Assembly: GCA_013540605.1 (NCBI GenBank)
Contig: JABVCK010000006.1
Location: 1-64,000, forward strand
Length of the DNA: 64,000 nucleotides
Direction: 5' to 3'
DNA from: Bacillota bacterium
GTDB taxonomy: Bacteria; Bacillota; Clostridia; Ch29
Under the pieces are notes generated by a model. That model saw nothing but the letters and a program-made list of their open reading frames with translations. It did not search any database and was not told the origin of the DNA. The stretch's first letter is position 1; each line of letters begins with the position of its first letter. Both the position numbers and the translations under genes were made by a program. Shown piece after piece: positions 1 through 64,000 of the stretch.

Positions 1-72
1 ACACAGGTAAAGTCCTCCAGCGCTGATGGTACTGGGGTGGAGACGCCCTGGGAGAGTAGGTCGCTGCCGGGT
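1..72 (+). rRNA. rrf: 5S ribosomal RNA, 3' part
   Basis: The first 70 or so bases match the 3' half of a bacterial 5S rRNA. They include the helix IV/V segment reading GCTGATGGTACTGGGG and the conserved GGGAGAGTAGGTCGCTGCC end. The 5' part lies outside the window, so an rRNA operon presumably ends here. The exact 3' end is uncertain by a few bases. Confidence 0.85.
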
Positions 73-92
73 TTTTATATTTTAACAGTATT

Positions 93-128
93 TAACAGTA
101 GCCCACCCTTAAGGGTGGGCTACTGTTA
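93..128. repeat. Perfect 36-bp palindrome after the 5S gene
   Basis: Two 18-base arms are perfectly self-complementary with no loop bases, centred on CCCACCCTTAAGGGTGGG. No T-run follows, so a classical terminator is uncertain, although ending the rRNA transcript is plausible. The same core recurs at 44211-44238, and related hairpins occur at 51305-51332 and 33473-33494. It is therefore a dispersed palindrome family. Confidence 0.8.
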
Positions 129-133
129 TATTC

Positions 134-182
134 TGCGAACTGCGAACTGCGATCTGTATTCTGCGAACTACGAACTAGCACC
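134..182. repeat. Heptad array A (right-arm type)
   Basis: Seven contiguous 7-base units follow each other without indels: TGCGAAC twice, TGCGATC, TGTATTC, TGCGAAC, TACGAAC and TAGCACC. This is the right-arm half of the heptad family described at 15646-15975. Its last base is the first base of the chemoreceptor stop codon (read on the minus strand). No left arm is present. Confidence 0.85.
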
Positions 183-1822
183 TATCCGATAAGCAGGTCT
201 GCCATCAATACACCGGCAGGCTTTCCTTCCCTCTTAAGCGGAACTGCGATGTTGATGCAGTAATTTTTTGATGTGGATATATAGGGTTCCGACACCGAAA
301 CCCTGCCCTCCATACATTCTTTATAATAGGGCCGGAAGGAAAAATCTTTGCCCACTTCCGACCTTGCGGTTGCCGCTACCGTGATACCATCCCTGTTCAG
401 TATGCCGAAATATTCCAGATAATCCTTTTCCATAAGGAGCGAGTCGAGTTTCGGCGTATCGGCTGCCGAGATGGAAAACATTGCGGCATCTCCCGCATAT
501 CCCTCAAGCATCTTTATCGTATTGTTTATCAGCTCTTTTTCTCTATCGCCGACCTGGTACGCCTTTGAAAAATCCTTCGCAACCAACGTCACTTCCTTTG
601 CAATATCGACCATTTTATTTACGCCCGCAGCAATTTCGTTGATTGAGGCGGCCTGTTCCTCCGTTGAGGCGGACACTTCTTGGGTATTGGCTGAAAACTC
701 CTGGACTATTGAAAGAAGCTGTTCCATAGTTTCGTTGATATCTTCAACGAGTATTGATTCATTGGTTGCAAACTCCAGTATTTCCTTGATTGAAGCATCG
801 GTTTTGCTTGAGATATCGAGTATCTGATCAAAGGTTCCTCGGCTGTGACGGGCGAAGTCAAGGGACTCTTTAACTGACTTCGATTGGTTTTGGGTTATGA
901 GGGAGAGCCTTTGTACCGAACCGGTGATCTGATCCACCAGAGACCTGATATTATCCGCCGAGGTTGAGGATTGATGGGCGAGTTTTCTTACCTCTTCCGC
1001 TACCACGGCAAAACCCCTTCCCTGTTCACCGGCCCTTGCTGCTTCAATGGCTGCGTTTAAAGCAAGCAGGTTGGTCTGGTCACTGATATCCTTAACCATT
1101 TGAGAAATATTGCCTATGTCCATCGCCTTCTTATTCAGCTCCTGCACCTGGCTGATCAGTTCGTTATCCTTTTCGCTGCTGGCCTCCATAATATTAATCA
1201 GCCTGCCTAAAGCGGAAAAAAACTCCTGTATGACTTTCACCATATGTTCTCCCAGTTCCTTAGACGCAGCGGCCCTTTCTTTAACACTGCCTGACGATCT
1301 CCTTATGGTTTCGGTTTTTTGTTTAGTTTCATTAATGAACTGGGATTGGGTTACCAAACCTTCTGCAATTTCAGAAACTGTCCGGGCGATTTCTTCCGAT
1401 GCAGTATTTATTTCGTTTATTGTTGCCGAAAGATTTGAAGTATATGTAAGGTTCTTCTGCGATGATGCAGCAACATCTCCCACAAATCCCCGTATTCGGT
1501 ATATTAGGCTGTTAAGCGCTGTAACCAGTTCTTTATTTGCAGTGTTGTTCACCGGTTTCAAGGTTTTTGTAAGGTCTCCCTCGGTTATCCGTTTAATTGC
1601 GCTTAGCGCTTCGTTAAAAGAGCTGCTGGACTCGTTTTTTCCCAATACAATATAAGAGAAGATTGCAAAACATATTAATAATACTGCAATTTTTAGGAAC
1701 AGGTTCATTTGAGTTCCGGGATTTATATCGCTGTACGGTGATAAGGTTGTACTAACCAGGGCATATTCTAACACAAGAAAAACTGCACATAATAATATTA
1801 TGTATGAGATTTTCTTACCCAT
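182..1822 (-). CDS. Methyl-accepting chemotaxis protein with C-terminal Cache-like domain
   Basis: This 546-residue chemoreceptor probably signals to CheA/CheW. Two membrane segments lie near residues 7-27 and 43-61, with almost no extracellular loop, followed by a HAMP-like linker. The MCP signalling domain spans about 150-420 and carries the conserved hairpin tip with [20 protein letters not shown]. The last ~100 residues resemble the distal half of a Cache/PDC sensor ([27 protein letters not shown]), so sensing would be cytoplasmic. A strong AGGAGGG precedes ATG at 1822. The paralogue at 35731-37434 has the same architecture. No che genes are nearby and the ligand is unknown. Confidence 0.9.
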
Positions 1823-2044
1823 AGGTATCCCTCCTTTTTAAAAAGGCCAGTATTGGACAATTTATTATGATAGTATTCGACATAAACGCGTATAAACCTT
1901 TATAGCTTTTCCGGAACAGGCGAAAAAGTACACTGAAACCATCAAAAAACCGAATAAAGATAATTTAAACATAATATAAATTCTTGTCATTAAGAATATT
2001 AAAATTATTAAATGTATAATTGTTCATTAATATCATTTTGTGTT
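1823..2044. other. Intergenic stretch without recognised genes
   Basis: This AT-rich stretch separates the divergent chemoreceptor and fhs leaders. It should hold both promoters, but I see no -35/-10 pair good enough to call, and no ORF or RNA structure. Confidence 0.5.
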
Positions 2045-2108
2045 AAAATATAGAAAACGCATGAAAATTTTACGGAGGATTTTAACAAAATACAAAGAAC
2101 TCATAGCA
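2045..2108 (+). repeat. 64-bp duplicated leader, copy 1, with a 16-codon ORF
   Basis: This segment matches 10701-10764 at 61 of 64 positions. It contains ATG at 2061 followed by MKILRRILTKYKELIA and TAA (ending 2111), with a GGAGG inside. One copy precedes the fhs leader and the other precedes yhdT-panF. It may be a leader peptide or a regulatory RNA shared by the two operons; only the duplication itself is directly visible. Confidence 0.7.
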
Positions 2109-2127
2109 TAATGGATATGAGTAAATT

Positions 2128-2233
2128 GGGGACATTCCGCGGCAAGGAATACATCGGGGACATTCCTCCCTCCCGAGAGCCATGCTCCAAAGAGGAGGTG
2201 TGTCCCCATACCTTAAAGCAGCGGTGTGTCCTC
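2128..2233 (+). repeat. Nested GGGGACATTCC/GTGTCCCC hairpins in the fhs leader
   Basis: An outer element begins GGGGACATTCCGCGG at 2128 and ends GCAGCGGTGTGTCC near 2230. A complete second hairpin (2156-2207, GGGGACATTCCTCCC to GGAGGTGTGTCCCC) sits inside it. The same nested plan occurs at 41997-42103. The element ends just upstream of the fhs Shine-Dalgarno AAAGGAGG at 2244-2252. Confidence 0.8.
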
Positions 2234-2261
2234 TGACATTAAAAAAGGAGGAATAGGCACA

Positions 2262-3941
2262 ATGCAGTATAAAAGCGATATTGAAATCGCCCAGCAAGCT
2301 GTCATGAAGCCCGTTGGGGAGCTTGCAGACAAATTGGGCATCGGAGAGGAATACATAGAGGCTTACGGCAAGTATAAAGCCAAGATTGATTATGGTATTC
2401 TCAAAGAAAAGAAGGATGCTCCCAACGGCAAATTGATTCTTGTTACAGCGATCAATCCTACTCCCGCAGGGGAAGGCAAGACAACCACAACGGTTGGTCT
2501 TGGGGATGCGCTTAATGCAATAGGGAAAAAAGCAATGATAGCTCTCCGCGAACCTTCCCTGGGTCCGGTTTTTGGAGTAAAAGGCGGAGCTGCAGGCGGT
2601 GGATATGCGCAGGTGGTTCCGATGGAGGATATAAACCTGCATTTCACAGGAGATATTCATGCAATAGGTGCAGCCAACAACCTGCTGGCCGCAATGATTG
2701 ACAACCACATACACCAGGGGAACGAACTGGACATAGATACACGGAGGATTGTCTGGAGAAGGGCGATGGATATGAATGACCGGCAGCTCAGATACATGGT
2801 CAACGGCCTGGGAGGCAAGGGAAATGGTGTGCCCCGGGAAGACGGTTTTGACATAACCGTTGCCTCCGAAGTAATGGCGGTGCTGTGCTTGTCCGGAGAT
2901 ATAACCGACCTTAAAAACAGGCTGTCAAATATAATAGTGGCGTATGACAGGAAGAACAAGCCTGTGACAGCCGGGCAGCTTAAGGCACACGGTGCTATGG
3001 CAGCCCTTCTCAAAGACGCCCTTAAACCCAATCTGGTCCAAACCCTTGAGAATAATCCGGCGTTCATTCACGGCGGTCCCTTTGCAAACATAGCCCACGG
3101 CTGCAACAGCATTATCGCCACAAAGACGGCACTGAAACTATGTGATTACGTTGTTACCGAGGCAGGGTTCGGCGCCGACCTGGGAGCGGAAAAATTTATC
3201 GATATCAAGTGCAGAAAAGCAGGATTGGTGCCTGATGCTGTGGTTATTGTGGCAACAGTAAGGGCATTGAAGCATCACGGAGGGGTCTCCAAAGAAAAAC
3301 TCAACGAAGAAAACCTTGATGCTCTGAAGAAAGGGATACCCAACCTGCTGAAGCATGTAGAAAACATTACCCGGAAATTCAACCTTCCTGCTGTTGTCGC
3401 AATTAACAGGTTCCCCAAAGATACAGAAGCAGAGTTGGACCTGATAAAGCAGGAATGCGGCCGTTATGGAGTAGAAGTAGCGCTGTCCGAGGTATGGGAA
3501 AAGGGAGGAGCAGGAGGAAAGGAACTGGCGGAAAAAGTACTGCGTCTCATTGAAAAGGGTAATAAAGGCTTCAGATTTATATATGACGATAACGATGGCA
3601 TTGTAGAAAAGATCAAAAAGATCGCGATGGAAATATACGGAGCCAAAGCTGTTGAATTCAATGCAGCGGCGGTAAAGTCAATCGAGCAGGCTGAAGAAAT
3701 GGGAATGGGAAGATTCCCTGTATGCATGGCAAAAACCCAGTATTCCCTGACCGACAATCCCAAGCTTTTGGGGAGGCCGGAAGATTTTGCCGTTACGGTG
3801 CGGGATATCAGGATCTCTGCGGGGGCAGAATTTATTGTGGCTCTTACCGGTGACATAATGACAATGCCGGGGCTGCCGAAGATGCCGGCTGCTGAAGCTA
3901 TAGATGTTGATGGGGACGGCAGGATTTCAGGATTGTTCTAA
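2262..3941 (+). CDS. fhs: Formate--tetrahydrofolate ligase
   Basis: This 559-residue enzyme makes 10-formyl-THF from formate, THF and ATP in the cytoplasm, and has the usual family length. The nucleotide-binding loop [18 protein letters not shown] is clear near residues 65-80, followed by the family-typical [21 protein letters not shown] region (cited here only by its flanks). ATG at 2262 is chosen over an upstream in-frame ATG at 2226 because AAAGGAGG lies 9 bases ahead and homologues start near [11 protein letters not shown]. folD follows, so formate can be carried to methylene-THF, which PanB downstream uses. The leader carries nested repeat hairpins. Confidence 0.97.
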
Positions 3942-3994
3942 AACTAAAGCAGCTGAAGTATATATAAGATACCAACTGTGAAACAAGCATTTGA

Positions 3995-4049
3995 GGAGCC
4001 TGAATGGAGCAAAACTGCTGCGGTCCAGTCAAGGCTCCATCAAGTTTTT
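3995..4049 (+). promoter_or_regulatory. Possible attenuator hairpin ahead of folD
   Basis: GGAGCC at 3995-4000 can pair with GGCTCC at 4033-4038, and TTTTT follows at 4045-4049. It lies between fhs and folD. The loop is long and the stem is short, so this is only a suggestion. Confidence 0.3.
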
Positions 4050-4114
4050 ATGCCGGTTTCCGGGCTTATACCCTAAGAGGTATGTCTCCAAATTATAACG
4101 GAAGGAGGATGTAT

Positions 4115-4978
4115 ATGGCTGTGATATTAAGCGGCAAAGAGGTGGTCGAACAAAAAAAGATAGATATTAGAAGAAGAGTACAGCAGCTAAAGTCGAATGG
4201 CGTACAACCTACCCTTGATATAGCAATGGTAGGGGACAGAGAGGATTCACTGGCCTATATAAAAGGTGCGCATAAAGCCCTGGATAGCTGCGGCATAGAG
4301 TGCAGGGTCAGCAGTTATCCTGAAACAATTACGATCGGGCATTTTATCGGGGAGATCCAGAAAAAGAATAATGACGATAGTGTTCACGGCATTATTATTA
4401 TGAGACCGCTGCCCGGATCACTGGATTGGAAAATGGTTGAAGAAACCCTGTCTCCTGCAAAGGATGTGGACTGCATCACACCCTCAAACCTTGCAGGGGT
4501 GTTCAGCGGTCTGCGGGATGTATTCTATCCCTGCACTGCCCAGGCGGTAATAGACATCCTGGATTACTATCATATAGACCTTAAGGGCAAAAACGTGGCG
4601 GTTGTCGGCAGGAGTATGGTAGTAGGGAAGCCGGTATCGATGATGCTGCTTCAGCGGGATGCAACAGTAACAATCAGCCACTCCAAAACCGCTGACCTGG
4701 AGAAGGTGGTCTCCGCTGCCGATATAGTAGTGGCGGCTGCCGGGAAGCCAGGGCTGGTGAAGGATAGACACGTAAAACAGGGAGCAGTGGTTATCGATGT
4801 GGGCATTAACTTTGTGGAAGGCAGGCTGGTGGGAGATGTGGACTTTGACAGCGTTGAGATGAAGGCATCCATGATTACTCCGGTACCCGGTGGGGTGGGA
4901 TCGGTTACTACCGGTGTGCTGATGGAACACATAGCAGTGGCGGCTGAGAATATCTGCATCAACGTAAAAAAGATTTGA
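4115..4978 (+). CDS. folD: Bifunctional methylene-THF dehydrogenase / methenyl-THF cyclohydrolase
   Basis: FolD interconverts 10-formyl-, 5,10-methenyl- and 5,10-methylene-THF with NAD(P). The protein has 287 residues, normal for the family. The catalytic region has SLAYIKGAHKALDSCG, where Y and K are the expected active-site pair. The substrate region has CITPSNLAGV, and the Rossmann signature is VAVVGRSMVVGKPVSMML, with TPVPGGVGSVTTGVL near the end. ATG at 4115 is preferred over ATG 4004 because GAAGGAGG lies 6 bases upstream and homologues start at MAVILSGKEV. It provides the methylene-THF used by the next gene, panB. Confidence 0.96.
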   Translation: MAVILSGKEVVEQKKIDIRRRVQQLKSNGVQPTLDIAMVGDREDSLAYIKGAHKALDSCGIECRVSSYPETITIGHFIGEIQKKNNDDSVHGIIIMRPLPGSLDWKMVEETLSPAKDVDCITPSNLAGVFSGLRDVFYPCTAQAVIDILDYYHIDLKGKNVAVVGRSMVVGKPVSMMLLQRDATVTISHSKTADLEKVVSAADIVVAAAGKPGLVKDRHVKQGAVVIDVGINFVEGRLVGDVDFDSVEMKASMITPVPGGVGSVTTGVLMEHIAVAAENICINVKKI

Positions 4979-5040
4979 TAAAATTTATAAAATCAAGAAG
5001 GATTTTTTCAGTATAAGAAGAATTACTCTAACAACATATT

Positions 5041-5057
5041 GCGGAATAACGTTCCGC
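5041..5057. promoter_or_regulatory. Inverted repeat upstream of panB
   Basis: GCGGAA, five bases, TTCCGC forms a perfect 6-bp dyad, followed by another ACGGAA half-site at 5061-5066. It sits 36 bases before the panB start. It could be an operator or an RNA hairpin; I recognise no specific regulator. Confidence 0.35.
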
Positions 5058-5092
5058 ATAACGGAATGCTTCTTAAAAAAGGAGGGTATGGG

Positions 5093-5926
5093 ATGCCAAA
5101 AGTTACAATTCAGAAACTGCAGGCGATGAAGGAGAAGGGTGAGAAAATAAGCATGACTACTGCTTATGATTATCCCACAGCATATTTTGTTGACAAAGCC
5201 GAGATAGAGATTATACTTGTCGGGGATTCGCTTGCAATGACCGTGCTTGGACTGGATTCCACGGTGCCGGTGACCATGGAGCAAATGATACACCATATAA
5301 GGCCTGTGGTAAAGGGAGCGCCAAATCCGATGATTGTAGGAGATATGCCCTTCGGTTCATACAACCGGAGCAATGAGCAGGCAATCCACAACGCAACAAG
5401 GTTAATGAAGGAGGGCGGTTGTGATGTGGTCAAGCTGGAAGGAGGAAAGGAAGTTGCAGGAATTGTAAGGGCCATCGTCGATGCCGGGATCCCCGTTATG
5501 GGGCACATAGGCCTTACTCCCCAGACCATTTCCAAGCTGGGCGGGTTCAAGGTGCAGGGTAAGAGCGCCGAAGCGGTCCGCAAGCTGCTTGAAGACGCGA
5601 CAGCCCTTGAAGAGGCGGGAGCATTCTCCCTGATTCTCGAATGTGTTCCCGAGGAAGCAGGCAGGCTTATTACGCAGAAGATTTCGATACCTACCATAGG
5701 AATCGGTGCGGGAAGATACTGCGACGGCCAGGTTCTAGTATTCCACGACATGGTGGGTTTGTTTGAAAAATTCATACCCAAGTTCGTAAAGAGGTACGCA
5801 AACCTCGGAGAAGAGGTAGTAAAAGCCCTGAAGGACTTCAAGGGAGAAGTCAAGGAAGGGAAATTCCCGGCGGATGACCACGTCTTCGGAGGGGTAAGCG
5901 AAGAAGAACTGAAGAGACTTTATTAA
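5093..5926 (+). CDS. panB: 3-methyl-2-oxobutanoate hydroxymethyltransferase
   Basis: PanB adds a hydroxymethyl group from 5,10-methylene-THF to 2-oxoisovalerate, giving ketopantoate, the first committed step to pantothenate. The 277-residue protein is full length. It has MTTAYDYPTA at the start, the metal-binding region VGDSLAMTVLG, then MPFGSY, VKLEGG, GHIGLTPQ and IGIGAGRYCDGQVLV. ATG at 5093 follows AAAAAGGAGGG. panE follows after 18 bases, and fhs and folD upstream supply the one-carbon donor. panC and panD are absent from the window. Confidence 0.96.
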   Translation: MPKVTIQKLQAMKEKGEKISMTTAYDYPTAYFVDKAEIEIILVGDSLAMTVLGLDSTVPVTMEQMIHHIRPVVKGAPNPMIVGDMPFGSYNRSNEQAIHNATRLMKEGGCDVVKLEGGKEVAGIVRAIVDAGIPVMGHIGLTPQTISKLGGFKVQGKSAEAVRKLLEDATALEEAGAFSLILECVPEEAGRLITQKISIPTIGIGAGRYCDGQVLVFHDMVGLFEKFIPKFVKRYANLGEEVVKALKDFKGEVKEGKFPADDHVFGGVSEEELKRLY

Positions 5927-5944
5927 CGGCAAGGGGGTAGTCAC

Positions 5945-6880
5945 GTGAAAATCGCTGTTCTGGGCGCCGGAGCGATGGGCAGCCTATACGGCGGTCTCCT
6001 GTCGGATGGCGGTAACGAAGTCTGGCTTTTGGACATATGGAAGGAACATGTGGACGCAGTAAATGAAAGAGGGCTTGTGATTGAAGAAGAAGACGGGGAA
6101 AGGCTGGTTAAAAATATCAAAGCTGCTTCCAATCCGGAGCAAATAGGCAGCGTTGACCTTCTTATCGTATTCGTCAAGTCTACGGTAACGGGTGAAGCGG
6201 TCAGGGGAGCAGTACCGGTCATAGGTGAAAAAACCCCGGTATTAACCCTTCAAAACGGCCTGGGTAACATCGAGAAAATTGAAGAAGTGGTCGGTAAGGG
6301 AAGGGTTATCGGCGGGGTTACCTCCCATGGGGCAACAATGCTCGGGCCCGGAAGGATCAGGCATGCGGGCAGGGGAGACACCTATCTTGGCGAAGTGGAC
6401 GGAAGCATAACCCCCAGGCTGAAGACAATTGCTAAAGCTTTCAACGAAGCGGGTATCAAGAGCAAAATATCCCAAAGCATTTTAAGCCTTATATGGGGTA
6501 AGCTGATCGTCAATGTAGGAATAAATGCACTTGCTGCCATAACCGGCCTGCGAAACGGTATGCTGCCGGAGTATGCAGGAACTTCCGAAATCCTGGAGAT
6601 GGCTGTGGCCGAAGCGGTCCGGGTTGCAGAGACAAAGGGTATAAAGCTCCAATACGATGACCCGGTAGCGCATGTAAAAGAAGTATGCAGGCTCACGGCG
6701 CAGAACAAGGCTTCAATGCTGCAGGATGTGCTGAATAAGAGAAAGACGGAAATAGATATGATTAACGGTGCTGTAGTGAGGGAAGGGAAGACAGAAGGTA
6801 TTGCCACTCCGGTGAATAAAGTACTGGCCGGCCTCGTATCTGTTATGCAGGAAACCTACGATATAAGGATAGAACACTAA
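5945..6880 (+). CDS. panE: 2-dehydropantoate 2-reductase
   Basis: PanE reduces ketopantoate to pantoate with NADPH. The protein has 311 residues with the N-terminal Rossmann motif AVLGAGAMGSLYGGLL, a middle segment LTLQNGLGN and GVTSHGA, and the helical C-terminal domain containing KLIVNVGINALAAITG with the expected catalytic lysine and conserved asparagine. It starts at GTG 5945 behind AAGGGGG. It follows panB directly, so the two steps to pantoate are encoded together. The ApbA/PanE family also includes other 2-oxoacid reductases, but the position next to panB makes PanE the best call. Confidence 0.93.
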   Translation: MKIAVLGAGAMGSLYGGLLSDGGNEVWLLDIWKEHVDAVNERGLVIEEEDGERLVKNIKAASNPEQIGSVDLLIVFVKSTVTGEAVRGAVPVIGEKTPVLTLQNGLGNIEKIEEVVGKGRVIGGVTSHGATMLGPGRIRHAGRGDTYLGEVDGSITPRLKTIAKAFNEAGIKSKISQSILSLIWGKLIVNVGINALAAITGLRNGMLPEYAGTSEILEMAVAEAVRVAETKGIKLQYDDPVAHVKEVCRLTAQNKASMLQDVLNKRKTEIDMINGAVVREGKTEGIATPVNKVLAGLVSVMQETYDIRIEH

Positions 6881-6884
6881 ATAA

Positions 6885-6936
6885 GGGGACATTCCTCCCG
6901 CCTTAGAGTCCACCTGCAAAGAGGAGGTGTGTCCCC
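6885..6936 (+). repeat. GGGGACATTCCTCC/GGAGGTGTGTCCCC hairpin before dctP
   Basis: The arms GGGGACA and TGTCCCC, plus inner CCTCC and GGAGG, can form a long stem-loop. This is the single-unit version of the family seen nested at 2128 and 41997. The tail CCTTAAAAAGGAGG at 6940-6954 supplies the dctP Shine-Dalgarno. Confidence 0.8.
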
Positions 6937-6961
6937 TAACCTTAAAAAGGAGGAAAATGCG

Positions 6962-7984
6962 GTGAGTAAGAAAAAAGCATTAACGACTTCTTTGGCGATA
7001 CTTCTAGCTATCGGTTTGCTTTTTGGTTGTGCACAAAAAGGTCAGGAGAACGCACCTGAGAAACCGGCTGAAAAGCTTGTCCTTAAACTGGGCCACGCGG
7101 TTAACGAGCAGCATCCCTACCATGCTGGAGCGGTGAAGTTCAAAGAAATAGTTGAGCAGAAGACAAACGGCCAGGTGGAAGTTCAGCTTTTTCCCAATAA
7201 CCAGCTGGGATCCGGCGAAAGGGATTTGGTAGAAGGGCTGCAGCTTGGCACGGTTGACCTGGTCGTGACTTCAACAGGACCGCTCAGCGGTTTTGAGAAA
7301 AAATTTATGCTCTTCGATTTCCCATTCTTGTTCAGGGATAAGGAGCACGCTTACAAAGTACTCGATGGAGAAATCGGACAGTACGTTATCGGACTCCTGG
7401 AAAAGCAGGGAATAAAAGGACTGGCCTGGTACGAGAATGGCTTCAGGCACCTCACGAACTCAAAGAGAGAGGTAGTAACCCCTGAAGACGCAAAAGGCAT
7501 AAAGCTGCGAACCATGGAAAACAAGGTCCACATGGGTATCTGGAAGGCCCTTGACGCAATTCCGACTCCGATGGCGTGGGGAGAAGTATTTACTGCGCTG
7601 CAGCAGGGTACTGTAGACGGACAGGAAAATCCGATACCGATCATCTATACCCAGAAAGTATATGAAGCTCAAAAATATCTGTCATTGACCGGTCACGTTT
7701 ATTCACCGGCAGTACTGCTGATGAGCAAAGCCCAGTTCGACAAACTGTCTGCAGAATACCAGGACATCTTTATACAGGCGGCGAAAGAGTCTGCGATGCT
7801 TGAGCGGCAGTTGATTACCCAGATGGAGGACGAACAGGTTGAAAAGCTGAAAGAGGCGGGCATGATAGTTTCAGATCCTGACAAGGCTGCTTTCCTGGAA
7901 AAGACCAAGCCGGTATATGATGAGTTTAAGGGAGAGCTTGGAGAGGACGCTAAGCTGCTCGACCAGATTATCAATACCAAATAG
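6962..7984 (+). CDS. dctP: TRAP transporter solute-binding lipoprotein
   Basis: This extracytoplasmic binding protein of a TRAP transporter delivers an organic acid to the DctQM permease. The GTG start at 6962 follows AAAGGAGG. The signal peptide ends in a lipobox, LLFGC, with Cys23 as the likely lipidated residue. The mature part shows DctP/SiaP features: LKLGHAVNEQHPYHAGA, the LPNNQLGSGERDLVEGLQLG-like segment (here beginning FPNNQ), the substrate-region arginine in KLRTMEN, and GTVDGQENPI. The length is 340 residues. The neighbours panB and panE make a 2-oxoacid or pantoate ligand attractive, but this is inference. Confidence 0.92.
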   Translation: MSKKKALTTSLAILLAIGLLFGCAQKGQENAPEKPAEKLVLKLGHAVNEQHPYHAGAVKFKEIVEQKTNGQVEVQLFPNNQLGSGERDLVEGLQLGTVDLVVTSTGPLSGFEKKFMLFDFPFLFRDKEHAYKVLDGEIGQYVIGLLEKQGIKGLAWYENGFRHLTNSKREVVTPEDAKGIKLRTMENKVHMGIWKALDAIPTPMAWGEVFTALQQGTVDGQENPIPIIYTQKVYEAQKYLSLTGHVYSPAVLLMSKAQFDKLSAEYQDIFIQAAKESAMLERQLITQMEDEQVEKLKEAGMIVSDPDKAAFLEKTKPVYDEFKGELGEDAKLLDQIINTK

Positions 7985-7992
7985 AGCCGTAG

Positions 7993-8021
7993 TTGGGGTC
8001 GGCAGTACCTGCTGACCCCAA
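7993..8021 (+). promoter_or_regulatory. Intercistronic stem-loop between dctP and dctQ
   Basis: A 13-bp stem with one G-T pair (TTGGGGTCGGCAG against CTGCTGACCCCAA) and a 3-base loop lies just after the dctP stop codon. No T-run follows. Such hairpins commonly protect the upstream binding-protein mRNA and lower expression of the permease genes. Confidence 0.6.
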
Positions 8022-8046
8022 TTGCATAACAGAAAAGGTCAGAGGG

Positions 8047-8541
8047 GTGAGGGTTTTGGGTCGGTTCAGCAGAGCACTTGACAAAATGAATAAAGCGGTT
8101 GAGTATATAGTTGCGGTCATGCTTGTTATTATGGTAATAGTCATATTTCTCCAGGTAATATTCAGGTTCATAATAAAGTCGGCAATACCATGGTCTGAAG
8201 AGCTGGCGAGATATCTCCTGGTGTGGACTTCTTTCCTGGGGGCAAGTATAGGGATTAAGAGAAAGGGGCATATTGGCGTAGAAGCTGTAGTTCAGGTTTT
8301 GCCTCCGGGAGTAAGGACAATTGTTTCTTTGATTGCCAATGGTTTATCCATGGTGTTTTTTGTGGTCATCATAGTATACGGATATAAAATACTGAAGGTG
8401 GTATCCATACAGCTTTCCCCGGCTATGGAGATTTCTATGGCAGTCCCCTATTCAGCGATATTTGTCAGCGGGCTGCTGATGCTTCTGTATTCGATAAACA
8501 GTTTTGCAGCTACTTTAAAGAATCTGAAGGAGGGGATGTAG
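8047..8541 (+). CDS. dctQ: TRAP transporter small permease
   Basis: This is the four-helix small membrane subunit of the TRAP system. Hydrophobic segments lie near residues 20-42, 55-75, 90-110 and 130-150. The conserved WSEELARYLLVW and GASIGIKRKGHIGVE motifs identify the DctQ family. The start is uncertain: GTG 8047 (164 residues) has AAAGG upstream, while TTG 8056 has GAGGGGTGA upstream, and in-frame sequence continues upstream into the hairpin. dctM starts with ATG immediately after the stop codon, which indicates coupled translation. Confidence 0.88.
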   Translation: MRVLGRFSRALDKMNKAVEYIVAVMLVIMVIVIFLQVIFRFIIKSAIPWSEELARYLLVWTSFLGASIGIKRKGHIGVEAVVQVLPPGVRTIVSLIANGLSMVFFVVIIVYGYKILKVVSIQLSPAMEISMAVPYSAIFVSGLLMLLYSINSFAATLKNLKEGM

Positions 8542-9819
8542 ATGGTCATTGCGCTGTTCGCAAGTTTGGTTGTGTTCTTCATGATCAATATACCGATAGC
8601 TATCGCTATTGCTCTGGCCTCTATAGTGGCTATCGTGGTGCAGGGCAACATCCCCTTCATAATAGTAGTTCAAAAGATGTTCACAGCCACGGATTCCTTC
8701 CCGCTCATGGCTGTCCCGTTCTTCATACTGGGAGGATCCCTGATGGAATACGGCGGTATATCCCGAAGGCTGGTGGACTTTGCTTACTCTATTGTGGGCA
8801 AAGCACACGGCGGGCTCGCGCTTGTCGCAATAATCGCCAGCATGTTTTTTGGCGCAATCTCCGGCTCCGCAGCAGCTACCACCGCAGCCATAGGCTCGAT
8901 ACTGATACCTGCCATGGTAAGGAAGGGATATGACAGGAAGTATTCCACCGCAGTCCAGGCTGCAGCAGGCACTTTAGGGGTAATGATACCTCCGAGTATC
9001 CCCCTGGTCATATACGGAGTCCTTACAGGGGTCTCCATAGGAGCGCTTTTTATGGGTGGTATTGTACCGGGAATTCTGGTAGGCATCACGCTGATGGTAG
9101 TTGCATCCCGGATAGCAAAAAAAAGGGGCTATTCGGGAGACGAAAAGCCTAGTTTTCAGAGGATAGCTTATTCCTTTAAAAACGCTATACTTGCGCTGTT
9201 AATGCCCTTAATCATCCTCGGAGGTATATACGGGGGTGTCTTTACCCCTACCGAGGCTGCCGTGGTAGCGGTAGTTTATGGGTTTATCGTGGGTTTCTTC
9301 ATATACAGGGAGCTAAAGCTGAAGGACCTGTGGAATATCCTTGTCAATACAGTGGTAAGCACTTCGGTTATCATGCTTATCATAGCAACCGCATCCGTAT
9401 TCGGGTGGATTCTGGCGTCTCAGCAGGTCCCCCAGCTTGTTGCGAAAACCATACTGTCGTTTTCAACTAACCCTATAATTATACTCGCTTTAGTAAATAT
9501 ACTGCTTCTTTTCCTGGGTACATTCATGGAGACGGTAGCGGCGATAATAATAGTGGTACCCGTTCTGCTTCCAATAATTACACAGATTGGAGTAGACCCG
9601 CTGCACTTCGGTTTGATAGTGGTGGTAAACCTGGCCATCGGTATGGTCACTCCGCCTTTGGGGGTATGCCTGTTTGTCGGGTGCGGCATTTCGGATATAA
9701 CCCTTGAAGATATTTCAAGGGCAGTTTGGCCGTTCCTCATAGCAATGATTATCGACATATTGATAATAACCTATGTACCGGCAGTTTCAACGTTTTTACC
9801 CAGGATGTTGGGTATGTAG
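8542..9819 (+). CDS. dctM: TRAP transporter large permease
   Basis: DctM is the ion-coupled transport subunit of the TRAP system. The 425-residue protein is almost entirely hydrophobic, with about 12 membrane segments. It shows family motifs such as ATDSFPLMAVPFFILGG, GAISGSAAATTAAIGSI, MIPPSIPLVIYG and TPTEAAVVAVVYG, and a C-terminal MVTPPLGVCLFV. It begins at ATG 8542 directly after dctQ, with GGAGGGG at the dctQ end. Together with DctP it would import a carboxylate using a sodium or proton gradient. Confidence 0.95.
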   Translation: MVIALFASLVVFFMINIPIAIAIALASIVAIVVQGNIPFIIVVQKMFTATDSFPLMAVPFFILGGSLMEYGGISRRLVDFAYSIVGKAHGGLALVAIIASMFFGAISGSAAATTAAIGSILIPAMVRKGYDRKYSTAVQAAAGTLGVMIPPSIPLVIYGVLTGVSIGALFMGGIVPGILVGITLMVVASRIAKKRGYSGDEKPSFQRIAYSFKNAILALLMPLIILGGIYGGVFTPTEAAVVAVVYGFIVGFFIYRELKLKDLWNILVNTVVSTSVIMLIIATASVFGWILASQQVPQLVAKTILSFSTNPIIILALVNILLLFLGTFMETVAAIIIVVPVLLPIITQIGVDPLHFGLIVVVNLAIGMVTPPLGVCLFVGCGISDITLEDISRAVWPFLIAMIIDILIITYVPAVSTFLPRMLGM

Positions 9820-9841
9820 CTATTACGGAGGGGGGACAGGA

Positions 9842-10615
9842 TTGACAAAGCGCAGCAACATGGTACAATCATTGGTTAGAGCTTTGGATATTATAGAATT
9901 GTTGGACAGGGAAGGCGAGCTGGGCATAAGTGAAATAAGCAACACTCTCGGATTAGAGAAGACCACCGTGCACCGCTTGATTTCAACACTGAAATTCAAA
10001 GGTTACGTAGCGCAGAATAAATCCAACCAGAAATATTCAAACAGCTTCAAGCTGTTCGAGATGGGGAACAACGTAGTGGAGGGCCTCGGTCTGAGAAGAC
10101 AGGCCCAGCCCTTTATGGAGGAACTGGCGGAGAAAAGCCATGAAGCAGTGAATTTAGCTATACTGAACGGTAAGCACATGTTTTATATAGACAAGATTGA
10201 AAGCTCTGAGACCATAAAAGTCGACCTTAGGATAGGAAAAAGGCTGCCCGTCTATTGTACGGGATTGGGTAAGGCTATGCTTGCCTTTATGCCTGAAGAA
10301 AGGGTTCATGAGCTGTTCAAGGGAGAAACCTTTGTAAAGTATACAAAAAATACCATCGACAATGTTCAGGGGCTTATGCTTGAATTAAGGAGGATAAAAG
10401 CCCAGGGATACAGTATTGACAATGAAGAATATATCCCGGGGTTGGTTTGCGTTGCTGCTCCGGTCATGAGTTTTAGGGGAGAAGCTGTGGCGGCTTTGAG
10501 CGTAGCCGTTCCGAAATACAGGCTTGAAGAAGGAGAAAGGGATCTGGGCTGCCTGATCGGCCTCGTAAGAACTGCTGCTGAGAAGCTGTCAAGGGAAATG
10601 GGACACATGGGATAG
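9842..10615 (+). CDS. IclR-family transcriptional regulator
   Basis: This 257-residue cytoplasmic regulator has an N-terminal winged helix at about 6-65 (VRALDIIELL, LGISEISNTLGLEKTTVHRLISTL) and a C-terminal effector-binding IclR domain (MFYIDKIESSETIKVDLRIGKR is the dimer/ligand region, VYCTGLGKAMLA, GYSIDNEEYIPGLVCVAAPV). The start is TTG 9842 behind GGAGGGGGG. It closes the dctPQM run and is followed by a terminator, so it most likely controls uptake of the TRAP substrate. The ligand is unknown. Confidence 0.93.
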   Translation: MTKRSNMVQSLVRALDIIELLDREGELGISEISNTLGLEKTTVHRLISTLKFKGYVAQNKSNQKYSNSFKLFEMGNNVVEGLGLRRQAQPFMEELAEKSHEAVNLAILNGKHMFYIDKIESSETIKVDLRIGKRLPVYCTGLGKAMLAFMPEERVHELFKGETFVKYTKNTIDNVQGLMLELRRIKAQGYSIDNEEYIPGLVCVAAPVMSFRGEAVAALSVAVPKYRLEEGERDLGCLIGLVRTAAEKLSREMGHMG

Positions 10616-10648
10616 GGACACGGGGACAGGTCCCTTGTCCCATTTTTT
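10615..10648 (+). terminator. Terminator after the IclR gene
   Basis: GGGACAcGGGGA pairs with TCCCTTGTCCC and is followed by TTTTTT. It starts on the last base of the IclR stop codon. An identical stem with the same tail occurs at 12633-12667, and the stem occurs again at 44181-44207, so this terminator belongs to a dispersed repeat. Confidence 0.85.
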
Positions 10649-10700
10649 CTTGCGCCCGGCATGGGCTCATGCTTTGCCCTTTCATTAGGGGTAAAAGATA

Positions 10701-10764
10701 AAAATATAGAAAACGTATGAAAATTTCACGGAGGATTTTAACAAAACACAAAGAACTCATAGCA
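10701..10764 (+). repeat. 64-bp duplicated leader, copy 2, with a 32-codon ORF
   Basis: This copy matches 2045-2108 except for three substitutions. The ORF from ATG 10717 reads MKISRRILTKHKELIAKGV and continues to TGA at 10813-10815, so it is longer than copy 1 and overlaps the yhdT Shine-Dalgarno. Two of the three differences change the residue (L to S, Y to H), which argues against strong selection on the peptide. The RNA or DNA sequence may be what is kept. Confidence 0.65.
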
Positions 10765-10819
10765 AAAGGGGTGCCGCAGAAATACTCTAGATGGCGGGAG
10801 AGGCTTAGGAGGTGAAGTC

Positions 10820-11110
10820 ATGACTCAAAAAAGGACAGGCAAAGAATTTAAAGAGGATAAGAGGTACACACAGGCCAATAAAGAGGCCCTGATCGCCATA
10901 GGACTGTTTATTCTCAACTTTATTTGGTGGTACGGCTTTGCATACGGACTGGGGGCGCGTCCTGTGGAGGAGTATACATACGTAATGGGTCTTCCGGCCT
11001 GGTTTTTTTACAGCTGTGTAGCAGGGTTTGTTGTGTTTTCCTTTGCATCCTGGTTTATGGTCAAATTCCTGTTCAAAGACATACCGTTAGATGATAATGC
11101 AGAACAGTAA
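10820..11110 (+). CDS. yhdT: YhdT-family membrane protein (PanF partner)
   Basis: This 96-residue protein has two membrane helices, around residues 24-45 and 60-82. The sequence ALIAIGLFILNFIWWYGFAY and the GLPAWFFYSC segment match the YhdT/DUF997 family, which is usually encoded directly before the sodium/pantothenate symporter, as here. AGGAGGTGA precedes ATG 10820 by 5 bases. It is probably an accessory subunit or stabiliser of the SSS transporter. Its biochemical role is not established. Confidence 0.85.
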   Translation: MTQKRTGKEFKEDKRYTQANKEALIAIGLFILNFIWWYGFAYGLGARPVEEYTYVMGLPAWFFYSCVAGFVVFSFASWFMVKFLFKDIPLDDNAEQ

Positions 11111-11140
11111 TAAAATGCCTGAACGGAAAGGGGTTAATTT

Positions 11141-12613
11141 ATGAATAACACTGCGGTATTACTACCTATGATAGTTTATCTCGGAATAATATACTGGCTA
11201 GCCGTTTACACCAGTAAGCTGATAGCAAAATCCGGCGGTGGTTTTGTTCAGGAGTATTTTTTAGGCAGCAGGGGTATGGGAGGTTTTGTACTGGCAATGA
11301 CCCTTGTGGCGACATATACAAGCGCCAGCAGTTTTATCGGTGGCCCGGGGGTCGCATATAATATGGGGTTGGGCTGGGTACTGCTGGCGATGATTCAGCT
11401 CCCGACCGCCTTTCTTACTCTCGGGGTGCTGGGTAAGAAGTTTGCAATCGTCAGCAGAAAAATCAATGCCGTAACGATAAACGACTTCCTGTGGGAGCGT
11501 TATCAAAACAGGGGAGTCGTAATTCTGGGTTCGGTCAGCCTTATACTCTTCTTCGTTGCAGCAATGGTAGCGCAGTTTATCGGCGGGGCAAGGCTGTTTG
11601 AGGCTGCTACGGGTGTAAGCTACAATGTGGGGCTTGCTATATTTGCAGTAACCGTTATTGTTTACACAACGGCAGGGGGTTTTAGGGCTGTCGTGCTCAC
11701 CGATGCTGTGCAGGGAATAGTGATGGTGATAGGTACCCTTGCACTGCTGGTAGGCATAGTCAACTACGGCGGCGGCATGACGAATATAATAAACACTCTT
11801 AAGGCTGCGGATCCCGCTTTGATTACACCCTTTGGTCCCGGGAATTTCGTATCAAAGCCCTACATACTATCCTTCTGGGTATTGGTGGGCTTCGGCGTAA
11901 TAGGCCTGCCTCACACAGCCGTACGCTGTATGGGTTACAAGGATTCAAAGTCGATGCACAGGGCAATGGTGGTAGGAACCTTTGTGATAGGGTTCCTGAT
12001 GCTGGGTATGCACCTTGCGGGAGCGCTGGGCAGAGCGGTATTACCCGGGGTTACCGTTGGGGACCTGCTGATGCCCCAGTTAACCCTTAAGATTCTCCCG
12101 CCGGTGATTGCAGGGCTATTCCTTGCCGGGCCGCTGGCGGCTATCATGTCCACAATTGACTCCCAGCTTATACTGGCATCCGCCGCTATTGTCAAAGACC
12201 TGTACCTGAACTATATAAATCCGGGCATTGAAACAGCCCAGGGAGGCAGTAAAAGGCTGCAGAGAATCAGCTTTTATTCAACGGCCTTGATAGGCATCAT
12301 AGTGTTTCTGGCAGCAATCAAACCTCCGGAACTGATCGTGTGGTTGAACCTATTCGCTTTCGGTGGTCTTGAGGCAGCGTTTTTATGGCCGGTTATCCTG
12401 GGATTGTACTGGAAACGGGCCAATGCCGCCGGAGCCCTTGCTTCGATGGCAGTTGGCATCACGGCATATATTTACTTTGACCGTATGATCAAGAGGTTTA
12501 TGGGTATGCATATAATAGTTCCCGTTCTCGCTATTGCCCTTGTTGTGTTTGTTGCGGCCAGCCTTATGACCAGGGAGCCGGAAGAGGGGATAATACAGAA
12601 GTTCTGGGGATAA
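11141..12613 (+). CDS. panF: Sodium:solute symporter, PanF (pantothenate) type
   Basis: This 490-residue SSS-family permease has about 13 membrane segments. Family features include FLGSRGMGGFVLAMTLVATY, the SSS motif AGGFRAVVLTDAVQGIVM and the sodium-site region AGPLAAIMSTIDSQLI. The YhdT partner upstream and panB/panE nearby favour pantothenate as substrate. PanF can be confused with proline and other SSS carriers, so the substrate is likely rather than proven. Import would replace the missing panC/panD steps if those are absent from the genome. Confidence 0.88.
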   Translation: MNNTAVLLPMIVYLGIIYWLAVYTSKLIAKSGGGFVQEYFLGSRGMGGFVLAMTLVATYTSASSFIGGPGVAYNMGLGWVLLAMIQLPTAFLTLGVLGKKFAIVSRKINAVTINDFLWERYQNRGVVILGSVSLILFFVAAMVAQFIGGARLFEAATGVSYNVGLAIFAVTVIVYTTAGGFRAVVLTDAVQGIVMVIGTLALLVGIVNYGGGMTNIINTLKAADPALITPFGPGNFVSKPYILSFWVLVGFGVIGLPHTAVRCMGYKDSKSMHRAMVVGTFVIGFLMLGMHLAGALGRAVLPGVTVGDLLMPQLTLKILPPVIAGLFLAGPLAAIMSTIDSQLILASAAIVKDLYLNYINPGIETAQGGSKRLQRISFYSTALIGIIVFLAAIKPPELIVWLNLFAFGGLEAAFLWPVILGLYWKRANAAGALASMAVGITAYIYFDRMIKRFMGMHIIVPVLAIALVVFVAASLMTREPEEGIIQKFWG

Positions 12614-12632
12614 CCGTTCCCTGTGCCATCAT

Positions 12633-12667
12633 GGGACACGGGGACAGGTCCCTTGTCCCATTTTTTC
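12633..12667 (+). terminator. Terminator after panF
   Basis: This is the same GGGACACGGGGA / TCCCTTGTCCC stem as at 10615, followed by TTTTTTCTTG. The shared sequence continues downstream (CCCTTTCnnTAGGGGTAAAAGATA), so the repeat extends beyond the hairpin. Confidence 0.85.
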
Positions 12668-12699
12668 TTGCCCTTTCGCTAGGGGTAAAAGATAGAATG

Positions 12700-12708
12700 T
12701 GCTATAAT
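12700..12708 (+). promoter_or_regulatory. Extended -10 promoter
   Basis: TGCTATAAT is a perfect extended -10 box (TG, one base, TATAAT). No good -35 is visible 17 bases upstream. The flanking AATGTGCTATAATAT is repeated exactly at 31026-31040. It would drive the hypothetical membrane gene at 12751. Confidence 0.5.
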
Positions 12709-12750
12709 ATAATCGGAGTCAGGAATTGATGGCTGAAAGGATGGGTCCCT

Positions 12751-13239
12751 GTGAATATAATACTGAAGGAAAAGGACGAACAGGAGAAGATTTCAACTCC
12801 AAAGGCATTTATTTTTATCCTGGGCTTTATCCTTGCCGTTAATATTTTTGTGGCTGTGCTGAACAGAATGAAGCCGCTAGCGGCGGGACTATCCGGTATA
12901 GTGTTGATAGTTGCCGTGGTTTGGGTCACATATACGGTTATGAGCAGAAAGGTAACCGAATACAACTATGTACTTACAGACGAGGGCGTAGTGTTCGAAA
13001 AGGTCCTGGGTATAAGGGAGAAGGCTGTACTGGAGATTCCCTTTGAAGACATAGAGCATATAATACCCGCGGATCAAGGGAGAGAGTACGGTAAATACTA
13101 TTTCTTTTTATGCAATAGGAGGGCGGAAGGGAAATATATCCTGGGATATACGGATAAGGGGAAAAGCGTGGGCGTCATATTTCGCCCCAGTGATAAGATG
13201 GTGAAGGGCATTGCAGGGAAAACCGGAAGGGGAAGATAA
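12751..13239 (+). CDS. Hypothetical membrane protein with PH-like C-terminal part
   Basis: I do not recognise this 162-residue protein. Two membrane segments (about residues 12-32 and 38-58) are followed by a ~95-residue soluble part, rich in alternating hydrophobic strands, that resembles a bacterial PH-like fold (NYVLTDEGVVFEKV, FEDIEHIIPADQ, YFFLCNRRAEGKYILGYTD). It starts at GTG 12751 with GAAAGGATG upstream. It ends two bases before the convergent small HTH gene. Alternatives are not resolved by eye. Confidence 0.7.
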   Translation: MNIILKEKDEQEKISTPKAFIFILGFILAVNIFVAVLNRMKPLAAGLSGIVLIVAVVWVTYTVMSRKVTEYNYVLTDEGVVFEKVLGIREKAVLEIPFEDIEHIIPADQGREYGKYYFFLCNRRAEGKYILGYTDKGKSVGVIFRPSDKMVKGIAGKTGRGR

Positions 13240-13241
13240 GG

Positions 13242-13415
13242 CTACAGCCTTCCCGTCCGGCGTTTTCTTCTCTTTATTCTTTCTATCCATAACTCTTTAG
13301 ATATGTCTCTTAGGATATTCCTTACTTCGTTGACGCTAAGACCGGTTTCACCGGCCAGTTCAACGTCGCTTTTCTGCCTGAAGTTCCTTTTAATATACTC
13401 TCTTTCGTTGTTCAT
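13242..13415 (-). CDS. Small helix-turn-helix protein, 57 aa
   Basis: This short minus-strand gene opens with ATG at 13415 behind a strong GGAGGGATAAT and ends at TAG 13242. The product begins MNNEREYIKRNFRQKSDVEL, continues with AGETGLSVNEVRNILRD, which looks like a helix-turn-helix, and ends with a very basic tail (IKRRKRRTGRL). It sits between the hypothetical membrane gene (convergent) and the yaaO-like gene (divergent). It might be a small DNA-binding regulator of the latter. The function is not known to me. Confidence 0.7.
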   Translation of the reverse strand: MNNEREYIKRNFRQKSDVELAGETGLSVNEVRNILRDISKELWIERIKRRKRRTGRL

Positions 13416-13509
13416 ATTATCCCTCCGATAGAAATTTTCCCACCGTATGGGTAATTGTATGCGGTATCATAAATATTAAGACTTAAAGGAATAGAAAGGA
13501 GAAACTCGG

Positions 13510-14940
13510 TTGCAGAACAGAAGACCGCTGCTGGACGCCCTTATGCAGCATCTGGCGGAAAACCCGGTGAGCTTTCACGTGCCCGGACATAAATCCCAAT
13601 TTCCATATGGACATCCCGAAAAGGAATTCCTGTCCGGGATGTCGAAACTTGACCTGACAGAGCTCCCCGGTCTTGACAACCTGCACTGCCCTGCCGGAGC
13701 GATAAGGGAAGCCCAGGAATTGGCTGCGGAAGTATATGGTGTGGATAGGACGTACTTCCTGGTAAACGGGAGTACCTGCGGGATACTCGCGGCTCTGCTG
13801 GCGGCAGCACGTCCCGGAGAGTGCGTGGTGGTGGACAGGTTCAGCCATTCTTCCGTCAGCAATGGGCTTGCCCTTGGGAGGCTGACGCCTGCATACGTGA
13901 ACAGGCGGGTGGACTGTGATACGGGTATTCCCCTGTCCCTGGACCTGGAAGAACTGGAGCGCGTGATAAAGCAGCATCCCCGGGCCTCTGCGGTCATTGT
14001 GACCAGCCCGAGCTATTTCGGGATATGTTCAGATATAAAATCAATATCCGGCCTTGCCCATGATAATGGTATGATACTTATCGTGGATGAAGCGCACGGC
14101 GCGCACCTTAAGTTTTGCGGCCGGCTGCCCGAAAGCGCTGTTGACGCGGGGGCGGACATAGTCATACAAAGCGCCCATAAAACCCTTGCGGCAATGACAC
14201 AGGGGTCCTGGCTGCACGTAAGGGGGGACAGGGTGGATACCGGCAGGCTGGAGAGCATGCTCGGAATTTTCCAGTCAACCAGTCCTTCCTATCCGATAAT
14301 GGCCTCTCTGGATGCGGCCCGGGCAGTGATGGCGAGCGCGGGGGAGGACATGCTCAGCAGCCTTGTCCTGTGGGTAAGGGATGCAAGAGCAAAACTGAAT
14401 TCCGGAGGGAAAGGGTTTTTTTGTCCCGGCCTAGAATATTTTACCGGTAAAGGAGCCTATGCCTTTGATGAAACCAGGCTTATAATAAATGTAAGAAACG
14501 CCGGGATAACGGGTCTTCAGCTGGACTCAGCCCTAAGGGATAACGGCAGGGTATACGGGGAGATGTACGATTATGAAAACTGGCTGGGTATAGCAACGGT
14601 GGGAAATACCCAGGCTGACTTCAGGGCGTTGGTTCGTGCCTGTGAAACTATCCGCACAGCTCCGGGAACGGTACGGGATATGCCGGATTACAGCTGCTGC
14701 AACCCTCCGACGGTCTTAAATCCATGGGAAGTAATGGAAAGGAACAGCCGCAGAGTCCTGCTGGAAGAAGCCGAAGGCATGGTTTCCGCATCAGGGGTAA
14801 TCCCATACCCTCCGGGGATCCCTTTGGTTTGCCCGGGAGAAAGGATTACCCGGAATGTCATAGAAAGGATTAAAGAATATTCCCGCTTGGGCATTAGCAT
14901 AAAGGGTTGCAATAACGGAGAGATTGACGCAATATACTGA
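13510..14940 (+). CDS. Orn/Lys/Arg decarboxylase family protein (YaaO-like)
   Basis: This is a PLP-dependent fold-type I decarboxylase of 476 residues. It has the N-terminal FHVPGHK motif, YGVDRTYFLVNGST, the PLP aspartate in LIVDEAHGAHL, and the Schiff-base lysine in QSAHKTLAAMTQGS. The C-terminal domain has IPYPPGIPLVCPGE. The start is TTG 13510 with AAGGAGAAA upstream. Its position directly before tmk matches yaaO of Bacillus. The substrate (lysine, arginine or ornithine) cannot be read from the sequence. A paralogue is at 56626-58095. Confidence 0.9.
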   Translation: MQNRRPLLDALMQHLAENPVSFHVPGHKSQFPYGHPEKEFLSGMSKLDLTELPGLDNLHCPAGAIREAQELAAEVYGVDRTYFLVNGSTCGILAALLAAARPGECVVVDRFSHSSVSNGLALGRLTPAYVNRRVDCDTGIPLSLDLEELERVIKQHPRASAVIVTSPSYFGICSDIKSISGLAHDNGMILIVDEAHGAHLKFCGRLPESAVDAGADIVIQSAHKTLAAMTQGSWLHVRGDRVDTGRLESMLGIFQSTSPSYPIMASLDAARAVMASAGEDMLSSLVLWVRDARAKLNSGGKGFFCPGLEYFTGKGAYAFDETRLIINVRNAGITGLQLDSALRDNGRVYGEMYDYENWLGIATVGNTQADFRALVRACETIRTAPGTVRDMPDYSCCNPPTVLNPWEVMERNSRRVLLEEAEGMVSASGVIPYPPGIPLVCPGERITRNVIERIKEYSRLGISIKGCNNGEIDAIY

Positions 14941-14967
14941 CAAGATTATTTGCTGTGGAGGTATGTC

Positions 14968-15657
14968 ATGAAGGGAAAGTTAATAATAATAGAAGCAGGA
15001 GATGCCAGCGGCAAGGCTACCCAAACATTAAAGCTGTATAACAGGCTGAAGGACGAACGGTACAATGTTATGAGGGTAGAGTACCCGAATTATAAAAGCG
15101 ATTCTTCGGCCCTGATCAAGATGTATTTGAACGGTGAGTTCGGCAGCAGGCCGGAGGACGTAAACCCCTATGTAGCCTCAACCTTTTTTGCCGTGGACAG
15201 ATTCGCATCCTATAAAAAGGAATGGGAAGACTTTTACAACGGCGGAGGCATTGTGGTTTCCGACAGGTATACAACATCAAACATGATACATCAGGCAGCA
15301 AAAATCCAGGACAAAAAATTAAGGGACAGCTTTCTCGAATGGCTTTGGAATTTTGAGTTTGAACTGTTTGGTCTGCCGGTGCCGGACTGCGTTGTTTTTC
15401 TGAACATGCCTCCGGAGTTCAGCAGGAAGCTGTTGAAAGAAAGGAACAACAAGTATACCGGTGAAAAGGAAAAGGACATCCATGAGAGCGATCTCCGGTA
15501 CCTGGCCAACTCCTATAACAATGCCCTCGAAATTGCCGATAAATATAATTGGGATGTTGTGGACTGTATCGCTGATGGGATGCTTAGGCCCATAGAGGAC
15601 ATTCACCGGGAGATTTACCGGATTGTAATTGACAGATGCATAGCAAGTGACCAGTGA
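14968..15657 (+). CDS. tmk: Thymidylate kinase-like protein
   Basis: The expected role is phosphorylation of dTMP to dTDP. The protein has 229 residues, with the lid/LID-like segment KYTGEKEKDIHESDLRYL and the DRYTTSNMIHQ motif typical of Tmk. The P-loop reads IEAGDASGKATQ, so the first glycine and the residue after the lysine differ from the canonical EGxDGxGKTTQ. ATG 14968 follows GTGGAGG. The last codons (ASDQ, stop) lie inside heptad array B. It may be a divergent Tmk of Clostridia or a related deoxynucleotide kinase. Its position before yaaR-holB supports tmk. Confidence 0.85.
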   Translation: MKGKLIIIEAGDASGKATQTLKLYNRLKDERYNVMRVEYPNYKSDSSALIKMYLNGEFGSRPEDVNPYVASTFFAVDRFASYKKEWEDFYNGGGIVVSDRYTTSNMIHQAAKIQDKKLRDSFLEWLWNFEFELFGLPVPDCVVFLNMPPEFSRKLLKERNNKYTGEKEKDIHESDLRYLANSYNNALEIADKYNWDVVDCIADGMLRPIEDIHREIYRIVIDRCIASDQ

Positions 15658-15975
15658 ACAGTGGTTAGTTAACAGTTGTCAGATATTAGTCGGCAGTTGG
15701 CAGTTGACAGATGACAGTCGGCAGATGGCAGATGGCAGACGTTAGAAATCAGTTGACAGTTGTCAGATCACAGATGACAGACGCCAGGGCAGGGTTTTAC
15801 AGTAATACTCCAAAGGTCTACTCAGGTACCTGTGAACTGTGAACTGTGATCTAGCCCCTGCGATCTGCGATCTGCGATCTGCCGTCTGCGATCTATAACT
15901 ACGAACTACCAACTACGAACTACGAACTAACTGGTACCTGTGAACTGTGATCTGTGATCTATTACCCAGCACCTG
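15646..15975. repeat. Heptad array B (largest copy, two arms)
   Basis: The left arm has 20 uninterrupted 7-base units from 15646 to 15785, all beginning AG (for example AGTTGAC, AGATGGC, AGTCGGC). A core of about 45 bases begins AGGGCAGGGTTTTAC. The right arm has 14 uninterrupted units from 15831 to 15928 (TGTGAAC, TGCGATC, ACGAACT) plus a shorter block ending AGCACCTGCG next to the yaaR Shine-Dalgarno. Reverse-complemented left units read TGYCAWC and right units TGYGAWC, so the arms are nearly complementary. The array fills the whole tmk-yaaR gap. The tmk stop codon lies in the second unit. Confidence 0.9.
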
Positions 15976-15993
15976 CGTACTGGAGGTAATCCT

Positions 15994-16449
15994 ATGAAAA
16001 TCAGAGAGGTAGGATCCGGGCATTCCGGGGCAATACCCGCAAAGGGTCCGGATGAAAAGGGTGACAAACCAAGGGTTGATACAGGGGCTTTCAGGGATAA
16101 CCTTGTAAAGGCCAACTATGAAAGGCACGAGGAGAGAATTGCTGCCCTGATGCAGGAAATAGAAAAGCAGGGGGAAAGGCTCACTCAAAGCCTTAACCTC
16201 AAAGACCTCCAGGCCTTTAAGAGAAGCGTCAGGGATTTTATGGATGAGGCCGTTGAAGGCATGCTCAAATACTCAAAGGATTCTGTGCTGGACAGGAGAG
16301 GAAGGCACAGGATATATGTGATTGTTAAGAAGATAAACCGCAATCTGGAGGAGCTTACCGAAAAGATGAGGTCCGACCAGCGGGACAGGCTTGATATCCT
16401 GAAAAAGGTGGATAGCATCAAGGGTCTCCTCGTAGACCTGTACACTTGA
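15994..16449 (+). CDS. yaaR: YaaR family protein (DUF327)
   Basis: This 151-residue cytoplasmic protein is largely helical. The C-terminal half, with FKRSVRDFMDEAVEGMLKY and RIYVIVKKINRNLEELTEKM, is characteristic of YaaR. Its position between tmk and holB is conserved across Firmicutes. The molecular function is not established. ATG 15994 follows GGAGG at 15972-15976, where the Shine-Dalgarno directly abuts heptad array B. The small yaaQ/darA gene often found upstream in Bacillus is absent, its place being taken by the array. Confidence 0.9.
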   Translation: MKIREVGSGHSGAIPAKGPDEKGDKPRVDTGAFRDNLVKANYERHEERIAALMQEIEKQGERLTQSLNLKDLQAFKRSVRDFMDEAVEGMLKYSKDSVLDRRGRHRIYVIVKKINRNLEELTEKMRSDQRDRLDILKKVDSIKGLLVDLYT

Positions 16450-16462
16450 TAGGAGGATACCG

Positions 16463-17293
16463 TTGAATCTGTTTGAAGCTTTATCTGAAGCGGCTAAAAA
16501 GAATAAAGTATCCCATGCGTATATTATTAGGGGAGAGGATAAGGATGCGCTTTCCCTTGCCCTGCATCTCGCGATGGCGGTTAATTGTCAATCCGGTATT
16601 CTGCTGCCGTGTGGGGAGTGCAGCTCCTGCAGGAAGGCAAAAAGCGCCAATCATCCTGATATATCTGTGCTTGAGTGCAGCGGGGAAAGTATAGGCATAG
16701 ATGCCATACGCAATATGCAGAAGGAGATATATATAAAGCCCTACGAAGGGAAAAAGCGGGTATATGTTATAGCGGATGGGGGAAGAATGACTGTGCAGGC
16801 ACAGAACTGCCTGCTCAAAATGCTTGAAGAACCACCGCGTTCCGGGATAATAATAATTACCGTTGAAAACCAGCACAACCTTCTCCCCACAGTGGTTTCA
16901 AGATGCCAGCTGTTGAAGCTTGATACAGGGCTCAGGGGCTTGGACCACCCCGGGTATAAGGACCTTGTGGCTTGCTTTTTAGAAGAGGATTTTATGAATG
17001 CGTCTGCCAGGATCGAGGAATTATCAAAGGGAGATAGCAACACCGTATCGGAGTTTCTGGATTACCTGCTAATGACCCTGAGGGATATTTTGCTTTCAAA
17101 GGTTGCAGGCGGTTCCAAATTGCTATATATTAAAAACAATGATGAATTTATCAGGAGAATGGCGGCAAATATGACCTACCGCAGGCTGGACAAACTAATC
17201 AATGCTGTTATAAACACACAGGAAAAGAACAAATATAACGCAAATTCGCAGCTTGCTTTGGAGGTTCTGCTGTTGCAGATACAGGAGGAATGA
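16463..17293 (+). CDS. holB: DNA polymerase III subunit delta'
   Basis: HolB is a clamp-loader subunit that helps place the sliding clamp during replication. The 276-residue protein has the AAA+ fold with HAYIIRGEDK in place of a working P-loop, as expected for delta'. It also has a zinc cluster (LPCGECSSCRKA), the Walker B/sensor region NCLLKMLEEPP and the SRC motif VVSRCQLL. The start is TTG 16463 after TAGGAGG. The stop codon overlaps the ricT start region, indicating an operon with yaaR, holB and ricT. Confidence 0.93.
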   Translation: MNLFEALSEAAKKNKVSHAYIIRGEDKDALSLALHLAMAVNCQSGILLPCGECSSCRKAKSANHPDISVLECSGESIGIDAIRNMQKEIYIKPYEGKKRVYVIADGGRMTVQAQNCLLKMLEEPPRSGIIIITVENQHNLLPTVVSRCQLLKLDTGLRGLDHPGYKDLVACFLEEDFMNASARIEELSKGDSNTVSEFLDYLLMTLRDILLSKVAGGSKLLYIKNNDEFIRRMAANMTYRRLDKLINAVINTQEKNKYNANSQLALEVLLLQIQEE

Positions 17294-17295
17294 TG

Positions 17296-18114
17296 ATGTT
17301 AACGGTAGTGGGAGTGCGGTTTAAAAGGGCTGGGAAGATATACTACTTTGACCCCGCTGACTTTCAGGTTAAGGCCGGACAAAAGGTAATCGTGGAAACG
17401 GTGAGAGGTATTGAACTGGGAGAGGTTGCGGTCGGTCCCAAAACGGTTATGGAAGAGGATGTTGTGGCTCCGCTGAAACAGGTCATCAGAATAGCAACCG
17501 AAGAGGATATAAACACTGAAAGGGAAAATAACAGAAAGGAAAAGGAAGCCTTTGATACCTGCCTCAAGGAGATTGAAAAACATCAGCTTGAAATGAAGCT
17601 GGTTGACGTTGAATACACCTTTGATAACAACAAGATAATCTTCTATTTTACTGCGGACGGCAGGGTGGATTTTAGGGACCTGGTAAAAGACCTGGCCTCA
17701 ATATTCAGGACCAGAATAGAACTGCGCCAGATAGGGGTCAGGGATGAGGCCAAGATGCTGGGGGGTCTCGGACCATGCGGCCGGTCGCTGTGCTGCTCCA
17801 CATTTTTGGGGGATTTTGAGCCGGTTTCTATAAAGATGGCCAAGGAACAGAACCTGTCCCTTAACCCCACAAAGATTTCGGGTATTTGCGGGCGTCTGAT
17901 GTGCTGTCTGAAATATGAAGAGGATGTCTATGAAGAGATCAAGAAGGAGATCCCACCGATAGGAGCGAAGGCTCAAACGCCAAACGGCGACGCGATAATT
18001 GTGGACGTAAATGTTTTGAAGCAGACCGTCAAGGTTAGGCTGATAAAGGATGAGGACGGCGAGTTCGGAGAATATCCGATAAGCAGCATAAAGGTTGTTG
18101 ACGGGCAAGAATAA
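17296..18114 (+). CDS. ricT: PSP1-domain regulator RicT (YaaT)
   Basis: RicT is part of the RicAFT (YlbF-YmcA-YaaT) complex, which in Bacillus stimulates RNase Y maturation events and the sporulation phosphorelay. The 272-residue protein has a PSP1 C-terminal domain with the cysteine-rich segment LGPCGRSLCCSTFL and GICGRLMCCLKYE, which in the Bacillus protein binds an iron-sulfur cluster. Three ATGs lie in tandem (17290, 17293, 17296). The last has the best spacing to AGGAGG at 17283. It overlaps or abuts the holB stop. Confidence 0.93.
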   Translation: MLTVVGVRFKRAGKIYYFDPADFQVKAGQKVIVETVRGIELGEVAVGPKTVMEEDVVAPLKQVIRIATEEDINTERENNRKEKEAFDTCLKEIEKHQLEMKLVDVEYTFDNNKIIFYFTADGRVDFRDLVKDLASIFRTRIELRQIGVRDEAKMLGGLGPCGRSLCCSTFLGDFEPVSIKMAKEQNLSLNPTKISGICGRLMCCLKYEEDVYEEIKKEIPPIGAKAQTPNGDAIIVDVNVLKQTVKVRLIKDEDGEFGEYPISSIKVVDGQE

Positions 18115-18139
18115 ATTTTTATGCTATGAACATTTTGCT

Positions 18140-18167
18140 TTGAAAAAGCGCCTTCAAGTGTTAAAAT
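18140..18167 (+). promoter_or_regulatory. Promoter for the ferredoxin gene
   Basis: TTGAAA, 16 bases, TAAAAT fits a sigma-A promoter. It lies 45 bases before the ferredoxin start and just after ricT, suggesting independent transcription of the small gene. Confidence 0.5.
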
Positions 18168-18172
18168 ATTAG

Positions 18173-18391
<219 letters not shown>

Positions 18392-18402
18392 TAAATTAAC
18401 GG

Positions 18403-18426
18403 AAAGACCCTGGATAAGGGTCTTTT
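18403..18426 (+). terminator. Terminator after ferredoxin
   Basis: AAAGACCC and GGGTCTTT form an 8-bp stem with a 7-base loop, with the T-run partly inside the stem (CTTTTG). Confidence 0.75.
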
Positions 18427-18484
18427 GTCATATAGGGGAAAGTGTTAAAAAAATAATTATCAATGTCAGGGGGGTTGAAATATT

Positions 18485-19189
18485 TTGGGAGACATAACCG
18501 GGATCATAGTCTTCATCGAAGGTATGGCAACGTTCTTATCTCCGTGCATTCTGCCGCTGCTGCCCATCTATATCAGCTATATTACGGGATATTCAATGGA
18601 AGAGCTTGAAGAGGGCGGTTGGGCAAGAAAGTCCTATGCCCTGTATAATGCCGTGTTTTTCGTCCTTGGGTTTAGTGTGGTTTTTATCCTTATGGGCCTA
18701 TCCGCCAGCGCGATAGGCAGGTACCTGGCCATAAACAGGGTTTTGATGAGAAGGATCAGCGGTATAATGATAATAGCAATGGGCCTGTTCATATCAGGTG
18801 TTCTGAGGATACCGTTTCTTGAAGCGGATAAACGTTTCAGGTTTAAAGGACTGGGGGGTAAAGGCATTACTTCCTTCATCATGGGCGCTGCCTTTGGTTT
18901 CGGGTGGACGCCCTGTGTGGGACCTATTCTCGGCTCGGTATTGATGTTGGCCGGCGCTTCTGCTACCATAGATAAAGGAGTTACACTGCTCGCAGTCTAT
19001 TCCCTAGGCTTGGGTGTGCCTTTTCTTCTGTCGGCGGCAGTCATTGACCGCTTTGCCAAAGGACTTGATTTAATTTCTCCCTATCTGAGCAAAATAAAGC
19101 TTGTAAGCGGCATATTATTGATAATAATGGGCATCATGGTGTTTGCCGGCTATACCGCAGATTTTCAAAATATGTTTGGAGGTTTTTAA
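18485..19189 (+). CDS. ccdA: Cytochrome c biogenesis protein CcdA
   Basis: This 234-residue membrane protein moves reducing equivalents from cytoplasmic thioredoxin across the membrane. Six helices are visible. The two redox cysteines lie in TFLSPCILPLLP and GFGWTPCVGPILG, the standard CcdA pattern. The start is TTG 18485 with AGGGGGG upstream. The stop codon overlaps the ATG of the following thioredoxin-like lipoprotein, so the pair is translationally coupled and CcdA presumably reduces that protein. Confidence 0.93.
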   Translation: MGDITGIIVFIEGMATFLSPCILPLLPIYISYITGYSMEELEEGGWARKSYALYNAVFFVLGFSVVFILMGLSASAIGRYLAINRVLMRRISGIMIIAMGLFISGVLRIPFLEADKRFRFKGLGGKGITSFIMGAAFGFGWTPCVGPILGSVLMLAGASATIDKGVTLLAVYSLGLGVPFLLSAAVIDRFAKGLDLISPYLSKIKLVSGILLIIMGIMVFAGYTADFQNMFGGF

Positions 19190-19822
19190 ATGAAAAAGAG
19201 GCATGTAATAATCGCGCTAATGCTCATGGTAACGCTAATCACAGTATCCTGTGCGTCAAAGGATAGAACACCCTCCGGGCCCGAGCCGCAGGACAGCAGT
19301 ATTGATCAGCCGGGAACGACAGGGATGCAGGGAGAGCAGAAGAAAAACGATGATAATAAAAACCAGGTTAAACAGGGTGAAAACGCCGATTACGGTGTAT
19401 ATCACGGGGATAAAGCTTACGATTTTAAACTGGAGGACCTGGAAGGCAACGTAGTGAGCCTGAGCGATTATAAAGGTAAAACCGTTATTGTAACCTTTTG
19501 GCAGACCACATGCAGCTGGTGCAGAAAAGAGCTTCCCCTGTTCAACAAGCTGTACGAGACCTACAAGGATGGAGACCTGGTGGTGCTTGCCGTGAACATC
19601 GCCGAGGACAAGGCAAAGGTAGCGCAGGTAGCAAAGGATGAGGGGTTTACCTTTCCCGTTTTGCTGGACGGGCAGGCGGAGGTTGCAAAAAAGTACCTCA
19701 TATCAGCCCTCCCCACAAGCTTTATAATAAACGGCAAGGGTATTATAAGCGCAGTCCATATAGGATACATGGAATACAGCCAGATGGAGGCCTATGTGGA
19801 AGCGGCGTTTAAAGAAATGTAG
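19190..19822 (+). CDS. TlpA/ResA-like thiol-disulfide lipoprotein
   Basis: This 210-residue extracytoplasmic redoxin has a signal peptide ending in a lipobox (TVSC). A polar, charged linker follows at about residues 25-65. The thioredoxin fold carries the active site TTCSWCRKELP and cis-proline region SALPTSFII. It starts at ATG 19190 in a TAAATG overlap with ccdA, behind GGAGG. It probably receives electrons from CcdA and reduces exported disulfides. Without cytochrome c genes nearby the client is unknown. In spore formers StoA-like members act in cortex formation, a possible alternative role. Confidence 0.88.
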   Translation: MKKRHVIIALMLMVTLITVSCASKDRTPSGPEPQDSSIDQPGTTGMQGEQKKNDDNKNQVKQGENADYGVYHGDKAYDFKLEDLEGNVVSLSDYKGKTVIVTFWQTTCSWCRKELPLFNKLYETYKDGDLVVLAVNIAEDKAKVAQVAKDEGFTFPVLLDGQAEVAKKYLISALPTSFIINGKGIISAVHIGYMEYSQMEAYVEAAFKEM

Positions 19823-19842
19823 ACCTTTGGGGTGAAGAAGGT

Positions 19843-20592
19843 ATGGAAGAATTCGTCAAAGACGGTGAAAGGGTGGATGATTTGCAGATAGGGGGTTTAA
19901 GGATAATCCAGAATCCCCGCAAGTTCTGTTTTGGCATTGACGCCGTAATGCTGGCAAATTTCGCCACCGTCAAAAAGGGGGATACGGTGCTGGATTTTGG
20001 TACCGGCACGGGCATCATCCCCCTGATACTTGCAGGCAAAACCAAAGCTTCCAGAATAATCGGGATTGAGATTCAGGAAGAGATGGCCGAAATGGCCGGC
20101 AGGAGCGTTCGCATGAACCGTCTTGAGGAGAGAATCCGGATAATACACGGAGATATAAGAAACATCGGAGAGTATGTAAAGGATAGTTCTGCGGACCTGG
20201 TTGTCTCAAATCCCCCGTATATGGACGGAGGCCACGGCCTGATAAACCCGGACGACAGCAAGGCCATTGCCCGGCACGAGATAATGTGCACCCTTGATGA
20301 CCTGATCGGTTCCGCGGCAAAGGTGTTGAAGGATGGCGGAAGGCTGGCTCTGATTCACCGCAGCAGCCGGATGGTGGATGTCCTGTCCTTAATGAGGGAG
20401 AAGGGCATCGAGCCCAAGAAGCTCAGGATGATCCATTCTGCCGTTGATAAGGATTCAAACCTGTTCCTTGTGGAGGGCAATAAGTCCGGAGGGAGATTCC
20501 TGAAAGTGCAAAACCCCCTTATCATTTATAATCAGGGTCAGATTTACACCGACGAGATCCACAGCATATATTACAATGGAGAAAGGATGTAA
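19843..20592 (+). CDS. yabB: tRNA1(Val) (adenine-37-N6)-methyltransferase-like protein
   Basis: This 249-residue SAM-dependent methyltransferase of the YabB/TrmN6 family has the SAM motif VLDFGTGTGIIPLILAGK, the acidic GIEIQEEM strand and the catalytic NPPY motif (VVSNPPYMDGG). The position before rsmI is as in Bacillus yabB-yabC. The stop codon overlaps the rsmI start. ATG 19843 has GAAGAAGG upstream. The predicted substrate is an adenine in tRNA. Confidence 0.9.
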   Translation: MEEFVKDGERVDDLQIGGLRIIQNPRKFCFGIDAVMLANFATVKKGDTVLDFGTGTGIIPLILAGKTKASRIIGIEIQEEMAEMAGRSVRMNRLEERIRIIHGDIRNIGEYVKDSSADLVVSNPPYMDGGHGLINPDDSKAIARHEIMCTLDDLIGSAAKVLKDGGRLALIHRSSRMVDVLSLMREKGIEPKKLRMIHSAVDKDSNLFLVEGNKSGGRFLKVQNPLIIYNQGQIYTDEIHSIYYNGERM

Positions 20593-21440
20593 TGCCTATG
20601 TCCGGTGAAGGGGTATTATACATATGTCCGACACCAATAGGCAACATGGAGGACATAACCCTGCGGGTTTTAAGGGTGCTGAACGAAGTTGACATAATTG
20701 CCGCCGAGGATACCAGGAGGACCCTGCAGCTATTAAACCGCTATGAGATCAAGACACCCCTGACCAGCTATTATGAGCATAACAAAAGGGAAAAAGGGGA
20801 GTACATCCTTAAAATGCTTTCCGAGGGCAAAAAGGTGGCCCTTGTGTCGGACGCGGGGACGCCGGGCATTTCCGACCCCGGAGAGGACCTGGTGAGATTG
20901 GCGGTTGAACAGGGGAAAAGGGTTGAATCCCTTCCCGGGGCTACAGCAATAATAACAGCTCTCGTGGTATCGGGCTTACCCACCGGCCGGTTCTTCTTCC
21001 AGGGCTTCCTGCCCAAGGGCGCGAAACAAAGGAGAGGGCTTCTCGAGGAGTTGAGATACCAGAAGGGTACCCTGGTCATATACGTGTCCCCCCATAATCT
21101 GAATACTGTCCTGAAGGACTGCATTCAAATACTGGGCAGCAGGAAGGCGGTGGTTGCCCGTGAGCTGACAAAGAAATATGAAGAATTCATCAGGGGCAGC
21201 CTGGAAGAGATATCGTGTATCCTAAGAGACAGGCATATAAAGGGAGAGTTTGTACTGCTCGTGGAAGGAAGCGGCGATGAGGATAAAAAAGAGCAAAATC
21301 CATGGGATGGGATGACAGTAAAGGAGCATTTATTGTGGAACATGGGAAAGGGATTATCCAAAAAAGAGGCGGTATCCCTTACGGCAAAGGAGAGAAAAAT
21401 ACCCAAACGGGAGGTATATGACCTAAGCGTAGACCTTTGA
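20592..21440 (+). CDS. rsmI: 16S rRNA (cytidine-1402-2'-O)-methyltransferase
   Basis: RsmI methylates the ribose of C1402 in the 16S decoding centre. The 282-residue protein shows the tetrapyrrole-methylase fold: LYICPTPIGNMEDITLR, EDTRRTLQLL, SDAGTPGISDPGEDLVR and GLPTGRFFFQGFLP. The C-terminal HTH-like extension ends IPKREVYDLSVDL. ATG 20592 overlaps the yabB stop, and ATG 20598 is an alternative. A bidirectional terminator separates it from abrB. Confidence 0.95.
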   Translation: MPMSGEGVLYICPTPIGNMEDITLRVLRVLNEVDIIAAEDTRRTLQLLNRYEIKTPLTSYYEHNKREKGEYILKMLSEGKKVALVSDAGTPGISDPGEDLVRLAVEQGKRVESLPGATAIITALVVSGLPTGRFFFQGFLPKGAKQRRGLLEELRYQKGTLVIYVSPHNLNTVLKDCIQILGSRKAVVARELTKKYEEFIRGSLEEISCILRDRHIKGEFVLLVEGSGDEDKKEQNPWDGMTVKEHLLWNMGKGLSKKEAVSLTAKERKIPKREVYDLSVDL

Positions 21441-21506
21441 AACGTATCCCTGGAACGGATTTCGCCCTGTGTCTCAAGACGCAATTGTTTTTAACATAGG
21501 CCCAAA

Positions 21507-21540
21507 ATAAAAATAGCCGATAAAAATCGGCTATTTTTAT
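21507..21540. terminator. Bidirectional terminator between rsmI and abrB
   Basis: A perfect 15-bp stem (ATAAAAATAGCCGAT with its complement) encloses an AAAA loop. It has A- and T-runs on both sides and serves both converging genes. Confidence 0.92.
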
Positions 21541-21548
21541 CTGTCTTA

Positions 21549-21794
21549 CTACCTGACCTTTCTGAATTCTTCCGCACAATCCGGGCAGATATTTTTGCCC
21601 TTGTAATTTACGACGTTTCTGGCATTTCCACAGAAGATACATGCCGGTTCGTATTTTTTTAGGATTATGTGTTCCCCGTCCACATAAATTTCTAAAGCAT
21701 CCTTCTCGGCAATGTTGAGTGTCCTCCGGAGTTCTATGGGAATTACAACCCTCCCGAGTTCATCAACCTTCCTCACAATACCTGTTGACTTCAT
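21549..21794 (-). CDS. abrB: Transition-state regulator AbrB with zinc-finger tail
   Basis: This 81-residue DNA-binding protein has an N-terminal swapped-hairpin AbrB domain (STGIVRKVDELGRVVIPIELRRTL) and a C-terminal zinc ribbon with CIFCG and CPDC. It represses post-exponential genes in relatives. ATG 21794 is chosen over ATG 21812 because AAAGGGG precedes it and homologues start MKSTGIVRKVD. The upstream region has a good sigma-A promoter and a Spo0A-type box, fitting Spo0A repression. Location after rsmI is conserved with Bacillus. Confidence 0.95.
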   Translation of the reverse strand: MKSTGIVRKVDELGRVVIPIELRRTLNIAEKDALEIYVDGEHIILKKYEPACIFCGNARNVVNYKGKNICPDCAEEFRKVR

Positions 21795-21826
21795 TAGTTT
21801 CGCCCCTTTCATAAATCCATCGATAA

Positions 21827-21834
21827 TTCGACAA
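21827..21834 (-). promoter_or_regulatory. Spo0A box in the abrB leader
   Basis: The minus strand reads TTGTCGAA, a perfect match to the 0A-box consensus. It lies about 14 bases downstream of the abrB -10 element, where bound Spo0A~P would block transcription as in Bacillus abrB. Confidence 0.6.
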
Positions 21835-21847
21835 CATTCTTAATTAA

Positions 21848-21876
21848 AGCATACCAAAAATACCAATTAAAGTCAA
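21848..21876 (-). promoter_or_regulatory. abrB promoter
   Basis: On the minus strand TTGACT, 17 bases, TATGCT with a TGG extension gives a strong sigma-A promoter. Transcription would start about 45 bases before the abrB ATG. Confidence 0.7.
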
Positions 21877-21954
21877 TAAGTAAATATGTAAGTTTTTTGA
21901 AACAAACAAGGTCCCTCGTTTGCAACACAGAGTATAGGGTATATATCAATTATG

Positions 21955-21983
21955 TTGGCAGCGGCGAAGGCGCGTTGTATAAT
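21955..21983 (+). promoter_or_regulatory. Promoter for the ThiF/MoeB-like gene
   Basis: TTGGCA, 17 bases, TATAAT is a near-consensus sigma-A promoter, 46 bases upstream of the coding start and divergent from abrB. Confidence 0.75.
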
Positions 21984-22029
21984 TTAGACAAAGCATAATT
22001 GGTAAAAATGTTCAGGAGGTAGATCCGGG

Positions 22030-22770
22030 ATGGAAAGGTACTCAAGGCAGATGCTGGTGAAATATATCGGAGAGGAAGGGCAAAGAAAGCTGGGAGAAGC
22101 CAGGGTTTTAATGGTAGGCTGCGGAGGTTTGGGCACAAACATCTCCAATATACTGGTCAGGGCAGGTATAGGGTTCATTAGGATAATAGATAAGGATCTG
22201 GTGGAACTGAGCAACCTGCAGCGGCAGGGCCTTTTTGACGAGAGGGACGCCGAAGGGCGTATTCCAAAAGCGGAGGCCGCGAGGAGGCGCCTTATTGAAG
22301 TGAATTCCGAGGTCCGGGTGGAGGCGGTTGTCGAAGAGCTGGACAGCGGAAACATTGGCAGGTATATTAAGGATATAGATATTATAATGGACGGGACCGA
22401 CAATTTTGCCACAAGGTTTTTGATTAACCAAACGGCTGTGGAAAACAATATTCCATGGATTCACGGGGGAGTGTCATCCACAAACGGCGTTGTCATGAAT
22501 ATTATTCCCGGGGAAAGCGCGTGCCTTAAGTGCCTGTACCCGCATTTCCCCCAAAAGGAAGATACCTCCCGCAGTGAGCCCATTGGAGTGATGGGTACGC
22601 TGACCTCCATTATAGGATCGCTGCAGGCCAACGAAGCCATCAAATACCTCACGGGCAACAGGAAATATATGATTAAAGGCATGCTTTACATAGACCTATG
22701 GGATAACACATATGAACGTATTGAGGTTAAGAGAAGAGATGACTGCGGGTGCTGCTCGGCAAACCGGTAG
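22030..22770 (+). CDS. HesA/MoeB/ThiF family E1-like adenylyltransferase
   Basis: This 246-residue enzyme is expected to adenylate the C-terminal glycine of a ubiquitin-like sulfur carrier. It has the nucleotide loop VLMVGCGGLGTNISNIL, the acidic DKDLVELSNLQRQ motif, DGTDNFATRFLINQ, and the zinc pairs CLKC and CGCC. No ThiS- or MoaD-like gene is adjacent, so thiamine, molybdopterin or another sulfur pathway cannot be chosen. ATG 22030 has AGGAGG upstream and a strong promoter. The stop lies 22 bases before the ldcA start. Confidence 0.9.
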   Translation: MERYSRQMLVKYIGEEGQRKLGEARVLMVGCGGLGTNISNILVRAGIGFIRIIDKDLVELSNLQRQGLFDERDAEGRIPKAEAARRRLIEVNSEVRVEAVVEELDSGNIGRYIKDIDIIMDGTDNFATRFLINQTAVENNIPWIHGGVSSTNGVVMNIIPGESACLKCLYPHFPQKEDTSRSEPIGVMGTLTSIIGSLQANEAIKYLTGNRKYMIKGMLYIDLWDNTYERIEVKRRDDCGCCSANR

Positions 22771-22792
22771 TCTGTTCAGCGGAGGCGGTCAA

Positions 22793-23713
22793 GTGATTAA
22801 GGCAAAGGCTATATGCAGAGGGGATACCGTAGGCCTGGTCAGCCCTTCAGGCCCGGTCAGGGAAGAAACGCTGCTGCAGGGGATAGCTAACCTGGAAAGA
22901 ATGGGGCTGAGGGTAAAAATGGGCAGGCATGTGCTGGACAGGGAGCATTACCTTGCCGGAGAGGATGCTGCCCGGGCCGGGGACATGAATGACATGTTTA
23001 GGGATGACTCTATTGCCGGCATCTTCTGTGTGAGGGGTGGCTACGGCGTAACAAGAATTCTGGATATGCTCGACTATGAGGGCATCAGACAAAATCCAAA
23101 GGCAGTGCTGGGCTACAGCGACATCACCGCTCTGCATCTCGCCCTGTGGAAAAAAGCGGAGCTTGTTACCTTTCACGGCCCAATGGTGGCAGAGATGGGG
23201 GATAATTTCCCCAGGTATAACCAGGATTACATGGAAAGGGCGCTTTTTTCAGCCCGGTGCATGGGGTTGGTCGATAATCCTCCCGGAGAAGGCCCGGTGA
23301 AGGTTTTATGTCCCGGCGAAGCCGAAGGCCGGATAGTGGGAGGCAACCTATCGCTGCTGTGCTCCACGATAGGAACGCCCTATGAGATAGACACTACGGG
23401 AAGCGTATTCTTCCTTGAGGAGGTGGGGGAACCGCCCTATAAGATAGACAGGATGCTGAACCACCTGCGCATGGCAGGCAAGTTCAGGGATGCCGGTGCG
23501 ATAGTCTTCGGCCAGTGGACGGGGTGCGAGGATGCAAAATACCCCGGGCATACGGCAGAAAACCTATTGGAGGATATTGCCCGGGAAGAGAACAAACCCT
23601 GCCTCTCAAATCTGATGATAGGCCACGGCAGGTACAATATAACAATTCCGCTTGGATGCAGGGCAGTGATAGAGAACGGCAAGCTGTACCTTACAGAAAG
23701 CGGCGTTGAGTAA
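22793..23713 (+). CDS. ldcA: Muramoyltetrapeptide (LD-) carboxypeptidase, S66 family
   Basis: This enzyme removes the terminal D-Ala from murein tetrapeptides during cell-wall recycling. It has 306 residues with the S66 serine in VLGYSDITALH, FHGPMVAEMG, the glutamate in FLEEVGEPPYKIDR and the late catalytic histidine in MIGHGRYN. The GTG start at 22793 follows GGAGG by 7 bases and gives normal family length. A longer in-frame reading would overlap the upstream gene. No signal peptide is seen, so it is cytoplasmic. Confidence 0.92.
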   Translation: MIKAKAICRGDTVGLVSPSGPVREETLLQGIANLERMGLRVKMGRHVLDREHYLAGEDAARAGDMNDMFRDDSIAGIFCVRGGYGVTRILDMLDYEGIRQNPKAVLGYSDITALHLALWKKAELVTFHGPMVAEMGDNFPRYNQDYMERALFSARCMGLVDNPPGEGPVKVLCPGEAEGRIVGGNLSLLCSTIGTPYEIDTTGSVFFLEEVGEPPYKIDRMLNHLRMAGKFRDAGAIVFGQWTGCEDAKYPGHTAENLLEDIAREENKPCLSNLMIGHGRYNITIPLGCRAVIENGKLYLTESGVE

Positions 23714-23800
23714 GCCAGGAGCAACTATAAAACCAGGGTATAAAACCAGGGGACGGTTCTTGCGGTTGCGGTTGGCGGATTGAAAAAGGAGGTCTGAGCT

Positions 23801-24271
23801 TTGATAAAGATCGATATTCCCGGTACGGGAGAGGTGGAAATACACAATATAATATTTGACTATAATGGTACCCTTGCGCTGGGAGGAAAACCGGTGGCCG
23901 GGGTCATAGAGGGACTGAAGGTTCTTTCAAGGCTGGCGCGATTATACATTGTTACGGCCGATACCTACGGTACGGTGCGGGATTATTTCCGGGATGTACC
24001 GGTCAATGTTGTGGTTGTTGACCAGCCCTGCGGGACAGAATTCAAAAAAGAGTTCTTAAAGAAGTTGGGACCGGAGATAACGGCAGTGGTTGGAAACGGC
24101 AGGAACGATTTGGATATGGTCAAAGAGAGCTGCCTTTCCATTGGAGTTATAGGCGAAGAGGGGTGTTTTGGAAAGACCGCCGCTAGCTGTGATATAATTG
24201 TGACCTCACCCCTGCATGCACTGCATGTATTCCTAAATACAAACCGGATAAAGGCAACCCTGAGGTACTGA
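23801..24271 (+). CDS. HAD-superfamily hydrolase (soluble P-type ATPase-like)
   Basis: This compact 156-residue HAD protein lacks a cap domain. Motif I is FDYNGTLA, with the aspartate nucleophile but Asn in place of the second Asp. Motif II is VTADTYGT and motif IV is VVGNGRNDLDM. This matches the 'soluble P-type ATPase' group of HAD phosphatases. The TTG start at 23801 follows AAAAGGAGG. The substrate is unknown. It is the last gene before the AbiE island, and the change in Motif I may alter its phosphatase activity. Confidence 0.85.
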   Translation: MIKIDIPGTGEVEIHNIIFDYNGTLALGGKPVAGVIEGLKVLSRLARLYIVTADTYGTVRDYFRDVPVNVVVVDQPCGTEFKKEFLKKLGPEITAVVGNGRNDLDMVKESCLSIGVIGEEGCFGKTAASCDIIVTSPLHALHVFLNTNRIKATLRY

Positions 24272-24295
24272 TAATACCTAGCGTTTGCCTTTATA

Positions 24296-24350
24296 GGGAT
24301 GTCCTCTGACCTTAAAAAAGGGAGGTGGTTTTACCCTCCCGTATGGATGG
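24296..24350 (+). repeat. Orphan right end of a GTGTCCCC-type leader element
   Basis: The sequence GATGTCCTCTGACCTTAAAA followed by AAGGGAGG is the 3' end of the hairpin family and carries a Shine-Dalgarno, as before fhs, dctP, arcB and metG. No gene follows on this strand, because the AbiEii gene converges. GGGAGG and CCCTCCC around it can form a hairpin. It looks like a junction left when the AbiE island entered. Confidence 0.55.
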
Positions 24351-24358
24351 GGATACAA

Positions 24359-25189
24359 TTACATATCATACAGTTCAATTAGTGCCTGTATAGTTTCATC
24401 AAAGGAAATATCTTTTGCATAATCAAATTTTCTAGTGTACGCTTTCCAAATCCTTTGCATATCCTCGTTTAATCTAATTTCTTCAATAATACTTGGAGAA
24501 TTGTCCACTTTATCAATCGAGCCTCTTTTTCCAGCAGTCAGAGCAAGAGCATTTTTGAAATCATCTTTATTTATATTCTTAGCTTGCAGTCTTGTCAGAA
24601 TATATACGTCATAGAAGTCCCTTGCACGAGTATTAAGAATGCCCCTGGCAATTATGGTTTCAAACTTTTCCGCTAAAACGGTTTCAAGGTTATATGCAAG
24701 AATTTCTATACGCCTATCATCAAACATCAATTTGAAGGAATAAACCGCTTCTTTAGGTGTAATTATATCACCGGCACTAACATCAACCTTTAATGGGACA
24801 ATAACGGTCTGAAAAGCTGCTTCAAGTGATATTCTATAACCTCCATAGTCATGTCCTTCTCGTATTTTTTCAATTCCGTTGATGCTAAATTTCACATCGT
24901 CATCAACAGGTGCATCAATAATTTCTTGAAAGATGAACAATAAATTTTCTTTTGAAAAATCCGCATTCTTAATCGTTGCATCCATATCCATAGTAGTTCT
25001 GCTATCCAATCCAACCATCGCACTTATTAACATGCCGCCTTTGAGTATGAATTTCCATTTATATTGTGAAACAGAAATACGTTCAAGCAGCCTTTCAAGC
25101 ATATAGTTTTGTAAAATCACATTTGCTCTTACCCCTGTCTTGGACGCCATGTTTTTAATAATTCCCTTCAGTTGCATCGCATTTTTCAA
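24359..25189 (-). CDS. abiEii: AbiEii-type nucleotidyltransferase toxin
   Basis: This is the toxin of an AbiE (type IV) toxin-antitoxin system, known elsewhere for abortive phage defence. The 276-residue protein has the DUF1814 nucleotidyltransferase pattern: FILKGGMLIS, then the DRTTMDMDATI-like motif here reading SRTTMDMDATI, and a conserved lysine-containing segment LAEKFETIIARG followed by RARDFYDVYIL. The start overlaps the antitoxin stop by 4 bases. Both genes are clearly richer in A+T than the flanks, indicating horizontal acquisition. Confidence 0.9.
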   Translation of the reverse strand: MKNAMQLKGIIKNMASKTGVRANVILQNYMLERLLERISVSQYKWKFILKGGMLISAMVGLDSRTTMDMDATIKNADFSKENLLFIFQEIIDAPVDDDVKFSINGIEKIREGHDYGGYRISLEAAFQTVIVPLKVDVSAGDIITPKEAVYSFKLMFDDRRIEILAYNLETVLAEKFETIIARGILNTRARDFYDVYILTRLQAKNINKDDFKNALALTAGKRGSIDKVDNSPSIIEEIRLNEDMQRIWKAYTRKFDYAKDISFDETIQALIELYDM

Positions 25190-25779
25190 ATCAGTACCTC
25201 CATATACTCACGTATTTTTCCGTCAACTTTAAAAACTTTAGCATATCTCATTAGCTTGTTTAAATCTTTATCCTTGCGTCTTGAATATCTTTTGAGAGCA
25301 TCGGTAAATACTTGAATATCAATTCTGTTTTTACTTCTCACCAAATCGCAAATAGTTCTTTCCATATCATAGGTATAAATTTCTTTTCCCTGTGGAGATG
25401 CAATTCTTATTTTCCCCAAACTATGGTATTCAGGTTTTACAAAGAAGCATTCTATTCCTAAAGCCTTTAAAGAACTAGGATTATATCCCTTTGGCAAAGT
25501 GATGGAAAAAGCCAAAGGTGTTCTGTCCGATAAATCGTGTAAAAACAAGGCGGTTTCGTGGGAAAAAATACCCTTCTTACATCTAACGCTTATGGAATAA
25601 AATTCATCCTCTAAGGTATTTGGTAATACATAAACACCCCTTGACACTCTTTCAATCAACCCTTTCCGGGTCATAAGCGAAAGATATTTTTTATCTATCC
25701 CAAGCTTTACAATGTCAGCAGTTGAAACAATACCTTTATTTTCGCTCATGTAATTAATTATCTTCTCAAAAGTTGTCAT
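25186..25779 (-). CDS. abiEi: AbiEi-type antitoxin / transcriptional repressor
   Basis: This AbiEi antitoxin has an N-terminal winged helix (about residues 1-60: FEKIINYMSENKGIVSTADI, LIERVSRGVYVLP) and a C-terminal domain with HETALFLHDL, FSITLPKGY and DMERTICDLVRS. ATG 25779 is chosen, giving 197 residues, since AAGGG lies upstream and the in-frame ATGs at 25803 and 25818 fall in the operator-promoter. Members of the family neutralise AbiEii and repress their own promoter. The dyad at 25793-25838 fits that role. Confidence 0.88.
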   Translation of the reverse strand: MTTFEKIINYMSENKGIVSTADIVKLGIDKKYLSLMTRKGLIERVSRGVYVLPNTLEDEFYSISVRCKKGIFSHETALFLHDLSDRTPLAFSITLPKGYNPSSLKALGIECFFVKPEYHSLGKIRIASPQGKEIYTYDMERTICDLVRSKNRIDIQVFTDALKRYSRRKDKDLNKLMRYAKVFKVDGKIREYMEVLI

Positions 25780-25792
25780 AGAATCACAACCC

Positions 25793-25838
25793 TTCACTTT
25801 CATACTTACATTATACAATTTGTTAGTATAAAAGTGAA
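25793..25838 (-). promoter_or_regulatory. AbiE promoter flanked by a 13-bp operator dyad
   Basis: Inverted 13-base arms at 25793-25805 and 25826-25838 match at 12 of 13 positions (TTCACTTTNATAC and complement) with 20 bases between. The promoter sits inside: on the minus strand TTCACT (within one arm), 17 bases, TATAAT at 25810-25815. AbiEi proteins are known to bind such repeats for autoregulation. Confidence 0.75.
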
Positions 25839-25861
25839 GGATTTTAACATATTTTTGGTAA

Positions 25862-25946
25862 TAGACGCGAGTGTCTTAGACTCGGGGACTACTAGACGCG
25901 GGTAGACGCGGGCGGGTAGACGCGGGGACGGTTCTTTTGTCTTACT
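25862..25946. repeat. GACGCGGG direct repeats beside the AbiE island
   Basis: TAGACGCGGG-like units occur four times (near 25864, 25892, 25903, 25917) and run into GGGGACGGTTCTT, a motif also seen at 23749, 56373 and 56424. The GC-rich repeats contrast with the AT-rich island and may mark its right border. Confidence 0.5.
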
Positions 25947-26027
25947 GTCATCGGTTAACTGCCAACTAAGTTCCAACAGTATACGCCTTTCATAACAGAT
26001 ACGGCTGGATAATGATGTAATAGGGAC

Positions 26028-26067
26028 AACAGGGCTATCATATGTTGATAGTCCTGTTATTTTTTTG
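26028..26067 (+). terminator. Strong hairpin with T-run
   Basis: A 13-bp stem with one G-T pair (AACAGGGCTATCA with TGATAGTCCTGTT) is followed by TTTTTTT. No gene on this strand lies directly upstream, so it may be a relic or end an unrecognised short RNA. Confidence 0.6.
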
Positions 26068-26125
26068 TATAATTAGTAATAACATATAGTTATAAATAAG
26101 ATATGAGTACAGTTAGTAGGTAAAA

Positions 26126-26356
26126 ATGAGTCAGAACAGCAGAAAGCTGACTGCTAGCGATAAAGCGCTTTCTATAATTCTGGGAATTATTCAGATATTA
26201 TACGTGATTTATCTTTGCTTCGGCTATTATTACCCCAGAGAATTTGCCGCGCTGGTAGACTTTGGCGTAGACTTTGATAAGATAGTAATAGAAAAAGGAA
26301 CGAGTAATGGGTATATACCAAAACGTGATGCTGATAAAAAAAGATTGACCAAGTAA
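26126..26356 (+). CDS. Small hypothetical membrane protein
   Basis: This 76-residue ORF has one likely membrane helix (ALSIILGIIQILYVIYLCFG, residues ~13-32) and a polar tail rich in Lys and Asp. The ribosome site is weak (TAGGT). It lies in the AT-rich stretch between the AbiE pair and spmA, and I recognise no family. It could be a fragment or chance ORF. Confidence 0.35.
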   Translation: MSQNSRKLTASDKALSIILGIIQILYVIYLCFGYYYPREFAALVDFGVDFDKIVIEKGTSNGYIPKRDADKKRLTK

Positions 26357-26528
26357 TAGATTATTTCAATACTTTCCAACTGGTAAAGACTGCAGAAAGA
26401 TTATCTATTGATAAAAGGCTTTATGAAATTTACATTTATGGTAGAGGATAAATCTTAATCTGATAATACCTGCCCCTTGCCGCTCATATAATTTAGTGAA
26501 TAAGATTATTCGGTAAAGGGGTTTTTTT

Positions 26529-27104
26529 ATGATAAATGCCATATGGCTGTTTCTGATAGCTTCAGGCGTAGTATTGGCTGTTTTTAAAGGTACTATGGAA
26601 GAGGTCTCCGCTGCTGTCCTGGGCAGCGTATCAAGTTCTGTGGAACTCTTTTTGGGATTGGTTGGCGTTATGGCCCTGTGGATGGGTTTGATGCGGATTG
26701 CGGAGAAGTCAGGGCTGGTAGGGACAATATCGAGGGGCATAAGGCCGGTGATGCACGCTCTGTTTCCCGCTGTTCCCCCCAACCACCCGGCGATGGGGGC
26801 CATGGTCATGAACGTAACCGCCAACATGCTGGGCCTTGGAAATGCAGCGACACCCCTGGGAATAAACGCCATGAAGGAACTCCAGAAGCTCAACCCCAGG
26901 CCATCCGTCGCCACGAATGCCATGTGCACCTTCCTCGTAATAAACACATCATCGGTACAGCTTATACCGGCTACGGTAATAGGCCTCAGGCTGGCGGCAG
27001 ATTCAGGCAATCCGACCGAAATCGTGGGAACGGCTCTTATAGCGACAACGGTATCCACCCTTGCCGGGATCATTTCCGTAAAAGCGCTGCAAAGGCTTTA
27101 CTGA
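26529..27104 (+). CDS. spmA: Spore maturation protein A
   Basis: SpmA is a nucleoside-recognition-type (Gate domain) membrane protein needed in Bacillus for proper spore core dehydration and heat resistance. The 191-residue product has four or five membrane segments and the characteristic MNVTANMLGLGNAATPLG and NTSSVQLIPATVIGLR motifs. ATG 26529 follows AAAGGGG. spmB follows 11 bases after the stop, and the two act together. A sigma-E-like CATATAAT lies near 26486, but its -35 spacing is poor. Confidence 0.95.
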   Translation: MINAIWLFLIASGVVLAVFKGTMEEVSAAVLGSVSSSVELFLGLVGVMALWMGLMRIAEKSGLVGTISRGIRPVMHALFPAVPPNHPAMGAMVMNVTANMLGLGNAATPLGINAMKELQKLNPRPSVATNAMCTFLVINTSSVQLIPATVIGLRLAADSGNPTEIVGTALIATTVSTLAGIISVKALQRLY

Positions 27105-27115
27105 GGCAACTTGAC

Positions 27116-27655
27116 ATGTTTGGTTTGATACAGGGGCTCTCGTCCATAGCCGTTCCCTTTATAATACTGTTTATAGTCGTCCACGGGTACCTTAACGGGG
27201 TTAAGGTGTACGAGGTTTTCGTCGAAGGCGCGGCCGAAGGGATAAAGACCGCATTAAAGGTACTGCCGTATCTTGTGGCAATGCTGCTGGCAATAGGAAT
27301 ATTCAGAAGCTCGGGAGCAATGGAGATCTTTACGGCAGCATTGCGGTATCCGGCTTCGGTATTGGGTATTCCGCAGGAAGTGATACCCCTTGTGCTCATG
27401 AGGCCGTTATCGGGGAGCGGTGCCCTGGGGGTCGTCTCGGAAATACTGAAAACCTATGGCCCGGATTCCTTTGCGGGAAGGGTGGCCAGCACCATGATGG
27501 GGTCCACCGAAACGATTTTTTATACCATTGCAGTATATTTCGGGGCTGTCGGCATAAAGAACACGCGGCATGTCCTTCCTGCAGCGTTGATTGCCGACCT
27601 TGCCGGGATACTGGCCTCCGTGGCTGTCTGCAGAATTGTCTTTGGATACCATTGA
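27116..27655 (+). CDS. spmB: Spore maturation protein B
   Basis: SpmB is the partner of SpmA. The 179-residue membrane protein has FIILFIVVHGYLNGVKVYEV, EGIKTALKVLPYLVAMLLAI, MRPLSGSGALGV and the STMMGSTETIFYTIAVYFG motif. ATG 27116 is used, since a longer in-frame reading would run backwards through spmA without similarity. The stop codon TGA lies within the TTGACA -35 box of the next promoter. Confidence 0.95.
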   Translation: MFGLIQGLSSIAVPFIILFIVVHGYLNGVKVYEVFVEGAAEGIKTALKVLPYLVAMLLAIGIFRSSGAMEIFTAALRYPASVLGIPQEVIPLVLMRPLSGSGALGVVSEILKTYGPDSFAGRVASTMMGSTETIFYTIAVYFGAVGIKNTRHVLPAALIADLAGILASVAVCRIVFGYH

Positions 27656-27680
27656 CAAAACGCCGAACTTTATGTATATT
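27652..27680 (+). promoter_or_regulatory. Promoter of the metG transcript
   Basis: TTGACA, 17 bases, TATATT overlaps the spmB stop codon. The transcript would include heptad array C, the T-box leader and the tandem hairpins before metG. Confidence 0.7.
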
Positions 27681-27720
27681 ATGTTTTAAATGAGCTATGC
27701 TATACATTAAGGCAGAGTAT

Positions 27721-27883
27721 AGTTACCAGTTAACAGATGACAGACGTCAGGGAAGTGCTTATGGGAAAAATTAAAAGACACAACCCAGATACCCGTGATC
27801 TGTGAACTGTGACCTGTAAACTACGAACTACGAACTACGAACTACGAACTGATATCTGGCACCTGCGAACTAGAAACTGAAAA
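27721..27883. repeat. Heptad array C
   Basis: The left arm AGTTACC, AGTTAAC, AGATGAC, AGACGTC leads into the core AGGGAAGTGCTTATGGG. The right arm has 12 contiguous heptads (TGTGAAC, TACGAAC four times, TGATATC, TGGCACC and others). It lies in the metG leader upstream of the T-box. Confidence 0.85.
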
Positions 27884-27884
27884 C

Positions 27885-30242
<2,358 letters not shown>

Positions 30243-30255
30243 GTGGGAGCTCAAG

Positions 30256-31026
30256 ATGCTTATAGATACCCACGCCCACCTGGACGATAAAAGGTTTGAA
30301 AGGGACAGAAGACAGGTAATAGAACAGTGCATAAGCGACGGTGTGGTATGCATAATCAACGCCGGCTCGAATATTTCGTCCAGCATTAAGTCGATTAAAC
30401 TCGCAGCCGAGTATCCCTTGATATATGCCGCAGTGGGGGTTCATCCCCATGATGCAAAAACGTGGGACGAAAACTCCGCGCAACTGTTAGAAACCTTTGC
30501 ACATAAAGAAAAGGTGGTCGCCATAGGCGAAATAGGGCTTGACTATCACTATGACTTTTCTCCCAGGGACCAGCAGAAAAAGGTTTTCAGGGAACAGCTA
30601 AACCTGGCAAGGGAGATGAAGCTTCCCGTGGTAATCCATGACAGGGAATCCCACGGTGACATACTCCGGATCCTGAGGGAAGAAAGCGCTTGGGAAATTG
30701 GAGGGGTTATGCATTGTTTCTCAGGAAGCAGGGATACTGCGCGGGAATGCATGGACATGAACCTCTATATATCCCTGGCCGGGCCCGTAACCTTTGAAAA
30801 CGCGAGAAAGGCAAGGGAAGTGGCAGAATACGTACCCCTTGACCGGATCCTTATTGAAACCGACTGCCCTTATCTCACACCCGTTCCCCACAGGGGTAAA
30901 AGGAATTACCCGGGATATGTGAGGTTCGTTGCGGAAGAGATCTGCCGGCTAAAGGGTATTGAGCACGATGATTTAATGGCGGCGGTGGCCCGGAACGTGA
31001 AAAATGTGTTTAATATAGACCTCTAA
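30256..31026 (+). CDS. tatD: TatD-family metal-dependent hydrolase
   Basis: This 256-residue TIM-barrel hydrolase of the YabD/TatD family, a putative 3'-5' exonuclease, has metal ligands in LIDTHAHLDD, GEIGLDYHYD, VIHDRES, MHCFSGS and IETDCPYLTP. The ATG at 30256 follows GTGGGAG. It is adjacent to metG as in Bacillus metS-yabD. The next gene encodes its usual radical SAM neighbour. Confidence 0.94.
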   Translation: MLIDTHAHLDDKRFERDRRQVIEQCISDGVVCIINAGSNISSSIKSIKLAAEYPLIYAAVGVHPHDAKTWDENSAQLLETFAHKEKVVAIGEIGLDYHYDFSPRDQQKKVFREQLNLAREMKLPVVIHDRESHGDILRILREESAWEIGGVMHCFSGSRDTARECMDMNLYISLAGPVTFENARKAREVAEYVPLDRILIETDCPYLTPVPHRGKRNYPGYVRFVAEEICRLKGIEHDDLMAAVARNVKNVFNIDL

Positions 31027-31029
31027 ATG

Positions 31030-31038
31030 TGCTATAAT
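31030..31038 (+). promoter_or_regulatory. Extended -10 promoter after tatD
   Basis: TGCTATAAT lies directly after the tatD stop, in the same 15-base context as at 12696-12710. A weak TTAATA lies at the -35 spacing. It would transcribe array D and the radical SAM gene. Confidence 0.45.
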
Positions 31039-31052
31039 ATCCCTTGTAGCTT

Positions 31053-31209
31053 CAGTTACCAGTTACCAGATGGCAGTCGCCAGTTGGCAGACGCCAGAAA
31101 TTCAGTTACCAGTTGCCAGTTATCAGATGTAACAACTACGAACTACGAACTACCAACTACGATCTGTGATCTGTGAACTAGTACCTAGTACCTAGTACCT
31201 AGCACCTGC
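31053..31209. repeat. Heptad array D
   Basis: Left-type units (AGTTACC, AGATGGC, AGTCGCC, AGTTGGC, AGACGCC) form two blocks. They are joined directly to right-type units (TACGAAC, TACCAAC, TGTGATC, TAGTACC three times, TAGCACC). The usual core is missing. The right end AGCACCTGC lies 3 bases before the AGGAGG of the next gene. Confidence 0.88.
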
Positions 31210-31225
31210 TATAGGAGGAGTGGCG

Positions 31226-31816
31226 ATGATAACCTACGAACTGGGGAACAACCTGTACATCAATCTGACCAACAGATGTACCAATAAATGCAGTTTCTGT
31301 GTGAAGGAATACAGCGACGGCATAGGAGGACAGAATCTTTGGATTGAAAGCGAACCGACTGCTGAAGAGATAATAAAGGAAATAGGCGATCCCAGCCGCT
31401 ATAAGGAGGTAGTATTTTGCGGCTTTGGAGAACCGGTGCTGAGGTTGGAGCAGATACTGGAGGTAAGCAGGCACTTAAAAAAGAATTACCGTTCCAGGAT
31501 AAGGATTAATACCAATGGGCAGGGCAATCTTGTCTATGGAAGAAACATAGTACCGTTGTTTGAGGGGCTGATTGATGTAATTTCCGTAAGCCTCAATGCC
31601 AAAAATGCAGAGGATTACCAGAGGCTGTGCAAGTCCAGCTATGGTGAAGAGGCTTTCTATGGAGTGATTGAGTTTATAAAAGAATGCAAACAATATATAC
31701 CCGAGGTAGTAGTGACGGTGGTTGACGTGATCCCTCCGGAGGATATAGAAATGTGCCGGACAATCGCCGGGGAACTGGGCGTAGGTTTTAAGGTACGGCA
31801 TTTTTATAATGTGTAA
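31226..31816 (+). CDS. TatD-associated radical SAM protein
   Basis: This short radical SAM enzyme of 196 residues carries the 4Fe-4S motif CTNKCSFC near residues 17-24 and CGFGEPVLR as the SAM glycine motif. The following strands IRINTNGQGNL and VISVSLNAKN belong to the barrel. It belongs to the group regularly found beside tatD. The reaction is unknown. ATG 31226 is chosen over GTG 31220 because AGGAGG ends 7 bases upstream. Confidence 0.88.
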   Translation: MITYELGNNLYINLTNRCTNKCSFCVKEYSDGIGGQNLWIESEPTAEEIIKEIGDPSRYKEVVFCGFGEPVLRLEQILEVSRHLKKNYRSRIRINTNGQGNLVYGRNIVPLFEGLIDVISVSLNAKNAEDYQRLCKSSYGEEAFYGVIEFIKECKQYIPEVVVTVVDVIPPEDIEMCRTIAGELGVGFKVRHFYNV

Positions 31817-31884
31817 CTGTAACTACCTCCCTATACCATCATATAATGGTATTGAAATAAAGGTGGATTGGGGGGAATAGTTAA

Positions 31885-32256
31885 TTGGATAATAAAAAAG
31901 GCTACAGGGGAGAAATGCCGGTCATGGGGCCCACTCCTATTATAGCGTCCGCTCCGGGAATGGGACCTTGTCCGGGAATGGGGCCGGTCGTAGCACCCGC
32001 TCCGGGAATGGGACCCTGCCCGGATATGGGCTATGGAATGCCCATGATGGGACCCTGCCCGGTAATGCAGTGCATGATACACTGCGTGCATTCGATGATG
32101 GGCGGGATGCCAATGCCCATGATGGGTGGAATGCCCATGATGGGTGGAATGTCCATGATGGGTGGAATGCCTGCGATGGGCGGAATGCCCATGATGGGAC
32201 CCGGACCATATACACCATCAATGCCCATGACGGGAGAAACCGAAGAATACAAATAA
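31885..32256 (+). CDS. Met/Gly/Pro-rich repeat protein (possible spore coat protein)
   Basis: I do not recognise a family. The 123-residue product is low-complexity: two PGMGPCPxMGP-type units near residues 23-50, then six to seven GGMPMM-type pentamers from about residue 72 to 105. Cysteines occur at PC motifs and in MQCMIHCVHS. The TTG start at 31885 follows GGGGGGAAT. Proteins of this kind occur as coat or exosporium components in spore formers, and the neighbourhood is rich in spore genes, but that function is inference. Confidence 0.65.
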   Translation: MDNKKGYRGEMPVMGPTPIIASAPGMGPCPGMGPVVAPAPGMGPCPDMGYGMPMMGPCPVMQCMIHCVHSMMGGMPMPMMGGMPMMGGMSMMGGMPAMGGMPMMGPGPYTPSMPMTGETEEYK

Positions 32257-32265
32257 ATACGGCAC

Positions 32266-32286
32266 CCCGGGGGGACTCCCCCCGGG
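32266..32286 (+). terminator. GC-rich hairpin after the Met/Gly-rich gene
   Basis: CCCGGGGGG, ACT, CCCCCCGGG forms a perfect 9-bp stem 7 bases after the stop. No T-run follows, so termination efficiency is uncertain. Confidence 0.6.
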
Positions 32287-32356
32287 TTATTGCTGTGTTG
32301 GAATAAAAATTTATTTTTAGATGTATAATAATTCCAGGGACAGTTTGTTTTATATC

Positions 32357-32365
32357 TGGTATAAT
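32357..32365 (+). promoter_or_regulatory. Extended -10 promoter of yabE
   Basis: TGGTATAAT matches an extended -10 element 95 bases upstream of the yabE start. The -35 region is weak. Confidence 0.5.
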
Positions 32366-32460
32366 TACCATATTGGAAATTGTTCTCTACATAGCAAAAA
32401 ATGAATTTAATTGCAGATAAGGGTTACACTAAAGCCTAGTACAGGATGGGAGGATACATT

Positions 32461-33465
32461 GTGGATAAGAAATATATTGTTATCCTGACCGTAGTAGCGC
32501 TGGTGATAACGGGTGTTACGGCCTTTAGCGTTCTTGCAAAGGGTGTAACAATTGTAGATGGCGACAAGGTTATGCAGGTTACGAGTTTTAACAGCAGTGT
32601 CGGGGATTTGATTAAGGATAAAGGGATCATATTGAGCGAACAGGACAGGATGATACCCGGGCCCGAGGCTTTGCTAGAAGACCATATGGAGATAGTAATA
32701 AAAAGAGCGGTTGAGGTATATCTGACGGTGGGTGGGCAGCAGAGCCCCGTTCTGACATCCGCGGATACGGTTTCACAGATGCTGGCCGAAGCGGGTGTTG
32801 AATTGGGAGAAGAGGATATCGTTGAGCCCGCCTTGGACGCGCCTATCGGTCCAGGTATGAGTATAAGCGTGGTCAGGGTATCTCACCGGATGGAGACGGC
32901 AGAAAAGGAAGTGCCGTTTAAAACGGTAGTCCGTACCAACGATGAAGTATATAAAGGAATTGAAACAGTAATAAGCAAGGGTAGCAATGGTGCAATAAGG
33001 GAAAATATATTGATTACCTACCATGATGGCCAGGAGGTAAACCGTGAGGTGGTAGGGCAGGAGGTTGTAAAAGCTCCCGAGGATCAGCTTGTTGAGAAGG
33101 GGACAAAGGATATTCTTGTAACATCAAGGGGAGCCGTCCGGATAAAAAAAGCGATATATATGACTTCTACAGCCTATGATGCCACATTTGAGAGTACCGG
33201 CAAACATCCCGGAGACCCGGGTTATGGTATAACCAGAAGCGGCACCCAGGTCAGGCCGGGGGTGGTGGCAGTGGATCCAAAGGTTATACCCCTCGGAACA
33301 AAACTCTATGTAAAATCCCTGGACGGGGGACCTGATTACGGGTTTGCCAGTGCGGAGGATACCGGGGGAGCCATCAAAGGCAATAAAATTGATTTATACT
33401 ATGAGTCACCAAGCGATGTTAGAAAGTATGGTAAGAAGAAAGTGCTTGTATATATACTCGAGTAG
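32461..33465 (+). CDS. yabE: YabE-like protein: DUF348, G5 and 3D domains
   Basis: This 334-residue exported wall protein resembles Bacillus YabE and resuscitation-promoting factors. A membrane anchor lies at residues 5-25. Two DUF348 repeats (VTSFNSSVGDLIKDKG, LTSADTVSQMLAEAG) follow, then a G5 domain around 145-225 and a C-terminal 3D domain (STAYDAT, GVVAVDPKVIPLGTKLYV, AEDTGGAIKGNKIDLYY) whose aspartates are the likely catalytic residues. GTG 32461 follows GGGAGG by 7 bases. It probably cleaves or remodels murein glycan. rsmA lies downstream as in Bacillus. Confidence 0.93.
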   Translation: MDKKYIVILTVVALVITGVTAFSVLAKGVTIVDGDKVMQVTSFNSSVGDLIKDKGIILSEQDRMIPGPEALLEDHMEIVIKRAVEVYLTVGGQQSPVLTSADTVSQMLAEAGVELGEEDIVEPALDAPIGPGMSISVVRVSHRMETAEKEVPFKTVVRTNDEVYKGIETVISKGSNGAIRENILITYHDGQEVNREVVGQEVVKAPEDQLVEKGTKDILVTSRGAVRIKKAIYMTSTAYDATFESTGKHPGDPGYGITRSGTQVRPGVVAVDPKVIPLGTKLYVKSLDGGPDYGFASAEDTGGAIKGNKIDLYYESPSDVRKYGKKKVLVYILE

Positions 33466-33471
33466 ACAATT

Positions 33472-33498
33472 ACAGCCCACCCCGCGGTGGGCTGTTTT
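33472..33498 (+). terminator. Terminator after yabE
   Basis: CAGCCCACC and GGTGGGCTG form a 9-bp stem with a CCGC loop, then TTTT. The arms resemble the dispersed palindrome at 93-128. Confidence 0.85.
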
Positions 33499-33510
33499 GC
33501 GGAGGAGCAT

Positions 33511-33564
33511 ATGATTAGGGAAGTAATCGGCTTTAAATGCGTTGAAGGAAGCGGGAAAACATGA
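33511..33564 (+). pseudogene. 17-codon ORF in the rnmV position (possible remnant)
   Basis: ATG 33511 lies behind GCGGAGGAGC and reads MIREVIGFKCVEGSGKT before TGA, with the ATGA overlap coupling it to rsmA. In Bacillus the gene at this place is rnmV (RNase M5), whose product begins like MKIKEVIVVEG. The similarity is short (M-I-K/R-E-V-I and VEG), so a relic of rnmV, a leader peptide or chance are all possible. Confidence 0.35.
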
Positions 33565-34430
33565 AGAATGAAGGATTCACGTATAGCGAAACGCTTGACA
33601 TTCTCAAAAGGCACAATATAACACCGCGCAAGGGTCTTGGACAGAATTTCCTTACCGACAAGAACATATTGTCCAAAATTATTGATGCTGCGGAGCTTGA
33701 GGCTGATGACCAGGTTCTTGAAATCGGACCGGGTATCGGTACATTAACCCGTGAACTGGCTTTGAAATCGGGCAGGGTTGTATGCGTTGAGATAGATGAC
33801 AGGTTGATACCTGTTCTGCAGGATACCACTTCATGCTTTTCCAATATTACGGTAGTTTGCGGAGATATTCTTAAGCTGGACCTGAGCCAACTGTACAGGA
33901 AGCATTTTCAGGACGGGAGAATTAAGGTAGTGGCGAATCTGCCCTATTACATTACTTCTCCGATAGTAATGAAGCTTCTTGAAGAAGAAATCCCCCTCAA
34001 ATCTATCATTATTATGGTTCAGAAGGAGGTTGCCCGGAGGATGGCGGCTTCACCCGGCAATAAGGAGTACGGCGCTCTTTCGGTGGCGGTGCAGTTTTAC
34101 TCAAACCCTGAAATGATTGCATCCGTGCCTCCCACCGTATTCATACCACCGCCCAAGGTCAGTTCGGCAGTGGTGAGGCTTGATATTAAGGAATCCCCCG
34201 GTTATAGGGTTAAGGACACAAGCCTCATGTTTTCCATAGTAAAGGCAGCCTTCGGGAAGAGAAGGAAGACGCTGCTCAACGCCCTTGTAGGAGTCAGGGG
34301 CCTGGAAAACAAGGAGACGGTCAGGGAAGTACTGGAAAGCTGCGGCATAGAACCCGAAAGGCGGGGTGAAACCCTATCCGTTCAGGACTTTTGCAGGCTT
34401 GCCGACTGCGTCTCCGCCAGTGACCATTGA
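33561..34430 (+). CDS. rsmA: 16S rRNA (adenine-1518/1519-N6)-dimethyltransferase
   Basis: RsmA (KsgA) dimethylates two adenines in helix 45 of 16S rRNA during small-subunit assembly. The 289-residue protein has GLGQNFLTDKNIL, the SAM motif VLEIGPGIGTLTRELA, the catalytic NLPYYITSPI and the C-terminal FGKRRKTLLNAL. ATG 33561 has GAAGGAAGCGGG upstream and overlaps the short ORF. The last residues (ASDH, stop) are encoded by the first heptads of array E, much like the ASDQ end of tmk. Confidence 0.97.
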   Translation: MKNEGFTYSETLDILKRHNITPRKGLGQNFLTDKNILSKIIDAAELEADDQVLEIGPGIGTLTRELALKSGRVVCVEIDDRLIPVLQDTTSCFSNITVVCGDILKLDLSQLYRKHFQDGRIKVVANLPYYITSPIVMKLLEEEIPLKSIIIMVQKEVARRMAASPGNKEYGALSVAVQFYSNPEMIASVPPTVFIPPPKVSSAVVRLDIKESPGYRVKDTSLMFSIVKAAFGKRRKTLLNALVGVRGLENKETVREVLESCGIEPERRGETLSVQDFCRLADCVSASDH

Positions 34431-34576
34431 CCAGAGGTCAGATGGCAGTCGGCAGTTGGCAGACGCCAGGGCAAGGCTATAGGGTAAAACCCAAAAGCAT
34501 AACCCGAATGCGTGTGATCTGTGATCTAGCCCCTAGTACCTGTGATCTACGAACTACCAACTACGAACTACCAACC
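34419..34576. repeat. Heptad array E
   Basis: Seven left heptads (AGTGACC, ATTGACC, AGAGGTC, AGATGGC, AGTCGGC, AGTTGGC, AGACGCC) start inside rsmA and include its stop codon. The core AGGGCAAGGCTATAGGG and its partner region follow, then right units (TGTGATC, TAGCCCC, TACGAAC, TACCAAC). Confidence 0.9.
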
Positions 34577-34648
34577 AAAAAGTTGTAACTAATACTCCCA
34601 TGCTGAATATATTGATAGCATAAGCACTTTTGTATGGGGGAGGAAAAC

Positions 34649-35617
34649 GTGGTGGCAATAAGCAGGAACTATAGCAGGCAGTCGATAATCTTAACCGAAC
34701 AGGATGGCGGATTTAGAGCAGATAATTCAAAGGTCCCTGCGGGTTACTCGAAGATAGAGGTCAAGAGCGGCAATGGCATGCTGACTGCCTTTGCCCAGAA
34801 CTTGAAATACTTTGCCGATGGGAGCTACATATACAAATTCTTTATAGCAAAGACTGACCCGCAGCCGGTATTGCTGGACCTCGGGACCTTGGTGATAGAC
34901 GATAGGGGAAAAGGTGAAGGAGTATGGAAGTTCGATGCGCACAATGTGGAAAAAACAGGTTATGGTATCGATAAGTTTGACCTTTTCGGAATTATGGCCC
35001 GCAAGAAGGGAAATGGGGCGAAGGGCCTTATTTGTCCTCTTGCCGGCAGTACCGGCAAAATGCCCCTCCAGTGGCGGGAGGCGCTGGTGAGCAGTTCCAC
35101 CGGCTATGATACGGGGGATACCGGAAACGAAGCGGCGGAAGGAAAGAATGGCTATACTGAGCCGGGGAAAGAGGACGGTGAAAATCCGACCGGAACAGAG
35201 AAGGAAACTCCGGAGGTTCTGGATGCCGAAGCACCGGTACAAGAAGCAGAAAACACAGAGAAAGAAGCGGATACAAATATGGTACTCCAAGAGTACATGT
35301 CGGATATGCTGGACAGCTTTCCAAAGGTAGAGCCCTTTGAGGTTCCGCTTGAAAACTGCATATGGTGGAAAGTAAATACCTTCAACTATATTTTCGGAAT
35401 AATGAATGACAGTGCCAGAAAACTGATATACTACGCCTACGGAGTGCCGGGAGTATACAACAGCCAGATAAAAAGGCAGATGGAGATGTACGGGTTTTAT
35501 AGCTGGCGTCCGGCAAAGAGGGAGGAAAAGAAACAGGGGGATTATGGATACTGGCTGGCCTTTGTTGACGCAAGGACAGGAATGCTGGTTAATCCCCAGC
35601 TTTCGTATGAGAGGTGA
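34649..35617 (+). CDS. Hypothetical protein, two domains joined by an acidic linker
   Basis: I do not recognise this 322-residue protein. Residues ~10-115 look like a beta-rich domain (IEVKSGNGMLTAFAQNL, YIYKFFIAK, LDLGTLVIDDRGKGEGVW). Residues ~155-215 form a Glu/Thr-rich linker. The C-terminal ~100 residues contain NTFNYIFGIMNDSARKLIYY, YGVPG and YWLAFVDARTG. No signal peptide or membrane helix is seen. GTG 34649 follows GGGGAGG, and GTG 34652 is an alternative. It lies between rsmA and yabG in a spore-gene region. The stop codon is inside a heptad of array K. Confidence 0.75.
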   Translation: MVAISRNYSRQSIILTEQDGGFRADNSKVPAGYSKIEVKSGNGMLTAFAQNLKYFADGSYIYKFFIAKTDPQPVLLDLGTLVIDDRGKGEGVWKFDAHNVEKTGYGIDKFDLFGIMARKKGNGAKGLICPLAGSTGKMPLQWREALVSSSTGYDTGDTGNEAAEGKNGYTEPGKEDGENPTGTEKETPEVLDAEAPVQEAENTEKEADTNMVLQEYMSDMLDSFPKVEPFEVPLENCIWWKVNTFNYIFGIMNDSARKLIYYAYGVPGVYNSQIKRQMEMYGFYSWRPAKREEKKQGDYGYWLAFVDARTGMLVNPQLSYER

Positions 35618-35705
35618 GAGGTTGGAAGTGGGAGGTTGGATTTTAGTATAGCTTTCCATTACTTCCAGGATTCCAGCATCTAACATCCCACTTCACACTT
35701 CCCAG
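35611..35705. repeat. Variant heptad array K (GAGGTTG type)
   Basis: The left heptads GAGGTGA, GAGGTTG, GAAGTGG, GAGGTTG start at 35611, and the first contains the stop codon of the upstream gene. After a ~40-base centre come right units CCAGCAT, CTAACAT, CCCACTT, CACACTT. The 7-base period and two-arm plan match the main family although the unit sequences differ. GGAATGTCCCC, an end of the other repeat family, follows at 35709. Confidence 0.7.
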
Positions 35706-35730
35706 ACAGGAATGTCCCCGATAATATATT

Positions 35731-37434
35731 CTAATCTCCCAGGCATATATCCCCCATCAGTACCCCTATTATTCTGCCGCTCTTATCCTTGACCGGCAGG
35801 GAAACGGATACGCAGAACTCCTGTGTAAGCTTTGAAATATAGGGTTCGGACAGATAGACATTTCCCTTGAGAGCTTCCTTGAAGAATGGACGGTGGGCTG
35901 CATTATCATTAAGCACTCCCTGGGATGAAATTTTAATGCTTCCGCTGGTGTCCAGCAGTGCAATAAACTCCAGCCAGGTGTCCTTTGAAGCATTTTTCCT
36001 CAGCAGCCCTTCGATTTCCTGCAGGTCATCTTCCAGAAGGACCGGGGAAGATGCGATATTCATCACAACTGATTTTGCCTTATCTATCCGGATCCTTTCC
36101 TTCTCTCCAAGGGTAAGCCCCCTCTTATAGTCTGCAAAACTGTCATCCAGTTCCTTTGCCATCAGGTTGAGATTTTTGATGGACTGGAACACCTGCTCCA
36201 TGGCTGCCGACTGCTGTTCCGCGGAAGCGGCGGCTTGCTGTGTGCCGGCGGATGACTGCTGCGCCGAAGCGACAACCTCCTCCATCAAAGCATCGATTTC
36301 TTCGGTTTTTACCCTTTGATTCCGTGTAAATTTTAAAATCTCTTCGATGGAATGCACTGTGGCGTTTGTGACCTGTTCTATTGACGAAAAATTCTCCTTT
36401 GAGCTGTCTGCGATATCTACGTCTTCTTTGGCTCTTTGTGCCTGGGACTGCATGGAATTCGCAACCAGATTAACCTGCTCGGATATTGTTGAAATCAGTT
36501 TATGGATTTTGCTTGCCGAGGCTGTAGATTGTTCTGCCAGCTTCCTCACCTCTTCTGCAACCACCGCAAAGCCTCTACCCTGGTCTCCGGCGCGGGCTGC
36601 TTCAATAGCGGCATTCAGCGCAAGCAGGTTGGTCTGTTCGCTGATTGCGGTAACCTCCATGGTAATGCCCGAAATCTGCTGAGCATATCTTTCCAGCGTT
36701 GATACTTCCTGTGACAAACGGTCATTAATTTCCCAGCTCTGCCGGATTCTTTCCACCAGCAGGGCAAGCTTATCTATGCTGCTGGTGATTGTTTCCTTCA
36801 TCTTCAGGGATTCTTCCCGGGTCTTATTGGAGAATTCCACGATTCTTTCCGAGTCCTGAACCATGGCTATTGTATTTTCTCTGGTTTTGATTGCAGCGGA
36901 AGAAACCCTTTCAACACCCTGGGCAATCTCCGAAATAGTCAGGGCGATTTCCTCCGCTGAACGGTTTGTCTCTTCCGTATTCAACAGGAGTTCGTCGGAG
37001 TATACCTTTGTTTTTTCCGACGAAGTCAGCACATTGCCCATTGTCTTTTTATGCTGCAGCAGAATTTTATTCATCGTATCGGCAATCTTTCCCAGGAGAC
37101 CGCTAAAACTGCTCGGGAGCTTTGCCAGCATATTTCCCTGCTCGATTTCTTCAAGGCTTCTCTGGAGTTCTGTCAAGGGGTTTAAGAAGGCTGTCCGGAG
37201 TGAAAAAAAGATAACGAGCATAAGAACAACCGTAAATGCAGCCAGAACCAACCAGAAGGTAAGTACAATACTGCCAATTTCAGGCAGTATGCTGCTATCC
37301 AGGATGCCCTGTTCCAGCCGGCCGGTAAGCAGTGTGGAGATTTTGTCCGGAACGAGCTTCACAAACAGTAAATATTCGGCACCTATAATCAAGACCGTGA
37401 TGATAGCCAAAAAAGCACTTGCATTATTTTTCAT
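35731..37434 (-). CDS. Methyl-accepting chemotaxis protein with C-terminal Cache-like domain
   Basis: This 567-residue chemoreceptor is paralogous to the one at 182-1822. Membrane segments lie at about 7-27 and 54-76, followed by a HAMP-like region ([20 protein letters not shown]). The signalling domain has [20 protein letters not shown]. The C-terminal ~100 residues match a Cache/PDC distal half ([48 protein letters not shown]). ATG 37434 follows GGAGGGG. It is divergent from yabG. The ligand is unknown. Confidence 0.9.
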
Positions 37435-37563
37435 CTATACCCCTCCAGAAAATCATATGATTTGGCATATTATTAAGTATTTCTACAACCGACAGCAGAT
37501 TCCTCTTGAAGTGGCACTTTTTTCTCCGGCTTTACCGATGATAACTGTTGTGTCACGTTTTAT

Positions 37564-37593
37564 ACACACACCCAGCAGAAGCTTCATAATATA
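37564..37593 (+). promoter_or_regulatory. Possible sigma-K promoter of yabG
   Basis: CATAATATA at 37585-37593 matches the sigma-K -10 consensus CATAnnnTA, and an ACA/ACAC stretch lies about 16 bases upstream. In Bacillus yabG is transcribed by sigma-K. Confidence 0.4.
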
Positions 37594-37636
37594 TACTAAT
37601 CGGTTAAATTGAAGCTTATTGCCAGGAGGGATAAAA

Positions 37637-38518
37637 ATGTCGGAGTTTAGGATAGGGGACCTGGTGGCAAGGAAATCCTATGATTTTGATGTTCTGTTTA
37701 AAATAGTTGAAATAATCGACCACTCCGGAAAGGAGAGGGTTTATATATTAAAGGGAGTACACATGAGGGTATTGGCGGATGCTCCCGGAAATGACCTCGT
37801 AAGGCAGACCGCTAAAGAAGTAAAACGCTTTACTGCAAATAATGACAATAGGGTAAACAAAAACATAGATTATGTGATAAATGCCAGAAAGATCAGGAAT
37901 AGTGCAAAGGGAATTAAAGGCGCATTTTTTCACAGGACAAAAAACTCGTTCAGCCGGGCGGGAAAAGTCCTCCACCTGGACGGAGATAAGGATTATTTAG
38001 ACACGTGCCTTGAGAAGTACGAAGAGATGGAGCTTAAGGCAACGGGCGTACATGTGCCTGAAAGTCAGCAGCCGGCGGCTGTGGGCGGGCTTTTAAAAGA
38101 ACACATTCCCGACATTGTAGTACTGACGGGACACGATGCCCTAGTAAAGGGATACAAGGATATAAACGACATCAACTATTACCGCAACTCCAGGTATTAC
38201 GCTGCTGCGGTGAAGGAAGCAAGAAAATTTGAGCCATCCTATGATGATTTAGTAATATTTGCCGGAGCCTGCCAATCGCACTTTGAGGCAATTCTAGAAG
38301 CGGGAGCCAATTATGCAAGTTCGCCGAACAGGGTTCTTATACACGCACTGGACCCTGTATTCGTATGCGAGAAGATTGCCTTTTCGGGTGTGGACAATAT
38401 CGTTTCTACCGAGGATCTGATTTCCAGGACCATAACCGGAGTCGAAGGTATAGGCGGACTTCAAACCAGGGGTAAATACAGGGAAGGATTACCCAAATCC
38501 CCGTATTTAAAGGGATAA
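37637..38518 (+). CDS. yabG: Sporulation-specific protease YabG
   Basis: YabG is a mother-cell cysteine-type protease that processes coat proteins late in sporulation. The 293-residue product has the N-terminal small domain FRIGDLVARKSYDFDVLFKI, then HLDGDKDYLDTCLEKY, VLTGHDA, FAGACQSHFEAILEAGANYASSP and HALDPVFV. The central histidine and cysteine in TGHDA and GACQS are plausible catalytic residues. ATG 37637 follows CAGGAGGG. The SpoIID-amidase gene follows after 12 bases. Confidence 0.95.
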   Translation: MSEFRIGDLVARKSYDFDVLFKIVEIIDHSGKERVYILKGVHMRVLADAPGNDLVRQTAKEVKRFTANNDNRVNKNIDYVINARKIRNSAKGIKGAFFHRTKNSFSRAGKVLHLDGDKDYLDTCLEKYEEMELKATGVHVPESQQPAAVGGLLKEHIPDIVVLTGHDALVKGYKDINDINYYRNSRYYAAAVKEARKFEPSYDDLVIFAGACQSHFEAILEAGANYASSPNRVLIHALDPVFVCEKIAFSGVDNIVSTEDLISRTITGVEGIGGLQTRGKYREGLPKSPYLKG

Positions 38519-38530
38519 GGAGGTGGAGGG

Positions 38531-39958
38531 ATGGCTAACCGGAAAGATTTCAGTGTAAGCGTTTACAGAGTGGAGAAGCAAAGCATTGGGACAATACCCC
38601 TGGAGGACCTTGTTGCCGAGATTACGGCTTCCCAGATTCCGGTCGAACTAGAGGCAGAAGCAATAAAGGCGCAGGCGGTCCTGGTAAGGACCAATATACT
38701 CAGGCAGAGCTACTTGTATGAGGGGTGCGGATGCAGCATTCATCCGGGCGCGATGCTGTGCAATAGCTCACATTGTATTGAATGGAAGGGAATGGACAGT
38801 TTAAAGGAAGAATGGGAGGATGCCTTTGATATAAATTGGGATAGGATAGAAAAAGCTGTGGAGAGTACCCGGGGAGAGTTCTTGTCAATCAACGGTAAGC
38901 CCGTAAAGGCCTACTACCATCCTTGCTGTGGAGGCGCAACCGAGAACTCGGAGAGCATAATAGGAAATAGGGTTGTTTACCTTAGAAAAGTCCTGTGTGA
39001 TTACTGCAAAGGCTCATCCTGCTGGGAGGATGAAAGGAATATAACGATTGAGGAGATGGAAGAAAAGCTCGGTATTAGTATTAAGCAGGCAAGCCCGGTT
39101 AAAGGATCGCCGATTGAAGGAATGATAGACGAGATAGACCGGGACCAGGAGGGAAGAATAAGAAGTATCCGTATAGGCGGCAAATATTTTAAAGGCAGCG
39201 AAGTAAAAGAACTGCTGGGCCTTAGTTCCACCAGGTTCGGATGGAATCCCGTTATATTGAGGTTTTACACGAGGGGGCAGGGACATGGGCTCGGGCTGTG
39301 CCAATACGGGGCGGATTCAATGGCTAAGGAAGGAAAGGGATACCGGGAGATAATAAATTACTATTTTACCGGCGCAAAGATCATGTCCATTAAGGAGTAC
39401 GACTACAGCAAACCCCTTAGGGGAAAGGTCTTTGTCATAGACCCGGGCCATGGGGGGGACGGCGAGGACAACATTGGGCCGACCGGGTTAAGGGAAAAGG
39501 ATGTTAACCTTGAAATAGCGTTACAGCTATCATCATTATTGTCCGAGGCCGGAGCAGAGGTCCATATGACAAGGGAGGACGACAGCGTTGTGCTGTTATC
39601 CGATAGGGCAGGAATGGCAAATAAAATAAGGCCTCACTTTTTCATAAGCATCCATCAAAACAGCTTCTACAATCCCGGTGTAGCGGGCACAGAAATCTAC
39701 TATTACGACGGGGATGACGAAGGGGAGAGGCTGGGGAGGATGATCATGCTCCAGCTGGAGGAAGACGCTGAAGTCGTGAACAAGGGTGTAAAAACCGCCA
39801 ATTTTTACATGCTTCGTGAAGTCAAGGTCCGGTCTGTTCTTTTGGAGCTTTTTTATATAACAAACCCTGAAGAGGAGGAAAAGCTGAAATCAAAGGACTT
39901 TAAAACGCGCGTTGCAAGGGCAATATTCAGAGGAATTCTAAGATATTATAGAGAGTAG
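38531..39958 (+). CDS. SpoIID domain fused to N-acetylmuramoyl-L-alanine amidase
   Basis: This 475-residue two-domain murein enzyme has a SpoIID/LytB half at about 1-290. That half contains PVELEAEAIKAQAVLVRTNI, a Cys/His cluster (CGCSIHPGAMLC, HC) resembling the SpoIID zinc site, YHPCCGGATENSE, and RGQGHGLGLCQYGADSMAKEG. An Amidase_3 half follows at 296-475, with FVIDPGHGGDG, GLREKDVNLEIA, SIHQN and LLELFYITN supplying the zinc ligands and catalytic Glu. SpoIID cuts glycan strands and the amidase removes stem peptides. No signal peptide or membrane helix is visible. ATG 38531 follows GGAGGTGGAGGG, in operon with yabG. Confidence 0.9.
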   Translation: MANRKDFSVSVYRVEKQSIGTIPLEDLVAEITASQIPVELEAEAIKAQAVLVRTNILRQSYLYEGCGCSIHPGAMLCNSSHCIEWKGMDSLKEEWEDAFDINWDRIEKAVESTRGEFLSINGKPVKAYYHPCCGGATENSESIIGNRVVYLRKVLCDYCKGSSCWEDERNITIEEMEEKLGISIKQASPVKGSPIEGMIDEIDRDQEGRIRSIRIGGKYFKGSEVKELLGLSSTRFGWNPVILRFYTRGQGHGLGLCQYGADSMAKEGKGYREIINYYFTGAKIMSIKEYDYSKPLRGKVFVIDPGHGGDGEDNIGPTGLREKDVNLEIALQLSSLLSEAGAEVHMTREDDSVVLLSDRAGMANKIRPHFFISIHQNSFYNPGVAGTEIYYYDGDDEGERLGRMIMLQLEEDAEVVNKGVKTANFYMLREVKVRSVLLELFYITNPEEEEKLKSKDFKTRVARAIFRGILRYYRE

Positions 39959-39977
39959 ACGATAATTTTTGAAGAAG

Positions 39978-40010
39978 GAGGGGATCTAGAGTGTTAGGCC
40001 CTCTTTTTTT
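39978..40010 (+). terminator. Terminator after the SpoIID-amidase gene
   Basis: GAGGG and CCCTC arms enclose a 16-base loop and are followed by TTTTTTT. Confidence 0.7.
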
Positions 40011-40023
40011 GATATTTTTACAG

Positions 40024-40053
40024 TTGACAATAGCCCGTACATATTGGTACAAT
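40024..40053 (+). promoter_or_regulatory. veg promoter P1
   Basis: TTGACA, 18 bases, TACAAT. A consensus -35 fits the strong constitutive veg promoters known in Bacillus. Confidence 0.7.
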
Positions 40054-40059
40054 ATTAGA

Positions 40060-40088
40060 TTGATTTTTTCCGCACAATATGGTAAAAT
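40060..40088 (+). promoter_or_regulatory. veg promoter P2
   Basis: TTGATT, 17 bases, TAAAAT with a TG extension (TGGTAAAAT) lies just downstream of P1. Tandem promoters are likely. Confidence 0.55.
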
Positions 40089-40126
40089 ATTGATAGGTCA
40101 AGAGATTTCGAAAGAGGTGAGATGGA

Positions 40127-40393
40127 GTGCGGGTTAACAACTCCCTTGACAGGATAAAAAAGGATGTAGAGACTTTCGTCGGAAAAAGAGTTAGACTTAA
40201 GGCGAATAAAGGAAGAAGAAAAACCTTTGTAAGAGAAGGGGTCCTGGAGCAAACCTATCCTGCGATATTTGTAGTGAAATTTGATAATGGCCAGAATTCG
40301 GTCAGGAGAGTTTCCTACAGCTATTCGGACATCCTTACCGAGACAGTGGAGATTACAGTTTGCAGCGAGAATATAAAAATAAAGTGTAGCTGA
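40127..40393 (+). CDS. veg: Veg protein
   Basis: This 88-residue cytoplasmic protein is of the Veg family, linked in Bacillus to biofilm matrix gene expression and early spore outgrowth. It has the family pattern LDRIKKDVETFVGKRVRLKANKGRRKT and the SH3-like end IFVVKFDNG, RRVSYSYSDILTETVEI. The GTG at 40127 follows GAGGTGAG. Its place after yabG (here with one gene between) matches Bacillus yabG-veg-sspF, but sspF is elsewhere in this window. Confidence 0.93.
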   Translation: MRVNNSLDRIKKDVETFVGKRVRLKANKGRRKTFVREGVLEQTYPAIFVVKFDNGQNSVRRVSYSYSDILTETVEITVCSENIKIKCS

Positions 40394-40400
40394 GGGCATA

Positions 40401-40426
40401 GGCGGTGTTAAGCCGCTTTTTATTTT
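40401..40426 (+). terminator. Terminator after veg
   Basis: GGCGG and CCGC arms around GTTAAG are followed by TTTTTATTTT. Confidence 0.65.
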
Positions 40427-40432
40427 GCAAAA

Positions 40433-40640
40433 AGGGACATTCCTTAAACAAAATTTTTTATTCATTCCGGAGGTATATTTTATCTCAGCACAGCCATCAA
40501 AGGCTTCACGGCTGACCAAAGCGGCCAAAAGCTCCTTAGCTTTGCCGTACAATTTAACTTCGGGCGTACGGAATCAACGCCTGAGGTCAGACAGGGGGGC
40601 GTATGAATTAATATTCAAATGCATAGCATAATATGTAAAC
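40433..40640. other. Probable decayed element between veg and arcA
   Basis: The stretch begins GGGACATTCC, the left-end motif of the hairpin family. It contains open but unrecognisable reading frames on both strands, for example a minus-strand frame reading AKELLAALVSREAFDG near 40490-40545. Neither frame has a convincing ribosome site. I read it as a relic of an inserted element; no gene is called. Confidence 0.35.
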
Positions 40641-40668
40641 AAAGTAAACCGATGACAGTTCGACAGCC

Positions 40669-40697
40669 TTGTCTAAAAAGTTTAAAAATAATATACT
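40669..40697 (+). promoter_or_regulatory. arcA promoter
   Basis: TTGTCT, 17 bases, TATACT lies 64 bases upstream of the arcA start. I see no clear ArgR box. Confidence 0.55.
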
Positions 40698-40760
40698 AAT
40701 ATTGTCATTGCTAAGTGAAAACACTATTTATGGGTATATTCTTAGAAAGGGGTGTCATTT

Positions 40761-41993
40761 ATGCCGGTAGAAAATGGGATTAGAATTAATTCCGAAATAG
40801 GAAAGCTGAAGGCGGTTCTACTGCATAAACCCGGTAATGAACTGGAACGCTTAACTCCCGAATATCTCGCGGAGATGCTTTTTGATGATATTCCATGGCT
40901 AAAAAAAATGGAAGAAGAGCATGATGGTTTTGCAAAGGCTTTGAGAGATAGAGGAGTCCAGGTATATTATGTAGAAGAGCTTCTCGGGGAAGTACTGCAG
41001 AAACCCGAGGCAAAAAGCCGGATGATTAAAGAGGTTCTTGACAACTGTGATATTGAAAACCCCGATCTCAGGGAAGTGCTCATTAACTATCTGCAGAACC
41101 TTAACTGCAAGGACCTTGCAAGCAAGATGATTTCCGGACTTCCAAAGACAGAGGTTCAGGATATGCAGAGGCATTACAGTCTGGTGGATTACATCAATGA
41201 AGAATATCCCTTCTATATCAATCCCCTGCCTAACCTCTATTTTACCAGGGATCCCGGATCGGTCATAGGAAACGGTCTGTCCATAAACAGGATGAAGATT
41301 AATGCCAGGAAAAGAGAGGGGCTGTTCCTGAAGTACATATACAAGTATCATCCGCTGTTCAATGCCGACATTACCCCTCTTTGGTACAACTATAATAATA
41401 CTTATAGCATTGAAGGGGGAGACATACTGGTACTGAGCAAAGAAGTGCTTGCAATCGGGTGCAGCGAGAGGACCTCCGCCCAGGGAATAGAACTGCTGAG
41501 CAGGAACCTTTTTGAAGGTATCCCTGAACTCAAACATATACTGGTAATGCAGATACCGAAAATCAGGGCCTTTATGCATCTTGATACCGTGTTTACCATG
41601 GTGGACTATGACAAGTTTACAATATATCCGGGGGTTGAAGATTATATAAAAGTGTTTAAGGTTACAAGAAACAGCAAACCTTACAGCCTTCATGTGGAGC
41701 CGGAGGATAATCTGATGATGGCTATTAAAAAAGCCCTCAAGCTGTCCGCGGTGAGCTTTATAAAGAGCGGCGGCGGGGACGAGATTACAGCAGCCAGGGA
41801 GCAGTGGAACGACAGTACCAATACCCTTGCCATAGCGCCCGGGGTTGTAATAACATATAACCGTAACGAAGCTTCAAACAAGGTTTTGAGGCAGAACGGT
41901 ATAGAAGTAGTCGAGATTGACGGGCAGGAGCTTGTGCGCGGCAGGGGAGGCCCCAGGTGCATGAGCATGCCCCTGCTAAGAGAAGAATTATAA
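40761..41993 (+). CDS. arcA: Arginine deiminase
   Basis: ArcA hydrolyses arginine to citrulline and ammonia. The 410-residue enzyme has the guanidino-group-modifying fold: NPLPNLYFTRDPGSVIGNG, the histidine in MHLDTVFTMVD, the aspartate/glutamate region SIEGGDILVL and the catalytic cysteine in RGGPRCMSMPL near the end. ATG 40761 follows AAAGGGGTG, and an in-frame GTG at 40752 lies within the ribosome site. With arcB and arcC downstream it forms the full ATP-yielding deiminase pathway. No arcD antiporter is seen. Confidence 0.96.
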   Translation: MPVENGIRINSEIGKLKAVLLHKPGNELERLTPEYLAEMLFDDIPWLKKMEEEHDGFAKALRDRGVQVYYVEELLGEVLQKPEAKSRMIKEVLDNCDIENPDLREVLINYLQNLNCKDLASKMISGLPKTEVQDMQRHYSLVDYINEEYPFYINPLPNLYFTRDPGSVIGNGLSINRMKINARKREGLFLKYIYKYHPLFNADITPLWYNYNNTYSIEGGDILVLSKEVLAIGCSERTSAQGIELLSRNLFEGIPELKHILVMQIPKIRAFMHLDTVFTMVDYDKFTIYPGVEDYIKVFKVTRNSKPYSLHVEPEDNLMMAIKKALKLSAVSFIKSGGGDEITAAREQWNDSTNTLAIAPGVVITYNRNEASNKVLRQNGIEVVEIDGQELVRGRGGPRCMSMPLLREEL

Positions 41994-41996
41994 AAT

Positions 41997-42103
41997 GGGG
42001 ACATTCCACGGCAAGGAATGTCAAATGGGGACATTCCTCCCCCCAGTTTCAGACTTCGGAGAGGAGGTGTGTCCCCTGGCCTTATACGCAGCGGTGTGTC
42101 CCC
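41997..42103 (+). repeat. Nested hairpin elements in the arcB leader
   Basis: The outer arms are GGGGACATTCC at 41997 and GCAGCGGTGTGTCCCC ending 42103. A complete inner hairpin (42027-42076, GGGGACATTCCTCCCC to GGAGGTGTGTCCCC) lies in the loop. The tail TTACATTAAAGGAGG provides the arcB Shine-Dalgarno. The layout matches 2128-2233. Confidence 0.85.
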
Positions 42104-42126
42104 TTACATTAAAGGAGGAATGTTAG

Positions 42127-43116
42127 ATGCCGTTTAATCTTAAAGGAAGAAGTTTTTTAACCCTAAAGGACTATACCCCGCAGGAAATAGACTACCTGCT
42201 GAAACTGTCCGAGGAACTGAAAAAGGCTAAATACACGGGAACCGAAGCAAAACTGCTCCAGGGCAAGAACATAGCCCTGATATTCGAGAAGCCGTCTACC
42301 CGGACAAGGTGTGCCTTTATCGTTGCTTGCAATGACCAGGGAGCTCACGCCGAATACCTTGGCAAAGGAGATATTCAGTTGGGCAAAAAAGAATCCGTTG
42401 AAGATACGGCAAAGGTTCTCGGCAGAATGTTTGACGGTATCCAGTTTAGAGGCTTCAAGCACCAGACCGTCGAGCTTCTTGCACAGCATTCCGGGGTTCC
42501 GGTATGGAACGGGTTAACCGACCTCTACCATCCGACGCAGGTGCTGGCGGATTTCCTCACTATAAAGGAGTATAAGGGCCATTTAAGGGGGATTTCCCTC
42601 GCATATGTAGGCGACGGGAGAAACAACGTTGCAAACTCCCTTATGATAGGATCTGCAAAGGTAGGTATAGACTTCAGGATCGTATCGCCGAAGGAGTTGT
42701 TCCCCTCCGATGAACTGGTCAGCTACTGCAGGGGAGTTGCGGAAGAAACCGGTGCGTCGATTACAATAATCGATGATATAAAATCAGGAGTGAAAGGCTG
42801 CCACGCCCTCTACACCGACGTCTGGGTGTCAATGGGAGAAGAGGCTTACTTTGAAGAGAGGATAAAGCAGCTCAAGGATTACCAGGTTAACATGGAAATG
42901 ATAAAAATGACCGGTAAGGACGACTGCATCTTCCTGCACTGCCTGCCGTCATTCCATGACACCAATACCACGGTGGGACAGGAAATATACGAAAAATACG
43001 GCCTCAAGGAAATGGAAGTAACCGATGAAGTATTCAGGAGCAAGCATTCGGTTGTATTTGACGAGGCTGAGAACAGGGTTCACACCATAAAGGCGGTAAT
43101 GGTTGCAACATTGTAA
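42127..43116 (+). CDS. arcB: Ornithine carbamoyltransferase
   Basis: In the deiminase direction this enzyme splits citrulline with phosphate into ornithine and carbamoyl phosphate. The 329-residue protein has the carbamoyl-phosphate motif [10 protein letters not shown], the HPTQ motif ([15 protein letters not shown]), [13 protein letters not shown] and the ornithine-loop [11 protein letters not shown] 42127 follows AAAGGAGG. It lies between arcA and arcC, so the catabolic name is used. An anabolic argF role is also possible since the same protein fold serves both. Confidence 0.95.
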
Positions 43117-43229
43117 TAAAACATATCCAATCTTGCATGCTGCTGCACAGACTACCTGAATTTTGTGGGGGAGCGATAGTAGAGTACCGGGAGTATATTA
43201 GCATGATCTGGGGGAAGGAGAGAATATTC

Positions 43230-44171
43230 TTGAAAAGACTGGTAGTAGCGCTGGGCGGTAATGCTCTGCAGGAAGCCGGCGCGCCGGCGACTGCGGAGGC
43301 GCAGCTTGAAGTAGTAAGGAAGACAGCAAGATATATAGTTGACCTGGTTGAAAAGGGATATGAAGTAATCCTTGCCCATGGCAACGGCCCACAGGTGGGG
43401 AGGATAGTATTGCAGAACGAGGGGGCAGCGCATATAACCCCTGCTATGCCCTTTGACGTGTGCGGCGCCATGAGCCAGGGTATGATAGGATATCATATAC
43501 AGCAGGCGGTGGGTGACGAGCTCAAGCGAAGGGGTATGGGTACACCGGTTGTTACCCTGGTTACCCAGGTGGTAGTCGACCGGAATGATGAGGCGTTCAA
43601 GAAGCCCACCAAGCCCATAGGCCCCTTCTATTCGATGGATGAGGCAAAGGTGCTGGAGAGGGAAAAGGGCTATACCATGAAGGAAGACGCCGGCCGGGGC
43701 TGGAGAAGGGTCGTGGCATCGCCGAAGCCGGTGGAGATCGTTGAGCTGCCCGCAGTGAAGACCTTGGTGGAGGCTGGGGTTATGCTTATAACCGTAGGCG
43801 GCGGCGGTATTCCGGTTATTAAAAAGCCAGACGGATCCCTGGAAGGCACAGCCGCAGTAATTGATAAGGACCTCGCTTCCGAGAGGCTGGCGGAGGATAT
43901 CGACGCCGATGCCCTTGTCATCCTGACCGCGGTCGAGAGGGTGGCAATCAACTTCGGCAAGGCCGACCAGAAGGATATCAGCCATATGAGCGTGGAGGAA
44001 GCCGAGAGGTATATTGAAGAAGGACATTTTGCGCCCGGCTCCATGCTGCCCAAGGTTAAGGCGGCGGTACAGTTCGCCCGTTCAGGCAAGGGCAGGAAAG
44101 CCATAATATCCTCCCTGGAGAAGGCCATAGACGCCCTGGAGGGTATAACCGGCACAACCATAACAGCATAA
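43230..44171 (+). CDS. arcC: Carbamate kinase
   Basis: ArcC transfers the phosphate of carbamoyl phosphate to ADP, yielding ATP, CO2 and ammonia. The 313-residue amino-acid-kinase-fold protein has VVALGGNALQEAG, LAHGNGPQVGRI, the AMSQGMIGYHIQQA segment, GGGGIPVI, IDKDLASERLAEDIDAD and GSMLPKVKAAVQF. The start is TTG 43230 behind GGGAAGGAG. An upstream ATG at 43203 would add nine residues not expected in the family. It completes the arginine deiminase pathway. Confidence 0.95.
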   Translation: MKRLVVALGGNALQEAGAPATAEAQLEVVRKTARYIVDLVEKGYEVILAHGNGPQVGRIVLQNEGAAHITPAMPFDVCGAMSQGMIGYHIQQAVGDELKRRGMGTPVVTLVTQVVVDRNDEAFKKPTKPIGPFYSMDEAKVLEREKGYTMKEDAGRGWRRVVASPKPVEIVELPAVKTLVEAGVMLITVGGGGIPVIKKPDGSLEGTAAVIDKDLASERLAEDIDADALVILTAVERVAINFGKADQKDISHMSVEEAERYIEEGHFAPGSMLPKVKAAVQFARSGKGRKAIISSLEKAIDALEGITGTTITA

Positions 44172-44180
44172 GGGGACAAT

Positions 44181-44276
44181 GGGACAAGGGGACAGGTCCC
44201 TTGTCCCACCAGTAGCCCACCCTTAAGGGTGGGCTACTATAGGAAAAGAGCTGAAGTCTGCGCACCGGCTCTTTTT
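44181..44276 (+). terminator. Three consecutive hairpins after arcC
   Basis: First comes the GGGACAAGGG / CCCTTGTCCC hairpin (44181-44207), second the AGTAGCCCACCCTT palindrome (44211-44238). Third is a terminator with arms AAAAGAGC / GCTCTTTT (44244-44275) and T-rich tail. The first two are copies of dispersed repeats found at 10615/12633 and 93-128. Confidence 0.8.
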
Positions 44277-44378
44277 CGTTTTTTTTGTTTTTTGTCCGCT
44301 TCTAACATATTTTAATAGGCTTATTAATATTATTCTAATAGGTTGTATAAAGAAGGTATAAAGAGAGGAGGAATACGG

Positions 44379-45953
44379 ATGGCTCTAGAATTGGTAAGAG
44401 ACCTGATAAGGATAGATCAGGTTATGGGTGAAGAAGTGACCCAGGCCATGGTAGAAGGAGATGTTGTGGTTCCTGACAGCAAACCGGATGTGGATAAGAT
44501 ATTGAGCGTGAATGGGTGGGTTGTCATTACAGATAAAGAAGTAGTGGAGGACAGGATAATTCTTGAAGGGGCTGTAAATGTCAAGACCCTTTATATTTCC
44601 CGTGAGGGGGACCAGCCTCTCTACTACATGGAAGGAAGTTTCGGTTTCACCCAGCAGATCGAACTATCGGGCATCAACAGCAGGATGGATGCGGAAGTAC
44701 ACGCAGAAATTGAACATCTTGACTGCACCACTGTCAACAGCAGGAAGCTCAACGCAAAGTGCGTCCTGAACTTTTCGGGGAAAGTGGTTGACAGGTCCCA
44801 GATAGATGTAATAAAGGATGTAAAGGGTGTCCAGGACATTCAGGTCCTGAGGGATTACGTTGAGGTAAGCGATACCATAGGTGAAAACAGCTCCCATGCC
44901 ACGGTGAGACAGGAATTTCAAATTCCGGCGGACCAGCCGGCGGTAAAGGAGATACTCAAGACCGATGTCGTAATTGGTGAAAGGGAAGAAAGAATAGCAG
45001 AGGATCGGTTGAACGTCCATGGAGTATTAAAAATAACGACACTTTATGTCGGTGAAGGCGAAGATAGCTCAATCAATACGGTAAAATACCAGATCCCGTT
45101 CAGCCACTATGTTGATATTCCGGGCGCAATCCCGGGGATGAGCCAGAGGGTGAAGTATTCCATCGAAGATTTTTATTCCACAGTAAGGGAAAACGAAGAG
45201 GGATTGCGGAGAAATATTGAGTATGAAGTGGTGGTGAAAGCCGAAGGAAAGGTAGAAGCAGTCCAGCAGATGGAAATTCTTGTAGACGCATATTCTCCAA
45301 CAGTTAATCTGAATGTGCGGAAATCCAGCCTCAAACTCAAGAAAACCCTGGATAGTATAGTTGAGGAAATAGTGGTAAAAGAAGAGATAGACCTGCCCGG
45401 TAACTGTCCGGGGGTAGTTGAAGTGTGCGACATAGAGGCGGTGCCGGTATTGACGGATTTCGGAATATCCGACGATTGTATTGTAATCGAGGGGCTGTTA
45501 TGTGTCAAAGTACTGTATGTAACCGAGAACTATGAATACAAGTTATACCTGTACGAGGACGAAATACCCTTCAGGCACACGGCAGAGCTTCCCGAGTATG
45601 GCTGCCAGATGGATGTAGATGTTGACCTTTATCTTGAGGATTTCCAGTACCGTACCTTGAGCCCCGACCTGCTGGAAATAAAGGGCAGGGTCAAGGTTCA
45701 GGCAAACGTAAGCAAATCCTTCAGCAAGGAAGTGCTCATGGATGTTGAAGAGGCGGCAGAAGCAGAGGTGCGTCCCGGTGCAAGCATTGTGGTTTATGTG
45801 GTCCAGCCGGGAGATACCCTGTGGAAGGTTGCTAAAAAGTATAGCACAACCATTGAAGAGCTTGTGAAAATCAACGAGCTGGAAGAACCGGATAAACTGG
45901 TTCCAGGCCAGAAACTGATTATTTCCCGAACAGTAAAATATCAGTTGTCATAA
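44379..45953 (+). CDS. SPOCS (DUF3794) and LysM domain spore protein
   Basis: This 524-residue protein contains three related ~120-residue SPOCS/DUF3794 repeats (for example VVVPDSKPDVDKILSVNGWV near 25-45, PADQPAVKEILKTDVVIGER near 185, LPGNCPGVVEVCDIEAVP near 345). A C-terminal LysM domain follows (VVQPGDTLWKVAKKYSTTIE, residues ~475-524). Such proteins belong to the spore coat or cortex interface, with LysM binding murein. ATG 44379 follows GAGAGGAGG. No signal peptide fits mother-cell cytoplasmic assembly. It lies between the arginine and cyanophycin genes. Confidence 0.92.
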   Translation: MALELVRDLIRIDQVMGEEVTQAMVEGDVVVPDSKPDVDKILSVNGWVVITDKEVVEDRIILEGAVNVKTLYISREGDQPLYYMEGSFGFTQQIELSGINSRMDAEVHAEIEHLDCTTVNSRKLNAKCVLNFSGKVVDRSQIDVIKDVKGVQDIQVLRDYVEVSDTIGENSSHATVRQEFQIPADQPAVKEILKTDVVIGEREERIAEDRLNVHGVLKITTLYVGEGEDSSINTVKYQIPFSHYVDIPGAIPGMSQRVKYSIEDFYSTVRENEEGLRRNIEYEVVVKAEGKVEAVQQMEILVDAYSPTVNLNVRKSSLKLKKTLDSIVEEIVVKEEIDLPGNCPGVVEVCDIEAVPVLTDFGISDDCIVIEGLLCVKVLYVTENYEYKLYLYEDEIPFRHTAELPEYGCQMDVDVDLYLEDFQYRTLSPDLLEIKGRVKVQANVSKSFSKEVLMDVEEAAEAEVRPGASIVVYVVQPGDTLWKVAKKYSTTIEELVKINELEEPDKLVPGQKLIISRTVKYQLS

Positions 45954-45967
45954 TATCAGGTCTCAAG

Positions 45968-45989
45968 TCCGCGGCAGCGGATTTTTTTT
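45968..45989 (+). terminator. Terminator after the SPOCS/LysM gene
   Basis: TCCGC, GGCA, GCGGA followed by eight T residues. Confidence 0.85.
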
Positions 45990-46053
45990 ATTGTTGAATA
46001 AAGGTCAATCCGATGGTAAAAATAACTAGTGTATTATGGTGGGAGGAAAAGCC

Positions 46054-46869
46054 ATGGGCGGAAAAGGAAAGCTAATAATCATCGGGGGGGCGGAGGATAA
46101 GGAGAATGAATGCGAGATACTGAAAGAAGTTACGGATTCCGCAGGGCAAGGCAAGATAGTAATCATCACTACGGCTACCCAGAAGCCGGCAGAGGCCGGC
46201 AGGCTTTATTCAGAGATATTCAGAAAATTGGGCATAGAAAACGTAGAGGTAATAAATATCAACAGCAGGCAGGACGCTCAAGCTGATATTTTTCTGCAAA
46301 GGGTGGAGGGAGCAGCCTGCGTTTTTTTTACGGGCGGAGACCAGCTCAGGATCACCAGCATTCTTGGCGGGACACTAATGGGAACAAAACTCAAGGAAAT
46401 GTTCGACAGGGGAGTTGCGATAGTGGGAACAAGCGCCGGAGCATCCGCGATGAGCAGTGTAATGATTGTGGCAGGAAACGACGAGGATTCACCAAGGAAA
46501 TGCACGGTAAAAATGGCTCCTGGGCTTGGATTGCTGAGCGGCTGTGTTATCGACCAGCACTTTGCCCAAAGGGGAAGAATAGGAAGGCTGATATGTGCCG
46601 TTGCGCAAAATCCGCATGTTCTCGGGATAGGAATAGATGAAGATACGGCAATAGTAGTGCAGGATGAGCGCTTTGATGTCATCGGTTCCCAGGCCGTAAC
46701 CATAGTCGACGGCAGTACCCTGTCCTTCAGCAATGTATCCGAAACAAAACCGGACGAACTTCTTGCCCTGATGGACATTAAAATGCATGTATTATCAAAG
46801 GGATATGGATTCGATTTGATAAAAAGAAAACCAATAGGATACCGGGAGGTTGACAATGAGAATTCTTGA
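46054..46869 (+). CDS. cphB: Cyanophycinase
   Basis: This S51-family serine peptidase releases beta-Asp-Arg dipeptides from cyanophycin. The 271-residue protein has IIIGGAEDKENECEIL, the FFTGGDQLRI turn, the nucleophile elbow VGTSAGASAMS near residue 125 with the catalytic serine, and VIDQHFAQRGRIGRL plus GIGIDEDTAIVV. ATG 46054 is preferred over ATG 46036 because GGGAGG lies between them with good spacing. The end overlaps the cphA start by 14 bases, a strong sign of a shared function. Confidence 0.94.
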   Translation: MGGKGKLIIIGGAEDKENECEILKEVTDSAGQGKIVIITTATQKPAEAGRLYSEIFRKLGIENVEVININSRQDAQADIFLQRVEGAACVFFTGGDQLRITSILGGTLMGTKLKEMFDRGVAIVGTSAGASAMSSVMIVAGNDEDSPRKCTVKMAPGLGLLSGCVIDQHFAQRGRIGRLICAVAQNPHVLGIGIDEDTAIVVQDERFDVIGSQAVTIVDGSTLSFSNVSETKPDELLALMDIKMHVLSKGYGFDLIKRKPIGYREVDNENS

Positions 46870-49507
46870 GAAAAGGGTTTACCGGGGTAGAAACATATAC
46901 AGCCATAGTCCCGTTATCAGGCTGAAGCTGGACCTCGGTGAGCATTACGATACGCCGACCAGCCGTATTGAGGGTTTTAACCAGAGCCTTGCCAGGATTT
47001 TGCCGGGCCTGAAGAAGCACAGGTGCTCAAGGGGATACGAGGGAGGGTTCTGGGAAAGGCTGGACGAAGGCACCTATATTGCCCACGTATTTGAGCATAT
47101 GGCTATCGAAATCCAAAACATTCTTGGATATGACGTATGGTTCGGCAAGGCAAGAATGGCGGAGGATGAAAGAACCTACTACGTAATATATGAATATTTG
47201 AACGAAGATGTAGGTGTGGAGGCCGGATTGCTGGTTTATGATATTATCTGCGGGCTGTTGGAGCAGAAGGAACTCTATATTGAAGACCGTTTAGCAAAAC
47301 TGAAGCAGCTCGCCGTTAAGACAGACCTTGGACCAAGCACCTCAGCCATTGTGGAAGAAGCCAAACTCAGGGGTATCCCCTTCATCAGGATAGGTAAGGG
47401 GAGCATCCTCCAGCTAGGGTACGGTAAATACCAGAAGAGGATTGAAGCTACTATAACCGAGAATACAAGCTGTATATCCGTTGACATATCCTGTGACAAG
47501 ATAGTAACAAAGGAACTGCTGTACGATGCAGGGATTCCCGTGCCCGAAGGCGGAGCGGCCCACGATTATCCGGGAGCTCTGGCCATAGCAAGGCAGTTGG
47601 GGTATCCTGTCGCCGTAAAACCGCATAATGGGAACCAGGGCAAGGGAGTGTCGCTTAACATCTCTTCGGACGAGGAACTGAAGACCGCGTATGAAGCAGC
47701 AGCGGCATTAAGCGATAAAGTGATTGTCGAAAAACAGGTGCCCGGGAAAAACTACAGGGTACTGGTTGTCGGGGACAACGTCGCTGCTGTTGCGGAGAGA
47801 CTTCCTGTTACGGTTACAGGAGATGGTGTCAACAGCATTAGAGAGCTAATAAACATTGAAAACGGAAATCCGCTGAGGGGTGAGGGACATGAGAAACCCC
47901 TCACCAAGATAAAAATCGACCAGTGCATTGAAATGGTGCTTGGCAGGCAGGGCATAGGCTTAGACTATATACCCCAAAAGAATGAAGTAATAGTCGTAAG
48001 AGAGAACGGCAACCTCAGCACAGGCGGGAGCGCTGTTGATAAAACCGATAAAATTCATCCCCAGGTGTCAATGACGGCGGTGAGGGCTGCCGGCATAATC
48101 GGACTCGATATTGCCGGAGTGGACATCACCACCACCGACATATCAAAACCGTTGCATGCAACCGGAGGCGCTGTTATTGAAGTTAATGCGGCCCCGGGGA
48201 TACGCATGCACCATTACCCATCAAAGGGCAAACCCAGGAATGTTGCACGGTCTGTGGTGGACATGCTGTTTCCCAGGGGGAGCCAGTATTCGATACCCAT
48301 AGTATCCATTACCGGGAGCAACGGCAAAACGACAACAGCCAGGATGCTGTCAAACATTCTGGCAATAAGCGGGTATAATGTGGGGTGTACCACCACAGGA
48401 GGCATATATATAAATCAAAAATGTATTCAGGAGGGTGATACAACGGGACCGTCCAGCGCCCGCACCGTGCTTACCGACAGGACTGTGGACATAGCGGTGC
48501 TCGAAACCGCCAGGGGAGGCATTGTACGTTCCGGCCTCGGATATGACCTGGCGGATGTGGGGATAATCACAAATATCTCAGGGGACCATCTCGGCCTTGA
48601 CGGAATCAATACAATTGAGGACCTTGTTAATGTCAAAAGCCTCGTGGTCGAGGCTGTAAAATATGATGGGTTTGCGGTGCTGAACGCAGATGATGTATAT
48701 GTCGCAGGCATGGCGGATAGGGTCAGGTGCAGCATCATATATTTTTCCCATAGGGACGATAATGTCCTGATACTGAAACACATAAATAACGGAAGAACGG
48801 CTGTATTCATCAGGGAGGGCATGATCGTCATAGCAAAGAACGGGAAATACTATCCTGTGATTCCGGTGGGCGAGGTGCCCTGTACCATGGGAGGGAAGCT
48901 CAGGCACAACATAGAGAATACCCTGGCGGTCGTATGCGGCGCCTATGCCCTGAACGTTCCGGTCGGGGATATTGTTAAGGGGTTGAAGACCTTCTATAAC
49001 GACCACCAGAATAATCCCGGGAGATTTAACATATACAGTATCGGAAATTTCCGGATTATGGTGGACTACGGGCACAACCCTGCCGGTTATAGGGTGGTAA
49101 CCGAAGCATTGACGTCCCTTGGCGCCGAAAGGCTGGTGGGCGTGATAGGCGTTCCGGGGGACCGCCTGGACAGTGACATGATAGAAGTGGGGAAGATATG
49201 CTCCGGCGTTTTCGATAAGGTTTACATAAAGGAAGACAAAGATTTGAGAGGAAGGGAACGGGGTGAAGTAGCGCAAAGACTGTATCAGGGGCTGCTGGAA
49301 GGAGGCTTTCCCGCATCCCGGATAGAGATTGAATACGACGAAACCAGGGCTTTGTGGAAGGCCATGAAGACGGCAAAACCCGGAGACCTCATATCGATTT
49401 TCTATGAAAAACTGCCGCCGGTACTGGAAACTATTGAAAGGGGGTCTTCAATACTGCAGGCTAAGCCGAGAAGCAAGAGCCTTCTCAACAGAACCGCGGG
49501 CAAATGA
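46856..49507 (+). CDS. cphA: Cyanophycin synthetase
   Basis: CphA polymerises aspartate and arginine into cyanophycin, a nitrogen store, without ribosomes. The 883-residue enzyme has the N-terminal domain (1-160), an ATP-grasp domain around 215-475 (DAGIPVPEGGAA, PVAVKPHNGNQGKGVSL, VIEVNAAPGIRMH) and a Mur-ligase-like domain from ~480 with the P-loop ITGSNGKTTTARML near residue 485 and VLETARGGIVRSGLGYD. ATG 46856 follows GGGAGG. Length is as for known CphA1. Genes for arginine breakdown lie just upstream. Confidence 0.95.
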   Translation: MRILEKRVYRGRNIYSHSPVIRLKLDLGEHYDTPTSRIEGFNQSLARILPGLKKHRCSRGYEGGFWERLDEGTYIAHVFEHMAIEIQNILGYDVWFGKARMAEDERTYYVIYEYLNEDVGVEAGLLVYDIICGLLEQKELYIEDRLAKLKQLAVKTDLGPSTSAIVEEAKLRGIPFIRIGKGSILQLGYGKYQKRIEATITENTSCISVDISCDKIVTKELLYDAGIPVPEGGAAHDYPGALAIARQLGYPVAVKPHNGNQGKGVSLNISSDEELKTAYEAAAALSDKVIVEKQVPGKNYRVLVVGDNVAAVAERLPVTVTGDGVNSIRELINIENGNPLRGEGHEKPLTKIKIDQCIEMVLGRQGIGLDYIPQKNEVIVVRENGNLSTGGSAVDKTDKIHPQVSMTAVRAAGIIGLDIAGVDITTTDISKPLHATGGAVIEVNAAPGIRMHHYPSKGKPRNVARSVVDMLFPRGSQYSIPIVSITGSNGKTTTARMLSNILAISGYNVGCTTTGGIYINQKCIQEGDTTGPSSARTVLTDRTVDIAVLETARGGIVRSGLGYDLADVGIITNISGDHLGLDGINTIEDLVNVKSLVVEAVKYDGFAVLNADDVYVAGMADRVRCSIIYFSHRDDNVLILKHINNGRTAVFIREGMIVIAKNGKYYPVIPVGEVPCTMGGKLRHNIENTLAVVCGAYALNVPVGDIVKGLKTFYNDHQNNPGRFNIYSIGNFRIMVDYGHNPAGYRVVTEALTSLGAERLVGVIGVPGDRLDSDMIEVGKICSGVFDKVYIKEDKDLRGRERGEVAQRLYQGLLEGGFPASRIEIEYDETRALWKAMKTAKPGDLISIFYEKLPPVLETIERGSSILQAKPRSKSLLNRTAGK

Positions 49508-49596
49508 GCCCGCCTTTTTAGTTGCCGGCGTACATTTTCAATGAAGGATTTTTGCCCTAAACGCATAATAATTATACTGAAGGGGGGACAGGGATT

Positions 49597-50475
49597 ATGA
49601 AGATATTTTTGAGCGCCAGCGCAAAAATAAACCTCACCCTTGACGTTATTTGCAGGAGGCAGGACGGGTACCACCGGGTAGAAATGATAATGCAGGAGAC
49701 AGAACTATCCGATGATGTTCACATTGCCGTAAGCGACGGGCCAGGGGGTATATCCGTGCGGTGCAGCCATCCGGATGTGCCGGACGGCGAAAACAACATA
49801 GCCTATAGGGCGGCCAAACTGATTAAGGAAACGTTTCATATAGGGAAGCAGGTTGAAATTTACATAGAAAAAAGAATCCCTGTTGCCGCAGGGCTCGCCG
49901 GCGGGAGCGCCGACGCTGCTGCTGTTATAAAGGGCCTTAATCTGCTGTGGGAACTGGGAATGGACGAAGCCGCCATGATGAATATGGGTGCTGTCCTTGG
50001 GGCAGACGTGCCTTTCTGTATCCGGGGAGGGACCTGCCTGGCCGGCGGTATCGGAGAGGTTCTTACCCCAATCACGTCAAAGGCCGTCCTGGACCTGCTG
50101 CTGGTGAAACCTGAAGTAATGGTTTCCACTGCCTGGGCTTACAATAATCTTAACCTTAATGCTATCAGAAAAAGGCCGGATAACAGCAGTATGATAGACG
50201 CCCTGGAAAGGGGCGATATCCGGGAGATTGCCGGAGGACTAATAAATGTTCTTGAAAACGTAACCATTCCGCGTTATCCTGAAATAGAGCAAATAAAAGG
50301 AGAGATGATGGATGCCGGGGCACTGGGCGCGGCGATGTCAGGCAGCGGCCCGACAGTATTTGGAATATTCGGCAGCGTTTCTGAAGCCGATGCTGCGTCC
50401 AGGATCTTTAGAAGAAAATATAAGGACGTAATCGCAACCAAGACCAAATTACGTGGCAAGCAGGGTATGTGTTAG
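49597..50475 (+). CDS. ispE: 4-diphosphocytidyl-2-C-methyl-D-erythritol kinase
   Basis: IspE is a GHMP kinase of the non-mevalonate isoprenoid pathway. The 292-residue protein has SASAKINLTLDVICRRQDGYH, the ATP loop PVAAGLAGGSADAAAVIKGL, LGADVPFCIRGGTCLAGGIGE and the C-terminal LGAAMSGSGPTVFGIF. ATG 49597 follows AAGGGGGG. In Bacillus ispE also lies in the veg-sspF neighbourhood, so the cyanophycin and arginine genes appear inserted into an ancestral order. Confidence 0.96.
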   Translation: MKIFLSASAKINLTLDVICRRQDGYHRVEMIMQETELSDDVHIAVSDGPGGISVRCSHPDVPDGENNIAYRAAKLIKETFHIGKQVEIYIEKRIPVAAGLAGGSADAAAVIKGLNLLWELGMDEAAMMNMGAVLGADVPFCIRGGTCLAGGIGEVLTPITSKAVLDLLLVKPEVMVSTAWAYNNLNLNAIRKRPDNSSMIDALERGDIREIAGGLINVLENVTIPRYPEIEQIKGEMMDAGALGAAMSGSGPTVFGIFGSVSEADAASRIFRRKYKDVIATKTKLRGKQGMC

Positions 50476-50547
50476 GATAAAACTGGCAATACTTAGTATA
50501 GAATTGAACAGCAGGTAGTCTAGTATATTTTAAGAAGGTGATTGATA

Positions 50548-51294
50548 ATGCTCAATGCAGTAATACTATCAGGGGATAAAAACAGCGCTTTCAGCGATGG
50601 GTTTTCCAAAGCACTGGTAACGATAAGGGATAAAATAATGATTGAGTACGTTGTGGGCGCTTTAAAGGGATGTTCTGCCATAGATAAAATTGCAGTGGTT
50701 GGGCCGGTTGAAAAGCTCCGCCCGCACCTTGGGGGAAAGGTCGATTTCTTTGTAGAGGGAAAGGGCGGCCTTCTCGAAAACGCCCTTGAGGGGATGGAGG
50801 TTTTCAAGGGCAGTGAAAGGGTGCTCCTTCTCACCTGTGATATACCTTTTCTGACACCGGAGGCGCTGGAGCATTTTATCAATGAATGCCGGAAAACCAA
50901 TGCCGACCTATGTTATCCTATAGTCACCAGGGAAGCCAATGAAATGAAATTTCCCGGAGCAAAAAGGACCTACGCCCGGTTAAGGGAGGGGACCTTCACC
51001 GGAGGGAATTTATTTTATGTCAACCCCGCGGTCGTTGAGAGGTCCCTCGGAATAGCCAGGCAGATGATAGAGTACAGGAAAAAACCCTGGAAGATGTGCA
51101 GGGTCCTGGGATGGGATTTCGTAATAAGGCTGCTTATGGGGAATCTGACCATTCCCGGCGTGGAGGAAAGGGTTTCAAAACTCCTCAACATGAAGGTAGC
51201 GGCAATAAATTCACCCTATCCGGAGATCGGGAACGATGTCGACAAGGAAAGTGACCTGGAAATGGCAAGGCAGTTCATGGAGAACATCGGCTAG
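50548..51294 (+). CDS. MobA-like nucleotidyltransferase family protein
   Basis: This 248-residue GT-A-fold nucleotidyltransferase has an N-terminus VILSGDKNSAFSDGFSKAL, a loosened version of the LAGGxSxRMGxxKAL signature. The metal region LLLTCDIPFLTPE is well kept. Later segments GTFTGGNLFYVNP and GNDVDKESDLEMARQF fit MobA/IspD-like proteins. The substrate is unknown; adjacency to ispE recurs in Clostridia as far as I recall. ATG 50548 follows AAGAAGGTG. A hairpin follows the stop. Confidence 0.82.
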   Translation: MLNAVILSGDKNSAFSDGFSKALVTIRDKIMIEYVVGALKGCSAIDKIAVVGPVEKLRPHLGGKVDFFVEGKGGLLENALEGMEVFKGSERVLLLTCDIPFLTPEALEHFINECRKTNADLCYPIVTREANEMKFPGAKRTYARLREGTFTGGNLFYVNPAVVERSLGIARQMIEYRKKPWKMCRVLGWDFVIRLLMGNLTIPGVEERVSKLLNMKVAAINSPYPEIGNDVDKESDLEMARQFMENIG

Positions 51295-51304
51295 CAGTAG
51301 TAGC

Positions 51305-51332
51305 AGCAGCCCACCCTTATGGGTGGGCTGCT
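51305..51332 (+). terminator. Hairpin of the CCCACCC family
   Basis: AGCAGCCCACCC and GGGTGGGCTGCT form a 12-bp stem with a TTAT loop, and TATTTGTT follows. It is related to the palindrome at 93-128 but changed in both arms, so pairing has been kept. Confidence 0.75.
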
Positions 51333-51419
51333 TATTTGTTCCCATTTTTTGAATAGACTAGTTGTTTGATGTAAAGATTAATTAGTGTATATTTGTGAAT
51401 ATTGAAGGGGGCCAGGAGG

Positions 51420-51647
51420 ATGGATGCTGTTCTTAAATACGCCGGCCTTTTCTGGAGTGAAGTGAAGTCTTTATATACGCTTTATCTGTTTCTGCTCACC
51501 GCTGGAACGGGTATATTTGAATTTTTCTTTGACGGGCAGAGGCTGAGAAAGGAAGAATCAAAAAAGGAAGAAATACTCGCCCGCTTAATCGGAGCCCTAT
51601 ATTTTCTGGGGGGTATCGGGCTGTTTATTCTTGTCAAACTGGCATAG
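51420..51647 (+). CDS. Small two-helix membrane protein before the ger operon
   Basis: This 75-residue protein has membrane segments at about 13-32 (SLYTLYLFLLTAGTGIFEFF) and 55-74 (LIGALYFLGGIGLFILVKL) and a charged Lys/Glu middle. I cannot name the family with certainty. AGGAGG abuts ATG 51420, while GAAGGGGG 10 bases upstream gives normal spacing. It ends 10 bases before the germinant receptor gene and is probably co-transcribed, so a role in the spore inner membrane is possible. Confidence 0.7.
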   Translation: MDAVLKYAGLFWSEVKSLYTLYLFLLTAGTGIFEFFFDGQRLRKEESKKEEILARLIGALYFLGGIGLFILVKLA

Positions 51648-51657
51648 GAGGACATGG

Positions 51658-53256
51658 ATGGACCTTTTAAATAAACTGTTTAAGCCAAAGAAAAAGGATG
51701 ATACAAAAGAAATGCCCAGGGAGAAGGGGTTTGCGGACCTCAGAAAAAACCTGCAGTTTTTCAAAGAAAGGCTCAAGGACTGTGACGATGTGGTATACAG
51801 GGAATTCAGTGTCGGCAGCAAGTCCCAGTATGGTTTTGCCATAATCTATGTCGATGGAATGGTGGACAAATTCCTTATCAATGAGGAGATACTCAAATCC
51901 CTGATGTTGGAGGTCACCCGGTCAAGGCCTTCTCCCGGACTGTTCTCGGACAATATTTATTCCCTTACACTGAAGGGAGCTGTTACCTCGGGAGAGGTTA
52001 AAGAGGAGGAATACCTGGACAAGGCAATGACTTCGCTGCTTTCGGGCGATACCCTTTTGCTTGTGGACGGGTACAGGAAGGTAATAGTAATCGGGTCAAA
52101 GGGCTGGACCAACAGAGGCGTCCAGGAACCCCAGACCGAATCGGTCGTAAGGGGACCTCGGGAGGGGTTCAGCGAGACCCTCAGGATCAATACTTCGCTG
52201 CTCAGGAGAAGGCTAAAGGACCCCAACCTTAAGATAAAGCAGCTGCAGATGGGGAAACAGTCAAAGACGGATATAGCCGTTGCGTACATGGACAACATAG
52301 TCAACAGGGGCGTGCTGGAGGAGGTGAACCGAAGGCTTGAAGCCATTGATATTGATGGAGTTATGGACAGCGGGTACATCGAGCAGATGATCGAGGACAA
52401 CTGGTTTTCTCCCTTTCCGCAGGTTCAGAATACCGAAAGGCCGGACAAGGTTGCCGCAGCCCTTCTAGAAGGGAGAGTCGCCATAATATGCGACAACACC
52501 CCCTTCGTCCTGCTGGTTCCCGCTACCTTGAACATACTATTCCAGGCATCGGAGGACTATTACGAGAGGTGGTTCGTCGCATCGGCGATAAGGCTGCTGA
52601 GATACGTATCGGCATCGGTCTCATATCTGTTTCCTGCTGTTTATATTGCGATAACCTCCTATCACCCGGGGCTGATACCTACCGATCTGGCGCTTTACAT
52701 TGCAGGGACCAGAAGCACCGTACCCTTCCCCGCCTTTATTGAAGCGTTACTTATGGAAGCAACGCTGGAGCTGCTCAGGGAAGCGGGCATCCGGCTGCCA
52801 GGGCCGATAGGGCAGACCATCGGCATCGTGGGAGGTCTGGTCATCGGGACCGCAGCGGTTGACGCCGGCCTCGTCAGTCCTATAATGGTAATCATAGTCT
52901 CGCTGACGGCCATAGCCTCCTTTACCATATCATCCTACAACATAGCGATACCCTTCAGGCTGCTCCGGTTCATGCTTATGCTCCTGGCTTTAATACTAGG
53001 GCTGTACGGCATCATGATAGGCATACTTATAACGCTTGTACACCTATGCTCTCTGAAGAGCTTTGGGGTTCCATACCTTTCTCCGCTGGTGGGTACCCCC
53101 TACTATGAACTGAAGGATTCCTTCATAAAGGCGCCCAGGATATCAATGCAAAAGAGGCCGGAAAGCCTGAGCGGAGGGAACGATGTGAGGCTGCGGGACA
53201 AAAGGCGGGAAGGGCCGGGGAAGGGAGGCAAGAGCGAAAATGGCAAGAAACGATGA
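51658..53256 (+). CDS. gerKA: Spore germination protein, GerA/GerKA subunit
   Basis: This is the A subunit of a nutrient germinant receptor in the spore inner membrane. The 532-residue protein has a soluble N-terminal part (1-~275; REFSVGSKSQYGFAIIYVDG, TLLLVDGYRKVIVIGSKGW, RGPREGFSETLRINTSLLRR). A membrane part with four to five helices follows (SVSYLFPAVYIAITSYHPG, GLVIGTAAVDAGLVSPIMVI). ATG 51658 follows AGGAGG. The gene overlaps the next by 17 bases. The gerK name marks the family, not a known germinant. Confidence 0.95.
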   Translation: MDLLNKLFKPKKKDDTKEMPREKGFADLRKNLQFFKERLKDCDDVVYREFSVGSKSQYGFAIIYVDGMVDKFLINEEILKSLMLEVTRSRPSPGLFSDNIYSLTLKGAVTSGEVKEEEYLDKAMTSLLSGDTLLLVDGYRKVIVIGSKGWTNRGVQEPQTESVVRGPREGFSETLRINTSLLRRRLKDPNLKIKQLQMGKQSKTDIAVAYMDNIVNRGVLEEVNRRLEAIDIDGVMDSGYIEQMIEDNWFSPFPQVQNTERPDKVAAALLEGRVAIICDNTPFVLLVPATLNILFQASEDYYERWFVASAIRLLRYVSASVSYLFPAVYIAITSYHPGLIPTDLALYIAGTRSTVPFPAFIEALLMEATLELLREAGIRLPGPIGQTIGIVGGLVIGTAAVDAGLVSPIMVIIVSLTAIASFTISSYNIAIPFRLLRFMLMLLALILGLYGIMIGILITLVHLCSLKSFGVPYLSPLVGTPYYELKDSFIKAPRISMQKRPESLSGGNDVRLRDKRREGPGKGGKSENGKKR

Positions 53257-54373
53257 GAAGATAACCTCAAACCAGCTTGTTGCCATCATGATATCTTTAA
53301 TCATAGGTATAGGAATTCTCAGCCTTCCCCGGGAAGTCACCGAAGAGGCGGGACCCGACGGATGGGCGCTGATAATAATCGGAGGCATTGTATCAACCAT
53401 AGTCGCTTTTATTATAACCAGGCTGGGGGACCTATTCCCGGGCCAGTCCGTCGTCGAATACAGCAAGACGCTGCTGACCACACCCCTTGGCATACTGTAC
53501 AGCCTCGGTTTTATCCTCTATTTTCTTTTTTTCTGCGCCTTCGAGGTAAGGGTTTTTGCGGAGGTTTTGAAGCAGTTCCTTCTCGACAGGACGCCCACCG
53601 AGGTCATTGCCGCCACCTTTCTGCTGACATCCGCATACATGGTCAGGCAGGGAGTGGCTTCCATGGGCCGTATGGCGGAACTCCTTGTACCGGCTATAAT
53701 AATACCCTACTTTTTGTTCCTGCTTCCGGCTGTGGGTCAGATGAAGTATGACAACCTGCTGCCGGTGCTGAGGACCTCGCCTCTAAAGCTGCTGTCCGGG
53801 GCTGCAGTGGTCACAACCAGTTACCTGGGCTTCGAGCTGGCCCTGCTCCTGCAGGTCTATATGAAAAGGCCAAAGGATGCAGGCAAGGCCATGCTGATCG
53901 CCATGCCTCTGATAATGGTGTTCTACCTGGCGGTTGTCATATCAACCGTAAGCGTGCTCGGAATCCATGAGGTCAAAAAGATTATCTGGCCTTCCTTAGC
54001 CATATTCAGGCTGATCAAGGTTCCCGGGGCGTTTCTAGAGAACATACACGGTTTCATCATGAGCATCTGGGTTGTATCCATCTTCATGACACTGTCGGGG
54101 TTTTACTACGGCGCCGTACTGACCCTCAGCCGCATGTTGAAACTGAAGGACCACAGCCTGCTGGTGCTGCCCCTGGCCCCGGTGATATACTTCTTCTCCC
54201 TTGTTCCCGACAACGTGGCGAAGGTTTACGACTTCCTGGATATGTTCTCCATGTATCTGGGCATTCCCTTCGGGTTCATCTTTCCCGTGGGGCTGTACGT
54301 ATTGGCAAAGCTCAGGGGCATAAAGCCGAAGGAGGGGAAGGATGTTGAAAAACCTGCCGCGAAGAATGACTAG
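53240..54373 (+). CDS. gerKB: Spore germination permease, GerB/GerKB subunit
   Basis: This B subunit of the germinant receptor is an APC-type membrane protein of 377 residues with about ten helices. The segments SNQLVAIMISLIIGIGILSL (first base pair region similar to family start), FEVRVFAEVLKQFLLDRTP and LGIPFGFIFPVGLYVLAKL are typical of GerAB. It probably binds the germinant amino acid or sugar. It overlaps both neighbours in a tight three-gene operon. Confidence 0.95.
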   Translation: MARNDEKITSNQLVAIMISLIIGIGILSLPREVTEEAGPDGWALIIIGGIVSTIVAFIITRLGDLFPGQSVVEYSKTLLTTPLGILYSLGFILYFLFFCAFEVRVFAEVLKQFLLDRTPTEVIAATFLLTSAYMVRQGVASMGRMAELLVPAIIIPYFLFLLPAVGQMKYDNLLPVLRTSPLKLLSGAAVVTTSYLGFELALLLQVYMKRPKDAGKAMLIAMPLIMVFYLAVVISTVSVLGIHEVKKIIWPSLAIFRLIKVPGAFLENIHGFIMSIWVVSIFMTLSGFYYGAVLTLSRMLKLKDHSLLVLPLAPVIYFFSLVPDNVAKVYDFLDMFSMYLGIPFGFIFPVGLYVLAKLRGIKPKEGKDVEKPAAKND

Positions 54374-55574
54374 TCTGGTTTTGGTTATAGCGTTGGCCGC
54401 AGGCATTTCAGGGTGCTGGGATAAGGTCGAGATAGACGACCGGGCCTTTGTGCTGGCACTCGCCATCGACAAGTTCGAATACAGCGAAGAAGAAAAGGCC
54501 AGGGTGGAAGAGCAGGGTGCGGAGGAGGAGCAGCAGGGCATGACCCCGAAGGAGTACCCTGCCGACAGCAGGCGAAACAGGATAGTGGTGTCCATAGTGT
54601 ACCCGAACGTAGGCCTGCTGGGAGGGAAGGGAGGGCTTATCCCCGAGGATATGAAGTTTCCGATGTCCACCGTAGGCCCAGACATATACGAGTGTCTGAG
54701 TCAGCTGGCCATCAGCATGAGCAAGGACATATTCCTGGGACATCTGAAGGCTGTCCTCGTAGGGGAAGGGCTGGCCGCGGACAGGCAGCTGTTTATGGAG
54801 GTTTTGGACGACATGGACAGAAACTCCGAAATAAGCCGGAACGTATATTTCATAGTAGTGGAGGGCAAGGCCCAGCAGGCTTTGTTCATAGAGCCCCTGG
54901 TCGAGCCGATCATAGGCACCTACATAGAGAAGATATTCGAGACAAGCGCGCGCTCCTCCCGGTTTCACCAGAAGAAGCTCGGAGATGTACTGAGGTCGCT
55001 GGATATTCACGGGGATGCCCTGGCGCCCCGGCTGGTAATGAGGGAGAGGGAGCTTGCCGTTGCGGGAAGCTGCGTGATAAAGGACTACAGGCATGCGGGC
55101 TGGCTCGGGGAAATCGAGACAAGGGCCGTCCAGTGGATCGACAATATGGTACGGGGCGGCATAATTACAGTATATGTCGATGATATACCCGTTCCCTACG
55201 AGATAACCGAGGCAGGGCGGGAGATAAAGATACAGCATGATGCGGGGGGCAACCTGCGTATGCACATATTGCTCAAGGGTGAGGGGAACATAGTCGGGTA
55301 TAAGTTTGCTGAAAAACAGGAGTTAATGGACGACAAATTCATAAAAAGCATCGAAAAAGCCATAGAAGAAGAGGTTGTGGCTGAATGCACCGGTGTTATG
55401 GATAAGCTGCAGCACCAGTTCGGTGTCGATATATGGGGTTTTAGTGAATACCTGAGAAAGTACCACCCTGAAATATACGATGAGGTTGGGAAGGACTGGG
55501 AGGAAATCTTCCCTGAAGTCAAAATGCTCTTTTCCAGCGATATTAAGATAAGGAGAATCGGAATAACAAAGTAA
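54342..55574 (+). CDS. gerKC: Spore germination lipoprotein, Ger(x)C subunit
   Basis: This C subunit of the germinant receptor has 410 residues, with a signal peptide ending in ISGCWDKVEIDDRAFV, where the cysteine is lipidated and the following motif is typical of Ger(x)C. The rest is soluble and lies outside the inner membrane. The C-terminal third has KSIEKAIEEEVVAECTGVMD and FGVDIWGFSEYLRKYHPEIY. The ATG at 54342 overlaps gerKB by 32 bases; TTG 54345 is a possible alternative start. Confidence 0.94.
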   Translation: MLKNLPRRMTSLVLVIALAAGISGCWDKVEIDDRAFVLALAIDKFEYSEEEKARVEEQGAEEEQQGMTPKEYPADSRRNRIVVSIVYPNVGLLGGKGGLIPEDMKFPMSTVGPDIYECLSQLAISMSKDIFLGHLKAVLVGEGLAADRQLFMEVLDDMDRNSEISRNVYFIVVEGKAQQALFIEPLVEPIIGTYIEKIFETSARSSRFHQKKLGDVLRSLDIHGDALAPRLVMRERELAVAGSCVIKDYRHAGWLGEIETRAVQWIDNMVRGGIITVYVDDIPVPYEITEAGREIKIQHDAGGNLRMHILLKGEGNIVGYKFAEKQELMDDKFIKSIEKAIEEEVVAECTGVMDKLQHQFGVDIWGFSEYLRKYHPEIYDEVGKDWEEIFPEVKMLFSSDIKIRRIGITK

Positions 55575-55613
55575 ATGTTTAAAAGAAGCCGTCCTTGTAA
55601 ATACTAACAATAA

Positions 55614-55689
55614 AGTCGGCAGTTATCAGTTACCAGTGGTCAGTGGTCAGTGACTAGCACCTGCGATCTGCGATCTGCCGACTGCGATC
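55614..55689. repeat. Heptad array F (arms abutting, no core)
   Basis: Six left heptads (AGTCGGC, AGTTATC, AGTTACC, AGTGGTC twice, AGTGACT) join via AGCACC to four right heptads (TGCGATC twice, TGCCGAC, TGCGATC). The array ends 14 bases before the spoIIR ribosome site. Confidence 0.88.
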
Positions 55690-55715
55690 TATATTTTATT
55701 ACGAGGGTGATAAAT

Positions 55716-56363
55716 TTGAAAAGAGCAGGAATAATCATACTTGTTTTCTTGGTGATTACAGCCGGTTTATACATAGGAAGGGTAACCTACCAGCAGGACC
55801 TCATGGTGGATAACCTGCTGCGGCTTCACGTAATAGCCAACAGCGATTCTCCCCGGGACCAGGCCCTGAAAAACGATGTCAGGGACAGGCTGGTTAAGGA
55901 GATAGGAGACCGGGTTGCGGGTATGGAGAGCAAACAAGAGGTGCTGGATTTTCTCCGGGACAACATGGAGCTGATCGAAACCGTAGCATCGGATGAGGTG
56001 GCCGCGCATAATGCATCCTACGGCGTAAAGGCTGAAACCGGCCGTTTTGAGTTCCCTACCAAGCTCTACGGAAACCTTGCGCTGCCTGCCGGAAAATATG
56101 ACGCCCTCCGGGTCTTTATAGGTGATGGGAATGGGGCAAACTGGTGGTGCGTGATGTTCCCGCCCCTGTGCTTCGTGGATACGAAGAACGCGGTTGCCTT
56201 TGCCAAGGACCAGGAGAGGGTAAGGGATATGCTCACCGAAGAAGAGTTCGAAATCCTTATGAGTTCTCAGAATATGGATGAGGTTCCCGTCAAGGTGCGC
56301 TTCAAGATTATCGAGCTTATAAACATGTCAAAAATAAAGCTCGCCCACGTATTCGGGCGCTAA
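55716..56363 (+). CDS. spoIIR: Stage II sporulation protein R
   Basis: SpoIIR is made in the forespore and secreted into the intermembrane space, where it triggers SpoIIGA to process pro-sigma-E. The 215-residue protein has an N-terminal membrane/signal helix (3-22) and the family core LLRLHVIANSDSPRDQALKN, FGNLALPAGKYDALRVFIGD-like segment (here YGNLALPAGKYDALRV) and NWWCVMFPPLCFVD. TTG 55716 follows GAGGGTGAT. The expected sigma-F promoter would fall in or before heptad array F; I could not identify it. Confidence 0.95.
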   Translation: MKRAGIIILVFLVITAGLYIGRVTYQQDLMVDNLLRLHVIANSDSPRDQALKNDVRDRLVKEIGDRVAGMESKQEVLDFLRDNMELIETVASDEVAAHNASYGVKAETGRFEFPTKLYGNLALPAGKYDALRVFIGDGNGANWWCVMFPPLCFVDTKNAVAFAKDQERVRDMLTEEEFEILMSSQNMDEVPVKVRFKIIELINMSKIKLAHVFGR

Positions 56364-56364
56364 C

Positions 56365-56398
56365 GGGACAGGGGGACGGTTCTTCCTGTCCCATTTTT
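56365..56398 (+). terminator. Terminator after spoIIR
   Basis: GGGACAGG and CCTGTCCC form the stem around GGGACGGTTCTT, then ATTTTT. A degenerate second copy (GACAGGGGACGGTTCTT) follows at 56420. Confidence 0.8.
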
Positions 56399-56533
56399 CT
56401 TGCTCCCGTGCTCCCGTGCGACAGGGGACGGTTCTTTCTTGCCGCATTTTTATTGTCCCCGTGACAGTTCTGTTTGCCTATTGAAATTAGAAAAGATTTG
56501 TGTTGTAATAATATATTAGTGACTTTAATGAAA

Positions 56534-56601
56534 GGGGACACACCTCCTATCAGTGGTCAGTGGCTAGCATCTAGGACCTAGCACCTTGAAGGAATGTCCC
56601 C
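56534..56601. repeat. Hairpin element carrying a heptad array in its loop
   Basis: The outer arms GGGGACACACCTCCT (56534) and GGAATGTCCCC (ending 56601) are the hairpin family in reverse orientation. In place of the usual loop are five heptads at 56552-56586: AGTGGTC, AGTGGCT, AGCATCT, AGGACCT, AGCACCT. Confidence 0.8.
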
Positions 56602-56625
56602 AATTTATGAAAGGGGGAGGTAGAT

Positions 56626-58095
56626 ATGAAAAACAGCGTACAGAACGCGCAAAACAGAGCGCCGCTGTTTGAAGCACTAAAGGACTATCATTCCAGGGGA
56701 GTAATACCCTTCGACGTTCCGGGGCACAAGCACGGCGTAGGGCTGCCCGAATTAGCGGAATATGTGGGCAGAAAGGTGCTTGAGATCGATGTCAACGCAA
56801 TGGAATGTCTTGATAATATATGCAACCCCATCGGGGTAATCAAGGAAGCGGAAGAACTGGCTGCGCGGGCATACGGCGCAACCAACGCTTTTTTTCTTGT
56901 CAATGGTACCACCTCCGGTGTACAGGCCATGATTATGGCGGCCTGCAGACCCGGAGATAAGATTATACTGCCCCGCAATGCGCACAAATCGGCTATTGCG
57001 GGATTGATACTCAGCGGGGCCGTTCCAATCTATATACAGCCTGAGATAGACGAGGACCTGGGTATTGCCATGGGAGTTTCAGCCGACAGCGTGAAACAGG
57101 CCATTGAGCAGTACCCGGACGCCAAGGCTATATTTATAATACACCCTACCTATTATGGCGCGGTATCGGATTTATCCTCCGTGATAGAATTGGCCAGGGA
57201 ATATGAAATGGTGGTCCTGGCGGACGAAGCCCATGGGGCCCACTTTCCCTTTCATCCCGAGCTTCCGGCAGGAGCCATGCGGCTCGGAGCGGACGCCAGC
57301 GCCGTCAGCACCCACAAAACAGGGGGGTCCCTGACACAAAGCTCTCTTCTGCTTTTGAACGACAGCATACTGGATGCCGACTACATGAAGACTACGCTGA
57401 ATCTCACCCAGACCACGAGCGCGTCCTATCTCCTGATGACATCGGTGGATATAGCGAGGAAGCAGCTGGCCACCAGGGGCGAGGCCATACTCTCGGAGGT
57501 GCTTGGGTACGTTAGGTGGGCTAGGGATGAAATAAACAAGGTGGACGGGCTCTATGCCTTCGGCAAGGAACTGGTGGGATCGCCGGGGGTATTTGATTTC
57601 GACGAGACAAAGCTGGGGGTAAACGTCAGAGGGCTCGGCCTTTCCGGCTATGAAGCGGAAAAGATACTCAGGCGTGAGTACAATATACAGGTTGAGCTTG
57701 CGGACATGTACAACATCCTTGCAATAGCTGCGGTCGGGGACACGCAGAGGTCGGTCGAAGCCCTGGTGGACGCCATCAGGGATATGGCCGGGAAATACAG
57801 GAACGGCCATGTAAGAAGGATTACCAGGGCTATGCTGAAAAACCCTGAAATCATAGTATCCCCGAGGGATGCGTACTACAGCAGCAAAAAGTCGGTTGCG
57901 CTGGAGGAAGCGGTGGGCTCGGTAAGCGGGGAGAGCATAATGGCATATCCTCCCGGAATACCGGTGGTAACGCCCGGTGAAATGATTACAGCCGAGATTG
58001 TCGAGTATGTAAAGCTGCTTAAGGCTGAGAACTGCATGCTGCAGGGCACCCAGGACCCCTATGTGAACAGGATACTGGTGCTCGGCCGTGAGTAA
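56626..58095 (+). CDS. Orn/Lys/Arg decarboxylase family protein
   Basis: This PLP-dependent decarboxylase of 489 residues is paralogous to 13510-14940. It has IPFDVPGHKHGVGLPEL, YGATNAFFLVNGTTSGVQAM, the PLP aspartate in VVLADEAHGAHFPF, the Schiff-base lysine in VSTHKTGGSLTQSS and the C-terminal IMAYPPGIPVVTPGEM. ATG 56626 follows GGGGGAGG. It makes a polyamine from a basic amino acid; arginine would fit the arginine-rich context, but the substrate is not determined. Heptad array H starts four bases after the stop. Confidence 0.92.
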   Translation: MKNSVQNAQNRAPLFEALKDYHSRGVIPFDVPGHKHGVGLPELAEYVGRKVLEIDVNAMECLDNICNPIGVIKEAEELAARAYGATNAFFLVNGTTSGVQAMIMAACRPGDKIILPRNAHKSAIAGLILSGAVPIYIQPEIDEDLGIAMGVSADSVKQAIEQYPDAKAIFIIHPTYYGAVSDLSSVIELAREYEMVVLADEAHGAHFPFHPELPAGAMRLGADASAVSTHKTGGSLTQSSLLLLNDSILDADYMKTTLNLTQTTSASYLLMTSVDIARKQLATRGEAILSEVLGYVRWARDEINKVDGLYAFGKELVGSPGVFDFDETKLGVNVRGLGLSGYEAEKILRREYNIQVELADMYNILAIAAVGDTQRSVEALVDAIRDMAGKYRNGHVRRITRAMLKNPEIIVSPRDAYYSSKKSVALEEAVGSVSGESIMAYPPGIPVVTPGEMITAEIVEYVKLLKAENCMLQGTQDPYVNRILVLGRE

Positions 58096-58098
58096 ACC

Positions 58099-58280
58099 AG
58101 TGGCCAGTGACTAGTTATCAGTTCCCAGATGCCAGTTGCCAGTACATAGGGTAGTGCTTAATGGAAAAGGCTTATAAGACTAACCCTAGAGACTGAGAAC
58201 TGATAACTGGGAACTAGAAACTGAATTTTTGCATCTGCGATCTGCTAACTACGAACTACCAACTACGAACTACGAACTAT
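58099..58280. repeat. Heptad array H
   Basis: Seven left heptads (AGTGGCC, AGTGACT, AGTTATC, AGTTCCC, AGATGCC, AGTTGCC, AGTACAT), a core AGGGTAGTGCTTAATGG, then two right blocks (TGAGAAC, TGATAAC, TGGGAAC, TAGAAAC; and TGCGATC, TGCTAAC, TACGAAC repeats). The right end overlaps the 3' end of the minus-strand glycosyltransferase gene and encodes its last four residues and stop. Confidence 0.9.
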
Positions 58281-59381
58281 ATCAATGAACAAATTGCATA
58301 TATCCCTGGTGGAGTGAGGCTTTGCCTTGCTCCCCGCGATTTCCTTCATATGACTCAACCGGACAGGTGAGTCCAGAAGCTGTCGTATAACTCCCTCCAC
58401 ATAGTCCTTGCTTTTAAACCTGATTGCCATACCGCTGTTCATCAGGTACTGGGCATTTCTTTCCTCCTGGCCCGGTATAGGTGAAATAATTGCGATGGGA
58501 AGTCTCATCGCCATAGCCTCGCTTATAGTAAGGCCTCCTGGTTTTGTAATCAATAGGTCGGATGCCGCCATTACCTTTGGTATATCCTCGGTATAACCCA
58601 GTATTACGCTGGGCTTGGATGACGGTGGGGCTATCGACTGGAGGGCATCCCTCAGCCTCCTGTTTTTCCCGCACACCACAATTATCTGGATATCAAGGGA
58701 ACTCCGAATGAGGCTCTTGAACACCTCTTTGACTTCCCCCATGCCGAGGCTTCCTCCCATGATCAAAAGGGTTGTCCTGTTTACATCGAGACCCAGAGAA
58801 GCTCTGACCTGCGCAGTATCATAGCTTTGGGCAAAGCCCTCATCTATGGGAATGCCCAGGGGGTATATCCTTCTCCTGTCCACACCCTTCCATTCCATCT
58901 CATAAATCAGGTCTTCATTTGCAATAATATAGAAATCCACTCCGTCCCTGATCCAGAAACTGTGGGGCGCGTAGTCGGTCAGCAGGGACACAACCCTGCA
59001 GGCAAGGTTGTTTTTGCGTTTAAGGTAGCATATCACCTCAAGGGGAAAGGGGTGTGTGCAGACCACTATCTTTGGGTTCCTGCTGTGAAGCAGGCCTTCC
59101 ATCTTCAGCGCCAGCAGGCGGTTTATTGTAAGGCTGATATCCGAGATGCCTTCCTCCTTTTCAGCCATATTGTAAAGCTTTTCGTAAAGGGTGGGACTCG
59201 CCTTTAAAGTTCCTATATATCCCCCTATTACCACCTTATCCACAACGGGATTTATATATTTTAGCCAGTCAATTATTTCTATGTCTATATTTTTTTCCAG
59301 GGATTCCATGGACTTCTTTATCACCTGGGCGGCTTTAATATGGCCTCCGCCCGCCGATACCGAGAGAATCAACACATCCAT
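58263..59381 (-). CDS. MGDG synthase-like glycosyltransferase (GT28)
   Basis: This 372-residue glycosyltransferase of the MurG/UgtP/MGDG-synthase group transfers sugar from a UDP-sugar, probably to diacylglycerol or another lipid. It has the N-terminal ILSVSAGGGHIKAAQVI, CTHPFPLEVICYL, LLTDYAPHSFWI, and the C-terminal donor site LLIMGGSLGMG, ITKPGGLTISEAMAM and PIPGQEERNAQYL. ATG 59381 follows GGAGGC and gives the family start MDVLILSVSAGGGH. The final VRSS and stop are encoded by heptad repeats. The gene is divergent from sleB. Confidence 0.9.
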   Translation of the reverse strand: MDVLILSVSAGGGHIKAAQVIKKSMESLEKNIDIEIIDWLKYINPVVDKVVIGGYIGTLKASPTLYEKLYNMAEKEEGISDISLTINRLLALKMEGLLHSRNPKIVVCTHPFPLEVICYLKRKNNLACRVVSLLTDYAPHSFWIRDGVDFYIIANEDLIYEMEWKGVDRRRIYPLGIPIDEGFAQSYDTAQVRASLGLDVNRTTLLIMGGSLGMGEVKEVFKSLIRSSLDIQIIVVCGKNRRLRDALQSIAPPSSKPSVILGYTEDIPKVMAASDLLITKPGGLTISEAMAMRLPIAIISPIPGQEERNAQYLMNSGMAIRFKSKDYVEGVIRQLLDSPVRLSHMKEIAGSKAKPHSTRDICNLFIDIVRSS

Positions 59382-59512
59382 AACAGATGCCTCCTTAAAC
59401 TTGTCTACTAATATATTATCAGAACGCTTCAAAAATGAATAGCCGATGCTGAATAATGCACTTTCTAATTACAGAAAATAAACGTGAAGCCATGCGAAGG
59501 GAGGAAAAACAG

Positions 59513-60202
59513 TTGAAAAAGGCAGTTATGATGCTATCGCTAGTTCTGGCATTGGTGTTTATTCTGAATATAGGTTATTCGATATATATAAGACAGTCGG
59601 TGGAGACAGCCAATCTTTACTGGGGTTCTAGGGGAAACGAGGTCATAGAAGTCCAGAAGAGGCTGAAGAACTGGGGCTATTATGACGGTGTGGTTGACGG
59701 CATATACGGTGCCAAGACCTACAGCGCGGTAAGGAAATTCCAGGCAAAGAACGGTCTGGCTGTAGACGGGGTGGTGGGAGATGCCACAAAGAGAGCCCTG
59801 GGGATACCTGTGGCAGAAACTAAGTACCAGACTACCCGGGGAGCATCCGGCAGGGACAACACCTACCTGCTGGCGCAGGCCATACACGGAGAAGCAAGGG
59901 GAGAGCCCTATATAGGACAGGTTGCCGTGGGGGCGGTTATCCTGAACAGGGTCAATCACCCATCCTTTCCCAACACCATCCCCGGAGTAATATTCCAGCC
60001 CGGCGCATTTACCGCCGTATCTGACGGGCAGATATACATGAACCCCGGCGACACCGCCCTCAAAGCCGCCAGGGACGCTCTGAACGGCTGGGACCCGTCG
60101 GGGGGGGCCATATACTACTACAACCCGGCTAAGACCACAAACCAATGGATTTATTCAAGACCTGTCATAACGGTTATCGGTAAGCACAGGTTTGCCAAAT
60201 GA
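59513..60202 (+). CDS. sleB: Spore cortex-lytic enzyme SleB
   Basis: SleB is a lytic transglycosylase that breaks muramic-delta-lactam cortex during germination. The 229-residue protein has a signal helix (2-22), a peptidoglycan-binding domain at about 30-100 (SRGNEVIEVQKRLKNWGYYDG, AVRKFQAKNGLAVDGVVG) and the Hydrolase_2 catalytic domain at 115-229 with the glutamate in AQAIHGEARGEPYIGQVAVG. The start is TTG 59513 with GGGAGG 8 bases upstream. ypeB follows, as in Bacillus sleB-ypeB. Confidence 0.95.
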   Translation: MKKAVMMLSLVLALVFILNIGYSIYIRQSVETANLYWGSRGNEVIEVQKRLKNWGYYDGVVDGIYGAKTYSAVRKFQAKNGLAVDGVVGDATKRALGIPVAETKYQTTRGASGRDNTYLLAQAIHGEARGEPYIGQVAVGAVILNRVNHPSFPNTIPGVIFQPGAFTAVSDGQIYMNPGDTALKAARDALNGWDPSGGAIYYYNPAKTTNQWIYSRPVITVIGKHRFAK

Positions 60203-60230
60203 ATCTTAACCAGGAAGGAAGTGAGAGAAT

Positions 60231-61577
60231 TTGAGAAGGAACAGAATGGTCCTGGCCTTGCTGATTTTAGGACTGGCTGCCTCCGGTGCGTGGGGGTACA
60301 GCCAGTACACCCAGAAACAGGAATACAGGATTTTTTTGCAGAACCAGTACAACAGGATGTTTTATGACCTCATTGACCATGTGGAGACCATCGAGGTTGA
60401 CCTGGCCAAGACGATGGTGACGGCTTCACCCAGCCAAAGCCTTATTCTTTTTTCGGATATATGGCGGCAGTCACTGTCTGCGCAGGAAAAGCTCAATCAA
60501 CTGCCCATATCCCACCTTACCCTGAGCAATACTTCGAAATTCCTTACCCAGGTAGGGGATTACAGCTACAGCCTTACCAAGAAGAACATAGACGGGACTC
60601 CGGCTTCGTCGGAGGACTGGGACAACCTCGAAAAGCTCCATAACTATGCCGGTTACCTGGCCGTGGAGCTGCAGAAGCTGAGAACGGAGATACAGAATAA
60701 ACGGGTTAACCTCGGAGAAATGAGGGTTGAAGGCAATGCACGTCTTGCAAGGGTGTCGGACAACATAATCAACCAGGAATTCTCCAGGATAGAACAGCAG
60801 CTGGTGGATTATCCCACCCTCATATACGACGGGCCCTTTTCCGAGCACATTCAGGACATAGAGCCCAAGGGGTTGACCGGGGCCGGCATAGACTACCAAA
60901 GGGCAGTCGAAATAGCAAGAGATTTTCTGAAGGGCGAGAAAATCCGCGTGGTGGATAAGAGAAGCAACGGGAACGGCAGCATCAAAACCTACGGTTTGGA
61001 CATTACCACCGAGGACGGCAACAGGATATATATGGATATCAGCCGCAAAGGCGGGCATGTTGTGTGGATGCTTAACCAGAGGGACGTGAACAGCGTAAAC
61101 ATTTCACCGAACCAGGCTGTTGAGAAGGCAAAGGATTTCCTGAAGCAAAACGGCTATGACAATATGGTCCCGACATATTCGATGAGGTATGACAACATAG
61201 CCGTAATAAATTTTGCCTATCTGGACGGGCCGGTCGTAGTTTACACCGACCTGATCAAGGTCAAAGTGGCCCTGGACAACGGCGAGATAATCGGTTACGA
61301 GGCGCAGGGGTACCTTACGGCGCACCACAGCAGAAGTTTGCCGGAACCCAAGGTCTCTGCCGATGAAGCAAGGGACAGCATAAGCATGCGGATGGACATC
61401 AAACTGCCCCCCCAGCTAACGCTAATCCCTCTTGAAAACAAGAGTGAAGCCCTATGCTACGAATTCAGGGGCCAGTTTGAAGAGGATGATTTTCTTGTAT
61501 ATATCAACGCACTGACCGGTAAAGAACAGAGGATTCTAAAGATGATCAAAAGCGAAAACGGCGTCCTGACCATGTAA
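60231..61577 (+). CDS. ypeB: Germination protein YpeB
   Basis: YpeB is required for SleB to be stable and correctly placed in the spore. The 448-residue protein has an N-terminal membrane helix (6-23), a helical domain of about 180 residues, and C-terminal PepSY repeats (GIDYQRAVEIARDFL, ISPNQAVEKAKDFLKQNG, VSADEARDSISMRMDI). The start is TTG 60231 after GGAAGGAAGTGAG. It is in operon with sleB. Confidence 0.95.
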   Translation: MRRNRMVLALLILGLAASGAWGYSQYTQKQEYRIFLQNQYNRMFYDLIDHVETIEVDLAKTMVTASPSQSLILFSDIWRQSLSAQEKLNQLPISHLTLSNTSKFLTQVGDYSYSLTKKNIDGTPASSEDWDNLEKLHNYAGYLAVELQKLRTEIQNKRVNLGEMRVEGNARLARVSDNIINQEFSRIEQQLVDYPTLIYDGPFSEHIQDIEPKGLTGAGIDYQRAVEIARDFLKGEKIRVVDKRSNGNGSIKTYGLDITTEDGNRIYMDISRKGGHVVWMLNQRDVNSVNISPNQAVEKAKDFLKQNGYDNMVPTYSMRYDNIAVINFAYLDGPVVVYTDLIKVKVALDNGEIIGYEAQGYLTAHHSRSLPEPKVSADEARDSISMRMDIKLPPQLTLIPLENKSEALCYEFRGQFEEDDFLVYINALTGKEQRILKMIKSENGVLTM

Positions 61578-61722
61578 AAAAATACTTTTTTTCCATGGTT
61601 GAAGGTCAATAAATTAACATCTATAATTTCGTAGATAAACGCAAAAAATATAGATGCGAAGTTCCGAAGAGAGACGCAAAACAATTCGTCTCTTTTCAGA
61701 ATAATGCAGAGGAGGTCTTCAA

Positions 61723-61890
61723 ATGGCAAGAAGAGGTATGATGTCGGAAAACCTGAAGTATGAGATAGCAAAAGAGCTTGGTGTGTACAACGTTGTAAAG
61801 AGTGAAGGATGGGGTTCCGTATCATCCAGGGACTGCGGAAATATAGTAGCCAAGGCCATTGAGATAGCAGAGAGAAACGTAAGCAAATAA
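61723..61890 (+). CDS. sspF: Small acid-soluble spore protein, alpha/beta type (SspF)
   Basis: This 55-residue DNA-binding spore protein begins MARRGMMSENLKYEIAKELG and contains VKSEGWGSVSSRDCGN and the C-terminal IVAKAIEIAERN, a clear match to SspF. It coats and protects spore DNA. ATG 61723 follows GAGGAGG. The leader has a hairpin (AGAGACG / CGTCTCT near 61669-61697). In Bacillus sspF follows veg; here it follows ypeB. An unusual cysteine is present in place of an alanine near residue 38. Confidence 0.95.
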   Translation: MARRGMMSENLKYEIAKELGVYNVVKSEGWGSVSSRDCGNIVAKAIEIAERNVSK

Positions 61891-61898
61891 CGATCAGA

Positions 61899-61931
61899 AG
61901 GAAAAGCCAGGGGAGTGCCCCTGGTTTTTCC
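61899..61931 (+). terminator. Terminator after sspF
   Basis: CCAGGGG and CCCCTGG form the stem with flanking AAAA and TTTTT. Confidence 0.9.
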
Positions 61932-61941
61932 TTTGAAAATC

Positions 61942-61991
61942 TGCGGTCTGCCGACTGCGATCTGCGAACTAGCCTTGAATGAATGTCCCCA
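61942..61991. repeat. Heptad array I joined to a hairpin-family end
   Basis: Five right-type heptads (TGCGGTC, TGCCGAC, TGCGATC, TGCGAAC, TAGCCTT) at 61942-61976 run straight into GAATGAATGTCCCC, the same junction type as at 56586-56601. No left half is present. Confidence 0.75.
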
Positions 61992-62107
61992 TTTTGATTA
62001 CTCTTTTGATTAAAATGTACAGGCTTGTTGAATAATAAAAAAAATAAATGTAGAATATGATTAATATAGGTCAAAGGAAATATCCCCATATTAAGGAGGC
62101 GGATTCT

Positions 62108-63190
62108 TTGAAAGAAAAAAAGACAAGGGTTGCTGTGATTTTTGGTGGGCAATCGGGGGAACATGAGGTTTCTCTAATGTCATCCACATCAATAATAAAG
62201 GCTTTGGATAAAGAAAAATACGATATCATAAAGATCGGGATTACGAGACAGGGCTTCTGGAAATACTATCCGGGCCCTGTGGAAAACATCATAACCGGGG
62301 AATGGGAGAAGGAAGCTATACCCATCGAAGAAAGCGATTACAATTTCATGAGTGCCGGAAGCAGGATGCCCACCGAGAATATCGACGTAGCGTTTCCTGT
62401 ACTCCACGGGCCAATGGGGGAAGACGGAACCATACAGGGACTCTTTGAACTTGCCGGGCTTGCCTATGTGGGGTGTGGAGTGCTCTCGTCCGCTCTGGGT
62501 ATGGATAAGGTGTACGCGAAGGACCTGTTTGACAGGGTCGGGCTGAAACAGGCAGAATACATGGTATTCATGAGGAAGGAAATGCTGGGGGATTTAGGTA
62601 CTGCCATCGATAGGGTGGAAAAGCGGTTCGAATACCCGGTATTTGTCAAACCTGCCAACCTCGGGTCCAGTGTAGGAATAACAAAGGCCCACAACAGGGA
62701 AGAACTCAAGGAGGCCCTTGAACTGGCAGCAAAGTATGACAGGAAGATAATAGTAGAGGAATTTATAGACGGCCATGAGGTGGAATGCTCTGTGCTCGGA
62801 AACGATGACCCGAAGGCGTCGGTGGTAGGGCAGATAATTCCTTCCGACGAATTCTATTCTTACCACGCCAAGTACTTCGATGACGGCAAGAGCGGACTGA
62901 TAATTCCCGCAGAGATATCCGAGAGAGCCACCCAAAGGGTGCGGGAAATGGCGGTGGAGGCCTTCAAAGCCATCGACGGCAGCGGCCTTGCCAGGGTAGA
63001 CTTTTTTGTACACAGGAAAACCGATGAGGTATACATTAACGAGATAAACACGATGCCGGGCTTTACAAAGATAAGCATGTATCCAAAGCTGTGGGAGGCT
63101 GCTGGGCTGCCCTATTCCAGGCTGCTGGACAGCCTTATCGAGCTGGCTCTGGAACGGCGGGCCGAAAAGGTAAACACCGCCTTGGTGTAA
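62108..63190 (+). CDS. ddl: D-alanine--D-alanine ligase
   Basis: Ddl makes the D-Ala-D-Ala dipeptide for murein precursors. The 360-residue ATP-grasp enzyme has VIFGGQSGEHEVSLMSS, FPVLHGPMGEDGTIQGLFEL, FVKPANLGSSVGITKA, the omega-loop FYSYHAKYFDD with the tyrosine expected of D-Ala-D-Ala rather than D-lactate ligases, and YINEINTMPGFTKISMYPKL. TTG 62108 follows AAGGAGG by 8 bases and matches the family start. An upstream in-frame ATG at 62057 lies before the ribosome site. Confidence 0.95.
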   Translation: MKEKKTRVAVIFGGQSGEHEVSLMSSTSIIKALDKEKYDIIKIGITRQGFWKYYPGPVENIITGEWEKEAIPIEESDYNFMSAGSRMPTENIDVAFPVLHGPMGEDGTIQGLFELAGLAYVGCGVLSSALGMDKVYAKDLFDRVGLKQAEYMVFMRKEMLGDLGTAIDRVEKRFEYPVFVKPANLGSSVGITKAHNREELKEALELAAKYDRKIIVEEFIDGHEVECSVLGNDDPKASVVGQIIPSDEFYSYHAKYFDDGKSGLIIPAEISERATQRVREMAVEAFKAIDGSGLARVDFFVHRKTDEVYINEINTMPGFTKISMYPKLWEAAGLPYSRLLDSLIELALERRAEKVNTALV

Positions 63191-63212
63191 CATGTAACGA
63201 AAGGAGAAAACC

Positions 63213-64000
63213 ATGGGAGAACTTTTGCAAAGGATAAAAGGCGACACCTACTACATAAAAGGCCCTGTGAATGCGGGAGTGTACATATACGAAGACAGAA
63301 ACTGCGTAATAATAGATACGGGCAATGATGACGATTCCGGAAGGAAGATATTCAAAACCCTGGAGGGGGAAGGACTGGAGGCAAGCAGCATAATAAACAC
63401 CCACTCCCATGCGGACCATTTTGGGGGGAACAGATTCCTTATAAAGCGGACCGGGGCGGAGGTGATGGCAACCCAGATAGAAGCGGCCATCATCAGCAAT
63501 CCTTACCTGGAGCCCTTCTACCTGTTTTCAGCCCATCCCCTGAAGAAGCTTCAGAACAAGTTTCTTATGGGGAAAGAGAGCAGGGTTGACAGGGTTATAG
63601 AACCGGGGGTGCTGGACCTCGGGGAAAGGACTATAGAAATCATAGACCTGAAGGGGCACAGCCCCGGCCAGATCGGCATAGCTACACCGGATGGGGTGCT
63701 TTTTACCGCTGACGCCTTCTTTTCCTCCGCTATAGTCGACAAGTACAAGCTGCCCTATTTTACAAATCTCAGAGACACCATAGACACATTAAACAGGCTC
63801 AAACAAACCGACTATGAATTTTACCTCCCTTGCCACGGCGAGTGCATTACAGAAATAAAAGGAGAGGTGGATGTTAACCTCCGGGCGATTGAGAATACAA
63901 TAGATATGCTGAAGCAGAAGCTCACGGTGCCCATGAGCCGGGAGGAGATAATCGCTCTGGTATGCAGCGAGTATGGGGTGGACCTGAATGTAAGCCAGTA
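63213..64000 (+). CDS. Metallo-beta-lactamase-fold hydrolase (3' end outside window)
   Basis: This partial gene has 262 visible codons and no stop. The product begins MGELLQRIKGDTYYIKGPVN and has the MBL motif NTHSHADHFGGN near residue 70, then LKGHSPGQIGI, LFTADAFFSS and the later histidine in LPCHGE. These are the zinc ligands of an MBL-fold hydrolase. The visible end (MSREEIIALVCSEYGVDLN) may be a helix-turn-helix-like extension. ATG 63213 follows AAAGGAG. The substrate is unknown. Confidence 0.9.
   Translation, partial: MGELLQRIKGDTYYIKGPVNAGVYIYEDRNCVIIDTGNDDDSGRKIFKTLEGEGLEASSIINTHSHADHFGGNRFLIKRTGAEVMATQIEAAIISNPYLEPFYLFSAHPLKKLQNKFLMGKESRVDRVIEPGVLDLGERTIEIIDLKGHSPGQIGIATPDGVLFTADAFFSSAIVDKYKLPYFTNLRDTIDTLNRLKQTDYEFYLPCHGECITEIKGEVDVNLRAIENTIDMLKQKLTVPMSREEIIALVCSEYGVDLNVSQ

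Follow-up and report, generated by a model that had tools for sequence, protein, structure and literature searches.

Seven-base repeat arrays in a Clostridia genome as probable copies of a short insertion element with a common core and hairpin ends

The arrays of 7-nt units dispersed between the genes of the window (the whole 64,000-nt stretch analysed here; array coordinates refer to its forward strand) are probably whole, truncated or overgrown copies of a short non-autonomous, MITE/REPIN-like insertion element, whose arms later changed in 7-nt steps. Heptameric repeat arrays, inverted pairs included, are already known; what is new here is that the heptad arrays form part of an element that inserts and has its own core and ends, and the dispersal and insertion of the core-bearing copies are demonstrated. 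The initial annotation had proposed a two-armed family in a 7-nt register, with an AGGG core, inverted arms and a parallel in the STRR repeats, all of which stood, and a folding of the arms on each other, which was not supported for the single loci; to this is now added that the arrays make up the interior of insertion elements, which possess hairpin ends and a defined core, and that the orthologous sites are empty. The excess of heptamer repeats in bacteria is a decades-old observation that, to our knowledge, has lacked a mechanism, and the element may help to explain the seven-base repeat arrays of many unrelated bacteria. Since the arrays of this genome are linked to a compact insertion element, for which ends, a core and empty sites are described, the question becomes testable.

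The 7-nt register is strict. When the whole window was scanned at lags 3 to 15, a score of 28 or more matches out of 42 was reached at 369 positions for lag 7, at 120 for lag 14 and at none for the other lags, with the Markov controls at lag 7 reaching 22-26 at most. The largest array, whose sequence was checked at 15646-15977, is built as first described, from a left arm of 20 YAGNNNN heptads (15646..15785; lag scan and array census), a degenerate core (AGGGCAGGG..., 15785..15830, aligned with 31 other cores, A1) and a right arm (15831..15975) with 14 CTR heptads to 15928 and, beyond them, another short run reaching about 15963; the tmk-like ORF (14950-15657) has its stop codon within the first left-arm units. 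The array positions listed at the outset were recovered at 134, 15646, 27721, 31053, 34419, 55614, 56552 and 58099, while that at 61942 is weak, being a short imperfect array of 29 bp with 16% indels (61939..61967, TRF alone). They include a right-arm type array directly after a perfect hairpin (126..188; lag scan and array census), an array between the spore_GerAC and spoIIR genes (55616..55690), absent in the relative G003, and a two-armed array (58092..58290) with its core at 58148-58187.

The enrichment extends over the genome, where the right-arm word CTACGAACTACSAACTAC gave 260 matches with at most 2 mismatches and its reversed control gave none. In 857 kb of sampled sequence, partly picked at pattern hits, 91 arrays cover 12,013 bp; the unbiased part, which comprises the window and 300 kb of contig C1 (364 kb together), contains 27 arrays, which extrapolates from the sampled stretches to about 250 per genome. 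Head-to-tail 7-nt units thus make up many dispersed intergenic arrays, as in other heptameric repeats, with 92% of the array bases outside ORFs by simple ORF calls. No orientation relative to the genes is preferred (34 and 24 arrays in tandem, 10 convergent and 10 divergent). The genes beside the arrays encode sporulation proteins or are metG with its T-box, ksgA and the tmk-like gene, and together they point to a spore-forming member of Clostridia.

Left units follow YAGNNNN (CAGTTAT, the commonest of the CAG type, CAGTTGC, CAGATGA, CAGTGAC and others) and right units CTRNNNN (CTACGAA, CTGTGAT, CTGCGAT, CTACCAA, CTAGCAC and others). Among neighbouring runs at most 160 nt apart, the order YAG-then-CTR was found 51 times and the reverse once, so that the arms of this two-armed family converge with a fixed, almost absolute polarity. 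They are also inverted, the left arm scoring 14.9 against the reverse complement of the right arm and the Markov null 7.8. However, the arms of one locus match each other no better than they match the right arms of other loci (permutation p=0.14), and the complementarity therefore belongs to the family as a whole and is not upheld within each copy; arm-to-arm coevolution was rejected on the same test. Folding of the arms at each locus was likewise not supported, the ssDNA folding of 15750-15870 being average (z=-0.04) and the core showing almost no RNA covariation. Defined TAG/CTA terminal units common to all species were also considered and rejected, the excess being weak (48% vs 40% in this genome, 62% vs 43% in others).

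Between the arms of many copies there is a core of about 41 nt, occurring in three related types, while many arrays have no core. The sequence-only core model R1 gave 59 copies of the shared AGGG core in this genome, two in G001 and two in G003 at E<=0.01, and none in ten other genomes searched, including G305, which is rich in arrays but unrelated. Of the Rfam families, the T-box alone was matched over the window, and the core was left unmatched. The consensus RNA fold of the core is weak (-0.39 kcal/mol, 3 pairs by RNAalifold), and a conserved RNA hairpin was rejected on these 3 pairs, with single ssDNA folds reaching z=-3.2 at best.

Hairpin ends of the form GGGGACA...TGTCCCC were found within 220 nt on both sides of 11 of the 58 cores and on one side of 16, the other 31 having none within this distance. 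Six of the 11 two-ended copies are compact elements of 139-147 nt that can be aligned over their full length, some of their internal gaps being exactly 7; their layout consists of the GGGGACACACC end, about five YAGNNNN heptads, the core of about 41 nt (AGGGNAANGCTAAAGGGNAAAAACCTAAAAGCCTAACCC), about five NNNNCTR heptads and the GGAATGTCCCC end. The left end with its first heptads (GGGGACACACCNNNNATYAGTTRCCAGT) recurs at 23 places with at most 3 mismatches, its control at none. The smallest hairpin-bounded copy, of 68 nt (56534..56601), is made of GGGGACACACC, heptads and GGAATGTCCCC. The same hairpins occur also without heptads, for instance as three tandem 57-nt repeats at 28139..28305, each carrying a heptad-free GGGGACATTCC...GGTGTGTCCCC hairpin with the ends that bound some of the arrays. 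Motifs resembling hairpins accompany 21 of 91 arrays, compared with 18 of 225 array-free spacers. Thus, the description of a MITE (short, non-coding, with inverted terminal repeats and many dispersed copies) suits a subset of the copies only, and that of a REPIN, in which two inverted REP hairpins form a dispersed unit, suits both the heptad-free and the array-bearing GGGGACA...TGTCCCC units. The three tandem repeats are situated between the metG T-box (27880-28114, Rfam match) and the likely metG start; the start of the ORF called from 28101 is probably too early, as the homology of the relatives begins only near its residue 76.

The insertion of the copies is seen at orthologous loci, whose comparison had been suggested at the outset and for which the regions were taken from four family-level relatives (two marker proteins are 51-64% identical), a distance at which most spacers do not align. 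At the array sites of the window, the array was absent from the relative in 14 of 14 ortholog comparisons, with a median spacer of 299 bp here vs 48 bp in the relatives, which carry arrays at other sites. The tmk|yaaR spacer has 336 bp here vs 29-33 bp without an array in G002 and G003, while G001 has a different gap of 1.6 kb. The array at 34424..34578 (core 34468-34506) lies in the last ksgA codons, and the spacer between ksgA and the next gene has 203 bp here vs 41-49 bp, array-free, in the four relatives; as the ksgA of the relatives reads through to a stop that lies beyond the array here, the copy has broken into the final ksgA codons. The TatD|radical SAM spacer, whose array (31052..31207) separates a -10-like TATAAT from the ribosome-binding site of the radical SAM gene, has 193 bp here vs 46 bp, array-free, in G003. 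In the metG leader, the region before the T-box is split by an array (27714..27880; core 27749-27787 by model R1) that follows the promoter region, and the leaders of G002, G003 and G005 carry none. The insertion boundaries could be located at ksgA and in the metG leader, and fairly closely in the radical SAM spacer. In one case another genus has the insertion too, since L215 of G001 and L099:15531 of this genome agree in their left boundary and in their flanking genes; the copy is longer here, and the gaps between the two total 101 nt, the first being of exactly 35 nt (5 heptads).

Neighbouring heptads are more alike than distant ones, the similarity falling to background by lag 3-4, which means that growth in place clearly contributes, and ordered trios of heptads are common to different loci (13 vs 1.5 expected in left arms, 31 vs 15 in right arms). 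The perfect (CTGTCAT)n arrays beside an SNF2-related gene in three near-identical Aeromonas salmonicida plasmids (L182:8041-8224, L184:16390-16510 and L187:26935-27104) occupy regions of 184, 121 and 170 bp, differing by whole units; being single-armed and coreless, they demonstrate the 7-nt step and not the element. Whole-unit changes of copy number are represented by these plasmids and, in the present family, by the 35-nt gap at the shared site and some 7-nt gaps among the compact copies. Each copy would have been mobilised as one unit, probably in the form of a single-stranded hairpin on which a transposase acted in trans, a route suggested by the lack of target-site duplication beside the hairpin ends of the 11 composite copies (6 nt each side, by eye). 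After insertion, the arms would gain or lose whole heptads through slipped pairing or recombination between copies, and long arrays of drifting sequence may result. The arrays can be accounted for without a host function.

As to the mobilising enzyme, the IS200 copies examined in this genome, the one transposon family so compared, have ends different from those of the element, and the RAYT-like gene at G000:C15:16876 is flanked by GGGGACGGTTC/GAACCGTCCCC and not by GGGGACACACC, so that it lacks the REP that the RAYT of a REPIN would share with it. The Y1 transposase was rejected as a candidate, as it occurs also in relatives without the arm pattern and does not track the arrays. A dependence on reverse transcriptase was rejected because the array-bearing G002, G003 and G004 have no RVT_1 match, and a phage origin because there were no matches among 50,697 phage records.

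Were the arrays microsatellites of the STRR type, each grown in place by 7-nt polymerase slippage without transposition, the whole-unit polymorphism of the near-identical plasmids and the decay of neighbour-unit similarity would be expected, and heptamer abundance was indeed ascribed to polymerase slippage in a 2007 proposal, cited by Rehm et al. (PMC4692102). However, independent growth would not give a non-periodic core at 59 places, common ends, a conserved heptad order and a near-constant polarity, and slippage alone fails to explain inverted arms, common cores and patchy bursts in unrelated genomes; it is thus disfavoured for the core-bearing copies and unlikely as an account of the whole, while the core-free single-arm arrays could have originated by it. 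It is improbable, to a still greater degree, that the arrays are selected regulatory elements through which translation is controlled by a protein or RNA bound to the repeats in mRNA leaders, in the manner suggested for the TAACTGA repeats of Beggiatoaceae (PMC4679880), which are the opposite strand of CAGTTAT. Some copies are indeed situated in leaders, either downstream of a promoter-like -10 and upstream of the ribosome-binding site or ahead of the T-box, but others are found between convergent genes and inside the ksgA 3' end, there is no preferred orientation, the neighbour genes are functionally unrelated, the array sites are empty in relatives and the core is without RNA covariation. 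A regulatory role may hold for individual leader copies, and it leaves the family unexplained.

Very little weight can be given to templated synthesis, in which a reverse-transcriptase or telomerase-like enzyme would add the 7-nt units: it would combine the strict register with sequence drift, and a reverse transcriptase gene is present on an array-bearing Aeromonas plasmid, but the array of the plasmid repeats one unit perfectly, which is what slippage would give, and three genomes have arrays with no RVT_1 match, as stated above. A sequencing or assembly artefact, in favour of which nothing was found, may be practically dismissed, as the arrays recur across many independent assemblies and genomes and the same element occupies the same site in a second genus. 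Neither of the two outcomes named at the outset as overturning the finding, such an artefact or a lack of genome-wide enrichment, thus holds. The reading of the arrays as copies of an inserted element with core and ends is accordingly preferred.

Among the known systems, the STRR repeats of filamentous cyanobacteria (cited in PMC4692102) are tandem heptanucleotides in many copies and are defined as tandem repeats only; the parallel drawn with them at first holds in these respects, whereas a core, arms and evidence of insertion are present here. Elhai and colleagues are said to have described in 2008 the SDR elements of Nostoc, reportedly of 21-27 nt with a conserved fold and often embedded in heptameric repeats. 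The likeness consists in small dispersed non-coding elements within heptad repeats, but the core here has about 41 nt with weak fold support. With REPINs and MITEs the element shares short non-coding copies, dispersed in large number, inverted hairpin ends and empty sites in relatives; it differs in that no matching RAYT or transposase and no target duplication were found, and in its heptad interior of changing length.

In Xanthomonas, about 186 dispersed arrays of GGGAATC per genome, 89-93% of them intergenic, are degenerate at fixed positions and without strand preference, with about 70 inverted arm pairs per genome, and the heptameric repeat of Nostoc is GGGGA(T/C)T (Rehm et al. 2015, PMC4692102). 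These repeats resemble the present ones in being dispersed, mostly intergenic, degenerate, strand-neutral and paired in inversion; their units are G-rich and quadruplex-forming, in contrast to YAGNNNN/NNNNCTR with a common core, and the parts of that account considered here report no shared core, hairpin ends or empty-site comparison (PMC4692102). The TAACTGA direct repeats of marine Beggiatoaceae, Cyanobacteria and Bacteroidetes (MacGregor 2015, PMC4679880) are likewise intergenic, patchy across phyla and mixed with other heptamers, and close relatives may have shorter repeat-free spacers; they mostly comprise 2-6 identical units near start codons, unlike the long drifting two-armed arrays with a core described here, and a mobile carrier was not identified there. 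It would be a rather doubtful extension that heptad-armed insertion elements form a distinct and widespread class of bacterial mobile DNA, in which an unrecognised enzyme mobilises a core flanked by convergent YAG/CTR arms, and that the decay and regrowth of such elements lie behind the long-noted heptamer excess (GGGAATC, TAACTGA, STRR) across phyla.

In the phylum, heptads of the CTRNNAW type were found in 23 of 398 genomes, with 330 in G305, 327 in this genome and few or none in most; a few of the genomes scanned also gave control hits, probably from low-complexity sequence. Converging arms with other units occur in G305, G204, G257 and G085. In G085, rRNA operons carry heptad arms immediately ahead of 16S and in the 23S-5S interval (L132, L133, L134, L149); the paralogous operons, when used as an empty-site test, differed in their arms and gave no clean empty copy. 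Another heptad dialect, (GAGAAGT/GAGAGGT)n, occurs in Clostridiaceae MAGs (L064:7265-7466, L070:7257-7394), with an apparent converging arm also in L070, and on a Pseudomonas silvicola plasmid (L181:1465-1548) (GGATGGC)n turns into (AGATGGC)n beside an IclR-family regulator gene. The window itself has an 18-nt unit, AATGCCCATGATGGGTGG, in 4.8 copies inside a small ORF (32112-32198), and a palindrome, GGGACACGGGGACAGGTCCCTTGTCCC, recurring in spacers at 10622, 12640 and, as a close variant, 44188, which represents a further dispersed hairpin family.
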